This document shows, in pieces, positions 1 through 64,000 of a stretch of 64,000 nt of DNA (the stretch's first letter is position 1; each line of letters opens with the position of its first letter). Made by a program: the position numbers and the translations under genes. A model generated the notes under the pieces. The model did not search any database. It had not been told where the DNA came from and saw nothing but the letters and a program-made list of their open reading frames with translations. The DNA is from Bradyrhizobium sp. CCGUVB1N3 (lineage in GTDB: Bacteria > Pseudomonadota > Alphaproteobacteria > Rhizobiales > Xanthobacteraceae). The stretch lies in contig NZ_JANADR010000001.1 of the NCBI RefSeq assembly GCF_024199925.1, forward strand, positions 744,001 through 808,000. Direction: 5' to 3'.

Positions 1-565
<565 letters not shown>

Positions 566-570
566 CGCCG

Positions 571-741
571 CTCTCGTGCCCCGGACGCAGCGCAGCGCTT
601 CCCTTGCATCGTCCAGTTCAGCGGTGCGCTGCAGAGCCGGGGCCCAGCGTTTCTCCATACTGAGGAATTCATCTGTGAGGCGTGGGTCCCGGCTCTGCGC
701 AGCAGCGCAAAAGCGCTGCAGCGCGTCCGGGACACGAGAGG
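571..741. repeat. Long imperfect inverted repeat (about 170 nt)
   Basis: The outer arms CTCTCGTGCCCCGGACGC (571-588) and GCGTCCGGGACACGAGAG (724-741) are complementary with one mismatch. Inner arms around CAGCGCTT/AAGCGCTG and GCAGAGCCGGGGCCC/GGGTCCCGGCTCTGC also pair. The element fills most of the gap between guaB and the next gene and contains no credible coding sequence. Similar GC-rich palindromes are dispersed through Bradyrhizobium-type genomes (recalled, not searched). It could act as a transcript-end hairpin for guaB. Confidence 0.75.
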
Positions 742-841
742 GGCGCATGCTTCTGCGACCAACCGCTCCGCCGCTTGTGTATTGACGAGCCTCGCTTGCT
801 CCGCTTCCGTCGAGGCGAAAGACATTCCGGAGGAAGCCATC

Positions 842-1864
842 ATGTCCCAAGGCAAACGCATCGTTCTCGCCGCACGTCCTGTCGGCGAGCCAAAGCCGTC
901 TGATTTCCGCATCGAGGAATTCGAAGTAGCGACGCCGGGCGCAGGCGAGGTGCTGTTGCGCACGGTCTGGCTGTCGCTCGATCCCTATATGCGCGGACGG
1001 ATGAGCGAAGGTCCGTCCTATGCCGCGCCGGTGCCGATCGGCGGCGTGATGGAAGGCGAGACGGTCAGCGAGGTGACGGCCTCCAACAATGCCGATTTCG
1101 CCAAGGGCGACATCGTGCGCACGCGCGCCGGCTGGCAGACGCATGCGATCTCGAACGGCAAGGGCCTGATCAAGGTCGATCCCAAGCTCGGTCCGATCTC
1201 GACCTCGATCGGCGTGCTCGGCATGCCCGGCATGACCGCCTATACGGGCCTCCTCGACATCGGCAAGCCGCAAGCCGGCGAGACCGTCGTCGTCGCCGGT
1301 GCCTCGGGCGCGGTGGGCTCGGCCGTTGGCCAGATCGCGAAGATCAAGGGCGCCCGAGCGGTCGGCATCGCCGGCGGCAAGGACAAGTGCGACTACGTCG
1401 TCAAGGAGCTCGGCTTCGATGCCTGCATCGATCACCGCGATCCCGATCTCGCGGCGAAGTTGAAGGACGCATGCCCCAAGGGCATCGACGTCTATTTCGA
1501 GAATGTCGGCGGCGCGGTGTTCGAGGCGGTCTTCCCGCAGCTCAATGCCTTCGCGCGCGTGCCGGTCTGCGGCCTGATCGCGCATTACAACGACACCGAG
1601 GCCAAGCCGCCGAAATGGGCGGGCAGCATGATGCGCGCGACCCTGACCAAGCGGCTGACCTTCCGCGGCTTCATCGTCAGCGACTTCGCCGCTCGCCACG
1701 GCGACTTCCTGCGCGACATGTCCGCCTGGGTCCGTGAGGGCAAGGTCAAGTACAAGGAGTTCGTCACGGAAGGCCTGGACAGCGCGCCCGGCGCCTTCAT
1801 GGGCCTCCTGAAGGGGGCCAATTTCGGCAAGCAACTCGTCCGGGTCGGGCCGGACAAGGGCTGA
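842..1864 (+). CDS. NADP-dependent oxidoreductase, zinc-free MDR family (CurA / leukotriene B4 12-hydroxydehydrogenase type)
   Basis: Predicted 340-residue cytosolic enone/alkenal reductase that uses NADPH to reduce activated double bonds. The N-terminal GroES-like domain carries LSLDPYMRGRM, characteristic of this subgroup. The Rossmann segment VVAGASGAVGSAVGQ follows, and YFENVGGAVFEAV is the usual C-terminal signature. No catalytic or structural zinc ligand set is visible. I chose the ATG at 842 over a GTG 60 bases upstream because GGAGGAA sits at a good distance before it and homologues begin at this point. The physiological substrate cannot be told from sequence; neighbours are unrelated. 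Confidence 0.9.
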   Translation: MSQGKRIVLAARPVGEPKPSDFRIEEFEVATPGAGEVLLRTVWLSLDPYMRGRMSEGPSYAAPVPIGGVMEGETVSEVTASNNADFAKGDIVRTRAGWQTHAISNGKGLIKVDPKLGPISTSIGVLGMPGMTAYTGLLDIGKPQAGETVVVAGASGAVGSAVGQIAKIKGARAVGIAGGKDKCDYVVKELGFDACIDHRDPDLAAKLKDACPKGIDVYFENVGGAVFEAVFPQLNAFARVPVCGLIAHYNDTEAKPPKWAGSMMRATLTKRLTFRGFIVSDFAARHGDFLRDMSAWVREGKVKYKEFVTEGLDSAPGAFMGLLKGANFGKQLVRVGPDKG

Positions 1865-1872
1865 TCTGCGCC

Positions 1873-1902
1873 GATTGCCGGCCCCTTCGGGGGACGGCAA
1901 TC
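1873..1902 (+). terminator. Hairpin after the MDR oxidoreductase gene
   Basis: GATTGCCG and CGGCAATC form a perfect 8-bp stem extended by CCCC/GGGG around a TTC loop, starting 8 bases after the stop codon. There is no clear T-run, only GTTAATAAAG after the stem, so intrinsic termination is plausible but not certain. Confidence 0.55.
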
Positions 1903-2015
1903 GTTAATAAAGAGTCACCAAACGGCAACACCGGCCCGTAAATGCCGATGGTATGACCCTCCGTTCATTGACGGGCCGGGGAAGGCATTGAATCATCGCG
2001 CATATTTCAGGTGCG

Positions 2016-2300
2016 ATGATGTTAGAGATTGGTATTTTCAGCGTAATCCTTCTGGCCGCCGGCTATTGGGCAACCATGTTCGTCATGGGCCGTCACGACG
2101 ACGTGCTGCACGGCAAGTTCGTCCACAGCGATGATGGGCCCGAAAGCACCGCAGCCGCAGCTCCGTTGCCGTTTCCGGCCCGGCCGGTCTTCCCCAAGCG
2201 CCCTGCGCCGCGGGTGGTCGCGAGCGCAAAGCCCGTGAACAGCGACGCTCTGCAATCGCTGCTGGCCGCGATCCAGCAGGATCTGAGGGACGTCGCGTAA
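2016..2300 (+). CDS. Small membrane-anchored hypothetical protein
   Basis: A 94-residue protein of unknown function. Residues 4-25 form one hydrophobic helix (IGIFSVILLAAGYWATMFVM). A Pro/Ala-rich linker follows, then a short C-terminal helix (ALQSLLAAIQQDLRDVA). Two adjacent ATG codons could serve as start, and no strong ribosome-binding site is visible. It ends three bases before the convergent LacI gene. The organised helix-linker-helix architecture and GC-biased codon use support a real gene. Confidence 0.6.
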   Translation: MMLEIGIFSVILLAAGYWATMFVMGRHDDVLHGKFVHSDDGPESTAAAAPLPFPARPVFPKRPAPRVVASAKPVNSDALQSLLAAIQQDLRDVA

Positions 2301-2303
2301 GCG

Positions 2304-3368
2304 TTACACACTGCCGCGCTCGGCCAGGGCGAGTTCGACCGCGCGTCGCGGCTCTGCGCTCGGCGCGCCGGACAGGCGCGCCAGCAGCAGCTCAGCGGCG
2401 ATGCGGCCGATCGCGGCGGAATCAAAGGTGATGGTGGTGAGGCCCGGCGTGATCTGGTCCGCCACGTCGTTGTCGCCGAAACCGAGCACAGCGAGATCGC
2501 GGGGCACCATCAGGCCGCGCGACCGCGCCTCGATCAGCGCGCCGGTCGCGAGCAGATCGTTGGCACAAAAAACCGCGTCGACGCGCCCACCGCGGTCGAG
2601 CAGGGTGGTGAAGGCGGCGCGGCCGTCGACCAGGCCCGTGATCTCACTGAGGCCGATCTCGTGGACGATCTCGAGGCCCATCCTTGCCGCCGCGGCGCGA
2701 AACCCGTCGCGGCGGAGCGCACCGCGGCCGCTGCGGCGCCCGATGAAGGCGACGCGGCGATGTCCGGCGTCTGCCAACCGCCGTGCCGCCATGGCGCCGG
2801 CGTCGGTGTTGGAGAGGCCGACCAGCATGTCGATGGGATCGCGTGGAAACGCCCAGGTCTCGATCACGGGTATGCCGAGCTCGGTGAGCGCCGTGCGATT
2901 CTCCTGAAGCTCGATCACACCTGTGAACATCACCGCCGCTGGGCGGATGCCGCGCAGCGACTGGATCATCGCGACCTCCTTGGCGTAGGAGTAGGAGGTC
3001 TGGCCGACCAGCACCTCAAAGCCTTCCGGCTCGAGCGTGGCGGCAAAGCTGCGCACCGCCAGCCCAAATTGCTGGCTGAGGATGTTGGAGACGAAGGCGA
3101 CGACCACGTTCGACCGGCCCGAGCGCAGCGCGCGCGCATGCGGGTTCGACGCATATCCTGTCGCCTCGATCACTTCGAGAATGCGCTCGCGCGTCTCGCG
3201 GTTGACCTTCTCGGGATGGCGCAGCACGCGCGACACCGTGATCGGCGCAACACCGGCGCGCTCCGCCACCTCCTCGATGCGCGGCGGCCGTCCACCCGCG
3301 CTGCCTCGGCCACCCGGCGCCGGAATGCGCAGCACGTCGTCGTAGGTTGGCTTTGCCGGATCTGTCAT
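2304..3368 (-). CDS. LacI-family transcriptional regulator
   Basis: A 354-residue repressor. A Gly/Pro-rich N-terminal extension precedes the LacI helix-turn-helix (IEEVAERAGVAPITVSRVLRHPEKV, about residues 31-55). The hinge helix (NPHARALRSGRSNVV) and a periplasmic-binding-protein-like effector domain ending in TTITFDSAAIGRIAAELL follow. It is the last gene of the minus-strand catabolic operon that starts near 9.1 kb. Upstream of that operon is a perfect palindrome with central CG, typical of LacI operators, so it probably represses the operon until a substrate-derived inducer appears. The effector is unknown; an amino acid or N-acyl amino acid is suggested by context. Confidence 0.92.
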   Translation of the reverse strand: MTDPAKPTYDDVLRIPAPGGRGSAGGRPPRIEEVAERAGVAPITVSRVLRHPEKVNRETRERILEVIEATGYASNPHARALRSGRSNVVVAFVSNILSQQFGLAVRSFAATLEPEGFEVLVGQTSYSYAKEVAMIQSLRGIRPAAVMFTGVIELQENRTALTELGIPVIETWAFPRDPIDMLVGLSNTDAGAMAARRLADAGHRRVAFIGRRSGRGALRRDGFRAAAARMGLEIVHEIGLSEITGLVDGRAAFTTLLDRGGRVDAVFCANDLLATGALIEARSRGLMVPRDLAVLGFGDNDVADQITPGLTTITFDSAAIGRIAAELLLARLSGAPSAEPRRAVELALAERGSV

Positions 3369-3411
3369 CGAATCCCGAGGGTGGTTGAAGATGGTGTCGT
3401 CGCCAAAGCTC

Positions 3412-4440
3412 TCAGCGCGCCAGCACCTCCTCGCGTGTCAGGGCGCGGCCGACCTGGACCAGGCAATCGCCGCTCTGGCTGTCGGTGTGCAGGCGCTGCG
3501 AGATCACGATGCCGTCGGCGGGGAAGCGCAGCACCTCTTCAGGCACTTCCGGGCGCTCGAAATCATGGTACCAGCCGGCGATGTCGCCGGCCTTGACGCG
3601 TGCACCAACCGTGACGGCCGGCTCGAACCAGCCGCGCCGGGTCGCAAAGACCGCTTGCGCGTGGCTTTGCAGGGCCAGCAATTCGGTATCGCGCTCGACC
3701 GGCGCATGAGGTCCGAGCACCGGCGCCTGCACGATGCCGAGTGCGAGGAGCAGCCGATCGACGGCGCGCGCGGTCAGCGCCATCGTTTGCGGCGTGACGG
3801 TGCCGCCGCCGCCGAATTCGCCTGACAGTCCGATCGCGCCGGCGCGCGCCGCCGCCGCCATCGAGGTCGGAGCAGTGGCGCCATTTTCGGCGACGAAGGC
3901 GAAGGGCATCCCCAACCCTTCCATCAGGCGCAGCGCGTGGCCGAACATCTCGGGTGGTCCCTGCCGCTCGATCAGCGCGCAGGGCACATGCGCCATCGAG
4001 GTGCCGCCGGAATGGATGTCGAAGACGACGTCGTGGCGCGGAAAAAGATCGTGTTCGAGGAAGTGGGCCAGGCGGAACGTCGGCGTGCCGCCGGCATCGC
4101 CCGGGAAGGCGCGGTTGAGATTGCCTTCGTCGAGCGGTGAGCGCCGCCGCGCCGCCATCACGGCGGGCAGGTTGGCGAAGGGCAGGATCGTGATCTCGCC
4201 CTTGATGGCGGCACGATCGAGCCGGCGAAACAGGCGCGCGAGCGTGATCTCGCCCTCATATTCGTCGCCGTGATTGCCGGCCATCAAAAGGAGCTTTGGG
4301 CCGGCGCCGTTCCTGATCCGGAAGATCGGGATCTTGAGCTGGAAGTAGGGGGAGCGGTCGATCGAGAAGGGAATGCCGAGATGGCCGGACCATTTCTGGT
4401 CCTTCTCGAAATCGATCTCGTGAAAAAGTCCGGTATGCAT
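3412..4440 (-). CDS. Succinylglutamate desuccinylase/aspartoacylase-family deacylase (DoeB/EutE-like)
   Basis: A 342-residue zinc-dependent carboxypeptidase-fold enzyme expected to remove an acyl group from an N-acylated amino acid. Visible zinc ligands are the HGDE motif at residues 57-60 (GNHGDEYEGE) and the His of DIHSGG near residue 143. A C-terminal beta-barrel-like region is present. Relatives include N-acetyl-diaminobutyrate deacetylase of ectoine breakdown, but the other ectoine genes are absent. It sits between ridA and the LacI gene in an operon with a D-amino-acid dehydratase-like enzyme, so an N-acyl (D-)amino acid substrate is a reasonable inference. Confidence 0.85.
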   Translation of the reverse strand: MHTGLFHEIDFEKDQKWSGHLGIPFSIDRSPYFQLKIPIFRIRNGAGPKLLLMAGNHGDEYEGEITLARLFRRLDRAAIKGEITILPFANLPAVMAARRRSPLDEGNLNRAFPGDAGGTPTFRLAHFLEHDLFPRHDVVFDIHSGGTSMAHVPCALIERQGPPEMFGHALRLMEGLGMPFAFVAENGATAPTSMAAAARAGAIGLSGEFGGGGTVTPQTMALTARAVDRLLLALGIVQAPVLGPHAPVERDTELLALQSHAQAVFATRRGWFEPAVTVGARVKAGDIAGWYHDFERPEVPEEVLRFPADGIVISQRLHTDSQSGDCLVQVGRALTREEVLAR

Positions 4441-4498
4441 GGATGGCCTCAGGGCCGCGTCGTCGCCGACGCCGGCCGAAGGTTGGAAGAAAGGGCCT

Positions 4499-4843
4499 TT
4501 AGAGCAAGGCGACCGCGGTCATCTCGACGCGCAGATCGGGATCTGCGAGGCGGGCTTCGACGCAGGCGCGCGCAGGCGGATTGGCCGGATCGATCCAGGC
4601 GTCATAGACCGAGTTCATGGTGTCGAAATCGGTGATGTGCGGCAGGAAGACGTTGACCGCCACGAGCTTGGAGCGATCGGAGCCGGCTTCCTTCAACAGC
4701 GCGTCGATCTTGGCAAGCACCTGCCGGGTTTGCGACACGATGCCGGCCTTGCGGTCATCGGCGACCTGGCCCGCGATGTGCACCATGCCGCCGGCGGCAA
4801 CGGCCTGGCTCATGCGGGGGCCGACGACGTAACGTTTGATCAT
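4499..4843 (-). CDS. RidA-family enamine/imine deaminase
   Basis: A 114-residue member of the RidA (YjgF/L-PSP) family, which hydrolyses reactive enamines and imines released by PLP enzymes, such as 2-aminoacrylate. The family C-terminal motif is recognisable as ARACVEARLADPDLRVEMTAVAL, with the Arg of ARA and the Glu of VEARL in the usual places. The ATG giving MIKRYVV is preceded by AGGAGA at a good distance; the longer open frame upstream runs into the next gene and is rejected. Its place beside a PLP amino-acid dehydratase-like gene fits a role in detoxifying that enzyme's product. Confidence 0.92.
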   Translation of the reverse strand: MIKRYVVGPRMSQAVAAGGMVHIAGQVADDRKAGIVSQTRQVLAKIDALLKEAGSDRSKLVAVNVFLPHITDFDTMNSVYDAWIDPANPPARACVEARLADPDLRVEMTAVALL

Positions 4844-4904
4844 CTGAAAATTCTCCTCGTGAAAGTGAGCTCCCGCGCACGCCGCGCGGGAGCGTTGTTC
4901 GAGC

Positions 4905-5702
4905 TTACAGCGTCGGCAGCGACTGTTCTTCCTTGAACCATTTGAGCTGCAGCGCGCCGAGCTTGCCGTTGAGCTTGTTGGTGAAGATGTCGGTGTTGAT
5001 CCAGTTGAGCAGATTCTGCTCGCCCTGGCGCACGCCGACATGGGCCGGCGACTGGCGGATCAGGAATTTCAGCTCGACCTCCTTGGTCGGGTTCTGCTCC
5101 TGCACCTTGATCGCGATCGCGCTGTTCTCGGCAAAGGTATCGGCTTGTCCGGCGAGGAAGGCTGCGATCGCCGCCGGCGTGTCCTCGAAGCGGACCAGCT
5201 TCACCTTCGGGGCGTTGTCGGTGAGCCAGACGTCGAGCGTCGTGCCCTTGGCGACCGCAACGGTGCGCCCCTCCAGATTGTCCGGCTTCTTGCCTGTTGC
5301 CGCGGGAATCGACTTGGCGCCGTAGACGCCGAGATTCACCACCGCATAGGGCTGCGAGAACATCACCTGCTGCGCGCGCTCCGGTGTGGCGCCGAGACCC
5401 GCAATCAGGATATCGATCTTGTCCGAGAGCAGGCTCGGGATGCGCGCCGGGCCGGTGACCGGCACGAGCTCGAGCTTCACGCCCATGTCGGCGGCGATCA
5501 GCTTGGCGAGGTCGGCATCAAGGCCGGCGATCTCGCCCTTGTCGTCCTTGAAGCCCCAGGGTGCGGCGTCGGTGAGGATGCCGACGCGAAGCTTGCCCGC
5601 GCCGAGCACGTCCTGGAGCTTGTCGGCCTTGGCAAGGCTTGTCGCAGCTAGGACGGCAAGCGCCGCTGCTGCGATCGTGAACAGGGACTTCCGCTTTCTC
5701 AT
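4905..5702 (-). CDS. Polar amino acid ABC transporter substrate-binding protein
   Basis: A 265-residue periplasmic binding protein of family 3 (SBP_bac_3). The N-terminus MRKRKSLFTIAAAALAVLAA and a likely cleavage after AKA form a signal peptide. The mature part has the typical KLRVGILTDAAPWGFKDDKGEIAGLDADLAK and IAGLGATPERAQQVMFSQPY segments. The start at MRKRKS is supported by AGGAGAG just upstream; a longer frame would destroy the signal peptide. It lies next to its ATPase and two permeases and delivers the operon's substrate, probably an amino acid or derivative. Confidence 0.94.
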   Translation of the reverse strand: MRKRKSLFTIAAAALAVLAATSLAKADKLQDVLGAGKLRVGILTDAAPWGFKDDKGEIAGLDADLAKLIAADMGVKLELVPVTGPARIPSLLSDKIDILIAGLGATPERAQQVMFSQPYAVVNLGVYGAKSIPAATGKKPDNLEGRTVAVAKGTTLDVWLTDNAPKVKLVRFEDTPAAIAAFLAGQADTFAENSAIAIKVQEQNPTKEVELKFLIRQSPAHVGVRQGEQNLLNWINTDIFTNKLNGKLGALQLKWFKEEQSLPTL

Positions 5703-5749
5703 GACTCTCTCCTGGTGGCGGCACGATGGCCGGACTGGTGGGACGACGT

Positions 5750-6478
5750 TCATTTCGCCGAAGCGATGAAGCTTGCGAGTTCGGGTGTCTCGGGGTTTGC
5801 GAACAGCTTTGACGGCGGGCCCTGTTCCCAAACGCGGCCCTGATGCATGAAGACGATGCGGTCAGCGACGTTGCGGGCAAAGCCCATCTCGTGGGTGACG
5901 AGGATCATCGTCATGCCCTGCTTGGCCATCGCCTCCATCACCTTCAAGACCTCGCCGACGAGCTCGGGGTCGAGCGCCGAGGTCACCTCGTCGAACAGCA
6001 TGAGGTGAGGGGCCATGGCGAGGCAGCGGGCGATCGCGACGCGCTGCTGCTGGCCGCCGGAGAGCTGCTCCGGCCAAGCGTCGATCTTGTCGGCAAGCCC
6101 GACGCGCGTCAGCACGTCATCGGCGAGCGCGCGGGCCTTCGATTTGTCGACGCGGCGGGTCAGGAGTGGAGCCAGGGTGATGTTGCGCTCGACTTTCAGA
6201 TGCGGAAACAGATTGAAGGCCTGGAACACGATGCCGACGCGCTGACGGAATTTCTTGAGGTCGGGCATCCCAGCGTGGATCTTTTGCCCCTCGACGCGGA
6301 TCTCGCCGGCATCGACGCTCTCCAGCGCGTTGATGCAGCGGAGCAGCGTCGACTTGCCGGAACCGGAACGGCCGATGATCGTGACGATCTCGCCTTCCTC
6401 GACGTCGAGTGACACGCCCTTGAGCACGTCGACCCGGCCGAACTTCTTGTGCACGTCGCGGATTTCAACGAGAGCCAT
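5750..6478 (-). CDS. Polar amino acid ABC transporter ATP-binding protein (GlnQ-like)
   Basis: A 242-residue ATPase that powers the adjacent permeases. Walker A is GRSGSGKST (residues 34-42), the signature is [16 protein letters not shown], Walker B is LMLFDEVTSALDPE, and the switch His is in LVTHEMGFA. Its first codons overlap the 3' end of the upstream permease gene by 14 bases, indicating translational coupling. The Walker B Pro usual in this family (DEPTSALDP) is Val here, which is common and should not matter. Confidence 0.95.
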   Translation of the reverse strand: MALVEIRDVHKKFGRVDVLKGVSLDVEEGEIVTIIGRSGSGKSTLLRCINALESVDAGEIRVEGQKIHAGMPDLKKFRQRVGIVFQAFNLFPHLKVERNITLAPLLTRRVDKSKARALADDVLTRVGLADKIDAWPEQLSGGQQQRVAIARCLAMAPHLMLFDEVTSALDPELVGEVLKVMEAMAKQGMTMILVTHEMGFARNVADRIVFMHQGRVWEQGPPSKLFANPETPELASFIASAK

Positions 6479-7115
6479 CGAGGCGGGCCTCCAGGGAGCG
6501 GGACCAGAGCGTGAGCGGCAGGCACAGCGCGAAATAGATCGCGGCGACGAGCGCGTAGGTGAGGAGCGGCTGGAACGTCGCCGCGCTCACCACTTGCCCT
6601 GCGCGGGCGAGCTCGACGAAGCCGAGGATCGAGGCGAGCGAGGTGCCCTTGATGAGCTGCACCAGGAAGCCGACGGTCGGCGGCAGCGACAGTCGCAGCG
6701 CCTGCGGCGCGATGATGTGGCGGAACTGTTGCCAGAGCGACAGGCCGAGGCAGCTACCGGCCTCCCACTGCGCGAGCTTCACGGCCTCCAAGCCGCCGCG
6801 CCAGATTTCGCCGAGGAAGGCCGCGGTGTAGAGAGTGTAGGCGACGGTGACCGCAACGAGTGCCGGCACCTGGATGCCGAGGAACACGGGCATGCCGAAA
6901 TAGAAGAAGAACAGGAGCCCGAGCAGCGGCACGCTCTGGATGACCTGGATGATCGCCGCCATCGTCCAGCGCATGCCGGCGAAGCGGCTGATGCGGCCCA
7001 TGGCAAGTCCGAGCGCCAGCGGCGCGCCGAAAGCGAGCGCGAGCACGACGAGAATGACGGTCCAGCGCAGGGCTGCGAACAGCGAGACGAGATCAATGAG
7101 GGTGAAGGATCGCAT
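6465..7115 (-). CDS. Amino acid ABC transporter permease (HisMQ type), second subunit
   Basis: A 216-residue inner-membrane permease with about five hydrophobic segments. The coupling loop EAGSCLGLSLWQQFRHIIAPQALRLSLP (about residues 131-158) matches the EAA motif of polar amino-acid permeases. The start at MRSFTL is preferred because GGGAAAAG precedes it; a GTG-type start 51 bases upstream would overlap the neighbouring permease. It pairs with the permease immediately upstream to form the heterodimeric channel. Confidence 0.93.
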   Translation of the reverse strand: MRSFTLIDLVSLFAALRWTVILVVLALAFGAPLALGLAMGRISRFAGMRWTMAAIIQVIQSVPLLGLLFFFYFGMPVFLGIQVPALVAVTVAYTLYTAAFLGEIWRGGLEAVKLAQWEAGSCLGLSLWQQFRHIIAPQALRLSLPPTVGFLVQLIKGTSLASILGFVELARAGQVVSAATFQPLLTYALVAAIYFALCLPLTLWSRSLEARLDGSR

Positions 7116-7125
7116 CGCTTTTCCC

Positions 7126-7785
7126 TCAACGCCGCCGTGGCCAGCGGAAGGCGGCCGCGCCAACAAGCGCGAACAGCGCCTTGAACGACATCGCCATGGC
7201 GAAATAGGCGATGCAGATCACCGCATAGACCTCGAAGCTGCGATAGGTGCGGCTCTCGATGAAGCCTGCGACATGAAACAGTTCATCGGTGGCGACCTGC
7301 GAGGCGAGCGAAGTGCCGAGCAAGAGGAGCACGAATTGGCTGGTCACCGCCGGATACGCATTGCGCAGCGCCGGCGGCAGCACGATGTGGCGAAACACCT
7401 GCCAGCCGGAAAGCCCGAGGCAGTGGCCGGCCTCGACCTGGCTCTTCGGAATGGAATCAAGGCCTGCACGGATGATCTCGACCGAATAGGCGCCGAAATA
7501 GAGCGACAGCGCTACGGCGGCCGCTTCGAAAGCCGGCAGCTTGAGGCCGAAGGTCGGCAGCACGAAGAAGACGATGAAGATCTGGATCAGCGACGGCGTG
7601 TTGCGGAACAGCTCGATGTACCCGCGCACCAGCCAGCGCAGCGATTTGATGCGGCCCTTCAGCGCGACGGCGCCGGCAATGCCGATCAGCAGGCCGAACA
7701 GTGCAGCGATCACGGTCAATTCGAGCGTGACGATCGCCCCGTCGATCAACTGGTTCTGATAGCGCCAGAGCGGGAGGAAGTTCAT
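7126..7785 (-). CDS. Amino acid ABC transporter permease (HisMQ type), first subunit
   Basis: A 219-residue inner-membrane permease. The N-terminus MNFLPLWRYQNQLIDGAIVT leads into multiple transmembrane helices. The EAA loop VEAGHCLGLSGWQVFRHIVLP is near residue 125, and RNTPSLIQIFIVFFVLP is the usual periplasmic-side motif. The chosen ATG lies 7 bases after the upstream gene's stop; extension further upstream would overlap that gene. The ribosome-binding site is weak, as often in tightly packed operons. Confidence 0.93.
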   Translation of the reverse strand: MNFLPLWRYQNQLIDGAIVTLELTVIAALFGLLIGIAGAVALKGRIKSLRWLVRGYIELFRNTPSLIQIFIVFFVLPTFGLKLPAFEAAAVALSLYFGAYSVEIIRAGLDSIPKSQVEAGHCLGLSGWQVFRHIVLPPALRNAYPAVTSQFVLLLLGTSLASQVATDELFHVAGFIESRTYRSFEVYAVICIAYFAMAMSFKALFALVGAAAFRWPRRR

Positions 7786-7792
7786 GTGCCGC

Positions 7793-9088
7793 TCAGCCGA
7801 ACTGCGTGGTGAGCGCACGCGTGACCGTGCCGCCTGCATCGAGGCCATAGATCACGCGCCAGCGGTCGAGACAGGTGCAGGGATGCGAGATGCCGAAGGC
7901 GATGATGTCGCCGACAGCGAGCGGGCTGTCCTCAGCGAGGGTGACGAAGGCGTGCTGGTCATTGAGCCGCGTGACGGTGAGCGCCTTGGCAAGGCCTCGC
8001 TGCTCCACGCCATCGCGGAAGACGCGGAGCGCGATCGGAAGGCCCTGATCGAACGAGGCGTCGCGCATGCCGAAGCCGCAGATCGCGAGCCGGGCCTCGG
8101 GGCGCGACAGCACCTCGGCCCAGAGCGTGAGGGTAGGGCGAAAGCCCTCAGCCGCGGAGCGGCGTACGCCATCGATGACGAGACCGCCGCGGCGGTCTAG
8201 TTCTGCGAAGGCGCGTGCATAGATGCCGTGATCGGCGAAGAACAACGCGCCGGAGCGCAAGACGACGGTCGCATCACCATCGCGCTGTGCGACCGGCACG
8301 AGCGCGGCTGCGACGACGTCGAAATAAGCCGAGCCGCCGGCGCTGAGGATCAGCGGGCGGCCAGCGGCGGCGTCGCGCACGAGCGCGAAGGCCTCGATCG
8401 TGCGCGCCATCAGGTTTGCGATGGCTCGCGCGGTTTCGTCCGGATCCGGTGTGGCGACGGCGCCTTCGTAGGTGGCGACGCCGCCGAGCGAGAGGCCCTT
8501 CGCAGCGATCACCGCCGCGATCACGCCCGCGACCGTGCTGAGGTCGCGCGCGCCGGCGCGGCCGGCGCCGAGCTCGACCAGCACGGAGATATCGCTGTGG
8601 CCCGAGAGCCGCGCCGCCTCAGCAAGCGAAGCGACCGCAGCCGGCGAGTCCGCGAAGGCGTGGAATTCAACATCAGGATAGGCGCCGAGCAGCGCGCCGA
8701 GTCGCCGTCCGGCGGCAAGCCCGCCGATCTCGTTGGCCAAGAGCAGGCGCCGTTCGCCATGGGCGAGCAGCACGGCGGCCTGCTGGATGTTGGCGACCGT
8801 CGTGCCCCAGGCGCCGGCCTCGCGCAGCGAGCGGGCGAGCTCCGGCGACATTGGCGTCTTGGCGTGGGGGGCAACGGCAACGCCGGCACCACTGCACCAG
8901 CGCAGGAAGAGGTCGCGGTTGGCCGCAAAGGCGGCTTCATCCAGGGTGAGGGCGGGGAGCGCGAGGTCGCCGCGGGAGGGCTGCCAGCTCTGGCTGCCGA
9001 TCTCCTCGGTCGCGAGTCCATCGACCAGGGGGATGCCCCTCGTGGTCGCAGACAGGCGCTGGGCGCCCCACCGGGAAAACGACTGCAT
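7793..9088 (-). CDS. PLP-dependent D-amino-acid deaminase / D-threonine aldolase-like enzyme (fold type III)
   Basis: Predicted 431-residue enzyme of the alanine-racemase-like N-terminal plus D-serine-dehydratase-like C-terminal family. It likely dehydrates or cleaves D-hydroxy amino acids. The Schiff-base Lys is in APHAKT (residue 77 from the chosen start). C-terminal metal-binding residues are seen in SHPCTCLDRW. It is the first gene of the operon; GGAG lies 7 bases before the ATG chosen, and a GTG two codons upstream is less likely. The RidA gene downstream suggests an enamine-releasing dehydratase rather than an aldolase. The exact substrate is unknown. Confidence 0.87.
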   Translation of the reverse strand: MQSFSRWGAQRLSATTRGIPLVDGLATEEIGSQSWQPSRGDLALPALTLDEAAFAANRDLFLRWCSGAGVAVAPHAKTPMSPELARSLREAGAWGTTVANIQQAAVLLAHGERRLLLANEIGGLAAGRRLGALLGAYPDVEFHAFADSPAAVASLAEAARLSGHSDISVLVELGAGRAGARDLSTVAGVIAAVIAAKGLSLGGVATYEGAVATPDPDETARAIANLMARTIEAFALVRDAAAGRPLILSAGGSAYFDVVAAALVPVAQRDGDATVVLRSGALFFADHGIYARAFAELDRRGGLVIDGVRRSAAEGFRPTLTLWAEVLSRPEARLAICGFGMRDASFDQGLPIALRVFRDGVEQRGLAKALTVTRLNDQHAFVTLAEDSPLAVGDIIAFGISHPCTCLDRWRVIYGLDAGGTVTRALTTQFG

Positions 9089-9138
9089 TGTCACTCCGTC
9101 TCGCGGCGCTCAATCGCCGGTGACGACGATATGACGGA

Positions 9139-9156
9139 AATGACAACGTTGTCATT
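9139..9156. promoter_or_regulatory. Perfect 18-bp palindrome, predicted LacI-family operator
   Basis: AATGACAACGTTGTCATT is a perfect palindrome with a central CG, the standard design of LacI/GalR-family operators. It lies about 50 bases upstream of the first gene of the minus-strand catabolic operon whose last gene encodes a LacI-family repressor. It is therefore the best candidate for that repressor's binding site. No second copy was noticed near the repressor gene itself. Confidence 0.75.
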
Positions 9157-9220
9157 AGGAGTTTCTAGCCATCTTGAGGATAAGAGCGAGGCATGGAGGT
9201 ACTAAAGTAGGGAGAGATGC

Positions 9221-10069
9221 CTAAGGATGAGGCTGACCCATCTGCGCCAGCAATTCCTCGATGTCGACATCGACCTGGCCAGCGGCCCTGACGTGACGGA
9301 CCTCAAAGCTGTCGGGCTGGAAGCGGTATTCGACGAGGCCGGTCTCCTTGATCCCGATCCGCACCTGGCGCGCGTCGCTGGAGATGACGAAACCGGCCGA
9401 GGGCGCCCAGACATGCCTTGTGTGGCGATAGGTGAAATCGCGCCGCTGATGAACGTGCCCGCTCGCGACAAGGCGAACGTCGGCGCCCGCCATCATCTCG
9501 ATCAGGCGCTGCCGCGCCGGTTGGGGCACGTAGCGGATCGCGGTATCGACGGTCTCGGGGTCGTCGGGCCTGTTCAGGAATAGCGGCTTGTGCACAAACA
9601 GCGCGATCGGCTTGCCGCTCGCGCGCGACAATTGCGAGGCGAGCCAGTCGAACTGCTCGGGCTCGAACCCAAGTCCGGAATTCATCACCAGCGAGTTGAG
9701 GCCGACAAAGCACCAGCCGGCCGCCTCGAACTGCCAATGGTCGTGGCCGAAGACGGCGCAGAATTGCCGGCGGTGCGCTTCGTCCACCGGCGGTGATGGC
9801 GCGGGCCCGATCGCGGTCGGATTGTCGCCGATGTCGTGATTGCCCGGCAGATAGCGGCACGGCACGGGCAGCGCGTCGTGCAGGGTTTTTGCAAACTCCA
9901 TGTCGTCGCGGCTGGTCGGGCCGTCGAAGGAGACGTCGCCGGTGTTGACGACGAGATCGGGCCGGGCGGCGTCGATATGCTCGGCGACACGATGGAAGTT
10001 CGTGATCAGGCCAGGGAAGCGGCGGCCGAGATGGGTGTCGGAGATCTGCGTGAGGCGGAACTCGGTCAT
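9221..10069 (-). CDS. Metallophosphoesterase (CpdA-like)
   Basis: A 282-residue calcineurin-like phosphoesterase. Metal-ligand motifs appear in order: SDTHLG (residues 10-15), TGDVSFDGP, PGNHDIGDN, VHKPL and ASGHVHQR. The family includes cAMP phosphodiesterase CpdA, but substrate prediction from sequence is unreliable and nucleotide, phospholipid or other phosphodiesters are possible. It has no signal peptide, so it is cytoplasmic. GAGG sits unusually close to the ATG, so the translation signal is poor although the N-terminus fits the family. Neighbours give no pathway hint. Confidence 0.88.
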   Translation of the reverse strand: MTEFRLTQISDTHLGRRFPGLITNFHRVAEHIDAARPDLVVNTGDVSFDGPTSRDDMEFAKTLHDALPVPCRYLPGNHDIGDNPTAIGPAPSPPVDEAHRRQFCAVFGHDHWQFEAAGWCFVGLNSLVMNSGLGFEPEQFDWLASQLSRASGKPIALFVHKPLFLNRPDDPETVDTAIRYVPQPARQRLIEMMAGADVRLVASGHVHQRRDFTYRHTRHVWAPSAGFVISSDARQVRIGIKETGLVEYRFQPDSFEVRHVRAAGQVDVDIEELLAQMGQPHP

Positions 10070-10134
10070 GCCTCATGGTAGGCCCGACAAGCGTCGGGAC
10101 CATGACGGTCACAGCACGCGACCGTGCCTTCGAT

Positions 10135-10500
10135 TTATGCGAGCCGCTGGTTGCGGTCGGTGTGGAGCTCGATCTGGGTGCCAGAAGCCTCCACTAAAGT
10201 CCCTCTGGGTAAGCGAATTTCGAATTCGGCCGCCGGCTTGGAGGGATTGAGCCCGAGATAGGCGAGCGCGACGTGGGGCATGTCGTAGGCGACGAAGGCT
10301 GACAGCCCCAGGGCAGCCAGTGCTGCGATCCCATGTCGTACGATATCGCGCCGGGTGCGGTAGCCGGTGCGGAAATAGACGGTGAGGCTGATCGCGACCG
10401 CCAGGGCCGCCGCGACGCCTGAAAGCGCCGACATCAGGATTCCGAGCCCGCCGTCGGCGGAATCACTGAACAGGGCGGAGAGGGACGACAACAGGAGCAT
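10135..10500 (-). CDS. Hypothetical membrane protein, 121 residues
   Basis: Function unknown. Two hydrophobic segments are visible (about residues 20-43 and 57-80, GIAALAALGLSAFVAYDMPHVALAYL). A soluble tail with beta-strand character follows (EFEIRLPRGTLVEASGTQIELHTD). A ribosome-binding site AAGGCG precedes the ATG. It is divergent from the MAPEG gene, and a perfect palindrome lies between the two. The tail may sit in the periplasm, but this is not established. Confidence 0.7.
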   Translation of the reverse strand: MLLLSSLSALFSDSADGGLGILMSALSGVAAALAVAISLTVYFRTGYRTRRDIVRHGIAALAALGLSAFVAYDMPHVALAYLGLNPSKPAAEFEIRLPRGTLVEASGTQIELHTDRNQRLA

Positions 10501-10546
10501 GGTGGCGCCTTGCGGGTCGCGCGCGAGGAGAGGCCAAAATCGCTTT

Positions 10547-10560
10547 AACTATCGATAGTT
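10547..10560. promoter_or_regulatory. 14-bp perfect palindrome between divergent genes
   Basis: AACTATCGATAGTT is perfectly self-complementary and lies 47 bases upstream of the minus-strand membrane-protein gene and 100 bases upstream of the plus-strand MAPEG gene. Its position suggests an operator, but no neighbouring regulator gene points to a binding protein. Confidence 0.4.
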
Positions 10561-10660
10561 GGTCGCAGATGCGGGAACGGTGGTTCAAGTCGTTGATTGT
10601 CAGGGCCAGCGGTGGCGGCTAATGACGGTTTCGCCCTCGCACCAAGCGGGAAGGATTCCG

Positions 10661-11083
10661 ATGTCCGTTCAAATGGTTTTGCTGCCGGTCTTCGTTCAGG
10701 TCGCGCTGACTTTCGCGCTCCTGATCTGGATGGCGCTGGCGCGGCGCGAGACGCTGGTCTCGGGCGAGACCAAGATCCGCGACATTGCGCTGGGCGAACA
10801 GAACTGGCCGAAGCGCGCCACGCAGATCGCCAATTGCTTTGCCAACCAGTTCGAGCTGCCGGTGCTGTTCTACGTGCTGATCGCGCTGGCGCTGCCGCTG
10901 CGCCATGCCGATCTCGTCATCGTGCTGATGTCCTGGGTGTTCGTGGTGGCGCGGTTCGCCCATGCCGGCGTCTTCGTCAACTCGAACGACCTCGGCCAGC
11001 GCTCGACCATCTGGCTCGCCGGCATGCTCGTGCTGCTCGCGATGTGGATCTACTTCGCACTGAAGATTTTGTTGCTGATTTGA
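10661..11083 (+). CDS. MAPEG-family membrane protein
   Basis: A 140-residue protein of the MAPEG superfamily (membrane-associated eicosanoid/glutathione metabolism). Four hydrophobic helices are visible, with the conserved loop ANCFANQFELPVLFYVL between helices one and two, and RFAHAGVFVNSNDLGQRSTIW before the last helix. The ATG follows GGAAGGATTCCG, an acceptable ribosome-binding site. Bacterial members are poorly characterised; glutathione-dependent activity is possible. A second, different MAPEG-like gene is present near 16.5 kb. Confidence 0.82.
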   Translation: MSVQMVLLPVFVQVALTFALLIWMALARRETLVSGETKIRDIALGEQNWPKRATQIANCFANQFELPVLFYVLIALALPLRHADLVIVLMSWVFVVARFAHAGVFVNSNDLGQRSTIWLAGMLVLLAMWIYFALKILLLI

Positions 11084-11119
11084 GCGTTTCCCGCGCCGAT
11101 CCTGATCTGAAAGATTCAA

Positions 11120-12418
11120 ATGACCCCTGCTGCCCGGCTGTCCGCGGCCATCGAACTGATCGACACCATCGAGAGAGACCGCGTGCCCGCGGCGAAGGCG
11201 CTGAAGGAGTGGGGCACCGCGCATCGCTTCGCCGGCTCCGGCGACCGCGCGGCGATCGCCGGCCTCGTCTGGGACGTGCTGCGCCGCTACGCCTCCAGCG
11301 CGTATCTCATGGACGCTGACACCGCGCGGGCGCGCCTGATCGGCATGCTGCGCCTGGAGCGTGACATGGACACGCCGACCATGGCCGCGCTGTTCGACGG
11401 CAACCGCTATGCGCCGGAGCCCTTGAGCGAGGCCGAGCAGGCCGCACTCGCCTCGCGTTCCCTGAAGGACGCACCGGCTTCGGTCGCCGGCGACTATCCC
11501 GAGTGGCTCGATCCGTACCTTGCCAAGGTCTTTGGCGAGGACCGTGCAGCGGAAGCGACCGCGATGGCGAGCCGCGCGCCGCTGGATCTGCGCGTCAATA
11601 CGCTGAAAGGCAGTCGTGACAAGGTTCTCGGCCGATTATCTCATTTGAAGGCGCAGCCGACGCCGTGGTCGCCGAACGGCCTGCGCATCGAGCTTGGCGC
11701 GGACGCGCGCAATCCCGGCATCCAGTCGGAAGAGGATTTCATCAAGGGCGCCATTGAAGTTCAGGATGAAGGCTCGCAGCTTGCGGCGTTGTTCACGGCC
11801 GCAAAACCCGGCGAGCAGGTAATCGATCTCTGCGCCGGTGCCGGCGGCAAGACGCTGGCGCTCGCCGCCCTCATGCAGGGCAAGGGACGGTTGATCGCGA
11901 CCGACCGCGACAAGCGCCAGCTCGCCCCGATCCACGAGCGGCTGTCGCGCGCCGGCGTCCACAATGCGGAGATCCGCACGCCCAAGGGCGAGGCCGATCC
12001 GCTCGCAGATATTCGCAGCACCGCCGACCTCGTCGTGATCGACGCCCCCTGCACGGGAACCGGCACCTGGCGCCGCAATCCCGACGCCAAATGGCGCATG
12101 CGCCCCGGTGCCCTGGAGATCCGGCTGAAGGACCAGGCCGAAGTGCTCGAGCGCGCCGCGCCGCTGGTGAAGGCGGGCGGCCGCATCGCCTACATCACCT
12201 GCTCGGTGCTGTCGGAGGAGAACGGCGAGCAGGTGCGGGCGTTCGTGGCGCGCCATCCGGAGTTCTCGGTCGTGCCGAGTGAGCAGACCGCGAGCGTGCT
12301 CTGGGACAAGGCGGAGGATTTCACGCAAGCCGCGCTGCAATCCGCCGAAGGCTGGCTGATGACGCCAAGGCGCACAGGGACGGATGGGTTCTTCGTCTCG
12401 GTGCTGAAGAAGGCCTAG
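11120..12418 (+). CDS. RsmB/NOP-family rRNA cytosine-C5 methyltransferase
   Basis: A 432-residue SAM-dependent RNA methyltransferase, probably modifying 16S rRNA. It has an N-terminal NusB-like helical part. Motif I is VIDLCAGAGGKTLALAA, motif IV is DAPCTGTGTWRRNPDAKWR (Cys about 311), and motif VI has the nucleophile in YITCSVLSEENGEQV (Cys about 361). The start ATG follows GATCTGAAAGATTCAA without a strong Shine-Dalgarno. It lies upstream of guaA on the same strand. Whether it modifies the RsmB site or another cytosine cannot be decided here. Confidence 0.92.
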   Translation: MTPAARLSAAIELIDTIERDRVPAAKALKEWGTAHRFAGSGDRAAIAGLVWDVLRRYASSAYLMDADTARARLIGMLRLERDMDTPTMAALFDGNRYAPEPLSEAEQAALASRSLKDAPASVAGDYPEWLDPYLAKVFGEDRAAEATAMASRAPLDLRVNTLKGSRDKVLGRLSHLKAQPTPWSPNGLRIELGADARNPGIQSEEDFIKGAIEVQDEGSQLAALFTAAKPGEQVIDLCAGAGGKTLALAALMQGKGRLIATDRDKRQLAPIHERLSRAGVHNAEIRTPKGEADPLADIRSTADLVVIDAPCTGTGTWRRNPDAKWRMRPGALEIRLKDQAEVLERAAPLVKAGGRIAYITCSVLSEENGEQVRAFVARHPEFSVVPSEQTASVLWDKAEDFTQAALQSAEGWLMTPRRTGTDGFFVSVLKKA

Positions 12419-12483
12419 CTCTCGTAGGTGGGTTAGCCATCCTACGCACCGCGACTGCAGGGCCACCATCCCGCCTAAAACAA

Positions 12484-12517
12484 AAGCCCCGCGCACCGAA
12501 GCTCGGTGGCGGGGCTT
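12484..12517 (-). terminator. Rho-independent terminator of the cold-shock gene
   Basis: Read on the minus strand, AAGCCCCGC and GCGGGGCTT pair, extended by CACCG/CGGTG around a short loop, and are followed directly by TTTTGTTTT. It lies about 65 bases downstream of the cold-shock gene's stop codon. This is the clearest intrinsic terminator in this part of the window. Confidence 0.85.
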
Positions 12518-12581
12518 GATCGCTTACGCTCTGCCAGTACGTCCGTGGTCAGAGCGCTCTGATGCGTCGCGCGCGGGCGGA

Positions 12582-12791
12582 CTAGCCGGCGCGGAGGTTG
12601 TCGGCCGAAGACTTGCCGCTGCGGCGGTCTGCGACGATGTCGAACGACACCTTCTGGCCTTCGTTGAGGGTGCTGAGACCAGCGCGTTCAACCGCGCTGA
12701 TGTGCACGAAGACGTCCTTGTCGCCGTCGTCCGGCTGGATGAAGCCGAAGCCCTTCTGATTGTTGAACCACTTCACGGTGCCCATAGCCAT
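12582..12791 (-). CDS. Cold-shock domain protein (CspA family)
   Basis: A 69-residue single cold-shock domain that binds single-stranded RNA and DNA and acts as an RNA chaperone. RNP1 is KGFGFIQP (residues 16-23) and RNP2 is DVFVHISA. The start at MAMGTVKWF is supported by AAGGAA about 7 bases upstream; an extra ten codons in frame lack a good start. Several CspA genes usually occur per genome, so this may be constitutive rather than cold-induced. The segment upstream on the minus strand is gene-free and could hold a long untranslated leader. Confidence 0.96.
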
Positions 12792-13086
12792 GGGAATTTC
12801 CTTTGTTTGAGAAGTACGCACGTGGACCGGTACGCATCAGTGCGTCCACGATCCGGATTGGTCGATGTTTTGGGAGAAATCATCTGAAGCGTGCGCGCCT
12901 GTCAAAAACGAGGCGAAGCGGCCCAGTCGTTCGGCCAAGTATCGATGGTCAAATATAGCCAGAAAATGCTGCTGTTTCAAGGCGGCACGCGCGGCTCGGG
13001 AAATCGTATGACTTTTCTAGTCTTCGCTGCATATTGGGTCTGCCGGCCTTGTCCGCGCAGCTCGGCGGTGTCGGGTGGGTGCGGCA

Positions 13087-13108
13087 CAAGTGAGCCTTTG
13101 CTCACTTG
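13087..13108 (+). promoter_or_regulatory. Hairpin about 100 bases upstream of guaA
   Basis: CAAGTGAG and CTCACTTG form a perfect 8-bp inverted repeat around CCTTTG. Further downstream GGCCA/TGGCC and CCGGC/GCCGG could also pair before the guaA start. The group could be leader structure or an operator. I recognise no known riboswitch here. Confidence 0.4.
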
Positions 13109-13207
13109 CGGTGGATCCGGCCATTTCCCCCGAAACTGGCCAAAAATCCGGCGGGAAAGCCGGTTTCCGGCATTGCGGGGGCGTTCCCGCTCGCGTATCT
13201 GCTTGCC

Positions 13208-14806
13208 ATGACAGCAGCACAGAACGACCGCTCCCCGTCGTCGCCCCATGTGGCCTCGGCGCATGACAAGATTCTCATCGTCGACTTCGGTAGCCAGGTG
13301 ACGCAGCTCATTGCGCGTCGTGTGCGCGAGGACGGCGTCTATTGCGAGATCGTCCCGTTCAACAAGGCCGAAGAGGCCTTCAAGGAGATGAAGCCGAAAG
13401 CGGTGATTCTCTCCGGCGGACCGGAATCGGTGCATGAGGAGGGCTCGCCCCGCGCGCCCCAACTGATCTTCGCCTCCGGCGTGCCCGTGATGGGCATCTG
13501 CTATGGCCAGATGACCATGGCGGCCCAGTTGGGCGGCGAGGTCGAGGGCGGCCATCACCGCGAATTCGGCCGCGCTGATGTCGAGGTGAAGGCCGAGAGC
13601 AAGCTGTTCGAGGACACCTGGAAGCTCGGCGGCAAGCATCAGGTCTGGATGAGCCACGGCGACCGCATCACCAGGATGCCGCCGGGCTTCACGGTGGCCG
13701 GCACCTCGCCGAATGCGCCGTTCGCGATCATCCAGGACGAGAAGCGCAAGTACTACGGGTTGATGTTCCATCCCGAGGTGGTGCACACGCCGGATGGCGC
13801 AAAACTGATCCGCAACTTCGTGCGCAAGATCGCAGGCCTTAGCGGCGATTGGACCATGCGCGCCTTCCGCGAGGAGGCGATCCAGAAGATCCGCAACCAG
13901 GTAGGCAAGGGCAGGGTGATCTGCGGCCTTTCCGGCGGCGTCGATTCAGCGGTCGCAGCCGTGCTGATCCATGAGGCGATCGGCGACCAGCTCACCTGCG
14001 TGTTCGTCGATCATGGCCTGCTCCGCCTCGATGAGGCCAAGACCGTGGTCGACCTGTTCCGCCACCACTACAACATCCCGCTCGTGCACGTGGATGCCTC
14101 GAAGCAGTTCCTCGGCGAGCTCGAAGGCGTCACCGACCCCGAAGTGAAGCGCAAGACCATCGGTCGTCTCTTCATCGACGTGTTCGACGCGGAGGCGAAG
14201 AAGATCGGCGGCGCCGACTTCCTCGCGCAAGGCACGCTCTACCCCGACGTGATCGAGAGCGTCTCCTTCACCGGCGGCCCCTCGGTGACGATCAAGTCGC
14301 ACCACAATGTCGGCGGCTTACCTGCGCGCATGAACATGAAGCTCGTCGAGCCCCTGCGCGAGCTCTTCAAGGACGAGGTGCGCGCGCTCGGCCGCGAGCT
14401 CGGCCTGCCCGAAATCTTCGTCGGCCGTCACCCGTTCCCCGGCCCGGGCCTCGCCATCCGCTGCCCCGGCGACATCACGCGCGACAAGCTCGACATCCTG
14501 CGCAAGGCCGATGCCGTCTACATCGACCAGATCCGCAAGCACGGCCTCTACGACGAGATCTGGCAGGCGTTTGCCGTGCTGCTGCCGGTGAAGACAGTCG
14601 GCGTCATGGGCGACGGCCGCACCTACGACTACGTCGTCGGCCTGCGCGCCGTGACCTCCACCGACGGCATGACCGCGGACTTCTACCAGTTCGACATGAA
14701 ATTCCTGGGCGAGACCGCCACGCGCATCATCAACGAGGTGAAGGGCGTGAACCGGGTGGTGTACGACGTCACCAGCAAGCCGCCGGGGACAATTGAGTGG
14801 GAGTGA
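13208..14806 (+). CDS. guaA: GMP synthase (glutamine-hydrolysing)
   Basis: A 532-residue enzyme that aminates XMP to GMP using glutamine and ATP. The N-terminal class I amidotransferase domain starts with ILIVDFGSQ and has its nucleophile Cys98 in GICYGQ. The ATP-pyrophosphatase P-loop is SGGVDS at residues 242-247. The C-terminal dimerisation domain ends in [20 protein letters not shown], the universal GuaA terminus. I place the start at the ATG giving MTAAQND; the frame is open 102 bases further upstream, but that part lacks family similarity. It completes the pathway with guaB at the left edge. Confidence 0.97.
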
Positions 14807-14853
14807 GGGAGAGGCTTGGAGAATCCGAGCCATCCAGGGAGAGACACGATCGC

Positions 14854-15798
14854 ATGTGGTCCTCTAAGAGCGACCAAAGTCAGAGCTTCGAGAGCTGGCC
14901 AATCGTGCGTTCTCAGCCTGCCGGGAGGACATATGGTCGCTCGATCTCCCTCTTCATCAATAATATGGAATGCCATCTCACCACCGTGGACGTGTATGAA
15001 GATGGCTCCATAGATTGCTGGGGATTCGTCGACAGGGCGCTGTTCAAGACGAAGGTGGGTGCTCGATGGGTCGTCTCTGGTCAAGCAAGGGACCAGCTGT
15101 TGTCCGTCTTTAACTTCGGTGCCGCTCGCGTAAATGACGCCAAGTGGTTTCAGCCCCAACACAGAATAGTGGAACAAGTCGATGCGATAATCGGATTCTT
15201 GAATCCCTCTATGCAGGGCTTGATCGATATGCACGGATCCGATGTTGAGCTTCGCGGCAAGGTACATACCGCAAAAATGGGGCTTTCTGACAAGAAGGCC
15301 TTTCGGATCGCTGATGCAACAAACGAGGAAATTCTGGCCGACAGCGTGCCGGTTCTTAAGCTGACGAACCGAGGGGCGCAGTTGACTCGGCTATTCGTGT
15401 TTGCCGATGGTCTGTTGCGGATCGGTCCTAACGGCGATCTTTTCCCGCTTGAAGAGTTGTCTTCGCGATACGTCGACGGAGAGATATGCAATCAAATTTC
15501 AGCCGGAAGTCTGATCGAATTGCCGGGGCTAGGCGAGTTCCGGCCAGCCGACGTATTCGGGTTCATCTCCGTCCACGACCGGATTGGCGAAGTTCATGAC
15601 GTGCTCGATAAACTGAACGGTGGCCCCGGCGCCGTTCGGCGCTGTGCTCAAGCCTTTACGAAGTATGAGCGTGAACCGACACCTCAGATGAAGGATGCCT
15701 TGCGCGCGGCATATGAGGCCGTTCCTGAACACCTGCGTTGCTATTGTGGGGATATGGATACACGCGATACGGCCATCCGAAAGGTGCTTTTCGGGTAG
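14854..15798 (+). CDS. Hypothetical protein, 314 residues, accessory-looking
   Basis: Function not recognised. The sequence has a conserved-looking opening (INNMECHLTTVDVYEDGSIDCWGFVD) and an ending (LNGGPGAVRRCAQAF and AVPEHLRCYCGDMDTRDTAIRKVLFG) that suggest a soluble bacterial family of unknown role. No signal peptide or membrane helix is visible. Base composition is less GC-rich than guaA beside it and codon use is more relaxed, consistent with recent acquisition. The ATG at MWSSKSD has GGGAGAG 9-10 bases upstream; an earlier GTG overlapping guaA is less likely. A REP-like palindrome follows the gene. Confidence 0.7.
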   Translation: MWSSKSDQSQSFESWPIVRSQPAGRTYGRSISLFINNMECHLTTVDVYEDGSIDCWGFVDRALFKTKVGARWVVSGQARDQLLSVFNFGAARVNDAKWFQPQHRIVEQVDAIIGFLNPSMQGLIDMHGSDVELRGKVHTAKMGLSDKKAFRIADATNEEILADSVPVLKLTNRGAQLTRLFVFADGLLRIGPNGDLFPLEELSSRYVDGEICNQISAGSLIELPGLGEFRPADVFGFISVHDRIGEVHDVLDKLNGGPGAVRRCAQAFTKYEREPTPQMKDALRAAYEAVPEHLRCYCGDMDTRDTAIRKVLFG

Positions 15799-15821
15799 TT
15801 GGTTGCCGCCTTGGAGAGCGC

Positions 15822-15901
15822 GTAGGATGGGTAGAGCGCAGCGAAACCCATGGTGATCGGGAACGGGATTGATGGGTATCGCTTTGCTCCACCCATCCTA
15901 C
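15822..15901. repeat. REP-like palindromic repeat, copy 1
   Basis: Begins GTAGGATGGGTAGAGCG and ends with the near-complement CTCCACCCATCCTAC, with an internal ACCCAT/ATGGGT pair. The same element recurs near 16.45 kb, and a diverged version near 17.01 kb. It is intergenic and non-coding. Confidence 0.8.
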
Positions 15902-15982
15902 GAGCTATCAACCGATAGGGGCATGAATTCACCGATGGCGGCGCAGAGTTGATGCCGCATTGACCGGTTGGGAGGCAGTCAC

Positions 15983-16444
15983 TTGAAACGGTCCGCCGTG
16001 TGGTTTGCGTTGGTGGGGCCGGCGATCGGATTCGCGATGATGTTTGCCGTCTCGCTTGCGGGAATTTCCTGGCAAGTAGTCACGAGGCGAAGCGACGCCG
16101 TTCTGCTGGATGCCTCCCTGGTGTCAACCGCGCTTGGTGTCCTGACGCTCATCCCTATGCTTTTGATCGGGGCCTATGTCGTCGGGGCGCCCGCTGCCCT
16201 TGCCGTCGGCGCGGCGACGCGATTGATGTCGAATCGCGCCTTCTCGAAGTTATGGATCGTCGCCGCCAATCTTCTCATCGGAGCCGGGATCAGCATGGCG
16301 ACGATCTATTGGCTCGATGAATTCGTGATCCCGCATCCCCATTTGGGTTCGGCGCCCATGTTTGGTCCGCGCATGTGGGTCGTCGTCGGAGGCGTTGGCG
16401 CCGCGTCGGCGGTGATGTGCACGCTGGCCGCCATGCGTCGCTAG
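15983..16444 (+). CDS. Hypothetical multi-pass membrane protein, 153 residues
   Basis: Function unknown. Four hydrophobic stretches are visible (starting FALVGPAIGFAMMFAVSLAG, VLTLIPMLLIGAYVVGAP, WIVAANLLIGAGISMATIYW and VVVGGVGAASAVMCTLAAM). The start is decided by the ribosome-binding site: GGAGG lies 7 bases before the TTG that gives MKRSAVWF, whereas a TTG five codons upstream overlaps that site. It is flanked on both sides by REP-like palindromes and stands as a single-gene unit. Confidence 0.68.
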   Translation: MKRSAVWFALVGPAIGFAMMFAVSLAGISWQVVTRRSDAVLLDASLVSTALGVLTLIPMLLIGAYVVGAPAALAVGAATRLMSNRAFSKLWIVAANLLIGAGISMATIYWLDEFVIPHPHLGSAPMFGPRMWVVVGGVGAASAVMCTLAAMRR

Positions 16445-16447
16445 CTT

Positions 16448-16527
16448 GTAGGATGGGTAGAGCGCAGCGAAACCCATCGCGCTTGAAAACGGGATTGATG
16501 GGTATCGCTTCGCTCCACCCTTCCTAA
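16448..16527. repeat. REP-like palindromic repeat, copy 2
   Basis: Nearly identical in sequence and length to the element 620 bases upstream: GTAGGATGGGTAGAGCGCAG at the left and CGCTCCACCCTTCCTAAC at the right. It fills the gap between two convergent small membrane-protein genes and may act as a bidirectional hairpin. Confidence 0.8.
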
Positions 16528-16533
16528 CGCGCT

Positions 16534-16938
16534 TCAGTGGGAGACGAAAGGTGCGGTCAGAACGGCGAGCATGCCAAAGGCAGCGATGTTCCAGAACAGC
16601 GAGCGGACGAGCGGTATTCCCGATATATAGAGTGCGGTGTAGGCGATGCGTCCGCCAAGATAGGCGATCGATCCCCATTGGGTCAGCTCATTGTGAGCGC
16701 CTGAGACGTGAGCGATGAGAATCGCGGCGGCAAAGAACGGAAAGGTCTCCATGTAGTTGCGGAAGTTTCGGTTGACGCGACCGGGGAGGGGTCTGAGCGG
16801 CGGCATCTCGACATCGCGCGGGCTCGCGGCCCATCTGAGGCCGTACTGCACGTTTGCGGCTTGCGCAGCGGCGACGAGCTGAAGGAAGCCCCAGACAGTT
16901 GCGCCTGCCAGCATCGATAGCTCGAAGCTCATTCCCAT
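16534..16938 (-). CDS. MAPEG-like membrane protein
   Basis: A 134-residue protein with four hydrophobic helices and the MAPEG-type loop RVNRNFRNYMETFPFFAAAIL between helices one and two. GGRIAYTALYISGIPLVRSLFW precedes the last helix. Members are small membrane enzymes related to glutathione transferases, but bacterial functions are mostly unknown. The ATG at MGMSFEL follows AGGGGA at 7 bases; an upstream extension of 19 codons is unlikely. Bounded by REP-like elements on both sides. Confidence 0.8.
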   Translation of the reverse strand: MGMSFELSMLAGATVWGFLQLVAAAQAANVQYGLRWAASPRDVEMPPLRPLPGRVNRNFRNYMETFPFFAAAILIAHVSGAHNELTQWGSIAYLGGRIAYTALYISGIPLVRSLFWNIAAFGMLAVLTAPFVSH

Positions 16939-17009
16939 CTTGCATCCCCTGAAAGCGGTACTGCAAATTTCGGGTCCGCCTGTGCCAAACGGCAAGATCA
17001 GTCGAGCCC

Positions 17010-17100
17010 GTAGGGTGGATTAGCCGGAGGCGTAATCCACCAATGCTGTCGTCGAGCCGTGTGCGTGATGGTGGGTTACGCTTTCGCTAACCCACCCTAC
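17010..17100. repeat. REP-like palindromic repeat, diverged copy 3
   Basis: GTAGGGTGGATTAGCC at the left is complementary to GCTAACCCACCCTAC at the right, with an inner TGGTGGGTTACGC segment. Related to the two upstream copies but of a different sub-type. Its right end overlaps the stop codon of the peptide-deformylase-like gene. Confidence 0.75.
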
Positions 17101-17597
17101 GATCCCCGCGCCATCTTCTCAAACTTCTTCACCAGCCGCTCCCGCTTCAGCCGCGATAGCCGCTGAATCCAGAACGTCCCATCGAGCTGATCGATCTCGT
17201 GCTGATGACACACTGCACGTAACCCATCCGACTCCTCGGTTTGCATGTTGCCGTCGACATCCTGATAGCTGATCCGCACGCGCGCGTGGCGCTGGACCTC
17301 GTCGTTGACGCCGGGCATCGAGACGCTGCCTTCGCGGTGCAGGATCATCTCGGATGAAGCCCACTCGATCTCGGGATTGACGTAGGTTCGCACGCCGTCC
17401 TTGGCGTCGAGCTCGAGCACCACGACCCGCAAGGGAACGCCGATATGCGGCGCCGTGATCCCGATCCCGGGTGCGGCGCGCATCGTCTCGAGCAAATCTT
17501 TTGCAAGGTCTCGCAACGCGTCGTCGAACACGGTCACGGGCCGTGCCGGGATCGCGAGCCGGCGGTCGGGATAGCGGACGATGGGGCGGATGGTCAT
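17097..17597 (-). CDS. Peptide-deformylase-like protein with substituted metal ligands
   Basis: A 166-residue protein with the peptide-deformylase fold throughout. The three active-site motifs are altered. Motif 1 reads GIGITAPHIG (residues 44-53), with His in place of the invariant Gln. Motif 2 reads EGSVS, with Ser91 replacing the metal-ligand Cys. Motif 3 reads HEIDQ (133-137), keeping His133 and the catalytic Glu134 but with Gln137 replacing the second His ligand. Two of three ligands are lost, so normal N-formyl-Met deformylation is unlikely. The frame is intact and length normal, so it is probably maintained. The start at MTIRPIV is the only credible one. Confidence 0.85.
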   Translation of the reverse strand: MTIRPIVRYPDRRLAIPARPVTVFDDALRDLAKDLLETMRAAPGIGITAPHIGVPLRVVVLELDAKDGVRTYVNPEIEWASSEMILHREGSVSMPGVNDEVQRHARVRISYQDVDGNMQTEESDGLRAVCHQHEIDQLDGTFWIQRLSRLKRERLVKKFEKMARGS

Positions 17598-17735
17598 GAT
17601 CAACCTCTTACCCCGGAACCCGCGATCAAATCTACGCGCGCGGCAAAATGCGACATCAAGTAGTCGGATGCGCGCGGCAAACTGCACAATTGGGGCCCGC
17701 ATTTTCCTTTCTAACTCGTCGACAAAGGAGGTCCC

Positions 17736-18491
17736 ATGAAGATCGTCGTCATCGGTGGCACCGGCCTGATCGGCTCGAAAGTGGTCGCCATTCTGCGCCA
17801 GGGTGGCCACGACGTCGTCGCCGCCTCGCTCAAGAGCGGCGTCAACATCATCACCGGCGAAGGGCTGAAGGATGCCATGAGCGGCGCGGAAACCGTGGTC
17901 GACCTTGCCAATTCGCCCTCGTTCGAAGACCAGGCCGTGCTGGAGTTCTTCCAGGCCGCCGGCCGCAACGTGCTCGCAGCGGAGGCCGCAGCCGGCGTTC
18001 GGCACCATGTCGCGCTCTCCATCGTTGGAACCGACCGGACACCCGAGAACGGCTATTTCCGCGCGAAGGTCGCCCAGGAGAAGCTGATCGAGGCCTCCCA
18101 CATTCCCTACACCATCGTTCGCGCGACCCAGTTCATGGAGTTTCTCGGCGCCATCGCCGCATCGAGTGCGCAAGGAAACACGCTCAGGGTTTCACCTGGC
18201 CTGTTCCAGCCGATTGCAGCGGACGATGTCGCGAGGTCCATTGCCGATGTGGCGCTCGAACCGCCGCGAAACGGCATCGTCGAGATCGCCGGCCCGGACC
18301 GCGCGCCGTTCGACGAAATCGTCGCTCGCTATCTGAAGGCGACAGGTGACGCGCGCGCGGTCGTGCGCGATCCCGAGGCGCGATATTTTGGCGGCAAGGT
18401 CGAGCAGCATTCGCTGGTGCCGTTGGGCGAGGCGCGTCTCGGCCGGATCGGTCTTGACGATTGGCTCCGGCAGGCACGGGCGAAGGCCTGA
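17736..18491 (+). CDS. NAD(P)-binding SDR/NmrA-type oxidoreductase
   Basis: A 251-residue Rossmann-fold protein of the atypical SDR (NmrA-like) type. The cofactor motif GGTGLIGSKV is at residues 7-16, and a VRATQFMEFLG segment follows the substrate-binding region. The catalytic YxxxK of classical SDRs is not evident; YFRAKVAQEKL may correspond. A strong AAAGGAGG lies 5 bases before the ATG. The LysR gene is convergent, ending 10 bases away. Sequences like this often include NAD(P)H-dependent quinone reductases or redox sensors; the substrate is unknown. Confidence 0.85.
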   Translation: MKIVVIGGTGLIGSKVVAILRQGGHDVVAASLKSGVNIITGEGLKDAMSGAETVVDLANSPSFEDQAVLEFFQAAGRNVLAAEAAAGVRHHVALSIVGTDRTPENGYFRAKVAQEKLIEASHIPYTIVRATQFMEFLGAIAASSAQGNTLRVSPGLFQPIAADDVARSIADVALEPPRNGIVEIAGPDRAPFDEIVARYLKATGDARAVVRDPEARYFGGKVEQHSLVPLGEARLGRIGLDDWLRQARAKA

Positions 18492-18500
18492 GTGTTGGCG

Positions 18501-19475
18501 TCAGGCGCGCTTTGCACGCTTGTGCATGCGTTCTCTCCGGGCGTCCGTTTTGTCCCGCGACGTATCGGCGCCACGATATTTGACGTGCTCGATGAAGGCG
18601 CGCAGCTTTGGTAGGACCTGGCGCTTTCCCGGATAGTACAGAAAGACCCCCGGTCCCATGACGGCGAAGGGAGTGAGCAGCTTTAGCAATCGGCCGTCGG
18701 CAATCGCCGCTTCGGCGAGCGGGGCGGGCACCTGCGCAAGTCCGACACCTTTGATTGCGGCACCGAGCAGCGTGACATAATCGTGCGCGATGAGTGGCCC
18801 TGAGACGATGGCCTCGATCGCCTTGTTGCCATCGACGAAGGGCCAGGGCGCGATCGACCCGTTAGCGCGGCGCAGGCGTAGGCAGGCGTGGTCGCGAAGA
18901 TCGTCGATTGCCGCCGGCCGCTTCCGCCCGCGCATGTAGTCGGGGCTGCCGACGACCAGAAACGGGAAAGGCTGCGTCAGCCGCACGGCGATCATATCCG
19001 GCGCGATGAGCTGGCCGAGACGGATGCCTGCATCGAAGCCGCCTGCGGCAAGATCGACCATCTCCTCGCTTGCGGCGATCTCCACCTCGATCTCGGGATA
19101 GGCCCGGCAGAAGGCGGCGATCACAGGCTCGAGGATCAGCGGCACGACCGAGCGGGGAACGGCGAGGCGTAACAGCCCGGCCGGTCGCCGCCCGAGATCA
19201 CGTGCGGCCTCGCTGGCCGCGACGAGCTCCTCGAAGGCGGGCTTTGCGCGGGACAGGAATCGTTCGCCGGCTTCTGTCAATCCGACACTGCGCGTCGTGC
19301 GGGCGAACAGCGCCGCGCCGATGCGCGCCTCGAGCGTGCGCACCGCCTGGCTGACCGCCGACGGCGTCACCCCGAGCTCGGCGGCCGCGCGGCGAAAATT
19401 GCGGTGCTGGGCAACGGCGAGGAATGCCTCCACGCCGTCGAGCGCGCTCTGCCGGATTGTGAAGTTCTGCTTCAT
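18501..19475 (-). CDS. LysR-family transcriptional regulator
   Basis: A 324-residue regulator. The N-terminal winged helix-turn-helix is LDGVEAFLAVAQHRNFRRAAAELGVTPSAVSQAVRTLEARIGAALFART. A type 2 periplasmic-binding-like effector domain follows from about residue 97, then a basic tail (RRERMHKRAKRA). It is divergent from the methyltransferase gene 88 bases away and convergent with the SDR gene, so either could be its target. The inducer is unknown. Confidence 0.93.
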   Translation of the reverse strand: MKQNFTIRQSALDGVEAFLAVAQHRNFRRAAAELGVTPSAVSQAVRTLEARIGAALFARTTRSVGLTEAGERFLSRAKPAFEELVAASEAARDLGRRPAGLLRLAVPRSVVPLILEPVIAAFCRAYPEIEVEIAASEEMVDLAAGGFDAGIRLGQLIAPDMIAVRLTQPFPFLVVGSPDYMRGRKRPAAIDDLRDHACLRLRRANGSIAPWPFVDGNKAIEAIVSGPLIAHDYVTLLGAAIKGVGLAQVPAPLAEAAIADGRLLKLLTPFAVMGPGVFLYYPGKRQVLPKLRAFIEHVKYRGADTSRDKTDARRERMHKRAKRA

Positions 19476-19563
19476 AGCCTGTCGACATTATCGCGGATAG
19501 TCGTCTGCCGGAAGCGGTCGTATGTGTTGCGGCGAGACCTGAAGCTTTCACGGAGTCCTGCAA

Positions 19564-20394
19564 ATGACCGATGTCCTTGATGGCGTGCGCGACCATTACG
19601 CGGCGACCGGCCTGACCGGGCGGCTGAAGACGGCGCTCTCGGCCTTTGGGCCGGAGGGTCAGCGGCTCACGCCCCAGCAGCTTGCCGCTCTCGACCAGTT
19701 CCACACCCGTGGCATTGCGGCGACGGCCGAGCTCGCGAGGCTCGCGGGCGTCAGCGCCGAGATGTCGGTCCTCGATGTCGGCTCGGGCGTCGGCGGGCCG
19801 GCGCGCTTTCTCGCGTCGACCTGTGGCTGCCGGGTGACCGGCGTCGATCTCAGTGCCCCCTTCGTCGAAGCGGCGCGCTACCTGACCGCGCGCACGGGCT
19901 TGAGCGAACGCGTGTCGTTCGAGACGGCAAGCGCCTTCGAGCTGCCGTTCGACGCCGGCCGCTTCGACGTCGCCTGGCTCCAGCATGTAGCGATGAACAT
20001 TCCTGACCGGGCGCGGCTCTATCGTGAGATCCGGCGCGTGCTGAAGGTCGGCGGCAGATTCGCGACCTACGACGTCGTTTTGGGCGGCGGCGAGCCGCTC
20101 TATCCGGTGCCGTGGGCGCGAACGTCGGCGACGAGCTTTCTGCTGTCAGCCGCAGCCACGCGCGAGGCGGTCGAGGCGGCAGGTTTCCGCACGCTGGTCT
20201 CGCAGGACGACAGCGAAGCCGCCAAGGCGTGGGTCGCCCAGCTCCGCGCGTCGGGGCCACCGCCGTCGCCAAACCTCGGCGTGGTGATGGGGCCGGACTT
20301 TGCCCAGCTCTCCGCCAATCTGGGACGAAATCTCCTGGAAGGCCGGCTCGGCATCCTGACCGCGGTGTTCGAGGCCGCACCAACTGCCACCTGA
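19564..20394 (+). CDS. Class I SAM-dependent methyltransferase
   Basis: A 276-residue methyltransferase resembling small-molecule C- and N-methyltransferases. Motif I is VLDVGSGVGGPARFLA (about residues 70-85), the post-I acidic residue is in VTGVDLS, and motif IV-like FDVAWLQHVAMNIPDRARLYREIRRVLKVGGRFATYD follows. The ATG follows CACGGAGTCCTGCAA. It runs 11 bases ahead of a membrane protein gene and is probably co-transcribed with it. The acceptor substrate cannot be inferred. Confidence 0.88.
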   Translation: MTDVLDGVRDHYAATGLTGRLKTALSAFGPEGQRLTPQQLAALDQFHTRGIAATAELARLAGVSAEMSVLDVGSGVGGPARFLASTCGCRVTGVDLSAPFVEAARYLTARTGLSERVSFETASAFELPFDAGRFDVAWLQHVAMNIPDRARLYREIRRVLKVGGRFATYDVVLGGGEPLYPVPWARTSATSFLLSAAATREAVEAAGFRTLVSQDDSEAAKAWVAQLRASGPPPSPNLGVVMGPDFAQLSANLGRNLLEGRLGILTAVFEAAPTAT

Positions 20395-20405
20395 GGAGAC
20401 GCCAG

Positions 20406-20930
20406 ATGTCGACCGCAACCATCTTCCAGATCCATCTCGTTCTTGGCTATGTCCCGTGGCTGCTTCTCTTCGGCTCGTATGGCTGGCCCTGGCTCAAATC
20501 GATGGACCAGGTCGAGGCGCAACGCGTCATCGCCACCTTGCACAGCTTCCGCTTCTTCGGACTGGTCTTTCTGATCCCCGGCGTGGTCGGGCCCAATCTG
20601 CCCGCCGGTTTCGCCAGCTTCGCCGCCTATTTCGACTTCGCGACCGGACTTCTGGCGATGCTGGCGCTACTCACGGTGCGGATACGTCCGCTCTTCTGGC
20701 TGTTCGTCGTTGCCTTCAATCTCGTCGGGGCAGTCGACATCCTCGTCGACTACTATCACGGCAATCAGCTCGGCCTTGCGCCGCTGGCGGGGGAGCTGGG
20801 CGCCGTCTACGCGATCCCGATCATCTACGTGCCGCTGTTGATGATCACGCACGTGGCTGCGTTCTATCTGATGGTGCGTTCTCGCGGGTCGCAGCCGGCA
20901 CTTCAGCGCGATGTCGCAGTGTCGCGTTGA
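20406..20930 (+). CDS. Hypothetical multi-pass membrane protein, 174 residues
   Basis: An inner-membrane protein with about five hydrophobic helices, beginning MSTATIFQIHLVLGYVPWLLL. Family function is not known to me. GAGGAG lies about 7 bases before the ATG, just after the methyltransferase stop, which supports translation from here and one transcript with the upstream gene. The C-terminal tail is polar and likely cytoplasmic. Confidence 0.78.
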   Translation: MSTATIFQIHLVLGYVPWLLLFGSYGWPWLKSMDQVEAQRVIATLHSFRFFGLVFLIPGVVGPNLPAGFASFAAYFDFATGLLAMLALLTVRIRPLFWLFVVAFNLVGAVDILVDYYHGNQLGLAPLAGELGAVYAIPIIYVPLLMITHVAAFYLMVRSRGSQPALQRDVAVSR

Positions 20931-20931
20931 G

Positions 20932-21339
20932 TTAGCTCGAATGCCATTCCGGCACCTTGGGCACGGCAGGATCGAGGAAATCCCAGGCGTATCCCCGTGC
21001 CGCGTAGAAGATGGCGGCGGGCCTGAACGACGCGGCGTCGTCGAGGCTGCCGACATAGATCCCGATGAATTCGGGCTTCTCGTCCGGCTTGTTGTAGATC
21101 GCGACGCCGCAGGTGGGACAAAAGCCCTTGCGCTTGGTCGCGCCGCGGTCGCTCGTGCGCGCGATTTCGCGAACCGTGCCCGTTAGCTCGAACGCGCTTC
21201 GTGGAAACACGAACACCGAGCTATGTCCCCCGCCGGAGTCCATCTGGCAATCCCGGCACTGACATTGGAAGCCGCGCACGGGCTCGGCATCGATGCTGTA
21301 CCGAACCGCGTGACACGAACAGCCGCCTGAAAATCCCAT
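20932..21339 (-). CDS. GFA-family (glutathione-dependent formaldehyde-activating-like) zinc protein
   Basis: A 135-residue Mss4-like fold protein. Zinc-binding cysteines appear as GGCSCHAVRY (residues 6-14), CQCRDCQ, and CPTCGVAIY near the C-terminus, the arrangement of the GFA/CENP-V family. Most family members have unknown substrates and direct formaldehyde-glutathione activity is doubtful. The ATG is preceded by GGGAGGCGAAACC, an excellent ribosome-binding site that rules out the longer frame. It converges on the membrane-protein gene with two bases between stops. Confidence 0.9.
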   Translation of the reverse strand: MGFSGGCSCHAVRYSIDAEPVRGFQCQCRDCQMDSGGGHSSVFVFPRSAFELTGTVREIARTSDRGATKRKGFCPTCGVAIYNKPDEKPEFIGIYVGSLDDAASFRPAAIFYAARGYAWDFLDPAVPKVPEWHSS

Positions 21340-21494
21340 GGTTTCGCCTCCCGAGCATCGCGGCCTGCCGCAGAGCTGTTTGCGCCGAAATGGTGGTAGG
21401 TGCGCAGCCGCGCAAGGTGCGGTGATCCCGCGTCGCGCATGGCAACGGACGGCAGCAGCGCGACGTCTCTGCGCCCGGGGCGGACGAGCGCGGC

Positions 21495-22115
21495 CTACTG
21501 CGCTCTGATCCGCTGACGGTGCGCGGCCTGTTTGGCGCGATTGCCACAGATGGCCATGCTGCACCAGCGTCGCCGATGACCGCGCGTGTGGTCGGCGAAG
21601 AGCAGCGTGCAGGCCGGCCCTTCGCAGGCCTTCACGTTCGAAAAATCTTCTACGCAGACGAATTGTGCCAGTGCCTCTCCGATGGGCGCGAGAAGGGCTT
21701 CGGGCGTACGCCATCGGCGGATCGACTGCCGCTGGAGAGGCGACGGTGCGCCTTTCGGCGCAGCCACGATGCGGTTGAAGGAATCATCCCGCTCCAGCAG
21801 GCGATTGAGCGGCTCGAGTTCGGCGAGACTCTTTGCCGTCAGGGCACGGCCCTTGTGCTTACGCACAAAGCCTCTGAACCACTCGCGTAGGCTCCTTGCC
21901 TGATCTGCGACCTTGTCGAGCTCGCCGGGCAGCGCCTTTGAGCGAATGCTCCCAAGCGCATCCGCAGGTACGAGCTGCGCCTGCTCGAGCCAGTTCAGCA
22001 GGCCCTCGCCATCATCGATCCAGTCGAAGGGCGTATCGACCGGCGTCGCGATTGAATTCACGAAATCCAGGCCGGGCGCATCGCCGACGAAGATCGCGGG
22101 AGGATGTTGGTTCAT
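21495..22115 (-). CDS. CGNR zinc-finger domain regulator (ABATE domain)
   Basis: A 206-residue protein with an N-terminal ABATE-like domain (PGLDFVNSI) and a C-terminal CGNR zinc finger: CEGPACTLLFADHTRGHRRR followed by CSMAICGNRAK, giving four Cys near residues 168-195. These proteins are thought to be DNA-binding regulators of stress or secondary metabolism. AGGAG sits 7 bases before the chosen ATG; a longer frame with two Met codons is possible but weaker. It is divergent from the hydrolase/oxidoreductase operon, which it may regulate. Confidence 0.88.
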   Translation of the reverse strand: MNQHPPAIFVGDAPGLDFVNSIATPVDTPFDWIDDGEGLLNWLEQAQLVPADALGSIRSKALPGELDKVADQARSLREWFRGFVRKHKGRALTAKSLAELEPLNRLLERDDSFNRIVAAPKGAPSPLQRQSIRRWRTPEALLAPIGEALAQFVCVEDFSNVKACEGPACTLLFADHTRGHRRRWCSMAICGNRAKQAAHRQRIRAQ

Positions 22116-22448
22116 CGAAGGCTCCTGTTCCGGGCGTTGGCCCAACTCCATCACCCAACCGTGAACGTTGTTCCATAGATAACCGCTTTGTCCGTCGTTG
22201 ACAAGTTACGTACGATCGAAGTAACCACATTGAAGCCAATAAAGAGGTTACCGACAGTAAGATTCTCTGGACGGAAAGCAGTGATGTCCCTGAACGATCT
22301 GAGCATGCTCATTGCCCACGGAACGGGGATCTTGCGATGGGCTTGGGCAAAGCTCGTCGGCTCCGTGGCCGCATTCCAAGGCGTAGAGGTGGCCCACGGC
22401 GAAATGGGGCGCCGGTCAAGCCGTAACCTGTGATTGACATTTTAAAAA

Positions 22449-22458
22449 GTTACGTAAC
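22449..22458. promoter_or_regulatory. GTTACGTAAC palindrome overlapping the hydrolase leader
   Basis: A perfect 10-bp palindrome directly followed by the GGAGGAG ribosome-binding site. A related sequence, AAGTTACGTAC, lies at 22203-22213 near the start of the divergent CGNR gene. The 360-base gap between the two genes otherwise shows no convincing coding sequence. The two sites may be operators; no direct evidence. Confidence 0.4.
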
Positions 22459-22472
22459 GGAGGAGAAAGCTC

Positions 22473-23327
22473 ATGGTTGCAATCAACTATCGCACTGCCG
22501 ACGTCGACGGCTGGAAGATCTTCTATCGCGAAGCCGGCCGTCCGGAAGCGCCGACACTGCTGCTGCTGCACGGCTTCCCGAGCGCCGGCCACATGTTCCG
22601 CGATCTCATCCCGCTGCTCGCCGATCGCTTTCACATCGTAGCCCCCGATCTGCCCGGCTTCGGACAGTCGGACAAGCTGGCGCACGGTATGTTCGCCACC
22701 ACCTTCGATCAGATTGCCGAGGTCATCGACCGCTTCACCGAGGTGATCGGGTTGGAGCGCTTTGCGGTCTATGTCTTCGATTACGGTGCGCCCACGGGCT
22801 TTCGGATCGCTGCAAAACATCCGGAGCGCATCGCGGCGATCATCTCGCAGAACGGCAACGCCTACGAAGAAGGTTTGAGCGACGGCTGGAATCCGATCCG
22901 GGCCTATTGGCAGGATGCGTCGGAGGAGAACCGGAAAGCGTTGCGCGCCTTCCTCAAGCCGGAGACGACGATCTGGCAATACACCCATGGCGTCCCCGAC
23001 GCGACCAGGGTTTCGCCGGACGGCTATTCGCTCGACAACTACTATCTTGCGCGGCCCGGCGCCGACGAGGTGCAACTCGATTTGTTCGGCGACTACAAGA
23101 GCAACGTTGCGCTCTACCCGGCCTTCCAAAAATATTTCCGGACCCACAAGCCGCCGTTCCTGGCGGTATGGGGCAAGAACGATCCGTTCTTCCTGCCGGC
23201 AGGGGCGGAGGCCTTTAGGCGAGACATACCGAATGCAACGGTGCGTTTCTTCGACACCGGACATTTCGCGCTGGAGACACACGCCGCCGAGATCGCCGCT
23301 GCGATCCGCGATTTCCTTTCCCGCTGA
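22473..23327 (+). CDS. Alpha/beta hydrolase with Asp nucleophile (epoxide hydrolase/dehalogenase branch)
   Basis: A 284-residue alpha/beta-hydrolase. The oxyanion motif is LLLHGFPSAG (residues 30-39). The nucleophile elbow reads VFDYGAPTG, giving Asp103, which favours epoxide hydrolase or haloalkane dehalogenase chemistry over esterase. The C-terminal catalytic His is in DTGHFALETH. No signal peptide is present. GGAGGAG is 7 bases before the ATG. It forms an operon with the downstream MDR enzyme; the third gene of that operon is only a remnant. Natural substrate unknown. Confidence 0.88.
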   Translation: MVAINYRTADVDGWKIFYREAGRPEAPTLLLLHGFPSAGHMFRDLIPLLADRFHIVAPDLPGFGQSDKLAHGMFATTFDQIAEVIDRFTEVIGLERFAVYVFDYGAPTGFRIAAKHPERIAAIISQNGNAYEEGLSDGWNPIRAYWQDASEENRKALRAFLKPETTIWQYTHGVPDATRVSPDGYSLDNYYLARPGADEVQLDLFGDYKSNVALYPAFQKYFRTHKPPFLAVWGKNDPFFLPAGAEAFRRDIPNATVRFFDTGHFALETHAAEIAAAIRDFLSR

Positions 23328-23395
23328 CTTCGCAACCGCGCCTGCCTCGCAAGCGCTGACCGTGGATACCGCTTAACCAAAGGAGACACATTGTC

Positions 23396-24370
23396 ATGCG
23401 TGCCATCGTTCTCGAGAAATTCGGCGGGCTGGACAGCCTGGTCTACAAGGACATCCCGGAGCCGGAGCCCAAGCTCGGTCACGTCGTCATCGAGATCAAG
23501 GCGTTCGGCCTTAATCACGCGGAGCTGCACATGCGCCGCGGCGAGTGGGCGGAGGCCGCGCCAGTGAGCGGCATCGAATGCGTGGGCCTCGTGAAATCCT
23601 GTCCCGGCGGCGAATTTCCGGTCGGCGCGAAAGTCGCAGCGCTGATGGGCGGTCTCGGCCGTACCATCAATGGCAGCTACGCCCAATATACCCGCGTTCC
23701 CGTGTCGAATGTCGCGCTGATCGAGGCGGACTTGCCGTGGGCCGAGCTTGCGGCAATTCCCGAAACCTACGCGACCGCCTGGACCTGTCTCTTCCGCAAT
23801 CTGGAGATCAGGAAGGGCCAGCTTCTCGTCATTCGCGGTGCGACCTCGTCCTTCGGCCAGGCCGCTCTCAAGCTGGCGGTCAACGCCGGGGTTCGCGTGA
23901 TCGCGACCACCCGCAGCCGTGATCGTTTCGCGCTCCTGGAGAAGCTCGGCGCCGAGCGCTGCGAAATTGAGCGCGCCGACCTCTCGAAGCATATTGCCGA
24001 AGCAAAGCAGATCGATGCGGTGCTTGACCTCGTCGGCAACAGTGTGGTGCTGGATTCCCTTGCCATGCTTCGTCGCGGCGGCCGCTTGTGCCTGGCCGGC
24101 TGGCTCGGCGGCCTCGCTCCGATCCCCGACTTCAATCCGATGCTGCAGATGGCGAGCGGCGTCTACCTCACGTTCTTCGGCAGTTTCGTGTTCGGCACGC
24201 CGGGCTTCCCGCTGTCGGACGTGCCGCTTCAACAGATCGCGCAGGATGCAGCCGGCGGTCGGCTCGACGTCAAGCCGGCCCGCGTCTTTCGCTTTAACGA
24301 GATCCGCGAGGCGCACCGGGTCATGGAGGCCAATGAGGCGAGGGGAAAGATGGTCGTTGTCCACGACTGA
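23396..24370 (+). CDS. Zinc-independent MDR alcohol dehydrogenase/quinone reductase-like protein
   Basis: A 324-residue member of the MDR superfamily. The GroES-like N-terminal domain starts MRAIVLEKFGGLDSLVYKDIPEPEP, with the quinone-reductase-like FGLNHAELHMRRGEW. The nucleotide-binding segment is VIRGATSSFGQAALKLA. The catalytic zinc ligands of true alcohol dehydrogenases are missing, so NADPH:quinone or enone reduction is more likely. AAAGGAGACA precedes the ATG. Co-directional with the hydrolase gene 68 bases upstream. Confidence 0.88.
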   Translation: MRAIVLEKFGGLDSLVYKDIPEPEPKLGHVVIEIKAFGLNHAELHMRRGEWAEAAPVSGIECVGLVKSCPGGEFPVGAKVAALMGGLGRTINGSYAQYTRVPVSNVALIEADLPWAELAAIPETYATAWTCLFRNLEIRKGQLLVIRGATSSFGQAALKLAVNAGVRVIATTRSRDRFALLEKLGAERCEIERADLSKHIAEAKQIDAVLDLVGNSVVLDSLAMLRRGGRLCLAGWLGGLAPIPDFNPMLQMASGVYLTFFGSFVFGTPGFPLSDVPLQQIAQDAAGGRLDVKPARVFRFNEIREAHRVMEANEARGKMVVVHD

Positions 24371-24376
24371 GGAGCA

Positions 24377-24475
24377 ATGCTTTCGACGGAGAATTCGAGC
24401 GAAATCAGTCGCGCTCGTCACGGGCGCCAGCCAGGGCATCGGAAAGGCCGTTGCCGTAGTGCGGTGGCGTTGCTG
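24377..24475 (+). pseudogene. Remnant of an SDR oxidoreductase gene (first ~30 codons only)
   Basis: GAGGAG followed by an ATG at 24377, six bases after the upstream stop, looks like the start of a third operon gene. A frame change within the first 25 bases leads to KSVALVTGASQGIGKAVAV, the unmistakable N-terminal cofactor motif (TGxxxGIG) of a short-chain dehydrogenase. Similarity stops after about 19 residues and the sequence soon meets the 3' end of the convergent RpiR gene. I read it as a truncated and frameshifted gene left by a deletion or rearrangement at about 24.47 kb. Confidence 0.7.
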
Positions 24476-24496
24476 CATAAGCAGACCGCCGCGCAG

Positions 24497-25414
24497 TCAG
24501 CCGACCTCTATGTTCATCTCCGCAATCAGCCGCTCGCGACCCGCCAGGGAGTTCAGTGCCTTGTCACCCAATTCCCTCGCGACAAGGTTGAGCAGCGCTT
24601 CACAGAAGACGACATAGGCGCCCATGCTGTTCGAATAGAAGCTGCTTGCGTGGGGGATGAAAAACGCGTGCGTGGCAGGAGGTACGAGCGGTGACGACCG
24701 GGAATCCGTAATCGCGATAACCGTCTGGCCGTTCGAAGCCGCGACCCGGCCGACCTCCGCGACGCTGCGCGTATAGGGCGCACAGCTGGCGACGATGACG
24801 ACGTCGCCCGGGTCGAGCTGTGACAATGCCTCGGCGACGCCGAGGCGCGGCGCGTCGAGAAGCGCGACGTCCGAGCGCACCATTCCCAGGCAATAGGTGA
24901 GAAAGCTCGCCAGCGAATGGAATTGGCGAACGCCATGGACACGAATACGGCGGGCGTTTGCCAGGAGCTTCGTGGCCCGTTGCAGAGCGGCTCCGTCGAG
25001 CTGTCCGAGGAATCCGTCGACATTCGCTGCCGTTTCCCGCGCGAGCTGCTCGAACGCCTGGACTTCGGCATTGCCGACGGACGGTGCGGCCATCAGCCGG
25101 CCGGCCTGGCGGCTATAGAAATACTGCTGCTCGTTCGCTATGGCCTTGCGGAAGACCGCCTGGAAATCGCTGAAGCCTTCGAAGCCGAGACGTTTCGCCA
25201 GTCTGGTCAGCGTCGACGGATTGATGCCGAACTGATTGGCAAGCTCCGAGATCGAGCGAACCGCCGACTGCTCCGGCGCTTCCACCAGCTTTGCGAATAC
25301 ATCATGCGCTTTGGAGCCGAGCGAAAAGCCTGCCTCGTCGCGACCGACCGAGAGCGCGAGTGCCCTGAGATCCTCGATGGTGCGCGGCGGCTCCGCGACG
25401 GCTTCCTCTGGCAT
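24497..25414 (-). CDS. MurR/RpiR-family transcriptional regulator (SIS domain)
   Basis: A 305-residue regulator. The N-terminal RpiR helix-turn-helix includes RSISELANQFGINPSTLTRLAKRLGFEGFSDFQAVFR (about residues 52-88). The C-terminal SIS domain, usually a phosphosugar sensor, has the VIVASCAPYTRSVAEVGRVA segment. The ATG lies 15 bases after the C45 hydrolase stop and completes an operon of amino-acid ABC transporter genes. Amino-acid or amino-sugar derived effectors are therefore plausible. The operon's AT-rich upstream region has overlapping ATGCAT motifs it might bind. Confidence 0.9.
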   Translation of the reverse strand: MPEEAVAEPPRTIEDLRALALSVGRDEAGFSLGSKAHDVFAKLVEAPEQSAVRSISELANQFGINPSTLTRLAKRLGFEGFSDFQAVFRKAIANEQQYFYSRQAGRLMAAPSVGNAEVQAFEQLARETAANVDGFLGQLDGAALQRATKLLANARRIRVHGVRQFHSLASFLTYCLGMVRSDVALLDAPRLGVAEALSQLDPGDVVIVASCAPYTRSVAEVGRVAASNGQTVIAITDSRSSPLVPPATHAFFIPHASSFYSNSMGAYVVFCEALLNLVARELGDKALNSLAGRERLIAEMNIEVG

Positions 25415-25428
25415 CACCCCGTTCCTGT

Positions 25429-26487
25429 TTACGCCGCGAAGGGCACCAGCCCATCCCGCATATCGAAGCGAGCTGCTTCGTGCGCTCCATCGTAGACAGA
25501 CCACTCGACCTTGTCAGCCCCGACCCGGAAGACGGCGCTTGCGAGCGTGTTCTCGACGTCGCTGTCGGCCGGGTCCGTGCGGTAGATCGGCAATTCCGCG
25601 TCGACTGCGTCCCACAATATGCCGAGCGCACGGCCTTGCGGCTCCGACTGGTGCGTTTCACCGAGCAGCATCTCGCCGCGGCGTTGTCGCACGCCGGACG
25701 AGCCGGTGACGATCTGCGACATGCGTCCGGTGTCGGCATGGATCAGATGATTCGAATGGACGCGCGGCGCTTCGACCCGATCGACCGACAGGGCCCGGGC
25801 GGTGAACTCGACGCTGAGCAGCCGCTCGTCCCCGGCTTGCGCCAAAGTCAGGTGAAATGCGCCGGCGCGCGGGGCGGATTTGAGCACGGTGAGTGCCGCG
25901 TCGAGGTCCGGTGCGTCGAGTATCGCGCGGGCGAGCACCATGCGCGGCGCGCCGGCGCCGCCGGCCAGCGGCCTGATATTGTTGACGGTCTGGACCACTC
26001 CCTTCGACGTGGCCGCAAAAGTGTGTCCCGGAAGCGAGCCTGGGTACACAAAGGCGGTGAACGGTGTGCCGCCTTCGGATGCAAGATGGGCAAGGGCGCA
26101 GTGGCCGGCAAAGTCGGGGGCGCCATCCTCGTTGTGGCCGATCACATGCGGAAAGCCGGGCAATTGCACGGTCGTGCAGCCGTCCGGCGCCATCGCCCAG
26201 ATATCGCCGCGGCAGTTCCACAGGAAAACGTCGTCGAACGGCAGCGCCAGCCCGACGGCGAGGCCCTGCAGCTCAGCCCAGTATCTTGGAAACCGTTCCC
26301 GGACGATGGCCGCCATCTCGCCGATCAAGGGATCGCCGCGGCGCGTGGCGAGTTCGCGCCACGCGGCCGAGGTACGGAAATGGTCCTGCAAGGCCGCTCG
26401 GCCGAAGCGCCCAAGAGCAGCTCCGACATCAAATGGCGAACCTGCGACATCGATGAAGGAAAGCCGGCGGCCGGCGTCATACGACAT
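25429..26487 (-). CDS. C45-family Ntn-hydrolase (acyl-CoA:6-APA acyltransferase-like)
   Basis: A 352-residue N-terminal-nucleophile hydrolase. The nucleophile is Cys104 in PDGCTTV, directly after Gly103. In the fungal isopenicillin N acyltransferase the precursor cleaves itself between Gly102 and Cys103 in the same DGCTT context, so self-processing into about 11- and 26-kDa chains is predicted. GHNEDG supplies oxyanion/ordering residues. No signal peptide is seen, so it is cytoplasmic. The ABC transporter beside it suggests it deacylates an imported N-acyl amino acid or small peptide. It overlaps the ATPase gene by 11 bases. Confidence 0.85.
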   Translation of the reverse strand: MSYDAGRRLSFIDVAGSPFDVGAALGRFGRAALQDHFRTSAAWRELATRRGDPLIGEMAAIVRERFPRYWAELQGLAVGLALPFDDVFLWNCRGDIWAMAPDGCTTVQLPGFPHVIGHNEDGAPDFAGHCALAHLASEGGTPFTAFVYPGSLPGHTFAATSKGVVQTVNNIRPLAGGAGAPRMVLARAILDAPDLDAALTVLKSAPRAGAFHLTLAQAGDERLLSVEFTARALSVDRVEAPRVHSNHLIHADTGRMSQIVTGSSGVRQRRGEMLLGETHQSEPQGRALGILWDAVDAELPIYRTDPADSDVENTLASAVFRVGADKVEWSVYDGAHEAARFDMRDGLVPFAA

Positions 26488-27205
26488 GTTGCAGAAACTC
26501 TTTCAAGCGGGGGTTTTGCGGGTTTGCCAGCAGCTCCCGTGGCTCGCCGTCGACTGCGATCTTGCCGCCTTCCATGAAGATCAGCCTGGTGCCGACCTTG
26601 CGGGCGAAGGCCATCTCGTGGGTGACCACGATCATGGTCATGCCTTCCTCGGCCAGCGACTGCATGACGCGCAGCACTTCATGCCTCAGTTCTGGATCGA
26701 GTGCGGACGTGGGCTCGTCGAACAGCATCAGCTTCGGCTTGACGGCAAGCGCGCGGGCGATCGCGACGCGTTGCTGCTGGCCGCCGGAAAGTTCGCTCGG
26801 ATAGTGGTGAGCGCGGTCGGCGAGGCCGACCTTGGCGAGCATTTCCAGCGCCCGCTTTCGCGCATCCTCCCGCGACTCGCCGCGCACGCGGCGCGGGCCG
26901 AAGGCGACGTTCTCGAGCGCCGTCATTTGTGGAAACAGGTTGAATTGCTGGAAGACCATGCCGGCTTCCTGTCGGATCATGCGGACCATGCGGCCGCCGG
27001 CCTTGACGCTGATGCCGTCGACGACGAGATCACCGCCATTGATCTCCTCCAGCGCGTTGATGCAGCGGAGTAGCGTCGACTTGCCGGAACCGGAGGGACC
27101 GATCAACACGACTTTCTCGCCAGCCTCTATCGACAGGTCGACCTGGTCGAGGATCGTGACCTGGCCGAACCGCTTGGTGACCTTCTTGAACTCCACGATG
27201 CTCAC
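26477..27205 (-). CDS. Polar amino acid ABC transporter ATP-binding protein (GlnQ-like)
   Basis: A 242-residue ATPase with Walker [10 protein letters not shown] (residues 37-45), signature [16 protein letters not shown], Walker [15 protein letters not shown] and switch VTHEMAFA. Translation starts at a GTG that overlaps the upstream permease stop as GTGA, a coupling arrangement. It ends overlapping the C45 hydrolase start. Together with the next permease and the binding protein it makes a complete importer. Confidence 0.95.
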
Positions 27206-27858
27206 AGGATGCGCATCCTCTTTTCGGTCATCCTGAGGATAAGCGTGAGCGCGCCGGTCATGATGAGGTAGAACATCGCCACGGCGGACCAGATTTCGAC
27301 GGCGCGAAAGTTGGCCGCCATGATTTCCTGGCCTTGCCGCGTGAGTTCGCCGACACCGATGACGATGAAGAGCGACGTATCCTTCAGGCTGACGATGAAC
27401 TGGTTGCCGAGCGCCGGAATCATGCGGCGGAAGGCGAGCGGGCCGATGATGTAGAGAAGCACCTTCCAGAGTGGCAGGCCGAGCGCCAGACCGGCTTCCC
27501 GCAATCCTTTATGGACGGAGAGAAACGAGCCGCGCACGATCTCGGCGATATAGGCTCCGGCGTTGACGACGATGGCCATGATTGCCGCCGCGAGCGGGTA
27601 AATGCGGACGTTCGCGAGGATCGGCAACGCGAAATAGATGAACATCACCTGCACGATGATCGGCGTGCCGCGTATGAGCTCGACATAGGCGAAGGCTATG
27701 GCGTTGAGGACGGCATTGCCGTAGGCGCGCGCCAGGCCGGCCGCGAAGCCGATCAGCAGTCCGCCGGCGAGCCCGGCCAGCGCGATCAGCACGGTGAGGC
27801 GGGCACCCTTCAAGAGCTCAGGCAGGGCCTGCCAGATAACCGACCACTCGAAATCCAT
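27202..27858 (-). CDS. Polar amino acid ABC transporter permease (GlnP-like)
   Basis: A 218-residue inner-membrane permease with about five helices. It has the conserved [17 protein letters not shown] loop and the EAA motif [29 protein letters not shown]. Only one permease gene is present in this cluster, so it presumably works as a homodimer. AGAGGAAAG precedes the ATG. It overlaps the ATPase gene by four bases. Confidence 0.94.
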
Positions 27859-27917
27859 GAGAGCTTTCCTCTAGGGAAGGCGCGCCGGTCATGCCGGCGC
27901 GCGCCGCAAAACCCGGA

Positions 27918-28670
27918 TCAGCTCTTCGGCGGCTCGGCGCCGAACCACTTCTTGTAGATGGCGGTGTAGGTGCCGTCGCCCTTCAGCTTGACCAGCGAGG
28001 CGTTGACCTTGGCGATGAGCTCACTGCCCTTCGGGAAGGCCATGCCATATTGCTGGGCCATCATTTGCGGACCGACGGTCTTCACTTTCCCCTGACCGTT
28101 GGTCTTGATGTAGTAGAGGACGTTGGGAGTGTCGTGCATCGCGGCGTCCGCGCGTCCGGTCGCGACTTCGAGATAGGCGTTGTCGCTGTTGGGGAAGAGG
28201 CGAAGCTCCGTCCCCTTGAAGTGCTCCTTGGCGTAGTCGGTTGCCGACGTGCCGGTCTTCACGGCAAGCGTCTTGCCGGCAAGGTCTTCCGGACCCTTGA
28301 TCGTGCTGTTGACCGGCACCATCAGCAGGAAGCCGCTGTCGTAATAGCCGTCCGAAAAGTCGATGACCTTCTTGCGCTCGTCCTTGATGGTGATGCCGGC
28401 CAGCCCGACGTCGACCTGCTTGGTCTGGAGCGCCGGGATGATGCCGTTGAAGTCCATCGGCTGCAGCGTGTAGGTCACGCCGATATCCTTGGCGATGGCG
28501 GCCCACAGGTCGATGTCGAAGCCGACATACTTGTCACCATCCTTGAACTCGAACGGAACGAAGGCCGTGTCTGTTGCGACGATCAGATCGCCGGCACGAG
28601 CGGGCTGGCCGAGGGCCAGGGTTGCCGCGACGGCCGCGGCGGCGGACAGGCTGGCAAGCGCGAACTTCAT
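27918..28670 (-). CDS. Amino acid ABC transporter substrate-binding protein (GlnH-like)
   Basis: A 250-residue periplasmic protein of SBP family 3. Signal peptide [20 protein letters not shown] with likely cleavage after ARA. The mature protein begins [28 protein letters not shown], and [25 protein letters not shown] is the classic glutamine-binding-type segment. The predicted start is downstream of an in-frame extension that would bury the signal peptide; GGGGACC precedes it. First gene of the operon, so its leader carries the promoter. Ligand uncertain. Confidence 0.94.
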
Positions 28671-28728
28671 TTTAGGGGTCCCCTTTTGTTGGGATTGCCA
28701 CGAAACCCCCACATCGTCGCACAGATGA

Positions 28729-28785
28729 CGAAAATATAAAATGCATCTTTTTATGCAATGCATTGGAAATTTGCGTATTTTTGTG
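28729..28785 (-). promoter_or_regulatory. AT-rich promoter/operator region of the ABC/C45/RpiR operon
   Basis: In a GC-rich genome this stretch is strikingly AT-rich. It holds ATGCAT at 28741-28746 and ATGCAATGCAT at 28753-28763, an overlapping inverted/direct arrangement, plus a TATATT-like -10 on the minus strand. It lies 60-115 bases upstream of the binding-protein gene. Promoter position is inferred; exact -35/-10 spacing is ambiguous. Confidence 0.45.
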
Positions 28786-28878
28786 GCGGTTGATCCCGGT
28801 CGGTTTCGGGGGCTGCCCTAGATGGAAGCCCGTCAGTGCACCGTCTCCGCACATCGCCAGGCAAGGCGCCGCGGTCCG

Positions 28879-28977
28879 CCGGCTACTTTGCATGGGGTTG
28901 TTTTCGGGTTTTTGGTTTTGGGGCATAAGCCCTCGAGCCGGACCTATTTCATCCGCGGCCTTGAACGTCGATCCGGC
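28879..28977 (+). repeat. ~99-bp dispersed repeat, copy A (left of the SNF2 gene)
   Basis: Starts CCGGCTACTTTGCATGGGG and ends CCTTGAACGTCGATCCGGC. A second copy of the same length lies in the same orientation just after the SNF2 gene, and a 24-base partial copy occurs near 42.46 kb. No open frame of interest inside. Part of the gene-free 500 bases between the divergent ABC operon and the helicase gene; the remainder shows nothing I can name. Confidence 0.75.
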
Positions 28978-29170
28978 GTCAACGATGCTTCGGATAAACA
29001 GAAATACGGAATGTCGTATTTGCGGGTTCGTGGCCTCGGATCGAGTTTTGGCGAGACTGCTGGCTCCTTGCCATCGAATCATCTTGTTGGCGGCTATGAT
29101 TTCGCGGCTATGACGAACCGACTGGAGAGGCTATTTTTCACTGCGCCGGTATCATCGTGGGCTTCCGCTC

Positions 29171-32100
29171 GTGCTCTCGGACATCATCAACCGCAAGGAC
29201 ATCTATGATTATTTCAGCCGTTCGGCGATGGAGAAGGGGCATGCCTATCAGGCCCAAAGACGCGTCGCGGATTTGGAAGTCAGCGACGACCTGAAGCATG
29301 TCAGCGCCCGGGTCCGCGGCAGCGGATCCAATGTCTATCGCGTCGACATTGCGTTGCGGTTCGGGGGCGACCGGCTGACCGACCTCGACGGCGATTGCAG
29401 TTGTCCCATGGACTACAATTGCAAGCACGTCGCTGCGACCCTTCTCGAGGCGTTGAGCGGCAAGCAACCCGAGGCGCCGTCGTCGTCGCCACTGACGCGA
29501 AAGGCCGATACGGGCAAGACTCTCGCGCCGGCACCTCCTCCGGTTCTTCCCTTTGAGGTCCAAACCTGGATCGAGGACGTCGGCCGCACGGTGCGGACAC
29601 CTGACACTGATGCGGAGGTGAGCCAACGACTGCTGTATTGCCTGCATCCGTCGGGAGAGGCGATGCCCTTTGTGGCCGTGTCCTTGCGTTCGGTTCGGGT
29701 GCTCAAGGGAGGAGGCAATGCAGACAATTACGCCAGCCCGAGCCTGTTCGATTTCAAGTCGGAACGGGCGCCGAAATATTACCGTGATGTCGACGTCGAT
29801 CTTCTGACGCAAGTCACGGGGCGGATTCGCGCCTACTATTCCCAGGGACCGTATCCGGCGGAATTGTTGAAGCGGATCGTCGCAACGGGCCGCGCATTCT
29901 GGCTCGATCACAAACGCAAGCCGCTGATTTGGGGAGAGGAGCGCGAGGGCCGGATCGAATGGCAACAGGCCGGCAAGCGTGGCGTCGCGCCTCATCTCGT
30001 GGTGCCCGGAGCAGTCGCACTCAATGCCGAGCCGCCGGTCTATGTCGACGAAGGGTCCGGGCTGATCGGCCCCGTGCAGTTGGGCGTGCCGCCGCGGTTT
30101 GCCTGCCAGTTTCTATCGGCGCCCGCCATTCCCCGCGCGCAGGTTGAGGAAGTCTCGCGCCGCTTGAGCCAGAAGCTGCCCTCGCTTCATCACGGCCTCC
30201 TGCCCGTGCCTCCGCCGGCGGCGGTACGGATCGACGAGGATCCGCGTCCGGTACTGCGACTGAAACGCGGACACGTAAATGCGTATTACTATGCTGGCAG
30301 GGAGAAGGAGCGTGGTCCCGTCGGCGTCGCCAGTCTCGGCTTCCGCTACGGTCCGTTCGACATCGACACGACCCAGAGGGCGAGTCGGCTGGAATTGTTC
30401 CAGGCCGGGCAGGTCTATGCGATCACGCGGCGCCAGGGCAAGGAAAGGCAGGCGCGCAAGCAGCTCACCGACTTCGGTCTCGGGGACGCGAGGGCGGCAT
30501 TTCCGACGCTCGATTTCCGTCATGCCATGGACGTCACGCTGCGCGACCAGCTCGACTGGTTCGATTTTATCGCGCTTCACGCGGAAAAGTTGCGGTCCGA
30601 AGGTTTCGAGATCCTGATCGACGACGACTTTCCATTTCGGCTCGCGGAGTCGTCGGGCGACTTCGACGCCGAGCTGGAGTCGAGCGGCATCGATTGGTTC
30701 GAGCTGGCGCTCGGCATCGAGATCGACGGCGAGCGTCACGATCTCGCGCCGCACGTCGCCGCACTGGTGTCGAGGCCCGATTTCACGCCCGAGCGGTTGA
30801 AGCAACTCGCCGACAAGGGCGAGCGGTTCTACCTGCCGCTTGCCGACGGTCGTCATCTCGCGCTGGCCGCCGATCGCTTCCTTCCGCTGGTGCTGGCCCT
30901 CCACAGCCTGCACCTGAGCGGCGCCTTCGTCGACGCCAGGAAAAAGATCGGGTTGTCGCGTGCTGATGTCGTTCCGCTGCTCGGGGTTGAGACCGAGAAT
31001 TTTGCCTTTCGCGGGGCCGACAATCTCCGTCGTCTCGCCGGGCTCCTTCAGGTGCGGGGACTGACCGCGCCGGATCTCCCGCCGACCTTTCGTGCGACGC
31101 TTCGGCCTTATCAGTCGCAGGGCGTGGCATGGCTCGACCTGCTCCGCGAAAGCGGGTTGGGCGGTGTCCTGGCCGACGACATGGGGCTGGGCAAGACTGT
31201 CCAGATCCTGGCATTGATCGAGCTGGAAAAGCAGCGGGGTCGCCTCACGTGCCCGGTGCTGGTCGTTGCGCCGACGAGCCTGATGACCAACTGGTCCGCC
31301 GAGGCGCAAAAGTTTGCGCCGGAATTGAAAGTCCTCGTCCTGCAAGGCGCGGACCGCAAGCAGAAGTTTCCAGCCATCGCCGAGAACGATCTGGTCCTGA
31401 CCACCTATCCCCTGATCGCAAGGGATCGGGAGGCGCTCCTGGCGCGGGAATGGCACATGGCCGTGCTGGACGAAGCGCAGACGGTCAAGAATCCCGATGC
31501 GGCCACCACCCGCGCGCTGCGGGAGATCAGGGCGGGCCACCGCTTCTGTCTCACGGGAACGCCGATGGAAAATCATCTCGGCGAACTCTGGTCGATCATG
31601 AGCTTCGCAAATCCGGGCTATCTCGGAGACAAGGCGGCATTCTCACGCCAGTGGCGTGGGCCCATCGAGAAGCGTGGCGACAAGGCCCGCGCAGGAGCGC
31701 TGGCGCAGCGCGTCAAGCCATTCCTGCTGCGCCGGACCAAGGCTGAAGTGGCCGCGGATCTGCCCCCCAAGAGCGAGATCCTGGAGGCGATCGTGCTCGA
31801 AGGGCCGCAGCGCGACCTCTACGATTCGATCCGGCTGTCGATGTCGCGCAAGGTCCGCGAGGCCATCGAAAAGCGGGGCCTCGCCAAGAGCCACATCGTG
31901 GTGCTCGAAGCCCTGCTCAGGATGCGGCAGGTCTGCTGCGATCCGGCGCTGCTCAAGCTGAGTGACAGCGTGGAACGCCCGTCGGCCAAGCTCGACCGCC
32001 TGATCGAGATGGTGTCGGAACTGCTGAGCGAGGGACGAAAGATCATCGTTTTCTCCCAATTTACCTCCATGCTCGATCTGATCCGACGACGCTTTGACAC

Positions 32101-32488
32101 CGATAGCCTGCGTTACAGCCTGCTGACCGGCGAGACCAAGGATCGCAAGGCGGCGATCGAGGCGTTCCAGAACGGCTCGTCGGAGATATTCCTCGTCAGC
32201 CTGAAGGCGGGCGGCGTCGGCCTCAATCTGACCGCGGCGGACACCGTCATCATCTTCGATCCGTGGTGGAATCCTGCCGTTGAGGAGCAGGCGATCGATC
32301 GTGCGCACCGGATCGGACAGGACAAGGCCGTGTTCGTCTACAGGCTCGTTGCCGCCGGTACGATCGAGGAAAAGATGGACGAGCTCAAGGCCAGAAAGCG
32401 CGCGCTCGCCGACAGCCTGTTCGACCGCGATGGACAGATCGCTTCGGCGCTTACCGAGGATGATGTGAAGGCCCTGTTCGAGGCGTGA
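29171..32488 (+). CDS. SWIM-domain SNF2-family DEAD/DEAH helicase-like ATPase
   Basis: A 1105-residue Swi2/Snf2 ATPase expected to translocate on double-stranded nucleic acid or remodel protein-DNA complexes. The N-terminal SWIM zinc finger is CSCPMDYNCKH (about residues 77-87). A long middle region of bacterial SNF2 accessory type follows. The helicase core has Walker A DDMGLGKT (about 668-675), DEAQ box VLDEAQT, LTGTPMEN, VFSQFTSMLD and motif VI RAHRIGQ (near 1041). Translation starts at GTG without a strong ribosome-binding site. Bacterial homologues such as RapA recycle RNA polymerase, but the SWIM class is functionally uncharacterised. Flanked by direct repeats. Confidence 0.92.
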   Translation: MLSDIINRKDIYDYFSRSAMEKGHAYQAQRRVADLEVSDDLKHVSARVRGSGSNVYRVDIALRFGGDRLTDLDGDCSCPMDYNCKHVAATLLEALSGKQPEAPSSSPLTRKADTGKTLAPAPPPVLPFEVQTWIEDVGRTVRTPDTDAEVSQRLLYCLHPSGEAMPFVAVSLRSVRVLKGGGNADNYASPSLFDFKSERAPKYYRDVDVDLLTQVTGRIRAYYSQGPYPAELLKRIVATGRAFWLDHKRKPLIWGEEREGRIEWQQAGKRGVAPHLVVPGAVALNAEPPVYVDEGSGLIGPVQLGVPPRFACQFLSAPAIPRAQVEEVSRRLSQKLPSLHHGLLPVPPPAAVRIDEDPRPVLRLKRGHVNAYYYAGREKERGPVGVASLGFRYGPFDIDTTQRASRLELFQAGQVYAITRRQGKERQARKQLTDFGLGDARAAFPTLDFRHAMDVTLRDQLDWFDFIALHAEKLRSEGFEILIDDDFPFRLAESSGDFDAELESSGIDWFELALGIEIDGERHDLAPHVAALVSRPDFTPERLKQLADKGERFYLPLADGRHLALAADRFLPLVLALHSLHLSGAFVDARKKIGLSRADVVPLLGVETENFAFRGADNLRRLAGLLQVRGLTAPDLPPTFRATLRPYQSQGVAWLDLLRESGLGGVLADDMGLGKTVQILALIELEKQRGRLTCPVLVVAPTSLMTNWSAEAQKFAPELKVLVLQGADRKQKFPAIAENDLVLTTYPLIARDREALLAREWHMAVLDEAQTVKNPDAATTRALREIRAGHRFCLTGTPMENHLGELWSIMSFANPGYLGDKAAFSRQWRGPIEKRGDKARAGALAQRVKPFLLRRTKAEVAADLPPKSEILEAIVLEGPQRDLYDSIRLSMSRKVREAIEKRGLAKSHIVVLEALLRMRQVCCDPALLKLSDSVERPSAKLDRLIEMVSELLSEGRKIIVFSQFTSMLDLIRRRFDTDSLRYSLLTGETKDRKAAIEAFQNGSSEIFLVSLKAGGVGLNLTAADTVIIFDPWWNPAVEEQAIDRAHRIGQDKAVFVYRLVAAGTIEEKMDELKARKRALADSLFDRDGQIASALTEDDVKALFEA

Positions 32489-32550
32489 CGGAGCGAATGC
32501 CCGAGACCGACGGCCAGGCCCACGAAAAAGTGACGGGTCCGCCGGTCCGG

Positions 32551-32577
32551 CTGCCGGCTCCCGCAACACGCCGGCAG
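32551..32577 (+). terminator. Hairpin after the SNF2 gene
   Basis: CTGCCGGC and GCCGGCAG form a perfect 8-bp stem with an 11-base loop, 60 bases after the helicase stop. No adjacent T-run, but a TTTT-rich repeat begins soon after. Possible weak terminator. Confidence 0.45.
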
Positions 32578-32580
32578 CCC

Positions 32581-32679
32581 CCGGCTACTTTGCATGGGGT
32601 TGTTTTCGGGTTTTTATTGTGGAGCATAAGGCGCTCAAGTCGGACCTATTTCAACCGCGGCCTTGAACGCAGATCCGGC
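32581..32679 (+). repeat. ~99-bp dispersed repeat, copy B (right of the SNF2 gene)
   Basis: Same length and orientation as the copy upstream of the SNF2 gene, sharing CGGCTACTTTGCATGGGGTT, the GCATAAG centre and CCGCGGCCTTGAACG near the end, with scattered substitutions. Located in the 350-base gap between the helicase and transporter genes; the rest of the gap up to the transporter shows no gene. Confidence 0.75.
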
Positions 32680-32844
32680 ACCGGCGAGTGTTTCGCGTTA
32701 CACGAAATTCAAAATATCGTATTAATGTTCGCCCGGGCCTCGTGGAACTTCGCGGCAAGAAATTTCGTGTCCCGTCAATTCCGGTGTCGGCCCGCGTCGT
32801 TCCCATTCGTCTTTCATCCAGAGAGATTTGACGGGAGACCCAAA

Positions 32845-34065
32845 ATGACCCCTTCCAACTATCGCTGGGTGATCGTCGCCGCCGGCGGCCTGCTTGGCTG
32901 TGTCGCGATCGGCGGCATGTTTTCGCTGCCGGTGTTCCTGCAGCCGATCGCCAAGGATACCGGCTGGTCGGTGACGGGCATCTCCAGCGCGATGACGATC
33001 GGCTTTCTCGCGATGGCCTTCACCAGCATGGCCTGGGGCACGCTGACCGACCGGTTCGGGCCGCTGCCGGTGGTGCTGACGGGATCGGTCGTGCTGACGC
33101 TGAGCCTGACGCTCGCGAGCCACGCGACCTCGCTGATCGCGTTCCAGTTCATCTTCGGGCTCTTGGTCGGTGCGTCCTGTGCTGCGATCTTCGCGCCGAT
33201 GATGGCGACGGTGACGGGCTGGTTCGACACCCACCGCAGCCTTGCGGTCTCGCTAGTGTCGGCCGGCATGGGCATGGCGCCGATGACGATGGCACCGTTC
33301 GCTGCCTGGCTCGTCTCCAGCCATGACTGGCGCACCTCGATGCAGCTCGTGGCGCTGGTGGTCGGCGCCATCATGATCCCGGCCTCGCTGCTGGTGCGCC
33401 GCCCGCCGGCGCTGGCAAACCCGCAGGCCGCAACGTCCGAAGCGGGCGCGCCGCAGGCCGAGATGTCGCTGTCGGAGGCGCTGCGCTCGCCGCAATTCCT
33501 GATCCTGGTCGCGACCAACTTCTTTTGCTGCGCGACGCATTCCGGGCCGATCATCCACACCGTCAGCTATGCCGTGAGCTGCGGCATCCCGCTGATCTCG
33601 GCGGTGACGATCTACAGCGTCGAGGGCTTTGCGGGCATGGGCGGCCGGATCGCCTTCGGTCTCATGGGGGATCGTTTCGGTGCCAAGCGCGTGCTGGTCT
33701 TGGGCCTGCTGGCGCAAGCCTTCGGCGCGCTCGCTTACGTCTTCGCGCACCAGCTCGCGACGTTCTATGCGGTCGCCGCCGTGTTCGGCTTCATCTATGC
33801 CGGCACCATGCCGCTCTACGCCTCGCTGGCGCGCGACAATTTTCCGCTGCGTATGATGGGGACGGTGATCGGCGGCACGGCGATGGCCGGCAGCCTCGGC
33901 ATGGCGACGGGGCCGCTCGCCGGCGGCCTGATCTTTGATGCGTTCTCCAGCTACGCCTGGCTCTATATCGGCTCCTGGGCGCTCGGCCTCTGCGCGTTCC
34001 TGATGGCGATGACGTTCCGCCCGTTCGCAAAGCCGCAAGCGGAGCCTGCAGCGGCGACGGCGTGA
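32845..34065 (+). CDS. MFS transporter (monocarboxylate/OxlT-like type)
   Basis: A 406-residue major facilitator with about twelve hydrophobic helices. The loop 2-3 motif is GTLTDRFGPLPVVLTGS, and the matching second-half motif is GLMGDRFGAKRVLVLGL, with FGFIYAGTMPLYASLARDNFP later. The N-terminus MTPSNYRWVIVAAGGLLG is preceded by ACGGGAGACCC; a much longer in-frame extension crosses a repeat and is rejected. The subgroup usually carries organic anions. Substrate unknown; no metabolic partners adjacent. Confidence 0.9.
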   Translation: MTPSNYRWVIVAAGGLLGCVAIGGMFSLPVFLQPIAKDTGWSVTGISSAMTIGFLAMAFTSMAWGTLTDRFGPLPVVLTGSVVLTLSLTLASHATSLIAFQFIFGLLVGASCAAIFAPMMATVTGWFDTHRSLAVSLVSAGMGMAPMTMAPFAAWLVSSHDWRTSMQLVALVVGAIMIPASLLVRRPPALANPQAATSEAGAPQAEMSLSEALRSPQFLILVATNFFCCATHSGPIIHTVSYAVSCGIPLISAVTIYSVEGFAGMGGRIAFGLMGDRFGAKRVLVLGLLAQAFGALAYVFAHQLATFYAVAAVFGFIYAGTMPLYASLARDNFPLRMMGTVIGGTAMAGSLGMATGPLAGGLIFDAFSSYAWLYIGSWALGLCAFLMAMTFRPFAKPQAEPAAATA

Positions 34066-34075
34066 GTAATCAGGC

Positions 34076-34117
34076 CGTCATTGCGGGGCGATGCGAAGCA
34101 TCGAACCCGGAATGACG
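34076..34117. repeat. Short nested palindrome (CGTCATT...AATGACG)
   Basis: Outer arms CGTCATT and AATGACG and inner arms CGATGC and GCATCG around GAA form a nested hairpin between two convergent genes. This unit is common in Bradyrhizobium-like genomes from memory and could serve as a bidirectional terminator. Confidence 0.6.
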
Positions 34118-34120
34118 AGG

Positions 34121-34999
34121 CTAAGGGGCAAGCCGCTTTTCGAAGAACAAATCCGGGTAGGGGTCGTCGTTGAAGCGCGGGATCTCACTCCAGCCGGTGC
34201 GGCGGTAGAGCTGGCCCGCTTCCGGCAGCGCGCTGTTGGTGTCGAGCCGCAGCACGGTGATGCCGAGCTCGCGCGCAGCGCTCTCGGCCGCGTCCATCAG
34301 GCGCCGGCCAAGCCCCAGACCGCGCGCGGACGGAGAGACCCACAGCCGCTTGATCTCCGCATAGCCGTGGTCGGTTCCCTTCAGTCCGACGCACCCGATC
34401 GGCAAGCTATCCGACATCGCCACGATGAAGCTGCCGCGCGGGCGCACCATGTCCTTGGCGTCGGGGTCGCGCGACAGCTTGACGTCGAAGCCCTGTTTGA
34501 AGCGGCGTCCGAGCTCGGCATAATACTCGCCGAGGCAATAGCGCGCCTCGTCGCCGCGCGGGTTCATCTCAGTCAGTGTGGTGCGGCTCTGCCCGAGCGC
34601 AGAACCGATCATGTCCATCGCCGCCAGCAGCGCGTCGGCTTGCGAATGGCGGGCGAGCAGGGCCTCGGCCTGCGAATTGGACAGCGCCTCATAGGCATTG
34701 AACTCGCGCCGGCCCGCGCGCGTCAGCCGGGCGACGCGACGACGCGCGTCGTCCTCATGCAGGCTTGTCTCGACCATCCCTTCCTCCTCGAGACTGCGGA
34801 GCAGGCGGCTCATCAGGCCGGAATCGAGGCCCAGATAGTCACGGATCTCGGCGACGTCCTCGCGCCCATGCCCGATCGCGTTGAGCACACGCGCGGCGCC
34901 CAGGGGCCGGCCGCGGCCGAGGAAGGAGGTATCGAGCGCACCGACGGCGGAGGTGACGGCGCGGTTGAAGCGGCGGACGCGGGAAATGGGGTCGAGCAT
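34121..34999 (-). CDS. MarR-type regulator fused to a GNAT acetyltransferase
   Basis: A 292-residue two-domain protein. Residues about 1-140 form a MarR winged helix (VLNAIGHGREDVAEIRDYLGLDSGLMSRLLRSLEEEGMVETSLHEDDARRRVARLT). Residues about 150-290 form a GNAT domain with the acetyl-CoA loop RGLGLGRRLMDAAE. The fusion probably senses or modifies a small amine or peptide. A perfect 8+8 palindrome ends two bases before the start codon, so autoregulation is likely. There is no Shine-Dalgarno; the mRNA may be leaderless or have a very short leader. Confidence 0.92.
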   Translation of the reverse strand: MLDPISRVRRFNRAVTSAVGALDTSFLGRGRPLGAARVLNAIGHGREDVAEIRDYLGLDSGLMSRLLRSLEEEGMVETSLHEDDARRRVARLTRAGRREFNAYEALSNSQAEALLARHSQADALLAAMDMIGSALGQSRTTLTEMNPRGDEARYCLGEYYAELGRRFKQGFDVKLSRDPDAKDMVRPRGSFIVAMSDSLPIGCVGLKGTDHGYAEIKRLWVSPSARGLGLGRRLMDAAESAARELGITVLRLDTNSALPEAGQLYRRTGWSEIPRFNDDPYPDLFFEKRLAP

Positions 35000-35000
35000 A

Positions 35001-35020
35001 TATCTGACTTTAGTCAGATA
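35001..35020. promoter_or_regulatory. Perfect inverted repeat TATCTGAC-N4-GTCAGATA, MarR-type operator
   Basis: Eight-base arms around TTTA, immediately upstream of the ATG of the MarR-GNAT gene. MarR proteins bind palindromes of this size, so this is the predicted autoregulatory site. Its place against the start codon means it would block both transcription initiation and any conventional leader. Confidence 0.72.
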
Positions 35021-35119
35021 ATCTCGGCGGTCAATGCCCAGATCTACTTCACCGGCGTCAGCAGCGGCTTGTCCTTCTCGACCACGTAGGACGACGACTA
35101 AGCCCTACGCCGGTTCCGG

Positions 35120-35803
35120 TCAGTTCGGCAGCGGCTGGCCTGCCTGCTCCTTCACGATGTAGTCAGCGTACCAATCCGGCCAGTTCTCATCGTGCTTGCC
35201 GCCGGTCCGCTTCTCATGCTCGCCATGGGCTGTGGCCGCGCGCCGCAGCGCGCTTGCGAGCTCGGTTGTCGAATTGAACGTCGTGTCGGCCTCGACACGG
35301 CCAGGCAGGCGCGTCGTGATCTCCTGGAGCAGCCAGCCATTGCCATCGGGATCGCGGAACGAGGCGAAGGAGCGATAGCTGCCGCGCGCAGGGTCCGGGC
35401 CGCTGACGCGTCGCGAGCCGGAGATGTAGGGCTCGTCCGCACCGCTATGCGTATCGCCGCTGCCGTGAAAGACCTCGCCCACCTCGATGCCGCGGGCAAC
35501 AAGCGTGTCGCGGGCGGCCTCGATGTCGGAGACGATCAGGTACAGGCCCTGCGCGGAGCCGGGCTTGGCCGGCGTGACGTTCCTGCCGAAGATGACCGAG
35601 GCATTCGATCCCGGCGGGGTGAACTGGATCACGCGCCAGTCGTTGCCGGAGGCGAAGTCGGCATCGAGCCGCCAGCCGAGCTTTGCGTAAAATGCCTTGG
35701 CGCGATCGACGTCGGATACCGGCACGACGACGATCTCGAGCTTGAAATCGACGCTGCGCAATTTCGGAGTGCCGGCAGCCTTGCTGTTTTCCGCGGTGGC
35801 CAT
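35120..35803 (-). CDS. VOC-family (glyoxalase/dioxygenase-like) protein
   Basis: A 227-residue protein of the vicinal oxygen chelate superfamily. The first beta-alpha-beta-beta-beta module runs KLEIVVVPVSDVDRAKAFYAKLGWRLDADF through RVIQFTPPGSNASVIFG. The second includes FASFRDPDGNGWLLQEI, whose Glu is a typical metal ligand. The C-terminal 60 residues (HDENWPDWYADYIVKEQAG) are an added helical tail. AAGGGAGG precedes the ATG. Function may be antibiotic resistance, lyase or dioxygenase; no specific substrate is indicated. Confidence 0.85.
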   Translation of the reverse strand: MATAENSKAAGTPKLRSVDFKLEIVVVPVSDVDRAKAFYAKLGWRLDADFASGNDWRVIQFTPPGSNASVIFGRNVTPAKPGSAQGLYLIVSDIEAARDTLVARGIEVGEVFHGSGDTHSGADEPYISGSRRVSGPDPARGSYRSFASFRDPDGNGWLLQEITTRLPGRVEADTTFNSTTELASALRRAATAHGEHEKRTGGKHDENWPDWYADYIVKEQAGQPLPN

Positions 35804-35970
35804 GGGTTCCTCCCTTGATGTCCGTGCGCCGCGAATGTTGCGCGCCAAATGTGTCAGCTTGCATGTCGGCGCAGCCCGAACGCCACGTGCGAACGAACGC
35901 GAGGTCGGGTTCCATGGCGCTGCCTGTGTCAAAGCCGGATGCTACGGCGCCGGCGATGACCGTTGCGCGA

Positions 35971-37032
35971 TCAATCCGTTGCTGGGTCCACGGGGCGAGG
36001 TCGCCCGCCGACCGCCGCGAACGCCCGGATCGTGCGCCTCACTGCGGCGTCGTCGATGTGGCGGTGGGTGACGAGGCGGAGCTGCCTCGGCCCGCTTGCC
36101 TGCACGAGAATGCCGTGTGGCTTCACACCGTCGGCCCAGGCGGCTGCATCGTGCGGGCTCGCAGAGAGGTCGATGCGCAGGATGTTGGTCTCTACGTGGT
36201 GGGGCTCGGCGAGCGCCGGATCAAGCCAGGTGAGGGCAGCGGCCAGCCGTCTTGCAGCGGCATGGTCCTCGCGCAGGCGCTCGACCATGGTCTCCAGCGC
36301 GACGAGGCCAGCAGCGGCGACGATACCGGCCTGGCGCAGGTTGCCGCCGACCAGTTTTCGCAAGCCGCGCGCCCGCGCAATGAACTCTGCGCGCCCGCAC
36401 AACAGGCTGCCGACCGGCGCGCTCAGCCCTTTGGAGAGACAAAACATGACGCTGTCGGCATGCGCAGCGATATGCGCCGGCGGCACGCCGAGCGCGATGG
36501 AGGCGTTGAAGAGACGTGCGCCGTCCAGATGGACGGGAACTCCGCTCGTCTGTCCGAGCGCATGGATCCGTTCCATATGCGACAAAGGCAGCACGGCACC
36601 GCCGGCGCCGTTATGCGTCGTCTCCATCGCGATCAGGCCGGGCCGGGCTGACGCTTGAATCGCCTCTGTGAGCGCCGCCTCCTTCATCGCGCCGCGGTGG
36701 CCCGGCATCGGATTCGGCACGAGCCCCGCGATCGTCACGACGCTGCCGAGCTCGGAATTGAGCAGATGTGCGCTGCTGTCAGCGAAGACATCCATGCCGC
36801 GCTCGGCATGGGCGAGCATCGCCAGCAGATTGCCCATCGTGCCGCTGGGAACGAAGAGGGCGGACTCTTTGCCCGTCAGAGTGCCACCGCGGTCTTCCAG
36901 CGCGCGGACGGTCGGATCACCGTCGCGGCTGTCGTCGCCGAGCGGCGCGCGCTGCATGCGCTCCAGCATCGCTTCTGTCGGAAACGTGACGGTGTCGCTG
37001 CGCAGATCGACAATCGGCTGGTCTGCGTTCAT
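35971..37032 (-). CDS. Low-specificity threonine aldolase
   Basis: A 353-residue PLP enzyme that splits threonine or allo-threonine into glycine and acetaldehyde. The N-terminal VDLRSDTVTFPTEAM is diagnostic, HLDGARLFNA supplies the PLP-pyridine Asp, and Lys201 in FCLSKGLSAPVGS binds PLP. Its start codon abuts the stop of the symporter gene, the tightest possible spacing. Together with the GntR regulator and the symporter it makes a small operon for uptake and cleavage of a beta-hydroxy amino acid. Confidence 0.92.
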   Translation of the reverse strand: MNADQPIVDLRSDTVTFPTEAMLERMQRAPLGDDSRDGDPTVRALEDRGGTLTGKESALFVPSGTMGNLLAMLAHAERGMDVFADSSAHLLNSELGSVVTIAGLVPNPMPGHRGAMKEAALTEAIQASARPGLIAMETTHNGAGGAVLPLSHMERIHALGQTSGVPVHLDGARLFNASIALGVPPAHIAAHADSVMFCLSKGLSAPVGSLLCGRAEFIARARGLRKLVGGNLRQAGIVAAAGLVALETMVERLREDHAAARRLAAALTWLDPALAEPHHVETNILRIDLSASPHDAAAWADGVKPHGILVQASGPRQLRLVTHRHIDDAAVRRTIRAFAAVGGRPRPVDPATD

Positions 37033-38283
37033 TCAGGCGTCCTGCACTTGCAGTCCGGCTGCCGTGGGCTCTGTCTCATCCGCCAGCACGTCCCCGGCGA
37101 ACCGCTCGACCAGCTTCACCGCAACTGTGTTGCCGAACACGTTGATCGCGGTGCGGCCCATGTCGAGGAAGGCGTCGACCCCGGCGATGATCGCGAGCGC
37201 CTCGATCGGCAGCCCGATCGCCGACAGCACCATGGCGATCGCCACCAGCCCGCCCGAGGGCACGTTGGCGCTGCCCTTGCTCGCGATCGTCGTGACCATG
37301 ACGATCGTGAACAGCGTCGACCAGGTCAGCGTCACGCCATAGGCTTCGGCGAGGAAAGTTACGGCGAGCGCGAAATACATGATGGCGCCGTCGCGGTTGA
37401 AGGCATAGCCGAGCGGCAGCACCACCGAGACGATGCGCTCGGAGGCGCCCATCGCCAGCAGCTTTTCCATGTGCAGCGGCAGTGTCACCTCGGAGGAGCG
37501 GGTTGAGAAGGCCAGGATCATCGGCTCCATCACCGCTTTGGTCACGGCAATCGGCCTCTCGCCGATCGCAAGCAGCATCAGCCAGAAGATCGCGACCATG
37601 ATGGCAAGGCCGAGATACATGACGCCGACCAGCTTTGCGAGCGCGACCACGGTGGCAAGGCCCTGTGTGGCGAACAGCCATGCCATGACGGCGAAGATGG
37701 CGATCGGCGCGAGCGATGTGATCCATTTGGTGATCTTGAACATCGCCGCGATGACGGCTTCCAGCACGGCGATCATGGGCTCGCCGACCTTGCCCACCGA
37801 GGCGAGCGCGAGGCCGAACAGGATGGCGAAGACGAGCGTCGGCAAAATCTTCTGCTCGGCCATCGCCGCGACGATGTTGGATGGGATCATGTCCATGAAG
37901 AACTTGATCCAGTCGACCGAGACCGCGAGGTTTTGGGGCACTTTGCCGGTCGCAGCCAGCGGTGCGCCGGCGCCGGGATGGAAGATGGCGTTGAGGAGCA
38001 GGCCGATGATGATCGAGATCACGGTGGCGAGATAGAAATAGCCGAGGCTGATCGCAGCTATGCGCCCGAGAACCTTCAGCTCACGCCCCATCCGGCAGAT
38101 GCCGAGCGTCACGGAGGCGAACACGATGGGGATGACGATCATCTTCACCGCTTCGACGAAGGCGGTGCCGATCGGGCGCAGGCTCGCGCCGAAGTCCGGC
38201 CAGAGCAGTCCGACGCAGAGGCCGAGGGCGAGCCCGCTCAGCATCTGGAACACGAGTGGCAATCTGAACAACAGCCGGATCAT
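37033..38283 (-). CDS. Dicarboxylate/amino acid:cation symporter (DAACS family)
   Basis: A 416-residue inner-membrane symporter related to GltP/DctA/SstT. It has multiple helices, the re-entrant loop SSEVTLPLHMEKLLAMG, the binding segment GYAFNRDGAIMYFALA (usual NMDGT reads NRDGA), and KGSANVPSGGLVAIAMVL (usual GIPSAG). The substitutions suggest a substrate other than glutamate or C4-dicarboxylate; serine/threonine would fit the aldolase downstream. The start overlaps the GntR stop as ATGA, with AAGGAGA upstream. Confidence 0.9.
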   Translation of the reverse strand: MIRLLFRLPLVFQMLSGLALGLCVGLLWPDFGASLRPIGTAFVEAVKMIVIPIVFASVTLGICRMGRELKVLGRIAAISLGYFYLATVISIIIGLLLNAIFHPGAGAPLAATGKVPQNLAVSVDWIKFFMDMIPSNIVAAMAEQKILPTLVFAILFGLALASVGKVGEPMIAVLEAVIAAMFKITKWITSLAPIAIFAVMAWLFATQGLATVVALAKLVGVMYLGLAIMVAIFWLMLLAIGERPIAVTKAVMEPMILAFSTRSSEVTLPLHMEKLLAMGASERIVSVVLPLGYAFNRDGAIMYFALAVTFLAEAYGVTLTWSTLFTIVMVTTIASKGSANVPSGGLVAIAMVLSAIGLPIEALAIIAGVDAFLDMGRTAINVFGNTVAVKLVERFAGDVLADETEPTAAGLQVQDA

Positions 38284-38972
38284 ACGCGATGGTCTCCTTG
38301 TCCGGGATATTGCGTGCGGATGGCGCCTAACGCCGTCAGCCGCGCCTCGAAGGCGGACGACAGATGTCGCCACATGCGCTGCTGCGCGGCGTCGGGATCG
38401 TTCGCCGCGACCGCGGCGTAGATATCGAGGTGCTCGTTGATGGCCTGACGCGTGCGTTCGACGCTGTATTGCCGCATCTTCTGGAGCGCGAGGCCGCTCT
38501 GCGCGCGCAGATTGTCATAGGCCTGCGCCAGCCGGCCGTTGGCGGTGGCGCGAAACAGCTCGTCGTGGAAGGCCCAGCCAATCTGCTGCGCCTCCTCGAC
38601 ATCGAGTACCGCACCCGCCGGGATCCTGCGTAGTTCTTCCGCGCAGCTTCTGAGCGCCTCTGTCGGGCCACGCGTCGCGGCGAGATAGGCCGCCATGCCT
38701 TCGAGCGCGAGGCGCAACTCGTGGATCTCGCGGAGATCATCGAACGACATCTGGCGCACGAAGGTGCCGCGCATCGGATGGATGGTGAGGAGGCCGTCTT
38801 GGGCGAGGGCCTTGAGCGCCTCGCGGATCGGTGTGCGTCCAAGCCCGAGCCGGGTCGACAGGCTGCGTTCGGACAGCGGCTCATCGGGAGCAAACTCGCC
38901 GGAGATCACGAGGTCGCGGAGTTGGGCATAGGCGCGGTCGCGCCCCAGGGACGTGGCGAGCATAACTGACAT
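38280..38972 (-). CDS. GntR-family (FadR/FCD subfamily) regulator
   Basis: A 230-residue regulator. The N-terminal winged helix includes FAPDEPLSERSLSTRLGLGRTPIREALKALAQDGLLTI, and a C-terminal all-helical FCD domain includes EIHELRLALEGMAAYLAA, FHDELFRATAN and HLDIYAAVAANDPDAAQQRMWRHL, whose His/Asp residues usually bind a metal and a carboxylate effector. Start uncertain between two ATG codons nine bases apart, neither with a Shine-Dalgarno. First gene of the symporter/aldolase operon; an operator-like palindrome overlaps its start. Confidence 0.9.
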   Translation of the reverse strand: MSVMLATSLGRDRAYAQLRDLVISGEFAPDEPLSERSLSTRLGLGRTPIREALKALAQDGLLTIHPMRGTFVRQMSFDDLREIHELRLALEGMAAYLAATRGPTEALRSCAEELRRIPAGAVLDVEEAQQIGWAFHDELFRATANGRLAQAYDNLRAQSGLALQKMRQYSVERTRQAINEHLDIYAAVAANDPDAAQQRMWRHLSSAFEARLTALGAIRTQYPGQGDHRV

Positions 38973-38984
38973 ACCAGCGGTATG
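38970..38984. promoter_or_regulatory. CATACC-AGC-GGTATG palindrome, GntR operator
   Basis: Six-base arms around AGC, overlapping the first possible start codon of the GntR gene. FCD-type GntR proteins recognise short palindromes of the GGTATACC kind, so this is the expected autoregulatory site of the operon. Confidence 0.65.
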
Positions 38985-39077
38985 GCAGCAGAGTGTCAAG
39001 CCTTGACGCTGCATTTGCCGGTGAAGCGGCCCCGCGAGATCAATCACGGCCTTGTGGTTTGCGTTTCCAATCTCAAA

Positions 39078-39120
39078 ACATATCTTACGATATATCTCTC
39101 ATAGGAGACGTAAGATATGT
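39078..39120 (+). promoter_or_regulatory. 12-bp perfect inverted repeat enclosing the PadR start signals
   Basis: ACATATCTTACG (39078-39089) and CGTAAGATATGT (39109-39120) are exact complements separated by 19 bases. The right arm contains the ATG start codon and the Shine-Dalgarno AGGAGA lies in the loop. An inner TCTC/GAGA pair gives further symmetry. As DNA it is a likely PadR operator; as RNA it could form a hairpin that hides the start codon. Confidence 0.7.
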
Positions 39121-39752
39121 TTCGAGACAAGCACCACGATCGACACGACAGAGACGACCGGGAATTCCGCTTCGCATTCGCCATGGGGCGGCACGGCGGG
39201 CGGCATCGATTTGGGCGTGGCGGTCATGGCTTCTTCGGACGCGGCGGTGGCGCCGACTTTCCGGGCGCGCGGCGGCTTTCGTCGCAGGACCTCCAGCTCG
39301 TCATCCTCGCGTTGCTCGCCGACCAACCGGCGCACGGCTATGAGCTGATCAAGACCATCGAGGAGCGCTCGGATGGCTTTTACAGCCCGAGCCCCGGCGT
39401 GATCTATCCGGCGCTGACCTATCTCGAAGAGGTCGGGCACGCCAGCGTCGAGCAGGACGCCGGCCGCAAGCGCTACAGCATCACTACGCAGGGCCAGGCC
39501 CATCTCGCCGAGCATCGCGCTACCGCGGATGCGATCCTTCAGGCGCTGTCGCGGATCGGACGTCGCATGGACGAAGTGCGCGAGGCCTTTGCGGGCGTCA
39601 GCGATCTCAATGGCGATGCCTCCGACGAGCTGCATCGCGCCCGCCATGGCCTCAAGCGCGCGCTGCGCGCCAAGCACGGCTGCGATGCCGATGAGGCGCG
39701 GCGCATCGCGAAAATTCTCGACCGCGCGGCGGCCGAGATTCTGCAGAGCTGA
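39117..39752 (+). CDS. PadR-family transcriptional regulator
   Basis: A 211-residue regulator. A His/Arg/Gly-rich N-terminal tail (about residues 1-50, many His and Gly) may bind metal or be disordered. The PadR winged helix follows (LQLVILALLADQPAHGYELIKTIEERSDGFYSPSPGVIYPALTYLEEVGHASVEQ), then a helical dimerisation region. AGGAGA precedes the ATG inside a perfect inverted repeat. It is followed after 13 bases by a methyltransferase gene, probably its co-transcribed target. Confidence 0.92.
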   Translation: MFRDKHHDRHDRDDREFRFAFAMGRHGGRHRFGRGGHGFFGRGGGADFPGARRLSSQDLQLVILALLADQPAHGYELIKTIEERSDGFYSPSPGVIYPALTYLEEVGHASVEQDAGRKRYSITTQGQAHLAEHRATADAILQALSRIGRRMDEVREAFAGVSDLNGDASDELHRARHGLKRALRAKHGCDADEARRIAKILDRAAAEILQS

Positions 39753-39765
39753 AGGGAATACGATC

Positions 39766-40413
39766 ATGTCGCAAGATCAACCGCACAGCCCGATTCAGGA
39801 TGAGCGTATCAATGCCGTGATCGAACGCATGCAGGCCGCGCGTCGCCGTCCAACGGGCGGCGGTCCGCGCGGCGGATTCAGCAGCCGCGATCCGCATGCC
39901 TATGCCGAGCAGGGCTTTTCGATTCATCCCGAGCAGGGCGAGCTGATCTACCTGTTGTGCCGCGGCATGCGCGCGACGCGCGTTGCCGAGTTCGCGACTT
40001 CGGTCGGCATGTCGACGCTCTATTTCGCGGCGGCGATGCGCGACAATGGCGGCGGCACCGTGATCGGCTCGGAGATCGTGCCGGCCAAGGTCGTTGCCGC
40101 CCGGCGCAATCTCGACGAGGCGGGCCTTGCCGCCTACGCCGAGATTCGCGAAGGCGATGCGCGGCAGACGCTGCGCGATCTCGGCGGCCCCGTCGACTTC
40201 ATCCTGATCGACGGCTGGCCGGGCGAGGAGGGTCCTTCGCTCGCGCGCCGGGTGATCGAGATCGTCGCGCCGCAGCTTCGCATCGGCGGCTACGTCATGA
40301 ACGACAATGCCGAGCCCGATTTCCTGGAGTTCATGCGTGATCCCAAAAGCGGCTTCGTGTCGATGACGCTGCCGCTCAAGGGCGGGACCGAGCTCAGCCT
40401 GAAGGTGGCGTAA
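39766..40413 (+). CDS. O-methyltransferase-like SAM-dependent methyltransferase
   Basis: A 215-residue class I methyltransferase of the catechol/caffeoyl O-methyltransferase type. The segment VAEFATSVGMSTLYFAAAM holds motif I, GSEIVPAKVVAARRNL the acidic post-I loop, and DFILIDGWPGEEGPSLARRVIEIVAPQLRIGGYVMNDN motifs IV-V. GAAGGGAA precedes the ATG. The PadR regulator upstream may respond to a phenolic compound, which fits but does not prove such a substrate. Its 3' end overlaps the convergent tautomerase gene by 20 bases. Confidence 0.85.
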   Translation: MSQDQPHSPIQDERINAVIERMQAARRRPTGGGPRGGFSSRDPHAYAEQGFSIHPEQGELIYLLCRGMRATRVAEFATSVGMSTLYFAAAMRDNGGGTVIGSEIVPAKVVAARRNLDEAGLAAYAEIREGDARQTLRDLGGPVDFILIDGWPGEEGPSLARRVIEIVAPQLRIGGYVMNDNAEPDFLEFMRDPKSGFVSMTLPLKGGTELSLKVA

Positions 40414-40636
40414 CCACTGCGCCGCCATCGCTCGCGCGATGGGCCTCCGGGATCACGAACACCTCGTCGGCGTGGCCGTAGCCGCCGTCGGGTACCTCCT
40501 CGATCAGCACCATCGTGTGCGGTCGCGCCGCCTCGCCGAAATAGTCGACGAACAGCGCGGTGAGGCGGTGCACGATCTCCGCCTTCTGCGTCTGTGACAG
40601 CGCGGCCTGCGGGATCTTGATGTTGGCGAAGGGCAT
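40394..40636 (-). CDS. Tautomerase (4-oxalocrotonate tautomerase family)
   Basis: An 80-residue tautomerase-fold protein. After Met removal the N-terminal Pro of MPFANIKIPQAAL is the catalytic base. HTMVLIEEVPDGGYGHADEVFV is a family-like middle segment. AAGGAGATACCC lies before the ATG. It follows the SDR gene by 35 bases and probably shares its transcript. Substrate is likely a keto-enol acid or similar; not defined. Confidence 0.85.
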   Translation of the reverse strand: MPFANIKIPQAALSQTQKAEIVHRLTALFVDYFGEAARPHTMVLIEEVPDGGYGHADEVFVIPEAHRASDGGAVVTPPSG

Positions 40637-40671
40637 GATGGGTATCTCCTTGCGGCGCGTCGTGCCGGGCG

Positions 40672-41412
40672 TCAGATCACGCCGCCGTTGGCGCGGATGA
40701 TCTGGCCGTTGACCCAGCCGCTGTCGGCGCCGGCGAGGAAGGCGACGAGGCCGGCGATATCGTCGGGCTGGCGGAGCCGGCCGAATGGATTCATGCCGAC
40801 GATGGCGCGCACCTGCTGCTCGGTCTTGCCCTCGAGGAACATCCGCGTCTCGACCGGCCCCGGTGCCACCGCATTGACGGTGATGTGCCGGCTGCCGAGT
40901 TCCTTGGCGAGGATGTGCGTCATGGCTTCGACCGCGGCCTTGGTTGCGGCGTAGACGCTGTAGCCGGGCTGGTAGAGGCCGACGACGCTGGAGGAGAAAT
41001 TGACGATGCGGCCGCCGTCGCGCAGCCGTCGCGCCGCTTCGCGCAAGCAGCGGAAGACACTCTCCAAATTGATCGAGATCTGCCGCGCGAACGCGGCGTC
41101 GGTCATCTCGGCGAGCGGTGCGAGCTCCATGATGCCGGCATTGTTGACGATGATGTCGACCCCGCCGAAGGCGCGCTGGGCCGCCTCGAACAGGCGCGCC
41201 GGCGTCGCGGGATCGGCCAGATCGGCCTGCACGGCGATGGCGTGGCCGCCGGCAGCTACGATGGACGCGGCAAGCTCGTCCGCGGCGGCGCGGCCGCTCG
41301 CATAGTTGATCGCAATGGCGATGCCGTCCCGCGCAAGCCGGCGGGCGATCGCGGCGCCGATGCCGCGGGAGCCGCCGGTCACGATGGCAACGCGCTGAGT
41401 GTGATTGGTCAT
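40672..41412 (-). CDS. Short-chain dehydrogenase/reductase
   Basis: A 246-residue classical SDR. The cofactor motif is VTGGSRGIGAAIA (residues 11-23), NNAG appears as VNNAGIMEL, the catalytic Ser is in VNFSSSVVG, and YxxxK is YAATKAAVEAM. GRLRQPDDIAGLVAFLAGADSGWVNGQIIRANGG is the usual C-terminal end. CAGGAG precedes the ATG. Closest relatives reduce 3-oxoacyl or sugar substrates; not specified. The LysR gene is divergent, 102 bases away, and likely controls this gene and the tautomerase. Confidence 0.93.
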   Translation of the reverse strand: MTNHTQRVAIVTGGSRGIGAAIARRLARDGIAIAINYASGRAAADELAASIVAAGGHAIAVQADLADPATPARLFEAAQRAFGGVDIIVNNAGIMELAPLAEMTDAAFARQISINLESVFRCLREAARRLRDGGRIVNFSSSVVGLYQPGYSVYAATKAAVEAMTHILAKELGSRHITVNAVAPGPVETRMFLEGKTEQQVRAIVGMNPFGRLRQPDDIAGLVAFLAGADSGWVNGQIIRANGGVI

Positions 41413-41514
41413 GGTCCGCTCCTGTCTTTCCCTGGACAGGAGATATCTGATCGCCATGGCCGGATAATTGCCAGCTACTTGTCATCACTTGTCGGATATG
41501 GTGAACAATCCAGC

Positions 41515-42408
41515 ATGGACCGCTTCGACGCCATGCGCCTGTTCGTTCGCCTCGTCGAAAGGCGCAGCTTCACTGCTGCGGCCGCCGACCTCGGCATTCC
41601 CCGTTCGACCGCGAGCGAGGTGTTGCGCGGCACCGAGGCGCGTCTTGGTGCGCGTCTGCTCGAACGCACGACGCGGCATGTCACCCCGACGCTCGACGGC
41701 GCGGATTTTTATCGGCGCTGCGTCGCCATTCTCGCAGAGGTCGAAGAGGCCGAGACGGCGATGCGCGACGCGCGGCCGCGGGGCCTGTTGCGCATCGATG
41801 CGCATCCGCTGCTCACCCGCACCTTCATCCTGCCGCATCTGCCGGCATTCCTGGCGCACTATCCGCTGCTCGAATTGCAGATCGGGCAGGGCGACCGTCT
41901 GGTCGATCTCGTGCGCGAGGGCGTCGATTGCGTGATCCGCTCGGGTGAGCCCGACGACAGCGGGATGATCCAGCGACGCCTCGGCACCATCGCCGAGATC
42001 ACGGTGGCAAGCCCGGCCTATCTTGCCGCCCACGGCGTGCCGGCGACGCCCGACGCGCTCGACGGGCACCAGATGGTGGCCTTCGTCTCGTCGCGCACCG
42101 GTGACGTGCTGCCGCTGGAATTTTCCGTCGCGGGCACGCTTCGGCACATCGTGCTGCCGAGCCGGATCCGGGTGAACAATTCCGACACCATGGCCGATCT
42201 CGCCCGGCTCGGCTTCGGCCTCATGCAGGCGCCGCGCTATCGCTTCGCTGAGGATCTCGCCAGCGGCGCGCTCGTCGAGGTGCTGGCCGGCTTCCCGCCG
42301 TCGCCGACCCCGCTCTTCGCGCTCTATCCGCAGAACCGCCAGCTCACGCTGCGGCTGCGCGTCTTTCTCGACTGGATCGCCGGCATTTTTGCGCAGGCGA
42401 GGCTGTGA
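41515..42408 (+). CDS. LysR-family transcriptional regulator
   Basis: A 297-residue regulator with the winged helix MDRFDAMRLFVRLVERRSFTAAAADLGIPRSTASEVLRGTEARLGARLL and the following dimerisation helix, then an effector domain of the CrgA/DmlR type (LPHLPAFLAHYPLLELQIGQGDRLVDLVREGVDCVIRSG). The chosen ATG is the only one that fits the conserved N-terminus. Divergent from the SDR/tautomerase pair. Confidence 0.94.
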   Translation: MDRFDAMRLFVRLVERRSFTAAAADLGIPRSTASEVLRGTEARLGARLLERTTRHVTPTLDGADFYRRCVAILAEVEEAETAMRDARPRGLLRIDAHPLLTRTFILPHLPAFLAHYPLLELQIGQGDRLVDLVREGVDCVIRSGEPDDSGMIQRRLGTIAEITVASPAYLAAHGVPATPDALDGHQMVAFVSSRTGDVLPLEFSVAGTLRHIVLPSRIRVNNSDTMADLARLGFGLMQAPRYRFAEDLASGALVEVLAGFPPSPTPLFALYPQNRQLTLRLRVFLDWIAGIFAQARL

Positions 42409-42458
42409 CCGGGGGCGGGAGATCTGCATGCGGCATCCCGGACGATCCAGGCCAAATT

Positions 42459-42482
42459 GCTACTTTGCATGGGTTGTTTTCG
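42459..42482 (+). repeat. Partial copy C of the dispersed repeat
   Basis: GCTACTTTGCATGGGTTGTT followed by TTCG matches the first 24-25 bases of the two repeats flanking the SNF2 gene, with one G missing. Just after it GTTTTC/GAAAAC around GAT forms a short hairpin. Located in the gap between convergent LysR and MmcQ-like genes. Confidence 0.6.
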
Positions 42483-42548
42483 ATGAAAACGAAATCGGCT
42501 TGTGCCGTCGGGCAAATCACCTTTACGACTTTGGGCCAGTCGCGATCG

Positions 42549-42902
42549 TCACGACAGCCGCAACTCCTTCCGCGCCTTGCGCGTCAGCTTCGCAACGATG
42601 AGCGCATGGGCCTGGTCGAGATAGGCGGCGAGCTCGGGGTCGGGCAGGGCGTCGTTGGCGACGAGCTGCACCCATTTGGCCCGCGCCAGATACGGAGCAG
42701 GCCGAGCAAGCCCCTGCTCGATGAGCATCGCGTAAGCCAGGTTCGACGTCTTGAACATGAAGCCGCCGGACTGCTCGACGAAGCCACGCGCGAGCGCGAA
42801 CATCTTGCCGCCGACCTTGAACACCGAGGTGCCTTCCCACTGCACCACTTTGGTTGCGGCGGGTAGTCGCAGGCAATGGGCTTCGAAGCGTTTGGGAGTC
42901 AT
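42549..42902 (-). CDS. MmcQ/YjbR-family DNA-binding protein
   Basis: A 117-residue CyaY-like-fold protein of the YjbR family. The core reads LRLPAATKVVQWEGTSVFKVGGKMFALA then MLIEQGLARPAPYLARAKWVQL and DQAHALIVAKLTRKARKEL. Such proteins may bind DNA, but function is unproven. Start at MTPKRFEAH matches family length; a longer frame upstream overlaps the promoter of the divergent MFS gene. No strong ribosome-binding site. Confidence 0.82.
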   Translation of the reverse strand: MTPKRFEAHCLRLPAATKVVQWEGTSVFKVGGKMFALARGFVEQSGGFMFKTSNLAYAMLIEQGLARPAPYLARAKWVQLVANDALPDPELAAYLDQAHALIVAKLTRKARKELRLS

Positions 42903-43048
42903 GTCGGGCAAAAGGCGAAGAGGTGCGGCAAGATCATTGGCCGAGTGCGCGAGGCCCGACAAGCCGAAACTTCCATGCGTCTTCACAGTTTTGCCCGAGG
43001 CACACATTACCTGCGGCTGTTCGAATCCTCAGCCCCCGCGGAGTTCCC

Positions 43049-44212
43049 ATGCACACGCTGTCAGCCGACCGGCCGGCCACCCGGCTCGCGACACGCCTGT
43101 CCTTCCTCGTCGCGGGCTTCGGCATCGCCTGCTGGGCGCCGCTGGTGCCGTTTGCCAAGGAGCGGCTCGTGGTCGACGACGGCATCCTCGGCCTGCTCCT
43201 GCTCTGCCTCGGCATTGGCTCGGTTGCCGCGATGCTGCTGACCGGCGCCTTGAGCGCGCGCTACGGCAGCAAGCCGATCGTTCTCGCCGGCGGCTTTGGC
43301 CTCGCAGTGATCCTGCCGTGGCTTGTCGTCGCGAGCACGCCGGCCGCGCTGGGCCTCGCCCTGTTCGTGTTCGGTGCGGCGCTCGGCTCGATCGACGTCG
43401 CCATGAATATTCACGCGGTTGAGGTGGAGCGGGCCGCAACGCGTCCGCTGATGTCGGGCTTCCACGCGTTGTTCAGCATCGGCGGATTTGCCGGGTCGAG
43501 CTTGATGACACTGCTGCTGTCGGTTCATCTCGGGCCGCTCGCGAGCACGCTGATCGCGTCGGTCCTGATGCTGGTCGCGATGATCGCGGCCTGGCCGCTC
43601 CTGCTGCGTAGCGCGCAGGTGCAGAATGGGCCGTTGTTCGTTTTGCCTCACGGAATCGTGCTGCTGCTCGCGCTGCTCGCCGCCGTTACTTTCCTGGTCG
43701 AAGGCGCCATGCTCGATTGGGGCGCGCTGCTCATCGTGGGCGCCGGCCTGGTGCCGGACACGCAAGGTGGCCTCGGCTACATGCTGTTCTCGATTGCGAT
43801 GACCGCAGGACGGCTCGCCGGCGATGCCGTGGTGGCGCGGGTCGGCGATCGCGCCACGTTGGTCGTCGGCAGCATGCTGGCGATTACAGGCTTCGTCGTG
43901 CTGCTGATTGCACCGATCGCCGCCATTGCGATGGCCGGGTTCGTGCTCATCGGCCTCGGCGCCTCGAACCTGGTGCCGGTGCTGTTTCGCCGGGCGGGCT
44001 CGCAACAAGCGATGCCCGCGGGCCTAGCCGTGGCCGCAATCACCACCGCGGGTTACGCCGGCGTTCTGGTCGGGCCTGCCGGTGTCGGCTTCGTGGCACG
44101 GATCGCGAGCCTTCCGACGGCGTTCGCCATGCTCGGTGCGCTCCTTTGCCTCGTCACATTATCCGCGGGCATTGTGACGTCAGGCGACCGCTTCGGCGGA
44201 CGCGGTACGTAA
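43049..44212 (+). CDS. MFS transporter
   Basis: A 387-residue major facilitator with about twelve helices. The loop motif is GALSARYGSKPIVLAGG, and a second-half equivalent is AGDAVVARVGDRATLVVGS. IDVAMNIHAVEVERAATRPLMSGFHALFSIGGFAGS is reminiscent of the fucose/sugar-like FHS families. The ATG is at MHTLSAD, preceded by GCGGAGTTCCC. Divergent from the YjbR-like gene. Substrate unknown; drug efflux or sugar uptake are both possible. Confidence 0.88.
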   Translation: MHTLSADRPATRLATRLSFLVAGFGIACWAPLVPFAKERLVVDDGILGLLLLCLGIGSVAAMLLTGALSARYGSKPIVLAGGFGLAVILPWLVVASTPAALGLALFVFGAALGSIDVAMNIHAVEVERAATRPLMSGFHALFSIGGFAGSSLMTLLLSVHLGPLASTLIASVLMLVAMIAAWPLLLRSAQVQNGPLFVLPHGIVLLLALLAAVTFLVEGAMLDWGALLIVGAGLVPDTQGGLGYMLFSIAMTAGRLAGDAVVARVGDRATLVVGSMLAITGFVVLLIAPIAAIAMAGFVLIGLGASNLVPVLFRRAGSQQAMPAGLAVAAITTAGYAGVLVGPAGVGFVARIASLPTAFAMLGALLCLVTLSAGIVTSGDRFGGRGT

Positions 44213-44315
44213 GGCGGGGCGCCGCATTTGTGAGTTGAGTTGTCATCACGGGCGGCTACCATGCCGTCCAAACGTTCCGGCGAAATGCCGGGAGGCATCG
44301 TTGAGGGGAGGCGAC

Positions 44316-45977
44316 ATGAGCGGCCAGGCACGGATGGTGAAGGGGTCGGATCTGTTTGTCGCTGCTCTCGAGAATGAGGGCGTCGACCGAATCTTCGGCG
44401 TTCCCGGCGAGGAAAATCTCGACCTGGTCGAGTCCTTGCGCAACTCCAAGATCGAATTGATCCTGACCCGCCACGAGCAGGCCGCTGCCTTTATGGCCGC
44501 TACCCATGGACGGTTGACGGGCAAGCCCGGCGTTTGTCTCTCCACGCTCGGCCCGGGTGCGCTCAACCTGTCGACGGGAGCGGCCTATGCACATCTTGGC
44601 GCGATGCCGATGATCATGATCACCGGCCAGAAGGCGATCATGAGCAGCCGGCAGGCGCGCTTCCAGATCGTCGATGTCGTTGCGAGCATGAAGCCGCTCA
44701 CAAAACTGGCGCGGCAGATCGTCAGCGCGTCAAGCATTCCGACCGTGGTCCGCGACGCCTTCCGCGTTGCGATGGAGGAGAGGCCGGGGCCGGTGCATCT
44801 CGAACTGCCTGAGGACGTCGCGGGCGAAGAGGTGGCGTCCGTGCCGGTGGTCCCGGTGCATCCGATCGAGATTCCCGTCGCCCATCGCGCCGCGCTCGAT
44901 CGTGCCGCCGAGATGATTTTGGCGGCGAAACGGCCGCTGGTCATGATGGGCGCGGCGACCAGTCGGCCGCGGTCGACCCACGGCATCGCGAATTTCGTGC
45001 GGCGGACGCAGATCCCGTTCTTCACCACGCAAATGGGCAAGGGCACCGTTCCCGGCGGCACCAATCTCTATATGGGCACCGCGGCGTTGTCCGAGCGTGA
45101 CTATGTCCACGAGGCCATCGACGCCGCCGACCTGATCATCGCGATCGGCCACGACGCGATCGAGAAGCCGCCCTTCATCATGGGGCCGTCGGGCCCGAAG
45201 GTGATCCACGTCAGCTACACGCCGGCGAGCGTCGAGCAGGTCTATTTCCCCGATGCGGAGGTCGTCGGCGACGTCGGTCCGAGCCTCGAATTGCTGGCCG
45301 ACCGCCTCGAAGGCCGGCTGCCGGATGCCGGCGCGCTGCTGCCTTTGCGCGAGCAGATTCTCAGCCATATCGCCGATCGCGCGACTGAATCGCGCTGGCC
45401 GCCGACGCCGCAACGGATCGTGCACGACATCCGGCAGGTGATGCCGGAGAACGGCATCGTCGCGCTCGACAACGGCATGTACAAGATCTGGTTCGCACGC
45501 AACTACCGCACCAGGGTCGCCAACACGCTGCTGCTCGACAATGCGCTGGCGACGATGGGCGCCGGCCTGCCGTCGGCGATGATGGCCGCGATGTTGTATC
45601 CCGAGCGCCGTGTGCTCGCGGTCGCGGGCGATGGCGGCTTCATGATGAACAGCCAGGAGATGGAGACCGCTGTCCGGCTCAAGCTCAATCTCGTCGTGCT
45701 CATCCTTCAGGACAACGCCTACGGCATGATCCGGTGGAAGCAGGCGGTCGATCACTTTGCTGACTTTGGTCTTACTTTCGGCAATCCCGACTTCGTCCTG
45801 TACGCGAAATCCTACGGCGCCGAGGGCCATCGCATCGAGACGATCGACAGTTTCGTGCCGACGCTCGATGGCGCCTTCAGGAAGGGTGGCGTGCACCTGA
45901 TCTCGATCCCGATCGACTATTCGGAGAATGTGCGGGTGCTGGTCGATGAGCTCAGGGCCCGCGACAAGCAGACGTAG
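44316..45977 (+). CDS. Acetolactate-synthase-like thiamine diphosphate enzyme
   Basis: A 553-residue ThDP-dependent enzyme. The catalytic Glu is in LTRHEQAAAFMA (about residue 52), and the ThDP/Mg motif is AGDGGFMMNSQEMETAVRLKLNLVVLILQDNAYG (about residues 435-468). It resembles acetolactate synthase large subunits, but no regulatory subunit lies nearby and the two partner genes suggest another reaction. GAGGGGAGG precedes the ATG; an in-frame 27-codon extension is less likely. It is followed by a Lin0512 gene after 32 bases and a GNAT gene. Confidence 0.9.
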   Translation: MSGQARMVKGSDLFVAALENEGVDRIFGVPGEENLDLVESLRNSKIELILTRHEQAAAFMAATHGRLTGKPGVCLSTLGPGALNLSTGAAYAHLGAMPMIMITGQKAIMSSRQARFQIVDVVASMKPLTKLARQIVSASSIPTVVRDAFRVAMEERPGPVHLELPEDVAGEEVASVPVVPVHPIEIPVAHRAALDRAAEMILAAKRPLVMMGAATSRPRSTHGIANFVRRTQIPFFTTQMGKGTVPGGTNLYMGTAALSERDYVHEAIDAADLIIAIGHDAIEKPPFIMGPSGPKVIHVSYTPASVEQVYFPDAEVVGDVGPSLELLADRLEGRLPDAGALLPLREQILSHIADRATESRWPPTPQRIVHDIRQVMPENGIVALDNGMYKIWFARNYRTRVANTLLLDNALATMGAGLPSAMMAAMLYPERRVLAVAGDGGFMMNSQEMETAVRLKLNLVVLILQDNAYGMIRWKQAVDHFADFGLTFGNPDFVLYAKSYGAEGHRIETIDSFVPTLDGAFRKGGVHLISIPIDYSENVRVLVDELRARDKQT

Positions 45978-46009
45978 TTTCAAACATGGACTGAAAGCGA
46001 GGAATCGGA

Positions 46010-46351
46010 ATGACGCGCGTGCGCTGTATCACCGAGATGGGTATGGGCGTCGACGTCCATGGCAAGGACGCGACCAAGGCGGCCAGGCGCGCGGTGTCGG
46101 ATGCGATCAGGCATTCGAGCCTCGGATTCTTCCGCATGCTCGGCAAGACCGCCAACGACATGTTCGTCGACGTCACCATCTCGGTGCCGAATCCGGAAGC
46201 CGTCGACAAGGAGGCGGTGGCCAAGGAGCTGCCTTACGGCACTGTGACCGTCAATGCAGTGAAGGGCGGCCTCGAAATTCCGGCCGAGCAGGGCGGCGAC
46301 GCCATCATCATCGCCAATGCGGCCGTGATCGTGAGTCTCGATAAGGAATAG
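46010..46351 (+). CDS. Lin0512-family protein
   Basis: A 113-residue protein of a family known only by its Listeria founding member. The diagnostic opening is ITEMGMGVDVHGKDATKAARRAVSDAIRHSSL, followed by DMFVDVTISVPNPEAVDKEAVAKELPYGTVTV. It may be an oligomeric small enzyme or subunit. GCGAGGAATCGGA precedes the ATG. Co-transcription with the ThDP enzyme suggests a shared pathway, perhaps as an accessory subunit; not known. Confidence 0.9.
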   Translation: MTRVRCITEMGMGVDVHGKDATKAARRAVSDAIRHSSLGFFRMLGKTANDMFVDVTISVPNPEAVDKEAVAKELPYGTVTVNAVKGGLEIPAEQGGDAIIIANAAVIVSLDKE

Positions 46352-46356
46352 AGCCC

Positions 46357-47049
46357 GTGTCCGATTCCGATTTGGCGCTGCTGGACCGGCCGATCTGGAG
46401 CGCACTGACAACACGACAGCGGGATCTGGCGCAAGGCGGTGCGCGGGCGCTGCGCTATCCGTCGGCGATCGGGCCCTTCGCCGACGTGGTCGATCTGTCG
46501 CCAGCGAGCTATGCGGAGCTCGGCGAGTTGATGTTGCCGTCCGAATATGTCGCGCTTTTCACGCATGAGGCGGTGGCCGCGCCGGCGGGCCTCAAGGTGC
46601 TGCTGGCCGAGACGGGCGAGCAGATGATCGGCACGCCCTTCGAGAGCCCGCTTCACGGTGCCGAGATCGTCACGCTCGGGGTCGATGACGTTCCGGCGAT
46701 GGTGGCGTTGACCGCGTTGACCAAGCCCGGTCCGTTCAGCAAACGCACGCACGAGCTCGGAACGTTTCTCGGTATTCGCGTCGGTGGCGAACTGGTCGCG
46801 ATGGCCGGCGAACGGATGAAGCCCGGCAATTATACGGAGATGACGGCGATCTGCGTGCATCCCGATCACCGCGGACGCGGCTATGCGCAGGTGCTGCTTG
46901 GAGCGATCGCGCGCCATATCGTGGCGCGGGGCGACACTCCCTTCCTGCACGTGTTTTCCAACAACGCGTCGGCGATCGCGCTCTACCAGCGGCAGGGGAT
47001 GAGCATCCGCCGCCGCCTGCATGTTACCGTGCTTCAGAAGGAGGAATGA
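46357..47049 (+). CDS. GNAT N-acetyltransferase (FR47-like)
   Basis: A 230-residue acetyltransferase. The C-terminal GNAT core contains ICVHPDHRGRGYAQVLLGAIARHIVARG, with the acetyl-CoA loop RGRGYA, and ends LYQRQGMSIRRRLHVTVLQ. The N-terminal 100 residues are variable. A GTG start six bases after the upstream stop is used. Third gene of the ThDP/Lin0512 operon. Acceptor unknown. Confidence 0.88.
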   Translation: MSDSDLALLDRPIWSALTTRQRDLAQGGARALRYPSAIGPFADVVDLSPASYAELGELMLPSEYVALFTHEAVAAPAGLKVLLAETGEQMIGTPFESPLHGAEIVTLGVDDVPAMVALTALTKPGPFSKRTHELGTFLGIRVGGELVAMAGERMKPGNYTEMTAICVHPDHRGRGYAQVLLGAIARHIVARGDTPFLHVFSNNASAIALYQRQGMSIRRRLHVTVLQKEE

Positions 47050-47082
47050 GGCCCGGTGGCGCTTGCGACCCGGCTCCTTGGC

Positions 47083-47631
47083 TCAGGTCTTGTAGTCAAC
47101 GAGCAGCGAGCTCGACGCAGAGGAGGACGATGCGTTGCCGCTGGAGCTGTAGGAGGTCGACTGGCTGGTCGCATTCTGAAGCAGTGCGATCAGCTCCTTC
47201 ATGAGGTCAGCGGTGCTGGTGGAGGACGAGCTGGACGAGGAGCTGTCGGTGCTGCTCGTGCTCGACGTCGAGCTCGAACTGTCGCTGCTGCCGTCCGGAG
47301 GCGGAGGCGGAGCGCCGGCTCCGTTGGAGAACGTGTTGGCGAACACATTTTTCAGCTCATCCGCCTGGTCGCTGGTCAGCTTGCCGCTCGACACCTCGTT
47401 CTGGATGAGATCGTCAATTTTCGACTGCATCTCGTCGGGCGAAGGCGGTGTCGAGGAGCTCGAGCTGGAGCTGCTGCTCTTCATCGCGGAATCGATGTCG
47501 TCGAGCGCGGACGAGAGTGCAGACTCGTCGCTCGAGCTGATCGTGCCCGCGGAGACTTCCTTGGTGAGCTCGCTCTTGAGCATGTCGAGCGGAGAATAAC
47601 TACTGGTCGAGGTCGCAGAGATTGAGGTCAT
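47083..47631 (-). CDS. Serine-rich low-complexity protein, 182 residues
   Basis: Dominated by long serine tracts (residues 52-60 and 132-139 are uninterrupted Ser). Between them are two ordered helical segments of similar form, ELTKEVSAGTISSSDESALSSALDDID and LIQNEVSSGKLTSDQADELKNVFANTF, which look like a duplicated EF-hand-like or SHOCT-like unit. No signal peptide or membrane helix. Could be an exported or surface protein given the Ser/Thr/Pro linkers; no family recognised. The antisense frame is long only because Ser codons read as Glu/Leu/Ala on the other strand. Confidence 0.7.
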   Translation of the reverse strand: MTSISATSTSSYSPLDMLKSELTKEVSAGTISSSDESALSSALDDIDSAMKSSSSSSSSSTPPSPDEMQSKIDDLIQNEVSSGKLTSDQADELKNVFANTFSNGAGAPPPPPDGSSDSSSSTSSTSSTDSSSSSSSSTSTADLMKELIALLQNATSQSTSYSSSGNASSSSASSSLLVDYKT

Positions 47632-47887
47632 TGCCGGTCACCCGTGGTTGAATTGAGATACGCCTAACATGGGTGTGAGGCTAAAGGTCGCGCCCTTAAC
47701 GGGGGCTTGCCCAGGTGTTGCCAGGATGGTTGCGGGGCTTTTCGTTGTGTTGCTCGCAGCCGGATGAACACGCGGCGAAACAAAAATGTCGGCGCTCGCG
47801 TGCGCAGGCGCCGGTTCGAAGGAAGGGCTTTCCTGCCTGGGATTCGGCGTTATATCCATTTCAACCAGCTCAGGGAGGCAGCAGCAG

Positions 47888-49072
47888 ATGGACGCCAGGA
47901 CACGTGATTTTTCCGCCGCACGGACGGCGATGCAGCGCTACGTCGATCAGGAGATCGTCGCCGGCGTATCCTGGGCGGTGCTGCGCGGGCGCGATGTGGT
48001 CGATCAGCAATGTGTAGGGCTGGCCGATCGCGAGGCGAACGTCGCGCTCAAGCCAGATCATATCTTCCGAGCCTTCTCCAACACCAAGATCATCGTCACC
48101 TGCGCGATCATGCTGCTGGTGGAGGAAGGTCGCATCGGCCTTGATGACCCCGTCGAAAAGTTCCTGCCGCAGCTCGGCAATCGCAAGGTGCTGAAGCAGG
48201 GGGCAACGAGCCTGGCCGATGCCGAGCCGACGCGCAGCCCGATTACGATCCGCCAGTTGCTGACGCATACCTCGGGCCTGAGCTACGGGATATTCGATCC
48301 CGGCACGGTGCTGTTCAAGGGCTACAACGAGGCGCGCGTCCTCAATCCGCTGACGCCGCTGAGCGACATGATCGACGGGCTCGCCGAGCTGCCGCTGTCC
48401 TATCATCCCGGCACGGGATGGGAATATTCGGTTGCCACCGACGTGCTCGGCCGCGTCGTGGAGGTCGTTTCCGGCAAGCCGCTCGATGTCTTCCTCAAGG
48501 CGCGCATCTTCGATCCCCTCGGAATGGTCGATACCGGCTTCCACGTGCCCGAAGCGGAGCTGGGCAGGCTGGTGGCCTATTATCGCGGCGCGGACGTGCT
48601 CGATCCGATGAAGCCGGGCCTGTGGCGCAATGACGATCAACCCTATCCGCAAGCCTGGCGCAGGCCGTTTCCGCGCCTGTCCGGCGGCGGCGGGCTGGTC
48701 TCGACCCTACCGGACATGCTCGCTTTCGTGCGAAGCCTGCTGCCGGGCGGCGATATGCTGCTGAAGCCGGAGACGCTGCGGCAGATGATGACGAACCAGC
48801 TTCCGGACGGAATGACCATCCGCTTCGCCACGCTCGGTCCGATCCCCGGCAAGGGCTTCGGGCTCGGCGGCGCCGTCACTTTCGCGCCGACGCCTTTCGA
48901 TCCCCAAAATTCGACTGGCGAATTCCAGTGGGGCGGTATCGCCGGCACGCATTGGTGGATATGCCCGGCGGCCAATACGGCCGGCGTGCTGATGGCGCAG
49001 CGCGCGATGGGCTTCTGGAATCCGTTCTTCTTCGAATTCAAGCGGTTGGCGTTCCAGGCTATTGGCGCCTGA
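47888..49072 (+). CDS. Serine hydrolase of the beta-lactamase/class C family
   Basis: A 394-residue penicillin-binding-protein-like esterase or peptidase. The SxxK motif is Ser64-N-T-Lys67 in RAFSNTKI. The second motif, normally YxN, reads Tyr-Ser-Val in GWEYSVATD, so the third residue is lost. HTSGLSYG and GGGGLVSTLPDMLAF are typical. No signal peptide is apparent, so it is probably cytoplasmic, where many family esterases work. GGGAGG precedes the ATG. Substrate unknown; the YxN change does not exclude activity in esterase members. Confidence 0.88.
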   Translation: MDARTRDFSAARTAMQRYVDQEIVAGVSWAVLRGRDVVDQQCVGLADREANVALKPDHIFRAFSNTKIIVTCAIMLLVEEGRIGLDDPVEKFLPQLGNRKVLKQGATSLADAEPTRSPITIRQLLTHTSGLSYGIFDPGTVLFKGYNEARVLNPLTPLSDMIDGLAELPLSYHPGTGWEYSVATDVLGRVVEVVSGKPLDVFLKARIFDPLGMVDTGFHVPEAELGRLVAYYRGADVLDPMKPGLWRNDDQPYPQAWRRPFPRLSGGGGLVSTLPDMLAFVRSLLPGGDMLLKPETLRQMMTNQLPDGMTIRFATLGPIPGKGFGLGGAVTFAPTPFDPQNSTGEFQWGGIAGTHWWICPAANTAGVLMAQRAMGFWNPFFFEFKRLAFQAIGA

Positions 49073-49182
49073 CCGGCGGAGAGGCGGAGAAAAAAACTGC
49101 CGGCCGCGCGAATCCTTTTCGCTCCTCACGTCCTCTTCACTGTATCGAGGCATCCCGCCTCGACATCGTGTCGGAGGATTTG

Positions 49183-49392
49183 ATGGCGTTTTACAGGAAG
49201 AACATCGGCGGTCTGCATCAGGCGATGCGGGTCGCGCTCGGGGGAGCGGTTGCGATCGCTGCATTCGTATATCTGTCGGGTGCGGTGGCGTGGCTGGTCG
49301 CCGTCAGCGGCGTCGGCTTTGCGCTCACCGGGCTCGTCGGCTATTGCCCGATGTGCGCGATGGCCGGCATCGGACGCGGAGGCGCCTCGTGA
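49183..49392 (+). CDS. DUF2892-family small membrane protein
   Basis: A 69-residue inner-membrane protein. Two hydrophobic helices (ALGGAVAIAAFVYLSG and VAWLVAVSGVGFALTGLVGY) end in CPMCAMAGIGRG, the family's Cys pair near the C-terminus. GGAGG sits before the ATG. Its last four bases overlap the GTG of the sigma-factor gene, so the two are translated together. A redox-sensing or anti-sigma-like role is possible but only inferred from this coupling. Confidence 0.85.
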   Translation: MAFYRKNIGGLHQAMRVALGGAVAIAAFVYLSGAVAWLVAVSGVGFALTGLVGYCPMCAMAGIGRGGAS

Positions 49393-49910
49393 GCGCGGCC
49401 GCGATCTCGCCAAAACTGTTCGAGGCGGCGCGGCTCGGCGATCAGCACGCGATCGTCCGGTTGCTCGAGACGGCGCAGCCGGACATCCGCCGCTACGCGC
49501 GCGCGACCTGTCGCAGCTCGGCGGATGCCGAGGATGCGGCGCAAGAAGCGTTGTGGATCCTGTTCCGGCATGTCGGCACGATCCGCACGCTGCTGTCATT
49601 GTCAGCCTGGCTGTTCGCCGTGGTCCGTCGCGAATGTCTGCGCCTTGCGCGCAGGGCCGGGCTTGTCGTACCGGCCGAAGAGGACGAGGCTGAGGCGGCG
49701 CTGTTGTCACGGCCGGAGGCTGACCTGCGGCTGGACGTCGCGGCCGCGCTCGAGGCGCTGCCCCCGCATTACCGCGATGTCGCGCTGATGCGCGACATCC
49801 GGGAAATGACCATCGAGGAGATCGCTGCAGCACTCGGTGCCTCCCGGCCGACGGTGAAGGCACGGTTGCATCGCGCCCGCGCCCTGATGCGCGAATATCT
49901 GACGAGATGA
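49389..49910 (+). CDS. ECF-type RNA polymerase sigma factor
   Basis: A 173-residue sigma-70-family factor. Region 2 includes RRYARATCRSSADAEDAAQEALWILFRHVG (the DAEDAAQEA signature) and region 4 includes ALPPHYRDVALMRDIREMTIEEIAAALGASRPTVKARLHRARALMREYL. No additional C-terminal domain, so not the ECF41 type. No classical anti-sigma gene is adjacent. Start is GTG, overlapping the upstream stop as GTGA. An AhpD-like gene follows three bases after the stop. Confidence 0.92.
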   Translation: MSAAAISPKLFEAARLGDQHAIVRLLETAQPDIRRYARATCRSSADAEDAAQEALWILFRHVGTIRTLLSLSAWLFAVVRRECLRLARRAGLVVPAEEDEAEAALLSRPEADLRLDVAAALEALPPHYRDVALMRDIREMTIEEIAAALGASRPTVKARLHRARALMREYLTR

Positions 49911-49913
49911 GAC

Positions 49914-50261
49914 ATGACGGATTACCAAACCCCTGACGATCTGAAATCGATTCCGGCCTTCGTGGCACTGGCGCGGGTCGAGGCCAACGCCTTCCTGGCG
50001 TTCAACCATGCGGTCGAGCGCACGGACGGATTGATCCCGCCGAAATATCGCGAACTTATCTCGCTCGCCGTCGCGCTCACCACGCAGTGCGCCTATTGCC
50101 TCGACGTGCATACGACGGCTGCCGCGAAGGCCGGTGCAACGCGCGAGGAGGTGGCGGAAGCCGCACTCATCGCGGCAGCGGTGCGGGCCGGCGGTACGCT
50201 TGGGCACGCGCTGCTCGCGCAGCGTCTGTTCGAGCGCAATCGAAGCGAGAGAGCATCATAG
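49914..50261 (+). CDS. Carboxymuconolactone decarboxylase/AhpD-family protein
   Basis: A 115-residue helical protein with the redox motif Cys59-Ala-Tyr-Cys62 and His66 (QCAYCLDVHTTAAAKAGAT), as in alkylhydroperoxidase AhpD. It is therefore more likely a thiol peroxidase/oxidoreductase than a decarboxylase. Third gene of the DUF2892/sigma operon, so it is a likely target or sensor of that sigma factor. The start lies 3 bases after the sigma stop. Confidence 0.9.
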   Translation: MTDYQTPDDLKSIPAFVALARVEANAFLAFNHAVERTDGLIPPKYRELISLAVALTTQCAYCLDVHTTAAAKAGATREEVAEAALIAAAVRAGGTLGHALLAQRLFERNRSERAS

Positions 50262-50270
50262 ATAGTGCGA

Positions 50271-50291
50271 GCGGGAGGAATTGCCTCCCGC
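50271..50291. terminator. Hairpin between the convergent AhpD-like and RtcB genes
   Basis: GCGGGAGG and CCTCCCGC form a perfect 8-bp stem with a five-base loop. It lies 9 bases after one stop codon and 12 before the other, so it can serve both transcripts, although T-runs are short. Confidence 0.6.
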
Positions 50292-50303
50292 CCGTCATTT
50301 GCG

Positions 50304-51644
50304 TCAGTCCTTCCAAGGATCGAACTCGCCTTCGCCGGCCATGGCGACGGCGAAGGGCCGCAGCGTGTGCAGCACCTTGACCGTGCCGGCGTGCTGCGCG
50401 AGCACGTCGGGCAGGCGCCGATAGGCCATCGGGCTTTCATCGAGGTCGGCACCGATCAGGGTGACGCCACGCTCGTTCAGCCAGCGATCCATCTCGACGC
50501 GGGTGAAGCGCCGCTTCGCCTCCTTGCGTCCGAACAGGCGGCCGGCGCCGTGGACGGTCGAGTAGAGCGAAGCCTTCGCTTCAGGACTGTCGACACCTTC
50601 GAGGATGACGGCGTCGTCGCCCATGGAGCCGCCGACAAATCCCTTCTGGCCAGGGAATGCCGGCGTCGCGCCCTTGCGCACCACCCACAGATCCCGGCCG
50701 TTGTGCGTCTCGCGCCAGGCATAGTTGTGGTGGTTGTGGATGCGTTCGGTGACGCTGCCGCCGATGATCTGGCGGACGCGCTCCACGACCCACTCGCGGC
50801 CTGCATAGGCGTAACGCCCGGCGAGCTGCATCGCCGCGATGTAGCGGCGGCCGAGCTCGGAGTCCTCGTCGACGACGGCGGGCGGGACGTTCATGCCGTC
50901 CTTGCCGCCGGCGGCCTTGAGGTAGCGCGTCGCCGAGGTATGCCCGAGACCGCGGCTGCCGAAATGGACGCCGATCCAGACAAAACCGTCCTCGTCGCGC
51001 ATCAGGTCGACATAGTGGTTGCCGGACCCGACCGTCCCGAGCTGGGCGACGGCCTTTTGCCGATAGGCCTCCATGTCGCTCTCGCGCCACGCGTCGCCAT
51101 CGTCGAACAGCTTGTGCTCGGCGCGCTCGGCATTGGCCCGGCCGATCCCGAAGGAGATCGTCTTCGCGACGTCGCGGATGATCGTGGGCACGATACCTGC
51201 GATGTCGTCGAAACGCGTGTCGAGACGCGCGGCCATGTTGCCGCAGCCGATGTCGAAGCCGACGCCGGAGATGCTGATCTGCTTCTCATAGGCGATGACT
51301 CCGCCGACCGGTTGGGCGTAGCCGAGATGACCGTCCGCGCAGATCACGCCGGACACGACGTTGCCGATCGCCATGCAGTTGCGCATCTGCGCCACGGTCG
51401 CCTCATCGTGCTCGCCGAAGATCTTCAGCGGCGCATTCTGGAAGCGCGGCTCCTGCGGGCGAAGGTTGACGATCTCGCTTGCGGCCGCGTTGGCCTCGCG
51501 TGCCAGATGTACTTTACGCGCGGAGTCGCGGTAGAGGCACCAGGCAGGCTGGCCGCGTCCTTCGCCGACGCGCGAATCCGGATCGACGCCGGCGGCGAGG
51601 CACAGTTCGCGGGCACGTTCCTGGTAGGGATCGGGTCGTCGCAT
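50304..51644 (-). CDS. rtcB: RNA-splicing ligase RtcB
   Basis: A 446-residue GTP- and Mn-dependent ligase that seals RNA 2',3'-cyclic-phosphate or 3'-phosphate ends to 5'-OH ends. All active-site motifs are present: D131-IGC134-GN, GSGNH210-Y, GVHFGSRGLGH (His227), HNHHN (303-307) and the guanylylated His in TVHGAGR (His365). AGTAGGAGC precedes the ATG giving MRRPDPY; a longer frame with 17 more codons is less likely. A Ro60 gene lies on the same strand about 2 kb away with Y-RNA-like units upstream of it, so RNA repair or tRNA healing is the likely role. Confidence 0.94.
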   Translation of the reverse strand: MRRPDPYQERARELCLAAGVDPDSRVGEGRGQPAWCLYRDSARKVHLAREANAAASEIVNLRPQEPRFQNAPLKIFGEHDEATVAQMRNCMAIGNVVSGVICADGHLGYAQPVGGVIAYEKQISISGVGFDIGCGNMAARLDTRFDDIAGIVPTIIRDVAKTISFGIGRANAERAEHKLFDDGDAWRESDMEAYRQKAVAQLGTVGSGNHYVDLMRDEDGFVWIGVHFGSRGLGHTSATRYLKAAGGKDGMNVPPAVVDEDSELGRRYIAAMQLAGRYAYAGREWVVERVRQIIGGSVTERIHNHHNYAWRETHNGRDLWVVRKGATPAFPGQKGFVGGSMGDDAVILEGVDSPEAKASLYSTVHGAGRLFGRKEAKRRFTRVEMDRWLNERGVTLIGADLDESPMAYRRLPDVLAQHAGTVKVLHTLRPFAVAMAGEGEFDPWKD

Positions 51645-51748
51645 GGTCTTGCTCCTACTTCGTTCCGCGCGCGCTGTCTGGCTCGCACGGGGCATTGCCG
51701 GCTAGCTCGAGTTGCCCGGAGCTGCCGGAACTTCGTCAAAAATAATTA

Positions 51749-51799
51749 AACCGGTCGGTTGACAATCGATCCCGGGCGCTTATGTTAAACCACATGGTT
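51749..51799 (+). promoter_or_regulatory. Sigma-70 promoter and two operator palindromes of the ArsR gene
   Basis: TTGACA (51759-51764) and TATGTT (51781-51786) are separated by 16 bases. AACCGGTCGGTT (51749-51760) overlaps the -35 and AACCACATGGTT (51788-51799) overlaps the transcription start. Their similar AACC...GGTT form suggests one repressor, the ArsR protein encoded next. The predicted transcript begins at or within a base or two of the ATG at 51794. Confidence 0.7.
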
Positions 51800-52141
51800 G
51801 AACAATTCTCGCATCTCGACGCCGTTTTTCACGCCCTCGCGGATCCGACGCGGCGGGCAATGCTTGGTCATCTGGCGGAACGGGAGCTCACGATCGGGGA
51901 GCTCGCGACACCGTTCAGCATGAGTTTCGCGGGCGCCTCGAAGCACGTTCGGGTGCTGGAGAATGCAGGCCTCGTCACACGCACGATCCGCGGCCGTACC
52001 CATCTGTGTCGGCTGCAAGCCGCACGGCTCGCGGAAGCCGATGCCTGGCTGCGACGTTACGAACGCTTCTGGAATGACAGACTCGACTCGTTGGAGACGC
52101 TGCTGCGCGCTGAAGACGAGGCGCAGGCAAAAAAGAAGTGA
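51794..52141 (+). CDS. ArsR-family (SRPBCC-associated) transcriptional regulator
   Basis: A 115-residue winged-helix repressor: FHALADPTRRAMLGHLAERELTIGELATPFSMSFAGASKHVRVLENAGLVTRTIRGR. No metal-binding CxC motif is visible, as usual for ArsR proteins encoded beside SRPBCC genes. I chose ATG 51794: the ATG at 51782 lies inside the -10 element. This implies a leaderless mRNA. It overlaps the start region of the SRPBCC gene and forms one operon with it. Confidence 0.9.
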   Translation: MVEQFSHLDAVFHALADPTRRAMLGHLAERELTIGELATPFSMSFAGASKHVRVLENAGLVTRTIRGRTHLCRLQAARLAEADAWLRRYERFWNDRLDSLETLLRAEDEAQAKKK

Positions 52142-52152
52142 GGAGCAGAACG

Positions 52153-52686
52153 ATGGATGCAAAGACCAAGCCCGATGCCTATGGCGAACTGATCGAACCG
52201 ACGACGCTGAAGCTTCAGCGTCTGCTGCCCGGACCGATCGAGCGTGTCTGGGCCTATCTCACCGACAGCGACCTTCGCCGCAAATGGCTGGCGGCGGGCG
52301 CGATGGAGATGAGGGGCGGTGCACCCTTCGAGTTCGTCTGGCGCAACGATGAACTCAACGATCCCCCAAGCAGGCGCCCGGCCGGTTTTCCCGAAGAGCA
52401 TCGGATGCAGAGCCGGATCACCGAGTGCGATCCGCCGCGAAAGCTTTCGATTGCCTGGAGCAACAGCGGCGACGTGACCTTCGAACTGGAGCCGAAGGGA
52501 AAGGGCGTGGTGCTCACCGTGATCCATCGTCGTTTGCCCGACCGCCCGACCATGCTCAAGGTCAGCGCCGGCTGGCACATGCATCTCGACATTCTGGTCG
52601 CGCGCATCTCCGGCGAGGAGCCGGCACCGTTCTGGGATGGCTGGGCTCGGCTTCAGCAGGACTACGACCGGCGGCTGCCGGCCTGA
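52153..52686 (+). CDS. SRPBCC-family (AHSA1-like) protein
   Basis: A 177-residue START/Bet v1-fold protein: RLLPGPIERVWAYLTDSDLRRKWLAAG, then a beta-sheet stretch and GWHMHLDILVARISGEEPAPFWDGWARLQQDYDRRL. These bind hydrophobic ligands in a cavity. GAGGAG precedes the ATG. Operon with the ArsR regulator, DUF899 protein and a membrane protein. Confidence 0.9.
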   Translation: MDAKTKPDAYGELIEPTTLKLQRLLPGPIERVWAYLTDSDLRRKWLAAGAMEMRGGAPFEFVWRNDELNDPPSRRPAGFPEEHRMQSRITECDPPRKLSIAWSNSGDVTFELEPKGKGVVLTVIHRRLPDRPTMLKVSAGWHMHLDILVARISGEEPAPFWDGWARLQQDYDRRLPA

Positions 52687-52720
52687 CAGAACGCCCCAAA
52701 CAACAAACAGGAGGTTAGCT

Positions 52721-53467
52721 ATGCAGACTCATGCCGTTTCGGCGCAGGAGTGGGAAGCTGCGCGTCAGCAGTTGCTGGTCAAGGAGAAGGCTGCAACCCG
52801 AGCCCGTGACGCACTGGCCGCCGAGCGGCGGCGGATGCCGTGGCTCGCGGTGGAGAAGAGTTACGCCTTCGACGGACCCGAGGGCAAAGCGAGCTTGCCC
52901 GACTTGTTCGAGGGCCGCCATCAACTCATCGTCTACCGGGCTTTCTTCGAGCCGGGCGTGTTTGGCTGGCCCGACCACGCTTGCCGTGGCTGCTCCATGG
53001 TGGCCGATCAGGTCGCCCATCTCGCTCATCTGAACGCGCGCGATACAACGCTCGTCTTTGTCTCGCGTGCGCCGCAGGCGGACATCGCGCGCCTCAAGGC
53101 ACGGATGGGATGGGAGATACCCTGGTACACGATCACAGACGACTTCGACGCCGACTTCGGCGTCGGCGAGTGGCACGGCACCAACGTGTTTTTCCGCGAC
53201 GGCAGCAAGCTCTTCCGCACCTATTTCATCAACAACCGCGGCGACGAGCAGATGGGAGGTACCTGGAACTACCTCGACATCACACCGCTCGGCCGGCAGG
53301 AGGTGTGGGAAGACTCGCCCGAGGGCTATCCCCAGACGCCGACCTACAAGTGGTGGAACTGGCATGACAATTACGAGGCAGGTGCGGCGCCCGACAAGAG
53401 ATGGGTCGAGGTGTCGGACGCCGGAGAGGCGGCGTTCCGGAAACAGCAGGCGAGCGCAAAGTCGTGA
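52721..53467 (+). CDS. DUF899-family thioredoxin-like protein
   Basis: A 248-residue protein with a thioredoxin-like fold of the DUF899 type. The segment FDGPEGKASLPDLFEGRHQLIVYRAFFEPGVFGWPDHACRGCSMVADQ holds the CxxC-like CRGC. FFRDGSKLFRTYFINNRGDEQMGGTWNYLDITPLGRQEVWEDSP is highly conserved in the family. ACAGGAGG precedes the ATG. Likely a redox-related protein; biochemical role unknown. Confidence 0.88.
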   Translation: MQTHAVSAQEWEAARQQLLVKEKAATRARDALAAERRRMPWLAVEKSYAFDGPEGKASLPDLFEGRHQLIVYRAFFEPGVFGWPDHACRGCSMVADQVAHLAHLNARDTTLVFVSRAPQADIARLKARMGWEIPWYTITDDFDADFGVGEWHGTNVFFRDGSKLFRTYFINNRGDEQMGGTWNYLDITPLGRQEVWEDSPEGYPQTPTYKWWNWHDNYEAGAAPDKRWVEVSDAGEAAFRKQQASAKS

Positions 53468-53718
53468 GCAAGACCGCGGCGATCGGCGCGGCCAATTGGC
53501 TACGCCTCGCGGCCGCGCCGACCTTCGCGATCATGGCGCTGCTGACGACCGTTCTTGGTGGCGGATCGGTGGACGCATTGTGTTCGACTGCAGGGGCATC
53601 GCCGTTCGGTGGAATGGTCCCGATGTACCTGCTGATGAGCGCCTTCCATTTGTCGCCCTGGCTGAAGCTGATCGGCAGCCGCGCGAGGCTGCATCGTGTG
53701 GGTGAAGGCACGGCGTAA
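53464..53718 (+). CDS. Small hypothetical membrane protein, 84 residues
   Basis: Two hydrophobic segments (AAPTFAIMALLTTVLGGG and GGMVPMYLLMSAFHLSPWLKLIG) with one Cys in DALCSTAGASPFGG, which resembles small membrane proteins that accompany DUF899 genes. Starts at GTG overlapping the upstream stop as GTGA, so it is translationally coupled. A strong hairpin terminator follows. Confidence 0.72.
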   Translation: MSKTAAIGAANWLRLAAAPTFAIMALLTTVLGGGSVDALCSTAGASPFGGMVPMYLLMSAFHLSPWLKLIGSRARLHRVGEGTA

Positions 53719-53726
53719 AACCGAGT

Positions 53727-53756
53727 GACCCGGGCGCGGGAGGCCGCGCCCGGGTC
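53727..53756. terminator. 13-bp GC-rich hairpin between convergent operons
   Basis: GACCCGGGCGCGG and CCGCGCCCGGGTC are exact complements around GAGG. It lies just after the plus-strand cassette and 15 bases before the 3' end of the minus-strand Ro60 gene, so it can terminate both transcripts. Confidence 0.7.
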
Positions 53757-53770
53757 GTTCGTGGGTCGCA

Positions 53771-55096
53771 TCAGTGCAACGTCATCTCTGACGCTGCGAT
53801 CCATGTGATCACGGCCTCCGAGAAGCCGTTGACGCGGGTCCAGGCGCCGTGACCGACACCGTGCTGATACGAGGCGACGTTCACCATCGTGCCCCGCGCC
53901 TTGGGCTCGGGCACCTGGTCGTGGCTCTGCTCGTCGGTGAAGACGATTAGGCGGTCGCCCTTGCGGTCGATCTCGGCAACGGCCTTGCCGAGATAGGTTC
54001 CGCCGTGCGGCTGCGAGTTGATGATCGCGTCCCGGAGCGCGAAGCCGCGGCGGGGCGGGACCTTCACGACCTCGTTGGAGAAGGTGAAGATCTCGACCTC
54101 GTCGCAGATCTCGCGTGCGAGGATGGCCAGACCACACGCCGCCTCCGCGCGCGTCATTTCCGACTGCGCAGAGAGGGCCGCGAACATCGAGCCCGACACG
54201 TCGATCAGGAGCCGCGTGCAGCCGGGCAGCCGCACATGGTCCTTGATCGACTTCAGCATCGCGGTTTCGAGCTCGGGCTCGAAATCCGGCGCGTAGCGCG
54301 CCGCCGTGATGAAGCGATAGGGCAGGATACGATCCGTCCGCATCGCCTCGATCGAGTCCGCGATCGTCTCGCGCGGCACCTGCGCAGTCTGCATCAGTCG
54401 CAGGTTGCGCAGCAGTGCCATGCCGCCGAGCTTCTTCTCGGCGATCAGCCGCTCGAAGCTCTCGCGCTTGTTCTTTCCGGCCGAGAGCGAGACCTCCCAG
54501 GTGTCGGGGGAGGCGAGCTCGCCATCGACGAGCTGCTTCCACACCTTCTCCTGCGCGGCGTCCTTCGGCTTGGCGTGCACCAGGAACAGCACGTCCCTGA
54601 TCCGCACCGTGCCGTCCCGGTCGTACTTGGCGAGCTGATAGGCGTCGAACTTGGTCAGCGCGCGGGCAAGCCCCTTCTTGACCTGCGCTGAGACCGGCTG
54701 ACGCTTGCGCTGCTGCTGCGGGCCGAGCGCGTCCGCCCAGTAGATCGCGAGCAGCTCCGTCATCTCGTCGGGGCGCTGGATCACCTGCGCGAGCGTATCG
54801 GCAACGAGGGGACGATGCTTCTCGCTACGCGCCATCTCGCGGACCACGAGGAGTGGCGCGTGCCGCAGCTTCATGACCTCGCGCGCCTCGATCGCAAGCT
54901 CCGCCACGTGGGCAGGAGCGACCTTGGGCACGAGCGCCTTGATGCGGTCGGCGATCGAGACGCCGTCCTCGTAGAACTGGTCCTCCCAGAGGAGGCAGTT
55001 CATCAGCGCGCGCTTCAGCTCCATCTCGGGCGTGAAGCGCACGGCGCGCGCGCCCTCACGCGTGAAGGCGCGAACGATCTTGTTGAGCCTGACCAT
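53771..55096 (-). CDS. rsr: TROVE-domain Ro60 (Rsr) protein
   Basis: A 441-residue ring-shaped RNA-binding protein of the Ro60 family. Residues about 10-290 are the HEAT-repeat-like TROVE domain. Residues 295-441 are a von Willebrand A domain with an intact MIDAS: D299-VSGS303, Thr367 in HGGTYLG and Asp388 in VFTDEQS. Ro60 proteins bind misfolded RNAs in the ring cavity and Y RNAs on the outside. AAGAGGAGG precedes the ATG. The four Y-RNA-like units directly upstream on the same strand and an rtcB gene nearby match the bacterial RNA-repair arrangement known from Salmonella (established knowledge). Confidence 0.92.
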   Translation of the reverse strand: MVRLNKIVRAFTREGARAVRFTPEMELKRALMNCLLWEDQFYEDGVSIADRIKALVPKVAPAHVAELAIEAREVMKLRHAPLLVVREMARSEKHRPLVADTLAQVIQRPDEMTELLAIYWADALGPQQQRKRQPVSAQVKKGLARALTKFDAYQLAKYDRDGTVRIRDVLFLVHAKPKDAAQEKVWKQLVDGELASPDTWEVSLSAGKNKRESFERLIAEKKLGGMALLRNLRLMQTAQVPRETIADSIEAMRTDRILPYRFITAARYAPDFEPELETAMLKSIKDHVRLPGCTRLLIDVSGSMFAALSAQSEMTRAEAACGLAILAREICDEVEIFTFSNEVVKVPPRRGFALRDAIINSQPHGGTYLGKAVAEIDRKGDRLIVFTDEQSHDQVPEPKARGTMVNVASYQHGVGHGAWTRVNGFSEAVITWIAASEMTLH

Positions 55097-55137
55097 GACG
55101 GCCTCCTCTTAAGTTGATGATGGAATGGAAACGGGTG

Positions 55138-55249
55138 CCGGGGAACAGGCGAGCCTGTACTGCCCTTTCGGGCTCCGTTGAGCGGGCTCAATCTCCGAGG
55201 AGAGACGAGGCACCGCCGATCACGAAGTAACAGGGCTCTTCACCACCGG
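55138..55249 (-). ncRNA. Y-RNA-like unit D, nearest the Ro60 gene
   Basis: Core: 5' TGGTGAA followed by inner-stem strand GAGCCCTG, and 3' strand CAGGCTC followed by GCCTGTTCC. The inner stem pairs with one bulged C. The outer stem is short (CCGG/CCGG). Inside is TTACTTCG as in the other units, then hairpins TCTC/GAGA, TTGAG/CTCAA and GCCC-GAAA-GGGC with a GNRA tetraloop. The tRNA-like part is degenerate. It ends 41 bases before the Ro60 ATG. RNA boundaries are inferred from pairing, not known. Confidence 0.62.
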
Positions 55250-55267
55250 GGATGGGGACGAAAGCGA

Positions 55268-55428
55268 CACGATCCGGGAACAGGCGATTGCTGTGACCCG
55301 GCCAGCTTGCGCTGGCCGGAAAGTGCTCTGTCCACTGAGCTACCGGTGCATGGAACACCGGACGGGATTCGAACCCGCGACCTCTCGCGTTGCAGGCGAA
55401 GTAACAGAAATCTTCACCACGGATCGTG
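55268..55428 (-). ncRNA. Y-RNA-like unit C with permuted tRNA module
   Basis: The best unit. Outer stem CACGATCCG/CGGATCGTG (9 bp, perfect) encloses the core TGGTGAA ... GCCTGTTCC. Inner stem GATTTCTG/CAGCAATC has one mismatch. Inside, in order: TTACTTCG; a T-arm GCGGG-TTCGAAT-CCCGT with the exact tRNA T-loop; an acceptor-like hairpin CCGGTG/CACCGG closed by a 7-base loop; a D-arm GCTC-AGTGGACA-GAGC with the tRNA GG; and CCGGCCAGC-GCAA-GCTGGCCGG. T-arm before D-arm means a circularly permuted tRNA layout, as in YrlA-type Y RNAs. Confidence 0.78.
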
Positions 55429-55434
55429 ATGGGG

Positions 55435-55580
55435 TTGGCGGGGAACGATCGATCCTGCTGCTGCTCTTTGAGCTTACTGAGCTACGGCATTTCAGCCGGC
55501 GGGAGTTGAGCCCGCGACCTCCGGCCAACAATAGAGACCGGCGCTCTGACCGAAGTAACAGACATCTTCACCACCGCCAA
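55435..55580 (-). ncRNA. Y-RNA-like unit B with permuted tRNA module
   Basis: Outer stem TTGGCGG/CCGCCAA (7 bp, perfect). Core TGGTGAA and GATCGTTCC. Inner stem GATGTCTG/CAGGATC pairs with one bulge. Inside: TTACTTCGG; T-arm GCGGG-CTCAACT-CCCGC with a T-loop-like loop; CGGC/GCCG acceptor-like hairpin; D-arm GCTC-AGTAAGCTCAAA-GAGC. Different stem sequences but identical pairing to unit C, which is compensatory evidence for structure. Starts six bases from unit C's end. Confidence 0.75.
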
Positions 55581-55611
55581 GCCGATGCTTTCGAGTCGGC
55601 CTTTGATGGGT

Positions 55612-55794
55612 ACGCTGGGGAACGGGCGATATCGGCCTTCAGTGACGACAACACAGGAACTGTCCTTGCGAACGAGTCCTGCGCCGGGCCGCGTGCAAGC
55701 CTTTCTCGAGGCCGCATCCCGGTGCGTGTGTCAAAGGCGGGAGGAATACCCGCTTTCCTTGGCGAGAAGTATCCGAGATCTTCACCACCTGCGT
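55612..55794 (-). ncRNA. Y-RNA-like unit A, first of the array
   Basis: Outer stem ACGCAGG/CCAGCGT (6 pairs with one A-A mismatch). Core TGGTGAA and GCCCGTTCC. Inner stem GATCTCGG/CCGATATC with a single mismatch at the same place as in unit C. Inside: ATACTTC, then a T-arm-like hairpin GCGGG-TATTCCT-CCCGC, GCCT/AGGC and AGGA/TCCT hairpins. Farther from a tRNA than units B and C, but the stem architecture is the same. Confidence 0.65.
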
Positions 55795-56034
55795 CGGTTG
55801 AGCCGCGAGATTCGCGGCAAACCGATTCACGAAAATTCTATCGCGGCGCTGTCGACGCGCCGCAGTTTGCGAACCATTCGGGTTCGCTCTGCCATCGGTG
55901 TCCGGCTCATCGCCTCGTTCCCTCCGGCAGGCCCCGCGCGCTTGGGCACGCGCTTCTCCAGCGCGAGCCCCGGGATCCGGGTCTCCCGTTCCGGCATCAT
56001 GCCGGGGTATTCGAACGGGCCGCGCGGCGGGCAA
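55795..56034. other. Gene-free stretch upstream of the Y-RNA-like array
   Basis: No convincing coding sequence on either strand; several open frames exist but lack start signals or similarity. On the minus strand CCCGTTC/GAACGGG encloses CCGGCA/TGCCGG, a compound hairpin near 55.99-56.02 kb. The promoter of the array could lie here. Its role is otherwise unknown. Confidence 0.4.
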
Positions 56035-56111
56035 TAAAAAACCCTCCGGAGCGGCTGGCTCGGGAGGGTCCGTGAGAAGCGGACTTTCGATCTCGCTCTC
56101 AAGCGAGATCG
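56035..56111 (-). terminator. Three-hairpin terminator/attenuator-like element
   Basis: On the minus strand, CGATCTCGCT-TGAG-AGCGAGATCG (10-bp stem) is followed by GTCCG/CGGAC, then ACCCTCC/GGAGGGT directly followed by TTTTTTATT. The last is a textbook intrinsic terminator. A 34-codon open frame beginning ATG at 56203 ends with its TGA inside the loop of the first hairpin, giving an attenuator-like layout. It ends a transcript from upstream or controls read-through toward the Y-RNA-like array. Confidence 0.7.
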
Positions 56112-56299
56112 CTCCCATGAGCCGGGCATGCGCTATCGATCGGTCCGAGACCGTTCGACAGTCGTGCAAATCTTTCGTAGCGGTAGTGCATCGCTCGGTT
56201 CATGTTGTTTTCGCGCGAACGGAAGTGTTCGCGAGGGCGCGGGACATACGCCCGCAACTTGCGGATGTCAAGCGTGGGTTGAGAGACCAAGGGAGCGCG

Positions 56300-56959
56300 A
56301 TGCCAAATTATCTCGGCTTGGATGGATTTCGCCGCGGTTGGGTTGCGGCCTGGATCGACGATCGCGGCGATCACAGCTTTGACTATTCGTCTGGCCTCAC
56401 GCGCTTGCTTGCGGTGCCGCACGCGCGCGCGATGATCGATATGCCGATCGGGTTGAAAACGAGCGGTTATCGCGTTTGCGATCTGCGTGCGCGCGAACTG
56501 ATTGGCCCGGCGGTTTTTCTCGGCGCGCGTCGCGATCTCTGGATGTTTCCGGACATGCCGACTGCGAACCAACACTACCGGCAGAACGGCGATAAGGGCG
56601 TGTCGTCGCAGCTCTGGAACATCGGGGATAAGATCAAGGAGGTTGACGACGTCATGACCCCACTGCGCCAGAAGACGATCGGGGAGGCGCATCCGGAATT
56701 GATCTTCTGGAATCTTGCCGGCGAGCGAAGGCTCGAGCCCAAGACGTCGGCGGCCGGGCGCGAGCAGCGTCTCGAGTTCCTCGAGACGCGAGGCTTCACC
56801 AAAGTTCGGAAATGGCTGACGCAGCGCCACGGCACCGGCATCGGGCGTGATGACCTGATCGACGCCTGTGCCTGCGCGATCGCTGCGCGCGACAGCACCA
56901 GATGCCTCGATGGCGAAGATCCTGATCCGCGCGGGTTGCGGATGGAGATCAACTATTGA
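56300..56959 (+). CDS. DUF429-family protein
   Basis: A 219-residue RNase H-fold-like protein of DUF429: LGLDGFRRGWVAAWIDD, then MIDMPIGLKTSGYRVCDLRARELIGPAVFLGARRDLWMFPD, QLWNIGDKIKEVDDVM, EAHPELIFWNLAG and DDLIDACACAIAARDS. The conserved Asp/Glu residues (Asp of LGLDG, DMPIG, EAHPE, DDLIDA) are typical nuclease-like acidic positions. AAGGGAG precedes the ATG. Divergent from the RNA array; a possible nuclease beside an RNA-repair locus is notable but may be coincidence. Confidence 0.88.
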   Translation: MPNYLGLDGFRRGWVAAWIDDRGDHSFDYSSGLTRLLAVPHARAMIDMPIGLKTSGYRVCDLRARELIGPAVFLGARRDLWMFPDMPTANQHYRQNGDKGVSSQLWNIGDKIKEVDDVMTPLRQKTIGEAHPELIFWNLAGERRLEPKTSAAGREQRLEFLETRGFTKVRKWLTQRHGTGIGRDDLIDACACAIAARDSTRCLDGEDPDPRGLRMEINY

Positions 56960-57069
56960 GAGCCGGGGTATCCCTCAGCGACAGGAAAAAACGGCAATCT
57001 TTCCGCGACGCCAGGAACATGGTGAACCTGGCGACGTTGAAGGAACAGGTTCGCTGAGGGACAATTGCA

Positions 57070-57216
57070 ATGAACGATGTCAGCCAATTGGCGACCGCCA
57101 TGCTTGCGATCGCCTTTACGGCGATGCTGCTGGTGACGGGGCAATGGTTCATGGAGTATCGGCTGCAACACGAGGCGGTGACTCCGATCGCGGCGATGAT
57201 GACGCTGCCGCCATAG
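57070..57216 (+). CDS. Small single-helix membrane protein, 48 residues
   Basis: MNDVSQLATAMLAIAFTAML with a hydrophobic helix (residues about 8-24) and a short tail ending AAMMTLPP. GAGGG lies 9 bases before the ATG. No family recognised. It is short and shares no operon, so the call rests on the start signal and amphipathic organisation. Confidence 0.5.
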   Translation: MNDVSQLATAMLAIAFTAMLLVTGQWFMEYRLQHEAVTPIAAMMTLPP

Positions 57217-57344
57217 ATGCGTCGGGTCGGGCTCGCGCTGGACTTCCTCGTGACCAGAAAGCGCAGACGGGCAACCTGTGATCTTGCGTCGTTCCGCGCC
57301 TCGCCTAGATTAGATGGGCCCCAATACACGCATCCAAGGTCCTG

Positions 57345-58049
57345 ATGTCCGATCTCTCAGCTTTCCCCATCACCAAGCGCTGGCCCGCGAAGAATCCCGA
57401 ACTCCTTCAACTCTACTCCCTGCCGACGCCGAACGGCGTCAAGGTCTCCATCATGCTGGAGGAGATCGGGCTGCCGTACGAGGTCCATCTGGTCGACTTT
57501 GGCAAGGACGACCAGAAGACAGTGGAATTCCTGTCGCTCAATCCGAACGGCAAGATTCCGGCGATCCTCGATCCCAACGGCCCCGGTGGCAGGCCGCTGC
57601 CGCTGTTCGAATCCGGCGCGATTCTGCAATACCTCGCCGAGAAGACCGGCAAGCTTCTGCCGCAAGACGCGGCGCGCCGCTATCAGGCCATCCAGTGGCT
57701 GCACTTCCAGATGGGCGGCATTGGGCCGATGTTCGGCCAGGTCGGCTTCTTCCACAAATTCGCCGGCAAGGAGTTTGAGGACAAGCGGCCGCTCGAGCGC
57801 TACGTGGGCGAATCCAGGCGCCTGCTCGGAGTCATGGAAACGCATCTCGCCGGCCGGCAATGGGTGATGGACGACGAGTACACCATTGCCGACATCTCCA
57901 TGCTCGGCTGGGTCCGCAATCTCATCGGATTTTATGGCGCGGGCGAACTCGTCGCGTTCAATCAGTTCAAGTCGGTCGCGGCTTGGCTCGAACGCGGCCT
58001 TGCGCGCCCCGCCGTGCAGCGCGGGTTGAACATTCCGAAGCGGCCGTGA
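57345..58049 (+). CDS. Glutathione S-transferase (Nu class, YfcG-like)
   Basis: A 234-residue cytosolic protein. The N-terminal thioredoxin-like domain has LYSLPTPNGVKVSIMLEEIGLPYEVHLVDFGKDDQKT and the cis-Pro/glutathione-binding GKIPAIL followed by ESGAILQYLAEKTGKLLP. The C-terminal helical domain has MGGIGPMFGQVGFFHKFA and DDEYTIADISMLGWVRNL. The TPNG motif is that of disulfide-bond oxidoreductase-type GSTs. The ATG fits the family; no strong Shine-Dalgarno was seen. Confidence 0.92.
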   Translation: MSDLSAFPITKRWPAKNPELLQLYSLPTPNGVKVSIMLEEIGLPYEVHLVDFGKDDQKTVEFLSLNPNGKIPAILDPNGPGGRPLPLFESGAILQYLAEKTGKLLPQDAARRYQAIQWLHFQMGGIGPMFGQVGFFHKFAGKEFEDKRPLERYVGESRRLLGVMETHLAGRQWVMDDEYTIADISMLGWVRNLIGFYGAGELVAFNQFKSVAAWLERGLARPAVQRGLNIPKRP

Positions 58050-58050
58050 G

Positions 58051-58836
58051 CTAGGTCAGGGCCTTGTGGGTCATGTAGAGCGCCATCAACGAGACGAACC
58101 CTATCATGACCCGGCGCAACACTGATTTGCTGACGTTGTTGGCCATGCGTGCGCCGAGATCGGTGCCGACCCAGAGGCCGGCAAGAATGCCGATGATGGC
58201 CGGCCAGCCGACCATGAGTCCCTTGCTCCAGTAGATCCAGGCTGCCGGAATGTTGGTCGGGATGATCGAGAAGATGAGGCTGACGAGCTGCGCCTGATGC
58301 TGCGGCACGCGCAGGCCCGCGGCGAGGCCGACGGTGATCGCAAGTCCGCCGCCGATGCCCATGAAGCCCGAGGAAAAGCCGGCCAGCGCGCCGATGAGGA
58401 ACAGCGGGAGCCCGGGCAATTTGGCGGGATTGCCGACCTCGCGACTGGCCTCCTTGCGGTCACGCCGCAGAACCAGCGCTGCGATCAGCGCAACGAGGTA
58501 GACGACGTAGGTCCATTGCAGGACCGAGTCGGATACCTCGGCCGCGGCATAGCCGCCGCTCGCACCACCGACGAGAAATCCGATGCCAATCCAGGTGATC
58601 CATTGCAACGGGCTTCGGTTGCCATTCCGCCAGTAGCGGCGCACGCCGGCGAGGCCCGTCGGAGGGACCTGGGCGATTAGCGAAGTACCCTGGGCGATGT
58701 GCTGCTCCGCGCCGAGCAGCAGCACGCAGAAGATCACGAGACCGCCACCGGGGCTTGTGCCCATGAAGCCCGATGTCACCCCTCCGACAAGGCCAACGCC
58801 GACACCTGCGAGCAGGTCATGGATCCAGGACATCAT
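58051..58836 (-). CDS. TauE/SafE-family sulfite exporter-like permease
   Basis: A 261-residue inner-membrane protein with about eight hydrophobic helices in two repeats: GLVGGVTSGFMGTSPGGGLVIF and GALAGFSSGFMGIGGGLAITVGLAAGL, the duplicated G-rich family motif. Proposed to move sulfite, sulfonates or sulfoacetate. Begins right after the TetR stop and is surely co-transcribed. TetR control suggests induction by the substrate. Confidence 0.9.
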   Translation of the reverse strand: MMSWIHDLLAGVGVGLVGGVTSGFMGTSPGGGLVIFCVLLLGAEQHIAQGTSLIAQVPPTGLAGVRRYWRNGNRSPLQWITWIGIGFLVGGASGGYAAAEVSDSVLQWTYVVYLVALIAALVLRRDRKEASREVGNPAKLPGLPLFLIGALAGFSSGFMGIGGGLAITVGLAAGLRVPQHQAQLVSLIFSIIPTNIPAAWIYWSKGLMVGWPAIIGILAGLWVGTDLGARMANNVSKSVLRRVMIGFVSLMALYMTHKALT

Positions 58837-59463
58837 TCAAGCCTTGGTCCTTCGTTTGACGTCGGGTTTGCGGAATCCGTCGATCACGCCGGTGACGGCC
58901 GCCATGCAGGCTTTGATGTCGAACTCCTCGCCCCAGCATTTTTGCAGCACGAAACCTTGGAAAATCGCGATCAGCACGCGCGCGATCGCATCCGCGCCGA
59001 GATCGCGCTTGATGAGGCCGTCGTGCTGGGCGCGCTCGACCAGCGCCACGATCAGTGCGCGCGGCATGTCGATGCCCTCGACGATGCTGGTGCGGACGCG
59101 GCGGTTGCGCAGGGCCTCGGCCCAGCCGTGGATTCCGACACGACGGCGCGCCTCGCCGGCGGGATCGGTGAGCCATTGCGCGTAGACACGGACCAGCGCC
59201 TGCAGTCGCTCCAGCGGATCGCCGGACCCTTGCGCTACTGAGTTGAGCACGGCCTCGCGGCGGTGCCGGTCGTCGGCCAACGCCTCGATTAGATCGTCCT
59301 TGCTCTGGAAGTAGAGGTAGACCGCGCCGTGGCTCAGACCCGACCGTTTGACGATGTCGGCCATGCCGGTCTGGTGGAAGCCGTCCTCGGAGAAGCAGGC
59401 GAGGGCGGCCTCGAGAATCTGCTGCCGCCGGCTTTCGCGCTGTCTCTCGCTGATCTTCGGCAT
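58837..59463 (-). CDS. TetR-family transcriptional regulator
   Basis: A 208-residue repressor. The N-terminal helix-turn-helix is RQQILEAALACFSEDGFHQTGMADIVKRSGLSHGAVYLYFQSKDDLI, followed by an all-helical ligand domain. The stop abuts the TauE start. Two related ACTGACTG...GATCGTTTTT sequences upstream, in opposite orientation, are the likely operators. Ligand unknown. Confidence 0.93.
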   Translation of the reverse strand: MPKISERQRESRRQQILEAALACFSEDGFHQTGMADIVKRSGLSHGAVYLYFQSKDDLIEALADDRHRREAVLNSVAQGSGDPLERLQALVRVYAQWLTDPAGEARRRVGIHGWAEALRNRRVRTSIVEGIDMPRALIVALVERAQHDGLIKRDLGADAIARVLIAIFQGFVLQKCWGEEFDIKACMAAVTGVIDGFRKPDVKRRTKA

Positions 59464-59486
59464 GGCGTTCGCCTCGCTAAATAACT

Positions 59487-59563
59487 GACTGGATGATCGT
59501 TTTTCTGACGCTTGCCTTTCTTTGTAAGGAGAAGTCGCAATTATAAAAAACGATCAGTCAGTC
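59487..59563. promoter_or_regulatory. Paired operator-like motifs upstream of the TetR gene
   Basis: GACTGGATGATCGTTTTT (59487-59504) faces AAAAACGATCAGTCAGTC (59546-59563); the two are near-complements. They lie 24-100 bases before the TetR start and between it and the CsaA gene. Likely TetR sites that also cover the promoter. Confidence 0.6.
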
Positions 59564-59662
59564 ATTTTTATCGCTGGCGAACGGCCGCGTCAAGTGACAG
59601 ACCGGCCATCGCTGGCATGCCAGAAATCGAACGACGTTACGTTGGCTGATGGACTGAGGTGG

Positions 59663-60034
59663 CTAGAACAGCCGGCCGCCATTAGGTACGGGTTTGCTTG
59701 GCTGCATCAGCACGACCTTGCCCTCGGCGTCGGGGAAGCCGAGCGTCAACACCTCGGAAACGACCGGCCCGATCTGGCGTGGAGGAAAATTGACGACGGC
59801 CGCGACCTGCTGTCCGACCAGCGTTTCCAGCGGATGGTTTTCGGTGATCTGCGCAGAGCTCTTGCGCACGCCGATTACGGGGCCGAAGTCGATCCACAAC
59901 CGCCATGCCGGCTTGCGCGCTTCGGGGAACGGTTTTGCGTCGATGATGGTGCCGACGCGGATGTCGACCTTCAGAAACGTGTCGAAGTCGATGGTCGGCG
60001 CCGCGGCGGCACTGGAATCGTGATTGACGTGCAT
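59663..60034 (-). CDS. csaA: CsaA-like tRNA-binding protein
   Basis: A 123-residue OB-fold protein: DFDTFLKVDIRVGTIIDAKPFPEARKPAWRLWIDFGPVIGVRKSSAQITENHPLETLVGQQVAAVVNFPPRQIGPVVSEVLTLGF. This matches CsaA, a dimeric chaperone-like protein related to the tRNA-binding domain of methionyl-tRNA synthetase and Trbp111. The short N-terminal tail is Ala-rich. It converges with no close gene and is divergent from the Spx-like gene. Confidence 0.9.
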   Translation of the reverse strand: MHVNHDSSAAAAPTIDFDTFLKVDIRVGTIIDAKPFPEARKPAWRLWIDFGPVIGVRKSSAQITENHPLETLVGQQVAAVVNFPPRQIGPVVSEVLTLGFPDAEGKVVLMQPSKPVPNGGRLF

Positions 60035-60137
60035 GGTGAAATCCGTGTGGCGAACTTAGGTGGCGAATATTGTGGGGCGCGCCGTAGTTTCGTACAACGC
60101 CGATCATCGTCACGCGACCCATGCACGAGGAGCAGCC

Positions 60138-60497
60138 TTGCCCACCACCATTTATGGCATCAAGAACTGCGACACCATGAAGAAGGCGCGCGCCTGGCTC
60201 GAATCCAACGGTGTGGCCTATGATTTCCACGACTACAAGGCCGCAGGCGTCGAGAAGGAAAAGCTCAAGGCGTGGAGCGACAAGGTCGGCTGGGAAACCC
60301 TGCTCAACCGCGCCGGGACCACCTTCAAGAAGCTTCCCGAGGCCGACAAGGAAGGCCTCAACGAGAAGAAGGCGCTCACCTTGATGTTGGCGCAACCCTC
60401 GATGATCAAGCGGCCCGTGCTCGAGACGGGCGGCAAGCTCCTGGTCGGATTCAAACCGGATATCTATGCCAAGGACGTCGGCGCCAAGAAGCGCTAA
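60138..60497 (+). CDS. ArsC/Spx-family protein (YffB-like)
   Basis: A 119-residue thioredoxin-fold protein: TIYGIKNCDTMKKARAWLESNGVAYDFHDYKAAGVEKEKLKAW, with a single Cys in NCDTMKKA, then NRAGTTFKKLP and IKRPVLETGGKLLVGFKPD. The arsenate-reductase-like GKL end is present. Starts at TTG, six bases after GAGGAG. An upstream GTG in frame would add 26 residues without family similarity. May use glutathione as YffB is proposed to. Confidence 0.9.
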   Translation: MPTTIYGIKNCDTMKKARAWLESNGVAYDFHDYKAAGVEKEKLKAWSDKVGWETLLNRAGTTFKKLPEADKEGLNEKKALTLMLAQPSMIKRPVLETGGKLLVGFKPDIYAKDVGAKKR

Positions 60498-60510
60498 AAG
60501 CCAGCAAGGG

Positions 60511-61158
60511 CTAGTTCAGCTCGATGATCTCGGTGGTCACGCCGAGTGCGGATTGGTCGGCGAATTCGATCACGTCGGCGGCTGCGATGCGGCCCGGCGC
60601 GCGATGAAAGAGATCGCGGTCGATCACCGAGCGCAGTTTCGGGCGCGGCATCGCGTCATTTCCGCGCATCAGGTTTTTGATCTCGAAGCCGCCGTCCTCG
60701 CTGATCGTCTTCACCGACACGATGACATGCGTGATCCTGTCGTCCATTGCGAACGGCAGTAGCAGCCGCTCATAGGCGACGACACGGCCGTAGATGTCGT
60801 CGATCTCGGCAATCGTATAAACGGGCAGGCTGCGCCCGATGCACGTGTAGTAGACCGGCATCACGAAGGCCGCGAGCCTTGCGCCGAAATAGTCGTCGAG
60901 CCGGCGGCCTTTTCCGGGATGGCCAAAGGCATGCGACAATCGCGCGCCGTCGCTCTGGATGGTGACTTGGGGCGGCGCGGTCGAGGCATCGACCGTGCAA
61001 TAAACGAGATCCGGAAGTTCGTCCTCGATGCGTGCGGGCTGATAGTCCCAGATCGCCGGCACCGTGTGCTGGCGGGCGTAGAGCCGCAGCCACGTGTTCA
61101 GGAGATCACGTTGCCTGATCGACTTGACGACGGACGGAGTGGCGCTTTCGAAATCCAA
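60511..61158 (-). CDS. PAS-like domain protein, 215 residues
   Basis: Residues about 10-180 resemble a PAS_5-type domain found in rhizobial hypothetical proteins: LLNTWLRLYARQHTVPAIWDYQP, CIGRSLPVYTIAEIDDIYGRVVAYERLLLPFA and DRITHVIVSVKTISEDGGFEI. No output domain is visible. Likely a cytoplasmic ligand-sensing protein. It converges on the ArsC-like gene; the next plus-strand gene is 354 bases away. Confidence 0.75.
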   Translation of the reverse strand: MDFESATPSVVKSIRQRDLLNTWLRLYARQHTVPAIWDYQPARIEDELPDLVYCTVDASTAPPQVTIQSDGARLSHAFGHPGKGRRLDDYFGARLAAFVMPVYYTCIGRSLPVYTIAEIDDIYGRVVAYERLLLPFAMDDRITHVIVSVKTISEDGGFEIKNLMRGNDAMPRPKLRSVIDRDLFHRAPGRIAAADVIEFADQSALGVTTEIIELN

Positions 61159-61314
61159 GACAATGATCCAGGCGAATACAAAACCCGCGCAAGATCCACC
61201 ACGCGGTAAAATTTTCCATGAAGGGCTGGCCGAGCCTGCGAAAGACCGTTAACGACGGCTTGATGACTGATGTCTTGCGCGCGAGGTCATCGGGCGGGTG
61301 CGACATCAATGCCT

Positions 61315-61345
61315 TCGACTAAGGGAGCATCTATCCCGTAGTCGA
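61315..61345. promoter_or_regulatory. Inverted repeat in the leader of the branched-chain ABC genes
   Basis: TCGACTA and TAGTCGA pair, extended by GGG/CCC, around an about nine-base loop. A second hairpin CCTCCGGC/GCCGGAGG follows near 61.39 kb. They are in the gene-free 350 bases before the livG-like gene and could be promoter-proximal regulatory sites; no other structure seen. Confidence 0.4.
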
Positions 61346-61511
61346 CGGCTCCGCCTGCTCAGCTTTCCGCCTTGCCTAACCCCCGTCACCTCCGGCATAT
61401 TCCGCCGCCGGAGGCGGCGTTCCGGAAAGGGCTTCAAGGCTTCCGGAAAGCCGATAGGAATAAGCAAAGCCAGGCGCGGCCAGCGCGTCGTGCGGGCAGG
61501 GGGAAATTTGT

Positions 61512-62267
61512 TTGGCCGATGAGTTCATTCTCGAAACGGAAGGGCTGACCAAGGAGTTCGCGGGATTTTTCGCCGTCCGCGATGTTGCCCTCAAGGTCCG
61601 CCGTGGGAGCATTCACGCGTTGATCGGCCCGAATGGGGCCGGGAAGACGACGTGCTTTAATCTCCTGACCAAGTTCCTCAAACCGTCTGCCGGAAAAATC
61701 CTCTACAAGGGGCAGGACATCACCGCGATGGCGCCGGCCGACGTCGCGCGCATGGGATTGGTGCGCTCGTTCCAGATCTCGGCGGTGTTTCCGCATCTCA
61801 CTGCGCTCGAAAACGTTCGTGTTGCGCTTCAGCGCCAGCACGGCAGCTCGTTCGATTTCTGGCGCTCCAAATCCGTGCTCAACCGCTTCAACGATCGCGC
61901 GCGCGAGCTGTTGAACGATGTCGGCCTCAGCGAGTTTGCCAATACGCCCGCGGTCGAGATGCCCTACGGGCGCAAGCGCGCACTCGAGATCGCAACCACG
62001 CTCGCGCTCGACCCCGAGATGATGCTGCTGGACGAGCCGATGGCCGGTATGGGCCACGAGGACATCGACAAGATCGCGGCGCTGATCAAACGCATCTCCG
62101 CGAAATATACCATCCTGATGGTCGAGCATAATTTGAGCGTCGTGGCCAATCTTTCCGACATCATTACCGTGTTGACGCGCGGGCAGGTGCTGGCGCAAGG
62201 CCATTATAGCGAGCTCACCAAGGACGAGCGCGTCAAGGAAGCCTATCTGGGAGCCGGTCATGCCTGA
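61512..62267 (+). CDS. Branched-chain amino acid-type ABC transporter ATPase (LivG-like)
   Basis: A 251-residue ATPase. Walker A is GPNGAGKTT (residues 38-46). The usual signature is replaced by MPYGRKRALEIATTLA, and Walker B is MMLLDEPMAGM, typical of LivG. Starts at TTG, with GGGGGA upstream. Overlaps the LivF gene by eight bases. Substrate class may be branched amino acids, amides or aromatic acids, as this superfamily is broad in rhizobia. Confidence 0.93.
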   Translation: MADEFILETEGLTKEFAGFFAVRDVALKVRRGSIHALIGPNGAGKTTCFNLLTKFLKPSAGKILYKGQDITAMAPADVARMGLVRSFQISAVFPHLTALENVRVALQRQHGSSFDFWRSKSVLNRFNDRARELLNDVGLSEFANTPAVEMPYGRKRALEIATTLALDPEMMLLDEPMAGMGHEDIDKIAALIKRISAKYTILMVEHNLSVVANLSDIITVLTRGQVLAQGHYSELTKDERVKEAYLGAGHA

Positions 62268-63009
62268 CACTGCGATCGCCGAGGCAACGGCGAAGGCTGC
62301 AACGACCGGTGGCAACATCCTCCAGGTGCGCAACCTCGAAGCCTGGTACGGCGAGTCCCACATCCTGCACGGGATCAATTTCGACGTGAATGCGGGCGAG
62401 GTCGTCACGTTGCTGGGGCGCAACGGCGCCGGCAAGACGACCACCCTGAAGTCGATCATGGGCGTCATCGGCAAGCGCACCGGCTCGGTGCGGTTCAACA
62501 ACCAGGACATCATCCGCGCGACCTCCGACAGGATCGCGCGCATGGGGGTCGCGTTCTGCCCCGAGGAGCGCGGCATCTTCGCGAGCCTCGACGTGCGCGA
62601 GAACCTGATGCTGCCGCCGATCGTGCGGGCCGGGGGCCTGTCGCTCGACCAGATCTTCGAGCTGTTTCCGAACCTGAAGGAACGTCTGAGCAGCCAGGGG
62701 ACAAAACTCTCCGGTGGCGAGCAGCAGATGCTGGCGATCGCGCGCATCCTGCGTACCGGCGCGAGCTTCCTGATGCTGGACGAGCCGACGGAAGGTCTTG
62801 CGCCGGTCATCATCCAGCAGATCGGCCATACCATCGCGCGGCTGAAGAAGGAGGGTTTTACCATCCTGCTGGTCGAGCAGAACTTCCGCTTCGCTTCCAC
62901 CGTCGCCGACCGCTATTATGTCGTCGAGCACGGCAAGATCATTGACGGATTCTCCAATGCGGAGCTTGCCGCCAATATGGACAAGCTCCACGCCTATCTC
63001 GGCGTCTAG
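62260..63009 (+). CDS. Branched-chain amino acid-type ABC transporter ATPase (LivF-like)
   Basis: A 249-residue ATPase. Walker A GRNGAGKTT, signature LSGGEQQMLAIARIL, Walker B FLMLDEPTEGLAP and EERGIFASLDVRENLMLPP are all LivF-like. Translation coupled to LivG. The substrate-binding protein starts 36 bases downstream; permeases probably lie beyond the window edge. Confidence 0.95.
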   Translation: MPDTAIAEATAKAATTGGNILQVRNLEAWYGESHILHGINFDVNAGEVVTLLGRNGAGKTTTLKSIMGVIGKRTGSVRFNNQDIIRATSDRIARMGVAFCPEERGIFASLDVRENLMLPPIVRAGGLSLDQIFELFPNLKERLSSQGTKLSGGEQQMLAIARILRTGASFLMLDEPTEGLAPVIIQQIGHTIARLKKEGFTILLVEQNFRFASTVADRYYVVEHGKIIDGFSNAELAANMDKLHAYLGV

Positions 63010-63045
63010 AACTGCCAACGAGAAACTTCAAAAAAGGAAAGTTGC

Positions 63046-64000
63046 ATGAAGACCAGGTCGATTGCGTCATTTCTGCTCGGCACCGCGCTGTCGCTCACCG
63101 CGGTGGGCGCGGCTTGCGCACAGGACAAGACCGTCAAGATTGGCGCGCTGTCCGATCAGTCCGGCCTCTACGCCGATCTCGGTGGCCCCGGCTCGACGCT
63201 GGCGGCGCAGATGGCGGTTGAAGATTCCGGCCTCGCTGCCAAGGGCTGGAAGATCGACATCATCTCCGGCGATCACCAGAACAAGCCCGACATCGGCACC
63301 GCGATCGCGCGGCAATGGTTCGACGTCGACAAGGTCGACGTCATCGTCGACGTGCCGAATTCCGGCGTGGCGCTTGCCGTCAACAACGTCATCAAGGAGA
63401 AGAACGGCGTCTACATCAATTCGGGCGCTGCGACCTCCGATCTCACCAACGCGCAGTGCTCGCCCAACACCGTGCACTGGACCTACGACACCTACATGCT
63501 CGCCCACACCACGGGCCAAGCGCTGGTGAAGGCGGGCGGCGACACCTGGTTCTTCCTGACTGCCGACTACGCCTTCGGCGCGGCGCTCGAGCGCGACACC
63601 ACGGCGGTTGTGCTGGCCAATGGCGGCAAGGTCGTCGGCGGCGTCAAGCATCCGCTCAACACGCCGGACTTCTCCTCCTTCCTGCTCCAGGCGCAGTCGT
63701 CCAAGGCCAAGATCATCGGCCTTGCCAATGCCGGTGGCGACACCACCAATACGATCAAGCAGGCGGCCGAGTTCGGTATCACCAAGGGTGGCCAGAAGCT
63801 CGCGGCGCTGCTTCTGTTCCTCACCGACGTCAAGGCGATCGGGCTCGAGACAGCGCAGGGCCTCAACTTCACCGAGACCTTCTACTGGGACATGAACGAC
63901 CAGACCCGCGCGTTCTCAAAACGCTTTTCCGGGAAAATGAAGAATGGCGCGCCGCCGACCATGGTGCAGGCGGGCGTCTATGCGGGCCTGCGTCACTACT
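63046..64000 (+). CDS. Branched-chain amino acid-type ABC transporter substrate-binding protein (partial)
   Basis: The frame is open to the window end, so the C-terminus is missing. It starts MKTRSIASFLLGTALSLTA with cleavage expected after ACA, then QDKTVKIGALSDQSGLYADLGGPGSTLAAQMAVEDSG, a typical LivJ-like type I fold. Segments KVDVIVDVPNSGVALAVNNVIKEKNGVYINSG and WFFLTADYAFGAALERDT are family features. GGAAAG precedes the ATG. Delivers the substrate to the LivFG ATPases encoded upstream. Confidence 0.93.
   Translation, partial: MKTRSIASFLLGTALSLTAVGAACAQDKTVKIGALSDQSGLYADLGGPGSTLAAQMAVEDSGLAAKGWKIDIISGDHQNKPDIGTAIARQWFDVDKVDVIVDVPNSGVALAVNNVIKEKNGVYINSGAATSDLTNAQCSPNTVHWTYDTYMLAHTTGQALVKAGGDTWFFLTADYAFGAALERDTTAVVLANGGKVVGGVKHPLNTPDFSSFLLQAQSSKAKIIGLANAGGDTTNTIKQAAEFGITKGGQKLAALLLFLTDVKAIGLETAQGLNFTETFYWDMNDQTRAFSKRFSGKMKNGAPPTMVQAGVYAGLRHY

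Follow-up and report, generated by a model that had tools for sequence, protein, structure and literature searches.

To our knowledge, work on bacterial Y RNAs has mostly dealt with one or two of them next to a Ro60 gene, and Chen reportedly noted in 2014 that every species has one or more tRNA-like Y RNAs. The reports cited here describe several related systems. In Deinococcus radiodurans, the Ro60 family protein Rsr, a Y RNA and PNPase form the particle called RYPER (PMC4726728), and the lower stem of bacterial Y RNAs binds Rsr while PNPase is tethered (PMC4726728, PMC8394870). Modifications of the tRNA type have been reported in the tRNA-like head of YrlA (PMC8394870), YrlA has been predicted in mycobacteria (PMC9569102) and TROVE proteins are found in some jumbo phages (PMC7824862). 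Salmonella carries an rsr-yrlBA-rtcBA operon (PMC7790460), and the locus examined here likewise brings together a Ro60 family gene, Y RNAs and RtcB. Unlike in Salmonella, the Y RNAs here precede ro60, matches to RtcA and RtcR are absent and an attenuator-like leader is found instead. The available part of PMC2965389 holds nothing on this locus, and a term search found neither Y RNA nor Ro60 in the main text of two Bradyrhizobium transcript papers.

The window, the 64-kb stretch of DNA that was analysed, is part of a 10.4 Mb Bradyrhizobium genome. On its minus strand a promoter-like site and a leader come first, then the four RNA units and ro60, and last a terminator-like hairpin and rtcB. Unit A (55612..55794) combines a handle shared by all units with a conserved head that is not tRNA-like, here called class A. 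Unit B (55435..55580) has the shared handle, a T-arm, a 4-bp acceptor hairpin and an irregular D-arm, unit C (55268..55428) has the handle, a full permuted tRNA and an extra hairpin, and unit D (55138..55249) has the handle and a tRNA-like head that is decayed in this genome. The initial annotation had described four minus-strand units with common 5' and 3' motifs, and all four were found between the leader and ro60, each containing TGGTGAAGA and TCG-N3-GTTCC. The units are separated by 31, 6 and 18 bp, and the array stretch has no run of five T. With gaps this short and no such run, separate promoters and terminators for each unit are unlikely. The ro60 ATG lies 41 bp after unit D, and a generic scan found no terminator between them. 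We favour, at a probability of roughly 0.7, the reading that the array encodes a set of bacterial Y RNAs that are transcribed together with ro60 and later separated by cleavage; Ro60 would hold the handle, and the heads would be interchangeable.

The ro60 gene (53771..55096, minus strand) encodes a TROVE domain protein of 441 aa, which scores 65 bits against a Pfam cut-off of 23. It is not an Rsr equivalog, as it reaches 20.2 bits with NF041674 against an NCBIfam cut-off of 900; it differs in both length and score from the Rsr of the D. radiodurans RYPER. The predicted structure (pLDDT 83.0) contains a helical domain and a vWA fold, as in Ro60. By sequence and fold, the nearest solved structures are the Ro60 of Thermus phage phiLo (9l5y) and the TROVE protein 9kop, though in this protein-only comparison identity is just 26–29%. 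Among the best 80 of 113 relatives, the nearest named one is from Bradyrhizobium iriomotense NBRC 102520 (96%).

A terminator-like hairpin with a 13-pair stem (53727..53756, minus strand) lies just 3' of ro60; the scan that yielded it found two sites, compared with 1.4 expected in shuffles. The rtcB gene (50304..51695, minus strand; RNA ligase family, Pfam RtcB 7.4e-66) is about 2 kb from ro60. RtcB matches were present in 42 of 83 loci, 30 of them at 89–96% identity and 12 at 28–39%. In 28 of its 30 loci the closer type lies no more than about 120 bp after ro60, and in the other two (L044 and L095) the gap is about 2 kb, as in the window. The more distant type is downstream of ro60 in 10 of 12 loci. 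In the window, the gap is occupied by a plus-strand block (51782–53718) encoding an ArsR-type regulator, an AHSA1 protein and a DUF899 protein, and this block may be an insertion, since in 28 of 30 loci ro60 is directly followed by RtcB of the same type. A search of the genome at E<=1e-3 gave no match to RtcA (PF01137) or RtcR (PF06956), and with neither found the locus does not qualify as an RtcR-controlled RNA repair operon.

When Rfam was searched at gathering scores, no match was returned anywhere in the 64-kb window. At E<=5 the YrlA model (RF02553) recognized unit C (37.2 bits) and unit B (20.7 bits), well short of its gathering score of 69. The suggested kinship with the Rfam Y RNAs therefore held for the permuted architecture, which unit C shares with YrlA, and did not extend to family membership, as every unit is below the gathering score. 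Like YrlA, the units have an end-to-end stem, the permuted order of T-arm, closed acceptor hairpin and D-arm, and a (C/U)UAC step following the inner stem. The permuted order is complete in C, partial in B, absent from A and decayed in D. All the same, in the wide sense of an end-to-end stem with an internal loop, encoded beside a Ro60 gene, the units are bacterial Y RNAs. They differ from YrlA in forming a tandem set with different heads and, by eye, in the Ro60-contact motif, which is UGGUGAA/GNNNGUUCC here and CGAAUGC/ACUUGUCG in the Rfam consensus. This difference in contact sequence and the low YrlA scores both count against reading the array as a Y RNA set.

In a wider survey with the YrlA model at E<=1e-3, 140 of 398 genomes had matches, as did 6 of 14 control genomes, and 3 of the 398 scored above the cut-off; stricter Infernal filters were used in this survey, as in the genus and class surveys described below. 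Because sub-threshold matches are frequent even in controls, they were never used alone as evidence, and in many cases they are presumably ordinary tandem tRNAs. Tandem YrlA is not unique to the Bradyrhizobium lineage. In a phylum sample, and judged by model matches alone, one genome (G610) has three in a row at 63.8–85.3 bits, and G466, G521, G614 and G692 have two each.

Each unit was said to be bounded by its own outer stem and to carry its own inner stem. When the 5' strand of each outer stem was scored against all 3' strands, the own partner topped every row, with scores of 4.5, 7.5, 9 and 4 for A to D. The stem of A contains one mismatch, and that of D has just 4 bp and ties, as its 5' strand scores 4 with the 3' strand of C as well. 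The inner stems are present, but they are less private than claimed; the 5' strand of C scores 6.5 with the 3' strand of B, equal to the score with its own partner. As the units in this matrix had been picked partly by stem score, an order-only control was run for the outer stems, in which motifs were paired by their order in a fixed register with no stem scoring. Forty-three strictly alternating arrays qualified. Own stems formed a mean of 5.6 of 6 pairs (n=167) and foreign combinations 3.7 (n=492), and the true assignment was the best in 43 of 43 arrays, with ties in three.

These stems bear on a different explanation, that the units are a cis-acting structured leader of the ro60 message, for example for autoregulation by Ro60, and not free RNAs. 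Their position between a promoter-like site and ro60, with no terminator seen before the ATG, would suit such a leader. But the outer stems close every unit on itself, as would be expected of free RNAs, related Y RNAs exist as free RNAs (PMC4726728), and in three loci (L097, L102 and L110) the units are 1.7–2 kb upstream of ro60. We consider a cis-acting leader improbable.

To gauge covariation, 32 tRNA-headed units from 21 sources were aligned by sequence only, a named structure was counted on the alignment, and pair counts were compared with shuffled and slid controls instead of using R-scape. In this alignment, 94.4% of cells are paired. Both sides have changed in 118 cells, compared with a mean of 29.1 when shuffled and 8–21 with slid partners, and such double changes occur at 17 of 26 pairs, including all six outer and all five acceptor pairs. 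The D-stem hardly varies among the 32 units and is therefore uninformative. With double changes so far above both controls, the initial proposal that sequence changes with pairing kept, and hence reflects RNA structure, is well founded.

The acceptor hairpin, which spans the permuted join, is paired in 97.2% of cells. This speaks directly to whether the region is simply a degenerate tRNA gene cluster. ARAGORN does call a tRNA-Cys within unit C (55336–55425, minus strand), and sub-threshold YrlA matches are as widespread as described above, controls included. Nevertheless, covarying acceptor pairs across the join are unexpected for two neighbouring tRNAs, the head of unit A is of a different kind, and the handles are conserved and tied to Ro60 (see below). 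The last two points and the covariation leave a tRNA cluster barely credible. The identity of the array accounts for the ARAGORN call here, and similar arrays may have been misannotated as tRNA genes.

A covariance model, R1, was built from the 32-unit alignment, in which unit C is a training member and A, B and D were held out. In the window at E<=0.01, R1 found only the four unit places, with E-values of 1.3e-32 for C (training), 3.8e-20 for B, 3.1e-12 for D and 3.6e-7 for A. Locus searches with R1, and with the class-A model R2 described below, covered 40 chosen sources. A search of related genomes had been proposed with a model of the four units; carried out with the 32-unit model, it showed that the same units recur beside Ro60.

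In unit C, the head consists of a T-arm, a 7-bp acceptor with a TCCAT loop and a D-arm, and is a full permuted tRNA. Unit B, which had been credited with the same structure, has it only in part, with a 4-bp acceptor and, as read by eye, an irregular D-loop; units A and D contain no intact permuted tRNA. In an alignment of six D units, four have an intact head, and the head is decayed in the window and in L044. Across Bradyrhizobium arrays, the second unit ranges from about 69 to 146 nt. Most C-type heads in the genus have a 7-bp acceptor, frequently with an NCCAU loop, and an NCCA-like acceptor loop is present in 36 of 73 parsed 7-bp heads. Such loops may be relics of real tRNA genes. A GNRA loop ends 28 of the 55 heads with a 5–6-bp acceptor, many of which are D units. 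Unit 2 of one locus (L103:259-416) has a permuted head with a Leu-type D-arm (TGGCGGAATGG), which sets it apart from the other units inspected.

The possibility that heads copy particular tRNAs found no support. In the 38 of 131 heads listed, the best match to a host tRNA was just 0.73–0.82, and host tRNAs match other host tRNAs at 0.64–1.0, a range that encloses these values. The commonest best match over the 131 heads, a tally that includes many copies of the same C unit from close relatives, was tRNA-Asn (51), followed by tRNA-Arg (23) and then 13 other kinds. The array had been called target-diverse, and in the sense of copying different tRNAs that description is not supported, as the heads have no clear link to particular host tRNAs. 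The related suggestion that the units are guides selecting RNA targets for repair could draw on heads that differ in sequence and on the RtcB gene nearby. With no conserved unpaired guide segment noticed and heads with no clear link to tRNA kinds, we regard guides as highly improbable.

The class-A head of unit A has no Rfam match. Across 24 sequences it is conserved around CGUACCGUGGAG, a hairpin and GUGNCGCGGG. In 15 of these sequences, from which the structure was also derived, its 13 pairs include 23 double-change cells, compared with 7.7 when shuffled and 0–8 when slid. Two of five measures were weaker: the number of pairs changed on both sides was reached by 10 of 500 shuffles and the number of pair types by 5 of 500. 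The R2 model recovers unit A, a training member, at 6.2e-56. In the 40 sources, it found six loci outside the training set at 73.7–164.9 bits, and all other units scored 64.9 or less. The class-A head is kept from Bradyrhizobium to Hyphomonadaceae MAGs. At E<=1e-3, R2 had matches in 5 of 289 genomes of the class; the source genome scored 167 bits and the next (G814) 62.1 bits. The G814 match was considered as a class-A module away from Ro60 and was rejected, as 62 bits is within the range that other units reach via the shared handle.

A Ro60 match was found in 42 of 146 genus genomes. R1 matched at E<1e-12 in 40 of these 42 and in none of the 104 without Ro60, counts that ignore kinship among members of one genus; in one genome (G018) Ro60 was matched in two pieces. 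In the two Ro60 genomes with no strong R1 match, Ro60 is truncated and contains a stop (G118) or is reduced to a 39-aa remnant (G053); G053 has an R1 match of 1.2e-6 far from the remnant. Weaker R1 matches were present in 23 of the 104 Ro60-negative genomes, the best at 1.9e-11. Three were inspected; those in G080 and G082 are in tRNA-rich stretches and that in G027 is near a tRNA-Pro. Genus genomes with no Ro60 match also include two Y-RNA-like elements with a closed acceptor hairpin (L198:5414-5548 and L197:5360-5494), the first of which lies among 25 tRNA genes within 11 kb. In G036, which has two distant Ro60 copies (50–52%), an R1 match lies just upstream of each. The description of the array as tandem Y-RNA-like units upstream of a Ro60 gene is thus borne out by both position and co-occurrence, and the units are very probably Y RNAs.

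The number of units had been thought unusual. When 5' motifs were counted in the best 80 of 113 relatives, minus five with less than 1200 bp upstream, 44 of 50 Bradyrhizobium loci had four, four had three, and one each had two and one. Four is therefore the rule in the genus, and the order of the array, not just the number, recurs across it. In the same set, 23 other alphaproteobacterial loci had from one to seven motifs, with seven in two loci; the six counted in L080 include one distant motif. The background rate of the motif, at the far ends of loci, is once per 167,500 bases. With four motifs in 44 of 50 Bradyrhizobium loci and up to seven elsewhere, the array is not peculiar to the source genome. 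It is a real, conserved Y RNA array whose rarity the initial annotation overrated.

Units also precede Ro60 outside the class. In two MAGs titled Terriglobia and Acidiferrales they precede the same kind of Ro60; one of these loci has two 5' motifs and the other none, although both contain units that R1 detects. On a Deinococcus gobiensis plasmid, a Ro60 of this kind with 57% identity is preceded by a tRNA-headed unit and by a short one identified by eye. Among 26 viral contigs with this kind of Ro60 (L235–L260), some of which appear to be near-duplicates, 24 have an R1 match at E<=1e-3 within the flanks, be it upstream or downstream of Ro60, and 20 have one at E<1e-6. Some of these contigs have a short unit plus a tRNA-headed unit before Ro60.

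Two genus genomes retain traces of the locus with no array. Neither has a Ro60 or R1 match genome-wide. At the G121 locus, no array, Ro60 or RtcB was found in 11 kb and the leader is kept (87.6% over 468 bp), and the G093 locus, which keeps part of the leader (86.1%, 339 bp) and RtcB (92%), likewise shows no array and at most a doubtful Ro60 trace of 38 aa. Recurrence of the array, together with its absence where Ro60 has been lost, suggests one protein with a set of RNA partners.

The units could instead be redundant Y RNA copies that serve dosage, with heads that drift and no role specific to any unit. The second unit shrinks and grows between species, head D is decayed in the window and in L044, and the tRNA-like heads do not clearly favour any kind of tRNA. 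The decay of D and the changes in B fit drift as well as specialisation, so redundancy retains some weight. It accords poorly with the four motifs in 44 of 50 Bradyrhizobium loci (among the best 80 of 113 relatives), with a class-A head kept as far as Hyphomonadaceae MAGs with compensatory changes, and with the mostly 7-bp acceptors of C-type heads and the GNRA loops that end 28 of 55 heads with 5–6-bp acceptors. As order, number and class-A head persist, a kit of distinct heads is likelier than pure redundancy, which we consider unlikely on the whole.

The leader lies upstream of unit A on the minus strand. A candidate promoter, TTGACA-N17-TATGTC (56243..56271), is conserved in the leader alignment and is followed by a short ORF of 34 codons (56099..56203) ending in HGSDLA. 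Within this sORF is an antiterminator-like strand, GGCTCATGGGAG (56112..56123), that complements the 5' arm of a conserved terminator-like hairpin with a T run (56036..56068). The generic scan reported neither the leader promoter nor the leader terminator. Of 79 loci with units, 68 contain the terminator motif, and in 60 of the 68 an ORF, from a list filtered by end motif, stops 30–35 nt before it. In a sample of 21 related genomes, three with Ro60 each have a single occurrence of the terminator pattern, at this locus; the 18 others, of which at least 10 have no Ro60 match, have none. The duplex between the sORF segment and the terminator arm has a mean energy of -19.4 over 67 loci, compared with -14.2 (sd 0.40) when shuffled, and in L113 both the antiterminator and terminator-arm strands differ with pairing kept.

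Conservation of the sORF as a protein over most of its length was examined in 42 sORFs and found no support, as the share of synonymous differences was 27%, compared with 33% and 30% in shifted frames. The frame stays free of stops in these 42, and in the last 10 codons change is 0.012 and 0.033 at positions 1 and 2, compared with 0.114 at position 3. We propose 56036–56271 as a candidate translation-dependent attenuator whose direction of action is inferred.

Between the terminator and unit A is a highly conserved leader element of approximately 180 nt (55830..56010, minus strand), for which no Rfam match was found at gathering scores. It was detected at E<1e-30 in 39 of 40 array genomes, G036 being the exception, and in G121. 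It is among the most conserved parts of the locus, and is kept in G121 with neither array nor Ro60. The region 55860–56035, which overlaps it, folds better than shuffles (z -2.78).

On the preferred reading of a Y RNA set, the array and ro60 would be co-transcribed and the transcript then processed into single units; the anatomy of the locus is what suggests a single transcript, cut into units and subject to attenuation. By analogy with established work on Rsr and Y RNAs (PMC4726728, PMC8394870), Ro60 most likely grips the handle, comprising the outer stem, the UGGUGAA/GNNNGUUCC loop, the inner stem and the UUACUUCG-like step. The heads on the Ro60 ring may then recruit or gate, so that more than one kind of particle would result. 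Particles with a tRNA-mimic head (C, partly B) could dock tRNA-binding partners, or PNPase as in Deinococcus, and other particles would carry the second conserved head (A) or, in units with little or no head, none. With RtcB nearby, this would be a locus for RNA quality control and repair, and its expression is probably set by the leader attenuator rather than by RtcR.

A more specific version, which we put forward tentatively and consider doubtful, is that one Ro60 with a fixed kit of heads (an NCCA-loop mimic, a GNRA-loop mimic, class A and none) is coupled to a translation-sensing attenuator, providing RtcR-free sensing of tRNA damage. When ribosomes fail on the sORF, for example through tRNA damage, the antiterminator would form and the kit would be made.

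A conserved set of RNAs with a common handle and different heads would make head function directly testable in a cultivable symbiont, and the class-A head adds a conserved RNA module with no Rfam match. The leader also hints at a way of activating a locus of this type when RtcR is missing. If the kit and attenuator reading is true, a single locus would build several Ro60 particles at once.
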